Positions 1-5,991 of a stretch of 5,991 nucleotides of DNA are shown here, in pieces (position 1 is the stretch's first letter; every line of letters begins with the position of its first letter). The DNA comes from a bacterium. GTDB taxonomy: Bacteria > CG2-30-53-67 > CG2-30-70-394. The notes beneath the pieces are model-generated. The model was not told the DNA's origin, did not search any database, and was given only the letters and a program-made list of their open reading frames with translations. The translations under genes and the position numbers were made by a program. The stretch covers positions 1 through 5,991 of the forward strand of contig JAJRSX010000116.1 in NCBI GenBank assembly GCA_024278555.1, read 5' to 3'.

Positions 1-858
1 GGCGCCGTCGTCGCCCATGCCGGTGAGGAGGATGCCCACCGACGCGCCACCAAAGATTTGCGCGGCGGTGTTGAAGAGGCAATCCACGGAGGGTCGGTGA
101 CGGTTGACCGGTGCCGCCTCCTGCAGACGTGCGGTTGGACGTGCCGCCGTCCCCGCCACCTCCAGGTGGACGTGGCCGGGAGCCACCAGGGCGACGCCGG
201 GCTCCAGTCGGTCACCGTCGGCCGCCTCCTTCACCCGCACGGCACTGTGCTCGTTGAGGCGGGCGGCGAAGGAGGCGGTGAAGCCGGCGGGCATGTGCTG
301 GACGATGGCGATGGGAGGCGATGCCTCCGGGAGGCGCGCGAGGATGGAGGCGATTGCCTCGGTGCCGCCGGTGGAGGCGCCGATCATCACCGGCCGCAGG
401 CGAGAGCGCTCCCCCACCGAGTCGAGGATGCTGCCCGCGCCCCGGTGGCCGAGCTGGCCGGTGGCGCTCATCGCCGCGGCGCGCACCTGGCGGCGTAGCT
501 CGCCGCCGAAGCGCGCCCACAGGCGCGGATGCGGCAGCGTGACCTTGCCCACCACCCCGACGGCGCCCTGGGCGATCGCGTCGAGGCAGGCGTGGCCGTC
601 CTCCTGGGTGACGGTGGAGACCACTACCACCGGCATCGGGCGCCCGGCCATCAGCTTCTTCAGGAAGGTGAGGCCGTCCATGCGCGGCATGAGGAGATCG
701 AGGGTGATGACGTCGGGTGTCACCCGGTCGAGGAGCCGCCGGGCGACGATCGGATCCTCCGCCTCCGCCACCACGCGGATATCACCCTTGGCCTCGAGCT
801 GCTCCCTGAGGCGGACACGGGTGGCGGCGTCGTCGTCGATGATGAGGACGGAGGTCAT
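1..858 (-). CDS. cheB: CheB-type chemotaxis methylesterase with receiver domain (second copy, C-terminus beyond window)
   Basis: The frame is open for all 286 codons, from ATG at 858 to the left edge. An N-terminal receiver (about 1-120) has acidic residues D8/D9 and the phospho-acceptor D54 in TLDLLMP. It also has S81 and K105. A linker (about 121-154) leads to the methylesterase domain with the visible catalytic set S162 (GASTGG), H188 (IVQHMP) and D284 (GMGDDGA). The family role is cytoplasmic, phosphorylation-activated removal of methyl groups or amides from receptor glutamates/glutamines. The receiver is unusual: D10 replaces the usual Ser after the Asp pair, L56 replaces the usual Glu two residues after D54, and V106 replaces the Pro after the conserved Lys. 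It closely resembles the other CheB in the window, so the two are paralogues. No canonical ribosome binding site is seen. The start is set by family alignment. About 60 C-terminal residues are probably missing beyond the edge. Confidence 0.95.
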   Translation of the reverse strand, partial: MTSVLIIDDDAATRVRLREQLEAKGDIRVVAEAEDPIVARRLLDRVTPDVITLDLLMPRMDGLTFLKKLMAGRPMPVVVVSTVTQEDGHACLDAIAQGAVGVVGKVTLPHPRLWARFGGELRRQVRAAAMSATGQLGHRGAGSILDSVGERSRLRPVMIGASTGGTEAIASILARLPEASPPIAIVQHMPAGFTASFAARLNEHSAVRVKEAADGDRLEPGVALVAPGHVHLEVAGTAARPTARLQEAAPVNRHRPSVDCLFNTAAQIFGGASVGILLTGMGDDGA

Positions 859-878
859 GGGGGGCTCGCTTCGCTCGC

Positions 879-915
879 GGGGATGGGGGGGTGAGGGATG
901 GGGGGTGAGGGGGTG
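879..915. repeat. G-rich heptad-like array, copy A
   Basis: On the plus strand the units read GGGGATG, GGGGGGTG, AGGGATG, GGGGGTG and AGGGGGTG, that is seven- or eight-base units of the form RGGG(G)RTG. Since the genes run on the minus strand, the mRNA would be C-rich here and the template strand G-rich. The array matches the one at 1649-1683. The variable G-run lengths look like slippage. Confidence 0.7.
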
Positions 916-916
916 G

Positions 917-935
917 CGCCGGCCTGCGGCCGGCG
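917..935. other. Perfect 8-bp GC hairpin with TGC loop
   Basis: CGCCGGCC (917-924) and GGCCGGCG (928-935) are perfect inverted repeats around a three-base loop. No T-run follows on either strand, so this is not a standard intrinsic terminator. It is the counterpart of the hairpin at 1687-1704, at the same distance from the module start. Confidence 0.75.
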
Positions 936-973
936 ATGATCTCTTCGTGGCCGGCTTTCGTCGTCATATTCAT

Positions 974-988
974 CAGCCCGAAGGGCTG
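974..988. other. GAA-triloop hairpin (module copy A)
   Basis: CAGCCC (974-979) and GGGCTG (983-988) pair perfectly around GAA (TTC on the coding strand). The second position pair is A-T here and G-C in the matching hairpin at 1783-1797, which keeps the stem intact. The flanking TCCTT is shared. No poly-T follows in the direction of transcription. Confidence 0.75.
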
Positions 989-993
989 TCCTT

Positions 994-1021
994 CCCTAAT
1001 CCCTAGCCCCTAACCCCTCGG
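994..1021. repeat. Heptad array CCCTAAT-type, telomere-like
   Basis: Four consecutive seven-base units read CCCTAAT, CCCTAGC, CCCTAAC and CCCTCGG on the plus strand. On the coding strand this gives four runs of three or four G separated by TTA, CTA and ATTA (994-1017), which satisfies the usual G-quadruplex pattern in DNA or mRNA. It lies between the two hairpins downstream of cheD. No function can be assigned from sequence. Confidence 0.7.
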
Positions 1022-1041
1022 GAATCGCGTAGCGATTCCCG
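1019..1041 (-). other. Perfect 10-bp hairpin abutting the cheD stop codon
   Basis: CGGGAATCGC (1019-1028) and GCGATTCCCG (1032-1041) form a perfect inverted repeat with a three-base loop. In the transcription direction the stem starts at the base immediately after the cheD TAG stop. The following sequence is AGGGGTTAGG rather than a U-tract, so a Rho-independent terminator is unlikely. An mRNA 3'-end stabiliser or a partial block to transcription into the next gene is possible (inference). Confidence 0.8.
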
Positions 1042-1623
1042 CTAAAACAGCTCCACATCCATCTTCTCCGGCGCCTGGACGGCCGCCGCCTCCTTGGCCC
1101 GGTACTGGGCCTCTGTCGTCTGCACGCTCGACACCTCGGTGGGTGCAAGGTGGCGCACCTTGACCTTGCCGGTGTCGAGGAAGAAGCAGATCCGCCGTCC
1201 GGCGTTGCCGCCGAGATCGGCACAGGCGATGGGGATCCCCTCGTTGGCGAGCATCTCGCGGACAAACCGCTCGTTCGCCGCCGCCACCGACCGCTCCGGC
1301 GCCACCCCTGCCATCACGTTACCGGCCCCAAAGACCTTCGCCTGCATGAGGGATCGGGCCGAGCCGCGGTGCATCATGTCGTTGATCAACAGCTCCATGG
1401 CATAGAGGCCGTGGCGGCCGGTCGCCTCCTCAAGCGACACGTTCGCACCGGGGAGCATGAAGTGGTTCATCCCACCGATGCGGTGGTGCTGGTCCCAGAG
1501 GCAGACCGCCACGCACGAGCCGAGGACCGTCTCGATGAGCTCCGGACCGGAGCCCACGTGGTACTCGCCCGCCATGATCACGCAGGAGGGCCGCGCGAAC
1601 GCGGTGTTGTGTCGGAACTCCAT
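1042..1623 (-). CDS. cheD: Chemoreceptor glutamine deamidase CheD
   Basis: This is a 193-residue protein. CheD proteins deamidate specific glutamines of methyl-accepting chemotaxis proteins to glutamate, and in some bacteria also partner with CheC. The family signature is clear: LGSCVAV carries the nucleophile C37, and GGMNHFMLP carries the catalytic H54. The 17-residue Cys-His spacing is as in Thermotoga CheD (C27/H44). Further conserved blocks are VFGAGNVM (about 97-104) and the GGNAGRRICFFLDTGKVKVRHL region (138-159). A charged tail after residue 160 ends in DVELF, as I recall for many proteobacterial CheD proteins. The ATG at 1623 gives a normal N-terminus. A later Met17 would also leave the core intact. 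No strong Shine-Dalgarno is seen, only GCGAGCGAAGCGAGC 11 bases upstream. It is flanked by two CheB genes, which fits a receptor-adaptation role. No CheC is in the window. Confidence 0.96.
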   Translation of the reverse strand: MEFRHNTAFARPSCVIMAGEYHVGSGPELIETVLGSCVAVCLWDQHHRIGGMNHFMLPGANVSLEEATGRHGLYAMELLINDMMHRGSARSLMQAKVFGAGNVMAGVAPERSVAAANERFVREMLANEGIPIACADLGGNAGRRICFFLDTGKVKVRHLAPTEVSSVQTTEAQYRAKEAAAVQAPEKMDVELF

Positions 1624-1648
1624 GGGTCGTTTAGCTCGCTTCGCTCGC

Positions 1649-1683
1649 GGGGATGGGGGGTGAGGGGTGGGGGATGAGGGGAT
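1649..1683. repeat. G-rich heptad array, copy B
   Basis: Five successive seven-base units on the plus strand read GGGGATG, GGGGGTG, AGGGGTG, GGGGATG and AGGGGAT. They match the array at 879-915 and directly follow the same GCTCGCTTCGCTCGC word. The G-rich strand is the template strand for cheD. Confidence 0.75.
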
Positions 1684-1686
1684 GGT

Positions 1687-1704
1687 CGGCCGCTGGCACG
1701 GCCG
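1687..1704. other. GC hairpin (module copy B)
   Basis: CGGCCG at 1687-1692 and again at 1699-1704 can pair across a six-base loop, with a possible extra T-G wobble. It is followed by GCGAT as in copy A. It is positionally equivalent to 917-935 but not identical in sequence. No T-run follows. Confidence 0.6.
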
Positions 1705-1732
1705 GCGATTCTTTCGGTGATACGACTCCCCC

Positions 1733-1760
1733 TTTCTACTTTCTACTTTTTACTTTTTGC
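1733..1760. repeat. T-rich heptad array (TTTCTAC / TTTTTAC)
   Basis: Four exact seven-base units read TTTCTAC, TTTCTAC, TTTTTAC and TTTTTGC. This is the only clearly AT-rich patch in the window. On the coding strand it reads as A-rich GTAGAAA/GTAAAAA units. Short heptanucleotide tandem repeats between genes are known from cyanobacteria and other bacteria. Their role is unclear. Confidence 0.8.
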
Positions 1761-1778
1761 GTTTCCTCCATCGGCACC

Positions 1779-1786
1779 TTATCGGC
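1779..1786 (-). promoter_or_regulatory. Possible sigma-28 (FliA) -10 box upstream of cheD
   Basis: The minus strand reads GCCGATAA, identical to the enterobacterial FliA -10 consensus, about 155 bases upstream of the cheD start. FliA-type promoters commonly drive chemotaxis genes. The -35 region is poor: the best partial match is an AAG at 10-base spacing. Four of the eight bases belong to the GAA-loop hairpin, so chance is a real alternative. Confidence 0.25.
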
Positions 1787-1797
1787 CCGAAGGGCCG
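1783..1797. other. GAA-triloop hairpin (module copy B)
   Basis: CGGCCC (1783-1788) and GGGCCG (1792-1797) pair perfectly around GAA. Relative to 974-988 both bases of the second pair differ (G-C instead of A-T), while the rest of the stem, the loop and the flanking TCCTT are unchanged. It lies 23 bases beyond the stop codon of the first cheB. There is no U-tract in the direction of transcription. Confidence 0.75.
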
Positions 1798-1820
1798 TCC
1801 TTGCCTGCCTTTCGATCTCC

Positions 1821-2870
1821 CTACCTCCCTCCCCCCACCAGTCCGGCCCCACACCGGGCCGCCGCCTTGAGGATCGCGTGGGGGATACGCTCCAGCGGCA
1901 GCTCGACGGTCGCCGCGCCGAGCCGCACCGCGGCGCGCGGCATGCCGTAGACAATAGAGGTCGCCTTATCCTGGACGATGGTGTGGCTGCCGGCGTCGCG
2001 CATCGCCTTGAGGCCGGCGGCGCCGTCGGCCCCCATGCCGGTGAGCAGGACCCCCACCGCGTCGCTCTGCGCGACCCGGGCGACCGAGTGGAAGAGGACG
2101 TCCACCGCCGGCCGCTGGTGGTGCACGCGCTCGCCCGTGGAGACCACCAGTCGCCACCCCCCCGGCCGCCCGGCCACCTCCAGGTGGGTGTCGCCGGCGG
2201 CGACCGCCACCATGCCGGGCTGCAGCGGCTGGCCGTCCGTCGCCTCGAAGCAGTGTGGGGCCATCTCCCGGTCGAGGTGGCGAGCGAAGGAGGCGGTGAA
2301 GCCGGGCGGCATGTGCTGGACGATTGCGATCGGCGGGCACGCCGCGGGCATCCGTGCAAGCACCGCGCGGATCGCCTCGGTGCCGCCGGTGGAGGCACCG
2401 ATCACGACCACCTTTCCCCCGTCCGCCACCGCCGCCAGACGTGTATCCGAAACCACCGCCTGATGGCTGGACACCCGGGCGGTGGCCGCGGCACGCACTT
2501 CGCGGACGAGGTTGCCGGCAAAGTCCTCCAGTGAGCTTGGGAAGTCCGGCGTCGGCTTCCCCACCACCCCCACCGCGCCGATCTTCAACGCCTCGAGGGT
2601 CGCGTCCGCGCCCCGCTGGGTGAGGGTCGAGGCCATCACCACCGGTGTCGGCCGCCCGGCCATCAGCTTGCGCAGGAAGGTGATGCCGTCCATCCGCGGC
2701 ATCTCCACGTCGAGGGTGATGACGTCGGGAGAGACACGCTCGAGCAGTCGGCGGGCGACAAAGGGGTCCTCGGCCTCGGCCACCACTTCGATGCCCGGCT
2801 CCGCCTCCAGGAGGCCGCGGAACTGGGCGCGAATCGCCGCGGAGTCATCGATGATCATGACCTGAATCAT
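1821..2870 (-). CDS. cheB: Chemotaxis response regulator protein-glutamate methylesterase CheB
   Basis: This is a complete 349-residue CheB, the usual family length. The receiver (about 1-118) has D8/D9, phospho-acceptor D54 in TLDVEMPRMDG, S81 and the K105-P106 pair. A linker (about 119-152) leads to the methylesterase domain with catalytic S160 (GASTGG), H186 (IVQHMP) and D282 (GMGADG). It removes methyl groups from receptor glutamates, and deamidates some glutamines, after phosphorylation by CheA. It acts in the cytoplasm at receptor arrays. ATG at 2870 matches the family N-terminus. A GAGG lies nine bases upstream, and the gene starts 48 bases after the receptor 2 stop, so co-transcription is likely. 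All residues expected for phospho-control are present, unlike in its paralogue at 1-858. The C-terminal GAGLVGGGR tail is glycine-rich. Confidence 0.97.
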   Translation of the reverse strand: MIQVMIIDDSAAIRAQFRGLLEAEPGIEVVAEAEDPFVARRLLERVSPDVITLDVEMPRMDGITFLRKLMAGRPTPVVMASTLTQRGADATLEALKIGAVGVVGKPTPDFPSSLEDFAGNLVREVRAAATARVSSHQAVVSDTRLAAVADGGKVVVIGASTGGTEAIRAVLARMPAACPPIAIVQHMPPGFTASFARHLDREMAPHCFEATDGQPLQPGMVAVAAGDTHLEVAGRPGGWRLVVSTGERVHHQRPAVDVLFHSVARVAQSDAVGVLLTGMGADGAAGLKAMRDAGSHTIVQDKATSIVYGMPRAAVRLGAATVELPLERIPHAILKAAARCGAGLVGGGR

Positions 2871-2886
2871 GGGGGCTCGCCTCGCT
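2871..2886 (-). promoter_or_regulatory. Leader word AGCGAGGCGAGCCCCC upstream of cheB
   Basis: The sequence just before the cheB ATG is nearly the same as that before the second cheB (AGCGAAGCGAGCCCCCC, 859-875), and related to AGCGAAGCGAGC before cheD (1634-1645). GAGG within it may serve as a ribosome binding site here. It could be a reduced relic of the intergenic module or a shared translation-initiation element. Confidence 0.5.
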
Positions 2887-2902
2887 TGTTGAGGTTGATG
2901 CG

Positions 2903-2918
2903 CAGGGAGACAGGGAGG
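2903..2918. repeat. 8-bp tandem duplication in the receptor 2 - cheB spacer
   Basis: CAGGGAGA is followed directly by CAGGGAGG, next to the receptor 2 stop codon. It is G-rich on the plus strand, like the arrays in the longer spacers, but has period eight and only two units. Confidence 0.45.
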
Positions 2919-5375
2919 TCAGTGCGCTTTGTCGAAGTTGTCGCTCTGGAAGAAGTCGCACTTCATGCAGTTCGCCTGCTTCTTGGCGAAGGAGCCCTGG
3001 ACCTCGCCGCCGCACAGAGTACCGGTGAGGTAGGCGCAGTCGCGGCCGTGGTCCGGGTAGGCCGGGCAGACGCCGAGCTCCGCCGCCTTGGCGCCGCCCT
3101 CCTCGCGACCGCACTTCTTGAACTCCCAGCAGTTGAGGGGGCGATCCCCCGTACCCGGGGCGCCGCGCTTCGGCTGCAACACGATGGCCACGTCACCCGC
3201 GGGCGGGACGGCGACCGTGGCACCGCCACCCGCGCTGGAGGCGCCGCTCGTCCCATCCGGAAGACGGAAGCGGTTCACCTCCCTGCTCATGTCGCGGGCG
3301 TGGGTGGCGAGGAGGTCGGTGGCCTCGGCCGACTGGCTGATGAGGGCGGCGTTCTGCTGGTTGAGGGTGTTCATCTCGGCCACCGCCCGGTTCACCTCCT
3401 CCACCCCCTTTGCCTGCTCCTCGTTGGCGGTGGAGATCTCCTCGACCACGGTGGACGCCTTGCGCACCGACTCGAGGATCTCGGTAAGCCGCGCTCCGGA
3501 GGCGTTCACCAGCTCCGCCCCCTTGTCGACCTTCTCCACCGTGTCGGCGATCAGCCCCTTGATCTCCGCCGCCGCCTTGGCCGAGCGCCGGGCCAGGTTC
3601 CTGACCTCGGCGGCGACCACCGCGAAGCCGCGCCCGTGCTCGCCGGCGCGCGCCGCCTCCACCGCCGCGTTGAGCGACAGCAGGTTGGTCTGGAAGGCGA
3701 TCTCGTCGATCACCTCGATGATGTCGCGGATCTTCCCCGACGCCTCCTCGATCTTCCCCATGGCGGCGACCGCCTCCCCCACCACGCTCCCGCCGCCCTC
3801 CGCCACCTCGCGGGCGGCGGCGGTGAGCTCGTTCGCCTCATGGGCGTTGGCCGCGTTCTGCCCGACGGTGGCCGCCATCTCCTCCATGGCCGAGGCGGTG
3901 TCCTCCAGAGAGGTGACCTGGCGCTCGCTGCGGCCGCTGAGGTCCTGGTAGCCGGCGGCGATCTCCATCACCGCCTTCTCCACCTCGCCAGAGGCAACGC
4001 GGATGCTGGCGAGCGGCTCGGCGACCGAGTCGAGCATCGCGTTCATCCGCCGCACCTGCGACCGGTGCTCTTCGCTGGTGAAGAGCTCCGGGTCGATGCG
4101 CAGGTCGAGGCGACCCGAGATCATCCCCTCCACCAGCCGCCGGGTCTCGTGCTCCAGCCGCACCTCCTCGGTCACCTCCTTCCACTCCACTACGGTAGCG
4201 ATGTACTCCCCTGCCTGGTCGAAGGCGGCGCTGGAGGTGTGGCGGAAGGTGAGGTCGCCGACCTCGATCTTCGCCGTGTACGGGAAGTTGGAGGGATCGT
4301 CGAGGATCTTCCGTACCCGCTCGGGATCGGTGTGGAAGTCGTCGATACACCGCCCCACCAGGGCGTCGGCACGGAAGGTCGGGAACAACTTGCGCAGCTC
4401 CCCCTCCAGCCGCTTGAAGGTGGCGTGGGCCGCGTCGTTCATGTAGGTGATGACCCGGTTGCGGTCCGCCACCATGATGTTGGCCGACGCCCCATCGAGG
4501 GCCACCTTCACCGCCACCGCCTCGTTCGAGGAGCGCAGCGCCTCGGTCATCTGATTGAAGGCGGCGGCGACATCACCGAGCTCGTCCGCGCGGTCGCACG
4601 CCACCTCCGCCTGCAGGTCACCGGAGGCGACCCGGCGAACCGCCGCCACCAGCTCCGCCAGCGGGGCGAGGACGCGCCCCTGCACGCCGCGTCGTAAGAG
4701 GAAGGCCGCCGCCACGAAGATCAGGATGACCATGAGGCCAAGGAGACGGAGGCGCGCCACGCCCGAGGCGACGTCGGTGGCGGCGGCGCCCGCCGTCGCC
4801 AGAGCCTCCTCCATGGCGGTGAGCTGATCGGCGACGATGGGGTCGAGCTCCTTGGAGAGCGCCTCCGCTGCCTCATCGAAGGAGGCCATCGCCTGGTTGC
4901 CCTTGCTCGGCCCGCCATCGACGTAGGCGCGGGCCATCTCCCGGCCCGTCTGATAGTAGGCGTCGAAGGCCCCCTTGAGTTTGTCGAGGCGTGCCGCCAT
5001 GGCGCCGTCGCCCGCGTCGCGGTAGTGGTCACGGAAGACGGCGAGGAGGCCACGGAAGGCCTTGGCGTGGACCTCCGCCTCGTCGAATCCGTCGGCGAGG
5101 CCGTCGGCGGCGCGGGTGGCGGAGATGTCGGTGAGGAACTGCTGCACCTGGACCACGTGCAGCCGCATCGCCTCCCCCTTCATGGCCAGGTCCACTGCGT
5201 GGTCGCGCACCTCGCTGATCGCAGTGTTCGCCGTGACGCTGTCCTCGACCGCGCGGTGGGTTACCCACCACCCGGCGACCGCCAGGCTGCCGATGACCAG
5301 CGCCATGGTGGTGAAGATGGTGGCCACCGCCGAGGCGAGGGAGCCCTTATATGTGAGTCGCTGGATCCAGCTCAT
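2919..5375 (-). CDS. Methyl-accepting chemotaxis protein with PAS domain and C-terminal cysteine-rich domain
   Basis: This 818-residue transmembrane receptor controls CheA. Its parts are: TM1 about 16-36; a mostly helical periplasmic domain about 37-208 with [15 protein letters not shown] (75-89) and [17 protein letters not shown] (144-160); TM2 about 209-227; HAMP about 228-286; PAS about 287-403; and a HAMP-like linker about 411-475. The signalling hairpin is about 476-705, with its tip at 556-595 ([18 protein letters not shown]). Candidate methylation positions are E499, Q506 and E652/E653. A Gly/Ala/Pro linker (706-747) joins a tail with C749, C755, C770, C780, C788, C803 and C806. That tail resembles what I recall as the 'two-CW' domain of some receptors, possibly metal or redox binding. 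No CheR-binding pentapeptide is present. ATG at 5375 is preferred because AGAGG lies six bases upstream. A GTG at 5429 would add 18 residues and overlap the upstream gene. cheB follows after 48 bases. Confidence 0.95.
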
Positions 5376-5381
5376 GGGTTG

Positions 5382-5386
5382 CCTCT
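5382..5386 (-). promoter_or_regulatory. Ribosome binding site of receptor 2
   Basis: AGAGG on the minus strand sits six bases before the ATG at 5375. It is the clearest Shine-Dalgarno in the window and supports this start over the in-frame GTG at 5429, which would overlap the end of the preceding receptor gene. Confidence 0.7.
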
Positions 5387-5413
5387 GGAAATGGGGGTGG
5401 ATCACGTCGTCGA

Positions 5414-5991
5414 TCAAAAGTCCTGCCACTCATCCGGACCGCCGGTGACGCCGGGCGGTACGGCAGCGGCAGCAGGCTGTGGTGCAGGGGTCGGCGTCGC
5501 CGCCGGTGATCCCACCGCACCGGTCGCCGGTGCGACCTGGCGCAGCCGGAACCGCCCGACCTGGGTCTCCATCTCCCGGGCGCGGTCGGAGAGGGCGTCG
5601 GCCGATGCCGCCACCTCCTCCACCAGGGCGGCGTTCTGTTGCAGGATCGTCGAGATCTGGGTAATCGCACCGTTCACCGAGCCAATCCCCTCCGACTGCT
5701 CGGCGGAGGCGGTGGCGATCTCCTCGGCGATGACGCTCACCTGCTCTACCGACTCGACGATCCCCCCAAGCCGCTCGCCCGAGGCGTTCACCAGCTCGGT
5801 GCCGGCGGCCACCTTGGCCACCGAGTCACCGATCAACACCTTGATCTCCGCCGCCGCCTTGGCGGAGCGCCGCGCCAGGTTGCGTACCTCCGCGGCGACC
5901 ACCGCGAACCCCCGCCCCTGCTCGCCGGCGCGCGCCGCCTCCACCGCCGCGTTGAGCGACAACAGGTTGGTCTGGAAGGCGATCTCGTCGA
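5414..5991 (-). CDS. Methyl-accepting chemotaxis protein, C-terminal part (N-terminus beyond window)
   Basis: The frame enters from the right edge and ends with TGA at 5414, giving 191 visible residues. It starts inside the signalling tip ([39 protein letters not shown]), which contacts CheA and CheW. It continues down the descending helix with a methylation-type site [10 protein letters not shown], which contains a Gln that CheB or CheD could deamidate. It ends the coiled coil at QVGRFRLR. A Pro/Ala/Gly-rich flexible tail of about 40 residues then closes with EWQDF, which fits the aromatic pentapeptide pattern x-[HFYW]-x-x-[HFYW] that tethers CheR (and sometimes CheB), like NWETF in E. coli receptors. 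The sensor type is unknown because the N-terminal part is outside the window. Receptor 2 begins 38 bases downstream, so the two are probably co-transcribed. The tip-coding DNA is almost identical to that of receptor 2. Confidence 0.95.

Follow-up and report, generated by a model that had tools for sequence, protein, structure and literature searches.

A high-copy composite repeat that lies between genes, with copies on both sides of cheD in a che operon

The window, a stretch of bacterial DNA of 5,991 nucleotides, contains an operon in which cheD lies between two cheB paralogues (window 1–2870). The spacers on the two sides of cheD resemble each other, which raises the question of whether they belong to the che genes, to a local duplication or to a family spread through the genome. 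An earlier note on this DNA had offered a dispersed intergenic family and a conserved structured leader as the two options, with hits at che genes only as the sign of a specific regulator. At window positions 2919–3180, the MCP has a Cys-rich C-terminal tail that includes CMKC and is possibly a metal-binding module.

The two spacers next to cheD

Copy 1 of the composite element lies on the minus strand at 859–1041 and takes up the entire spacer from the cheD stop codon (1042) to the cheB start (858). Its start-proximal word, GCGAGC-GAA-GCGAGC (GCTCGCTTCGCTCGC; 864–878, minus strand), is an imperfect hairpin with a C-GNA-G triloop and tandem G.A, located 5 nt before the cheB ATG. The word is followed by a G-rich heptad arm (879–915, plus strand; C-rich on the sense strand), the first GC hairpin, HP1, which reads CGCCGGCC-TGC-GGCCGGCG (917–935), a linker related to GATGATCTCTTTCGTGGGTGGCTTCCATCGGCATCTCAT (936–973, plus strand), and the second hairpin, HP2, CAGCCC-GAA-GGGCTG (974–988), with TCCTT behind it (989–993). 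The C-rich heptad arm at 994–1018 (plus strand) is the inverted partner of 879–915, and a stop-proximal end hairpin, CGGGAATCGC-GTA-GCGATTCCCG (1019–1041), abuts the cheD stop codon.

Copy 2 (1624–1820, minus strand) occupies the spacer from the second cheB (stop 1821) to cheD (start 1623). It has the same word, GCTCGCTTCGCTCGC, ahead of cheD (1634–1648, minus strand), a G-rich heptad arm (1649–1685, plus strand), an imperfect HP1 (1687–1704) and an HP2, CGGCCC-GAA-GGGCCG (1783–1797), again followed by TCCTT (1798–1802). Its linker is interrupted by an array of TTTCTAC heptads (about 1730–1757, plus strand), and the match to the family is confined to the ends of the linker. The word, the G-rich heptads, the GC hairpin and the GAA-loop hairpin with TCCTT, all of which had been reported for both spacers, are in their places, and the GC hairpin does begin 53 bases into each module, at 917 and 1687. 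Modules 1 and 2 are 85% identical over their first 40 nt (repeat family D13), and the similarity is far above chance. The two related modules are therefore real, but copy 1 had been drawn too short, and it extends through the right-hand C-rich heptads and the end hairpin.

A duplication of a cheB-spacer segment could be imagined as the source of this likeness, as two cheB paralogues lie in the window. The alike spacers, however, precede cheB and cheD rather than both cheB genes, and the family is genome-wide; the genome search refuted this explanation and leaves it with practically no probability. A search for CheD in seven related genomes found no match. A broken-off cheB-MCP end was found in the genome of the sister species, where the contig stops inside cheB.

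Copies in the genome and in a sister species

The source genome is a 3.06-Mb assembly of 211 contigs, and a search of it with positions 864–1041 gave 54 matches, including module 2 at E = 3e-16. It was compared with one other species of the genus (the sister species) and with six genomes from a second family within the class. For the 86-nt core, a model was built from 33 aligned copies, and genome matches were accepted at E values up to 0.001. With 150 candidates scored per genome, the counts are lower bounds: at least 112 core copies in the source genome and at least 27 in the sister species. No copies were found among the candidates scored in the six genomes of the same class. The exact word GCGAGCGNAGCGAGC, with N free, occurs 51 times in the source genome, and its reversed pattern is found there a single time. 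A search of the sister species for the exact word gave 0 matches, and degenerate forms are visible there. The core is thus common to the genus, and the end word in its exact form is species-specific. Further copies accordingly exist, every mapped one is intergenic and their neighbour genes are unrelated, which bears out a dispersed family and rules out a che-specific regulator. Neither of the two outcomes that the earlier note had named as refuting it occurred.

Gene neighbours were mapped on stretches of the source genome that amount to ~612 kb, with a home-made codon-usage gene caller. None of the 92 mapped copies lies inside a gene; co-directional genes flank 84 of them, convergent genes 6 and divergent genes 2. 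Compared with other spacers of at least 100 nt, the co-directional bias has an odds ratio of 7.6 (P = 3e-9), and between co-directional genes the two orientations occur at 64:20 (P = 1.6e-6). The word ends 0–10 nt upstream of the start codon in 35 of 56 cases. The frequencies of start and stop features near core copies are approximate, as the gene caller favours Shine-Dalgarno motifs and ATG starts: a Shine-Dalgarno-like tetramer precedes 18% of the genes downstream of a core versus 51% of the others, ATG is the start in 44 of 46 genes with a core upstream, and TAG or TGA is the stop in 68 of 69 genes preceding a core. In several copies, the stop codon itself reads as a piece of the array of heptads.

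These border features would suit a cis-acting structured RNA under selection in operon spacers, in which base pairing would join the G-rich arm to the C-rich one within the mRNA. The hairpins would shield the ends of the upstream message or tune the access of Rho, and GCGAGC-GNA-GCGAGC before the ATG would aid a start that lacks a Shine-Dalgarno motif. Co-directional placement, the skewed orientation, the closeness of the word to the start, the few Shine-Dalgarno-like tetramers and the nearly exclusive use of ATG all fit this explanation. On the other hand, the neighbour genes are unrelated, copies are missing at orthologous sites, and the exact word is absent from the sister species.

Among 36 spacers that are orthologous in the two species, the core is present in both in 5, in the source species only in 5 and in the sister species only in 3; some of the "absent" cases are degenerate copies. 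Clean pairs of occupied and empty sites were found at two insertions flanking a tRNA gene on contig C192, in the divergent C68/C141 spacer, in the C69/C12 spacer and in the cheB-MCP spacer. At the C192 site, hairpins, arms and core are present or absent as one unit. The cheB-MCP spacer has a core copy in the sister species, whereas that of the source species is 48 nt long without a core and holds C-rich sequence and word remnants, among the latter a degenerate word ahead of the second cheB start (2875–2888, minus strand). These remnants suggest a possible loss of the core in the source species. The occupied and empty pairs defined no target-site duplication and no sharp ends, and the ends of the element vary.

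The identity of a copy to its nearest counterpart has a median of 79% and never exceeds 86%, although a short-read assembly may lack copies that are nearly identical. This ceiling of identity speaks for old copies or slow turnover and not for current bursts. Where an orthologous site is occupied in both species, the two copies resemble each other no more than random pairs do, and gain and loss are therefore indistinguishable.

Anatomy and folding of the element

Along the direction of transcription, the order of parts is the stop codon, a GC hairpin with a TNC loop (often 0–4 nt after the stop codon), G-rich heptads, HP2, a conserved linker of ~35 nt, HP1, C-rich heptads, GCGAGC-GNA-GCGAGC, about 5 bases (mostly C) and the ATG. 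Order and spacing are constant over dozens of copies. The heptads are of GGGGTGA and GGGATGG types and vary widely, and arms and words are also found without a core. As judged from its letters, the G-rich arm would allow G-quadruplex formation.

The stems of the two core hairpins have means of 6.1 and 5.3 bp, compared with 1.2 in shuffles. On one strand, the loops of HP2 are mostly GNA (GAA 22, GCA 20, GGA 6, GTA 5) and those of HP1 mostly TNC; the GNA loops of the two hairpins are thus on opposite strands, and the two halves are therefore of opposite polarity. The outer pair of HP2 switches from A-U to G-C (17 and 12 copies). RNAalifold recovered HP2 alone from a mixed core alignment and missed HP1 because there are two HP1 subtypes with shifted loops. 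Spacers are enriched in GNA-loop and TNC-loop hairpins, with 38 in 31 kb versus ~5 after shuffling. The edge word is a near-hairpin, whose two GC-GA-GC arms would pair via tandem G.A and close a C-GNA-G triloop, and its variable base is the N of this triloop (A 28, C 25, T 13, G 4). C-GNA-G triloops are unusually stable in DNA. A variable base at this very position would be difficult to account for if the hairpin had never been of importance.

It may be asked whether these parts form one element at all, because heptad arrays could arise by slippage and hairpins separately, in the same spacers that tolerate both. The wide variation of heptad types, the existence of arms and words without a core, and the same strand polarity in the heptads of Xanthomonas and Nostoc, which stand alone (PMC4692102), agree with such an origin. 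It is nevertheless improbable, given the constant order and spacing, the whole unit present or absent at the C192 site, and the matching of arms: inverted arms match better within a copy than between copies (25.5 vs 20.9, SD 0.76), a difference reached in 0 of 2000 permutations.

Two other palindromes were seen in spacers of the source genome. One, GAGGAGCAGCGGAAATAG...CTATTTCCGCTGCTCCTC, with CACGAAAG repeats, breaks HP2 of one core copy (locus L181 on contig C192, in the spacer that follows the gene with its end at locus position 1931). The other, AGGAGTCTGTCGGACTTATGCGATCGT...GTCCGACAGACTCCTA, is a long dispersed palindrome present in several spacers (L132, C164:33001–53000, near positions 9407 and 17354).

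In the fold of copy 1, G-arm and C-arm form a long stem with the hairpins inside it (z = -3.4), and copy 2, with its interrupted linker, folds no better than shuffles (z = 0.6). In 50 spacers with a core, the sense strand has a median folding z of -3.2 and the antisense strand one of -3.1, versus -0.9 in spacers without a core. Such strong folding is again in line with the structured RNA described above. However, the two strands fold equally well, which points to palindromic DNA and not to RNA selected on one strand; the GNA loops of HP1 and HP2 are on opposite strands, and no Rfam match was found. A structured RNA under selection is therefore considered unlikely. When the core consensus was aligned to its own reverse complement, it scored no better than shuffles (8.0 vs 7.0, SD 2.8). 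A terminator scan found terminator-like sites only on the plus strand of copy 2 and 0 on the strand of the genes, and an intrinsic terminator was rejected for this reason.

It could also be speculated that the dispersed element is a modular cassette for operon junctions, which would supply the stop context upstream (TAG or TGA from the heptads), an insulating stem of G-arm and C-arm, and a GNA hairpin at the Shine-Dalgarno position that would drive translation of the following gene in place of a Shine-Dalgarno motif. This idea is held to be quite improbable.

Relation to known repeats and possible origin

The earlier note knew of no named family that fits, and an exact fit was indeed not found, with no Rfam match and no GTAG tag; near kinds do exist, namely REP/REPIN repeats and strand-polar G-rich heptads. 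In Rfam, no match reached the gathering level, and five copies gave chance-level matches only, so that a known RNA family was rejected. A hammerhead ribozyme was also dismissed, because a change of the HP2 pair to G-C disrupts the hammerhead-like CTGATGAG...CGAAAC boxes and there is no stem II.

REPIN, BIME and GTAG-REP repeats (Bertels and Rainey 2011, PMC3116915; Di Nocera 2013, PMC3733652) are similar to the element in their short GC hairpins of opposite orientation with a spacer, their extragenic position and their number of more than 100 copies. As regards the inverted doublet, the likeness lies in the opposite loop polarity of HP1 and HP2; as an inverted sequence repeat, the core does not rise above shuffles. 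They too are mostly found between unidirectional or convergent genes, and some are inside larger palindromes. In contrast to them, the element lacks a GTAG or CGTC tag, an adjacent RAYT and near-identical copies, and it has heptad arms as well as hairpins at its ends, directly adjoining start and stop codons. No GTAG tag was found at the hairpin foot in the core alignment, where GGTG/GGAC lies outside and GATGA inside the hairpins. CGTC REPs are defined by a CGTC/TGTC/CCTC tag, a stem of 8–9 bp, a loop of 4–5 and a CCA tail (PMC3733652), whereas the element has stems of typically 5–8 bp, 3-nt loops and YGTCC after HP2, without a CCA-tail arrangement.

The source genome has four RAYT-like Y1_Tnp genes (L142–L145), and no core copy was found in their flanks. 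These flanks carry GGGGTCAGG-type ends at three of the genes and GGGGACAGGACCC ends at the fourth. The RAYT-like genes are apparently unlinked to either hairpin family, apart from one GTAG word at L145:1968. A separate canonical GTAG REP/REPIN family (GTAGGAGCGGGTTGTACCCGCGA...) is present with 81 exact matches in the source genome versus 2 in the sister species (for example, C48:17358–17442 and C110:23682–23764), and some of its copies are inserted in the C-rich arms of the element. As the element has no GTAG tag, no adjacent RAYT and no copies more than 86% identical, it is not filed as a REP, and canonical REP identity was rejected on the lack of a tag and of any copy beside a RAYT.

The GGGNATC and GGGGAYT G-quadruplex heptads of Xanthomonas and Nostoc lie within 50 bp after stops (sense) or before starts (antisense) (Rehm 2015, PMC4692102). 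They are rare between divergent genes, and 70–75 inverted pairs are recorded in Xanthomonas (PMC4692102). The arms of the element follow the same rule, being G-rich near ORF ends with the same strand polarity and avoiding divergent spacers; unlike those heptads, the ones here are of GGGGTGA/GGGATGG types, and an 86-nt core with two hairpins lies between the inverted arms, with further hairpins as caps. Inverted GGGAATC pairs around short interiors were also found in a Luteimonas genome (G098; C60:4166–4215, C68:2523–2592 and C81:14612–14679). They lie between co-directional genes such as nusG-rplK, directly after the stop codon, and the interior of one pair holds AAAAGC-TCTG-GCTTT. The TAACTGA heptads of Beggiatoaceae are located a few bases before start codons, where ribosome-binding sites are rare (MacGregor 2015, PMC4679880). 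The element shares with them the repeats just before starts and the scarcity of ribosome-binding sites, but TAACTGA heptads are single direct arrays without inverted arms or a hairpin core. Like MITEs, the element is short, non-autonomous, palindromic and intergenic; it has inverted arms but, unlike MITEs, no constant terminal inverted repeat, and no target duplication or parent transposon was found. What is new is the composite architecture and the exact fit between stop and start codons.

Taken together, we lean towards the view that this is an old, high-copy, non-autonomous, REPIN-like intergenic repeat whose arms are heptads of the Xanthomonas/Nostoc G-quadruplex type. The unit of this REPIN-like repeat is a quasi-palindrome, made up of two GC hairpins of opposite polarity, a linker, inverted heptad arms, and GNA/TNC hairpin caps at the gene borders. 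As to its function and its mobiliser, we infer the following course. The repeat may have spread as folded single-stranded DNA through an HUH enzyme (RAYT/TnpA-REP-like) acting in trans. The arms would then lengthen and drift by heptad slippage. Most of the surviving copies would be those that do no harm, located between co-transcribed genes rather than in promoter regions, and they would be carried in the mRNA as a structured spacer.

The element unites two repeat classes that have been studied apart, the hairpin repeats of REP type and the strand-polar G-rich heptads. Should heptad arrays prove to be arms of inverted units between genes, the symmetry of such units would account for their puzzling polarity, which is G-rich after stops and C-rich before starts. 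This idea is testable in Xanthomonas, for which inverted heptad pairs are on record. In addition, with hairpins abutting start codons, one may ask how genes that lack a Shine-Dalgarno motif are translated in this little-studied lineage.
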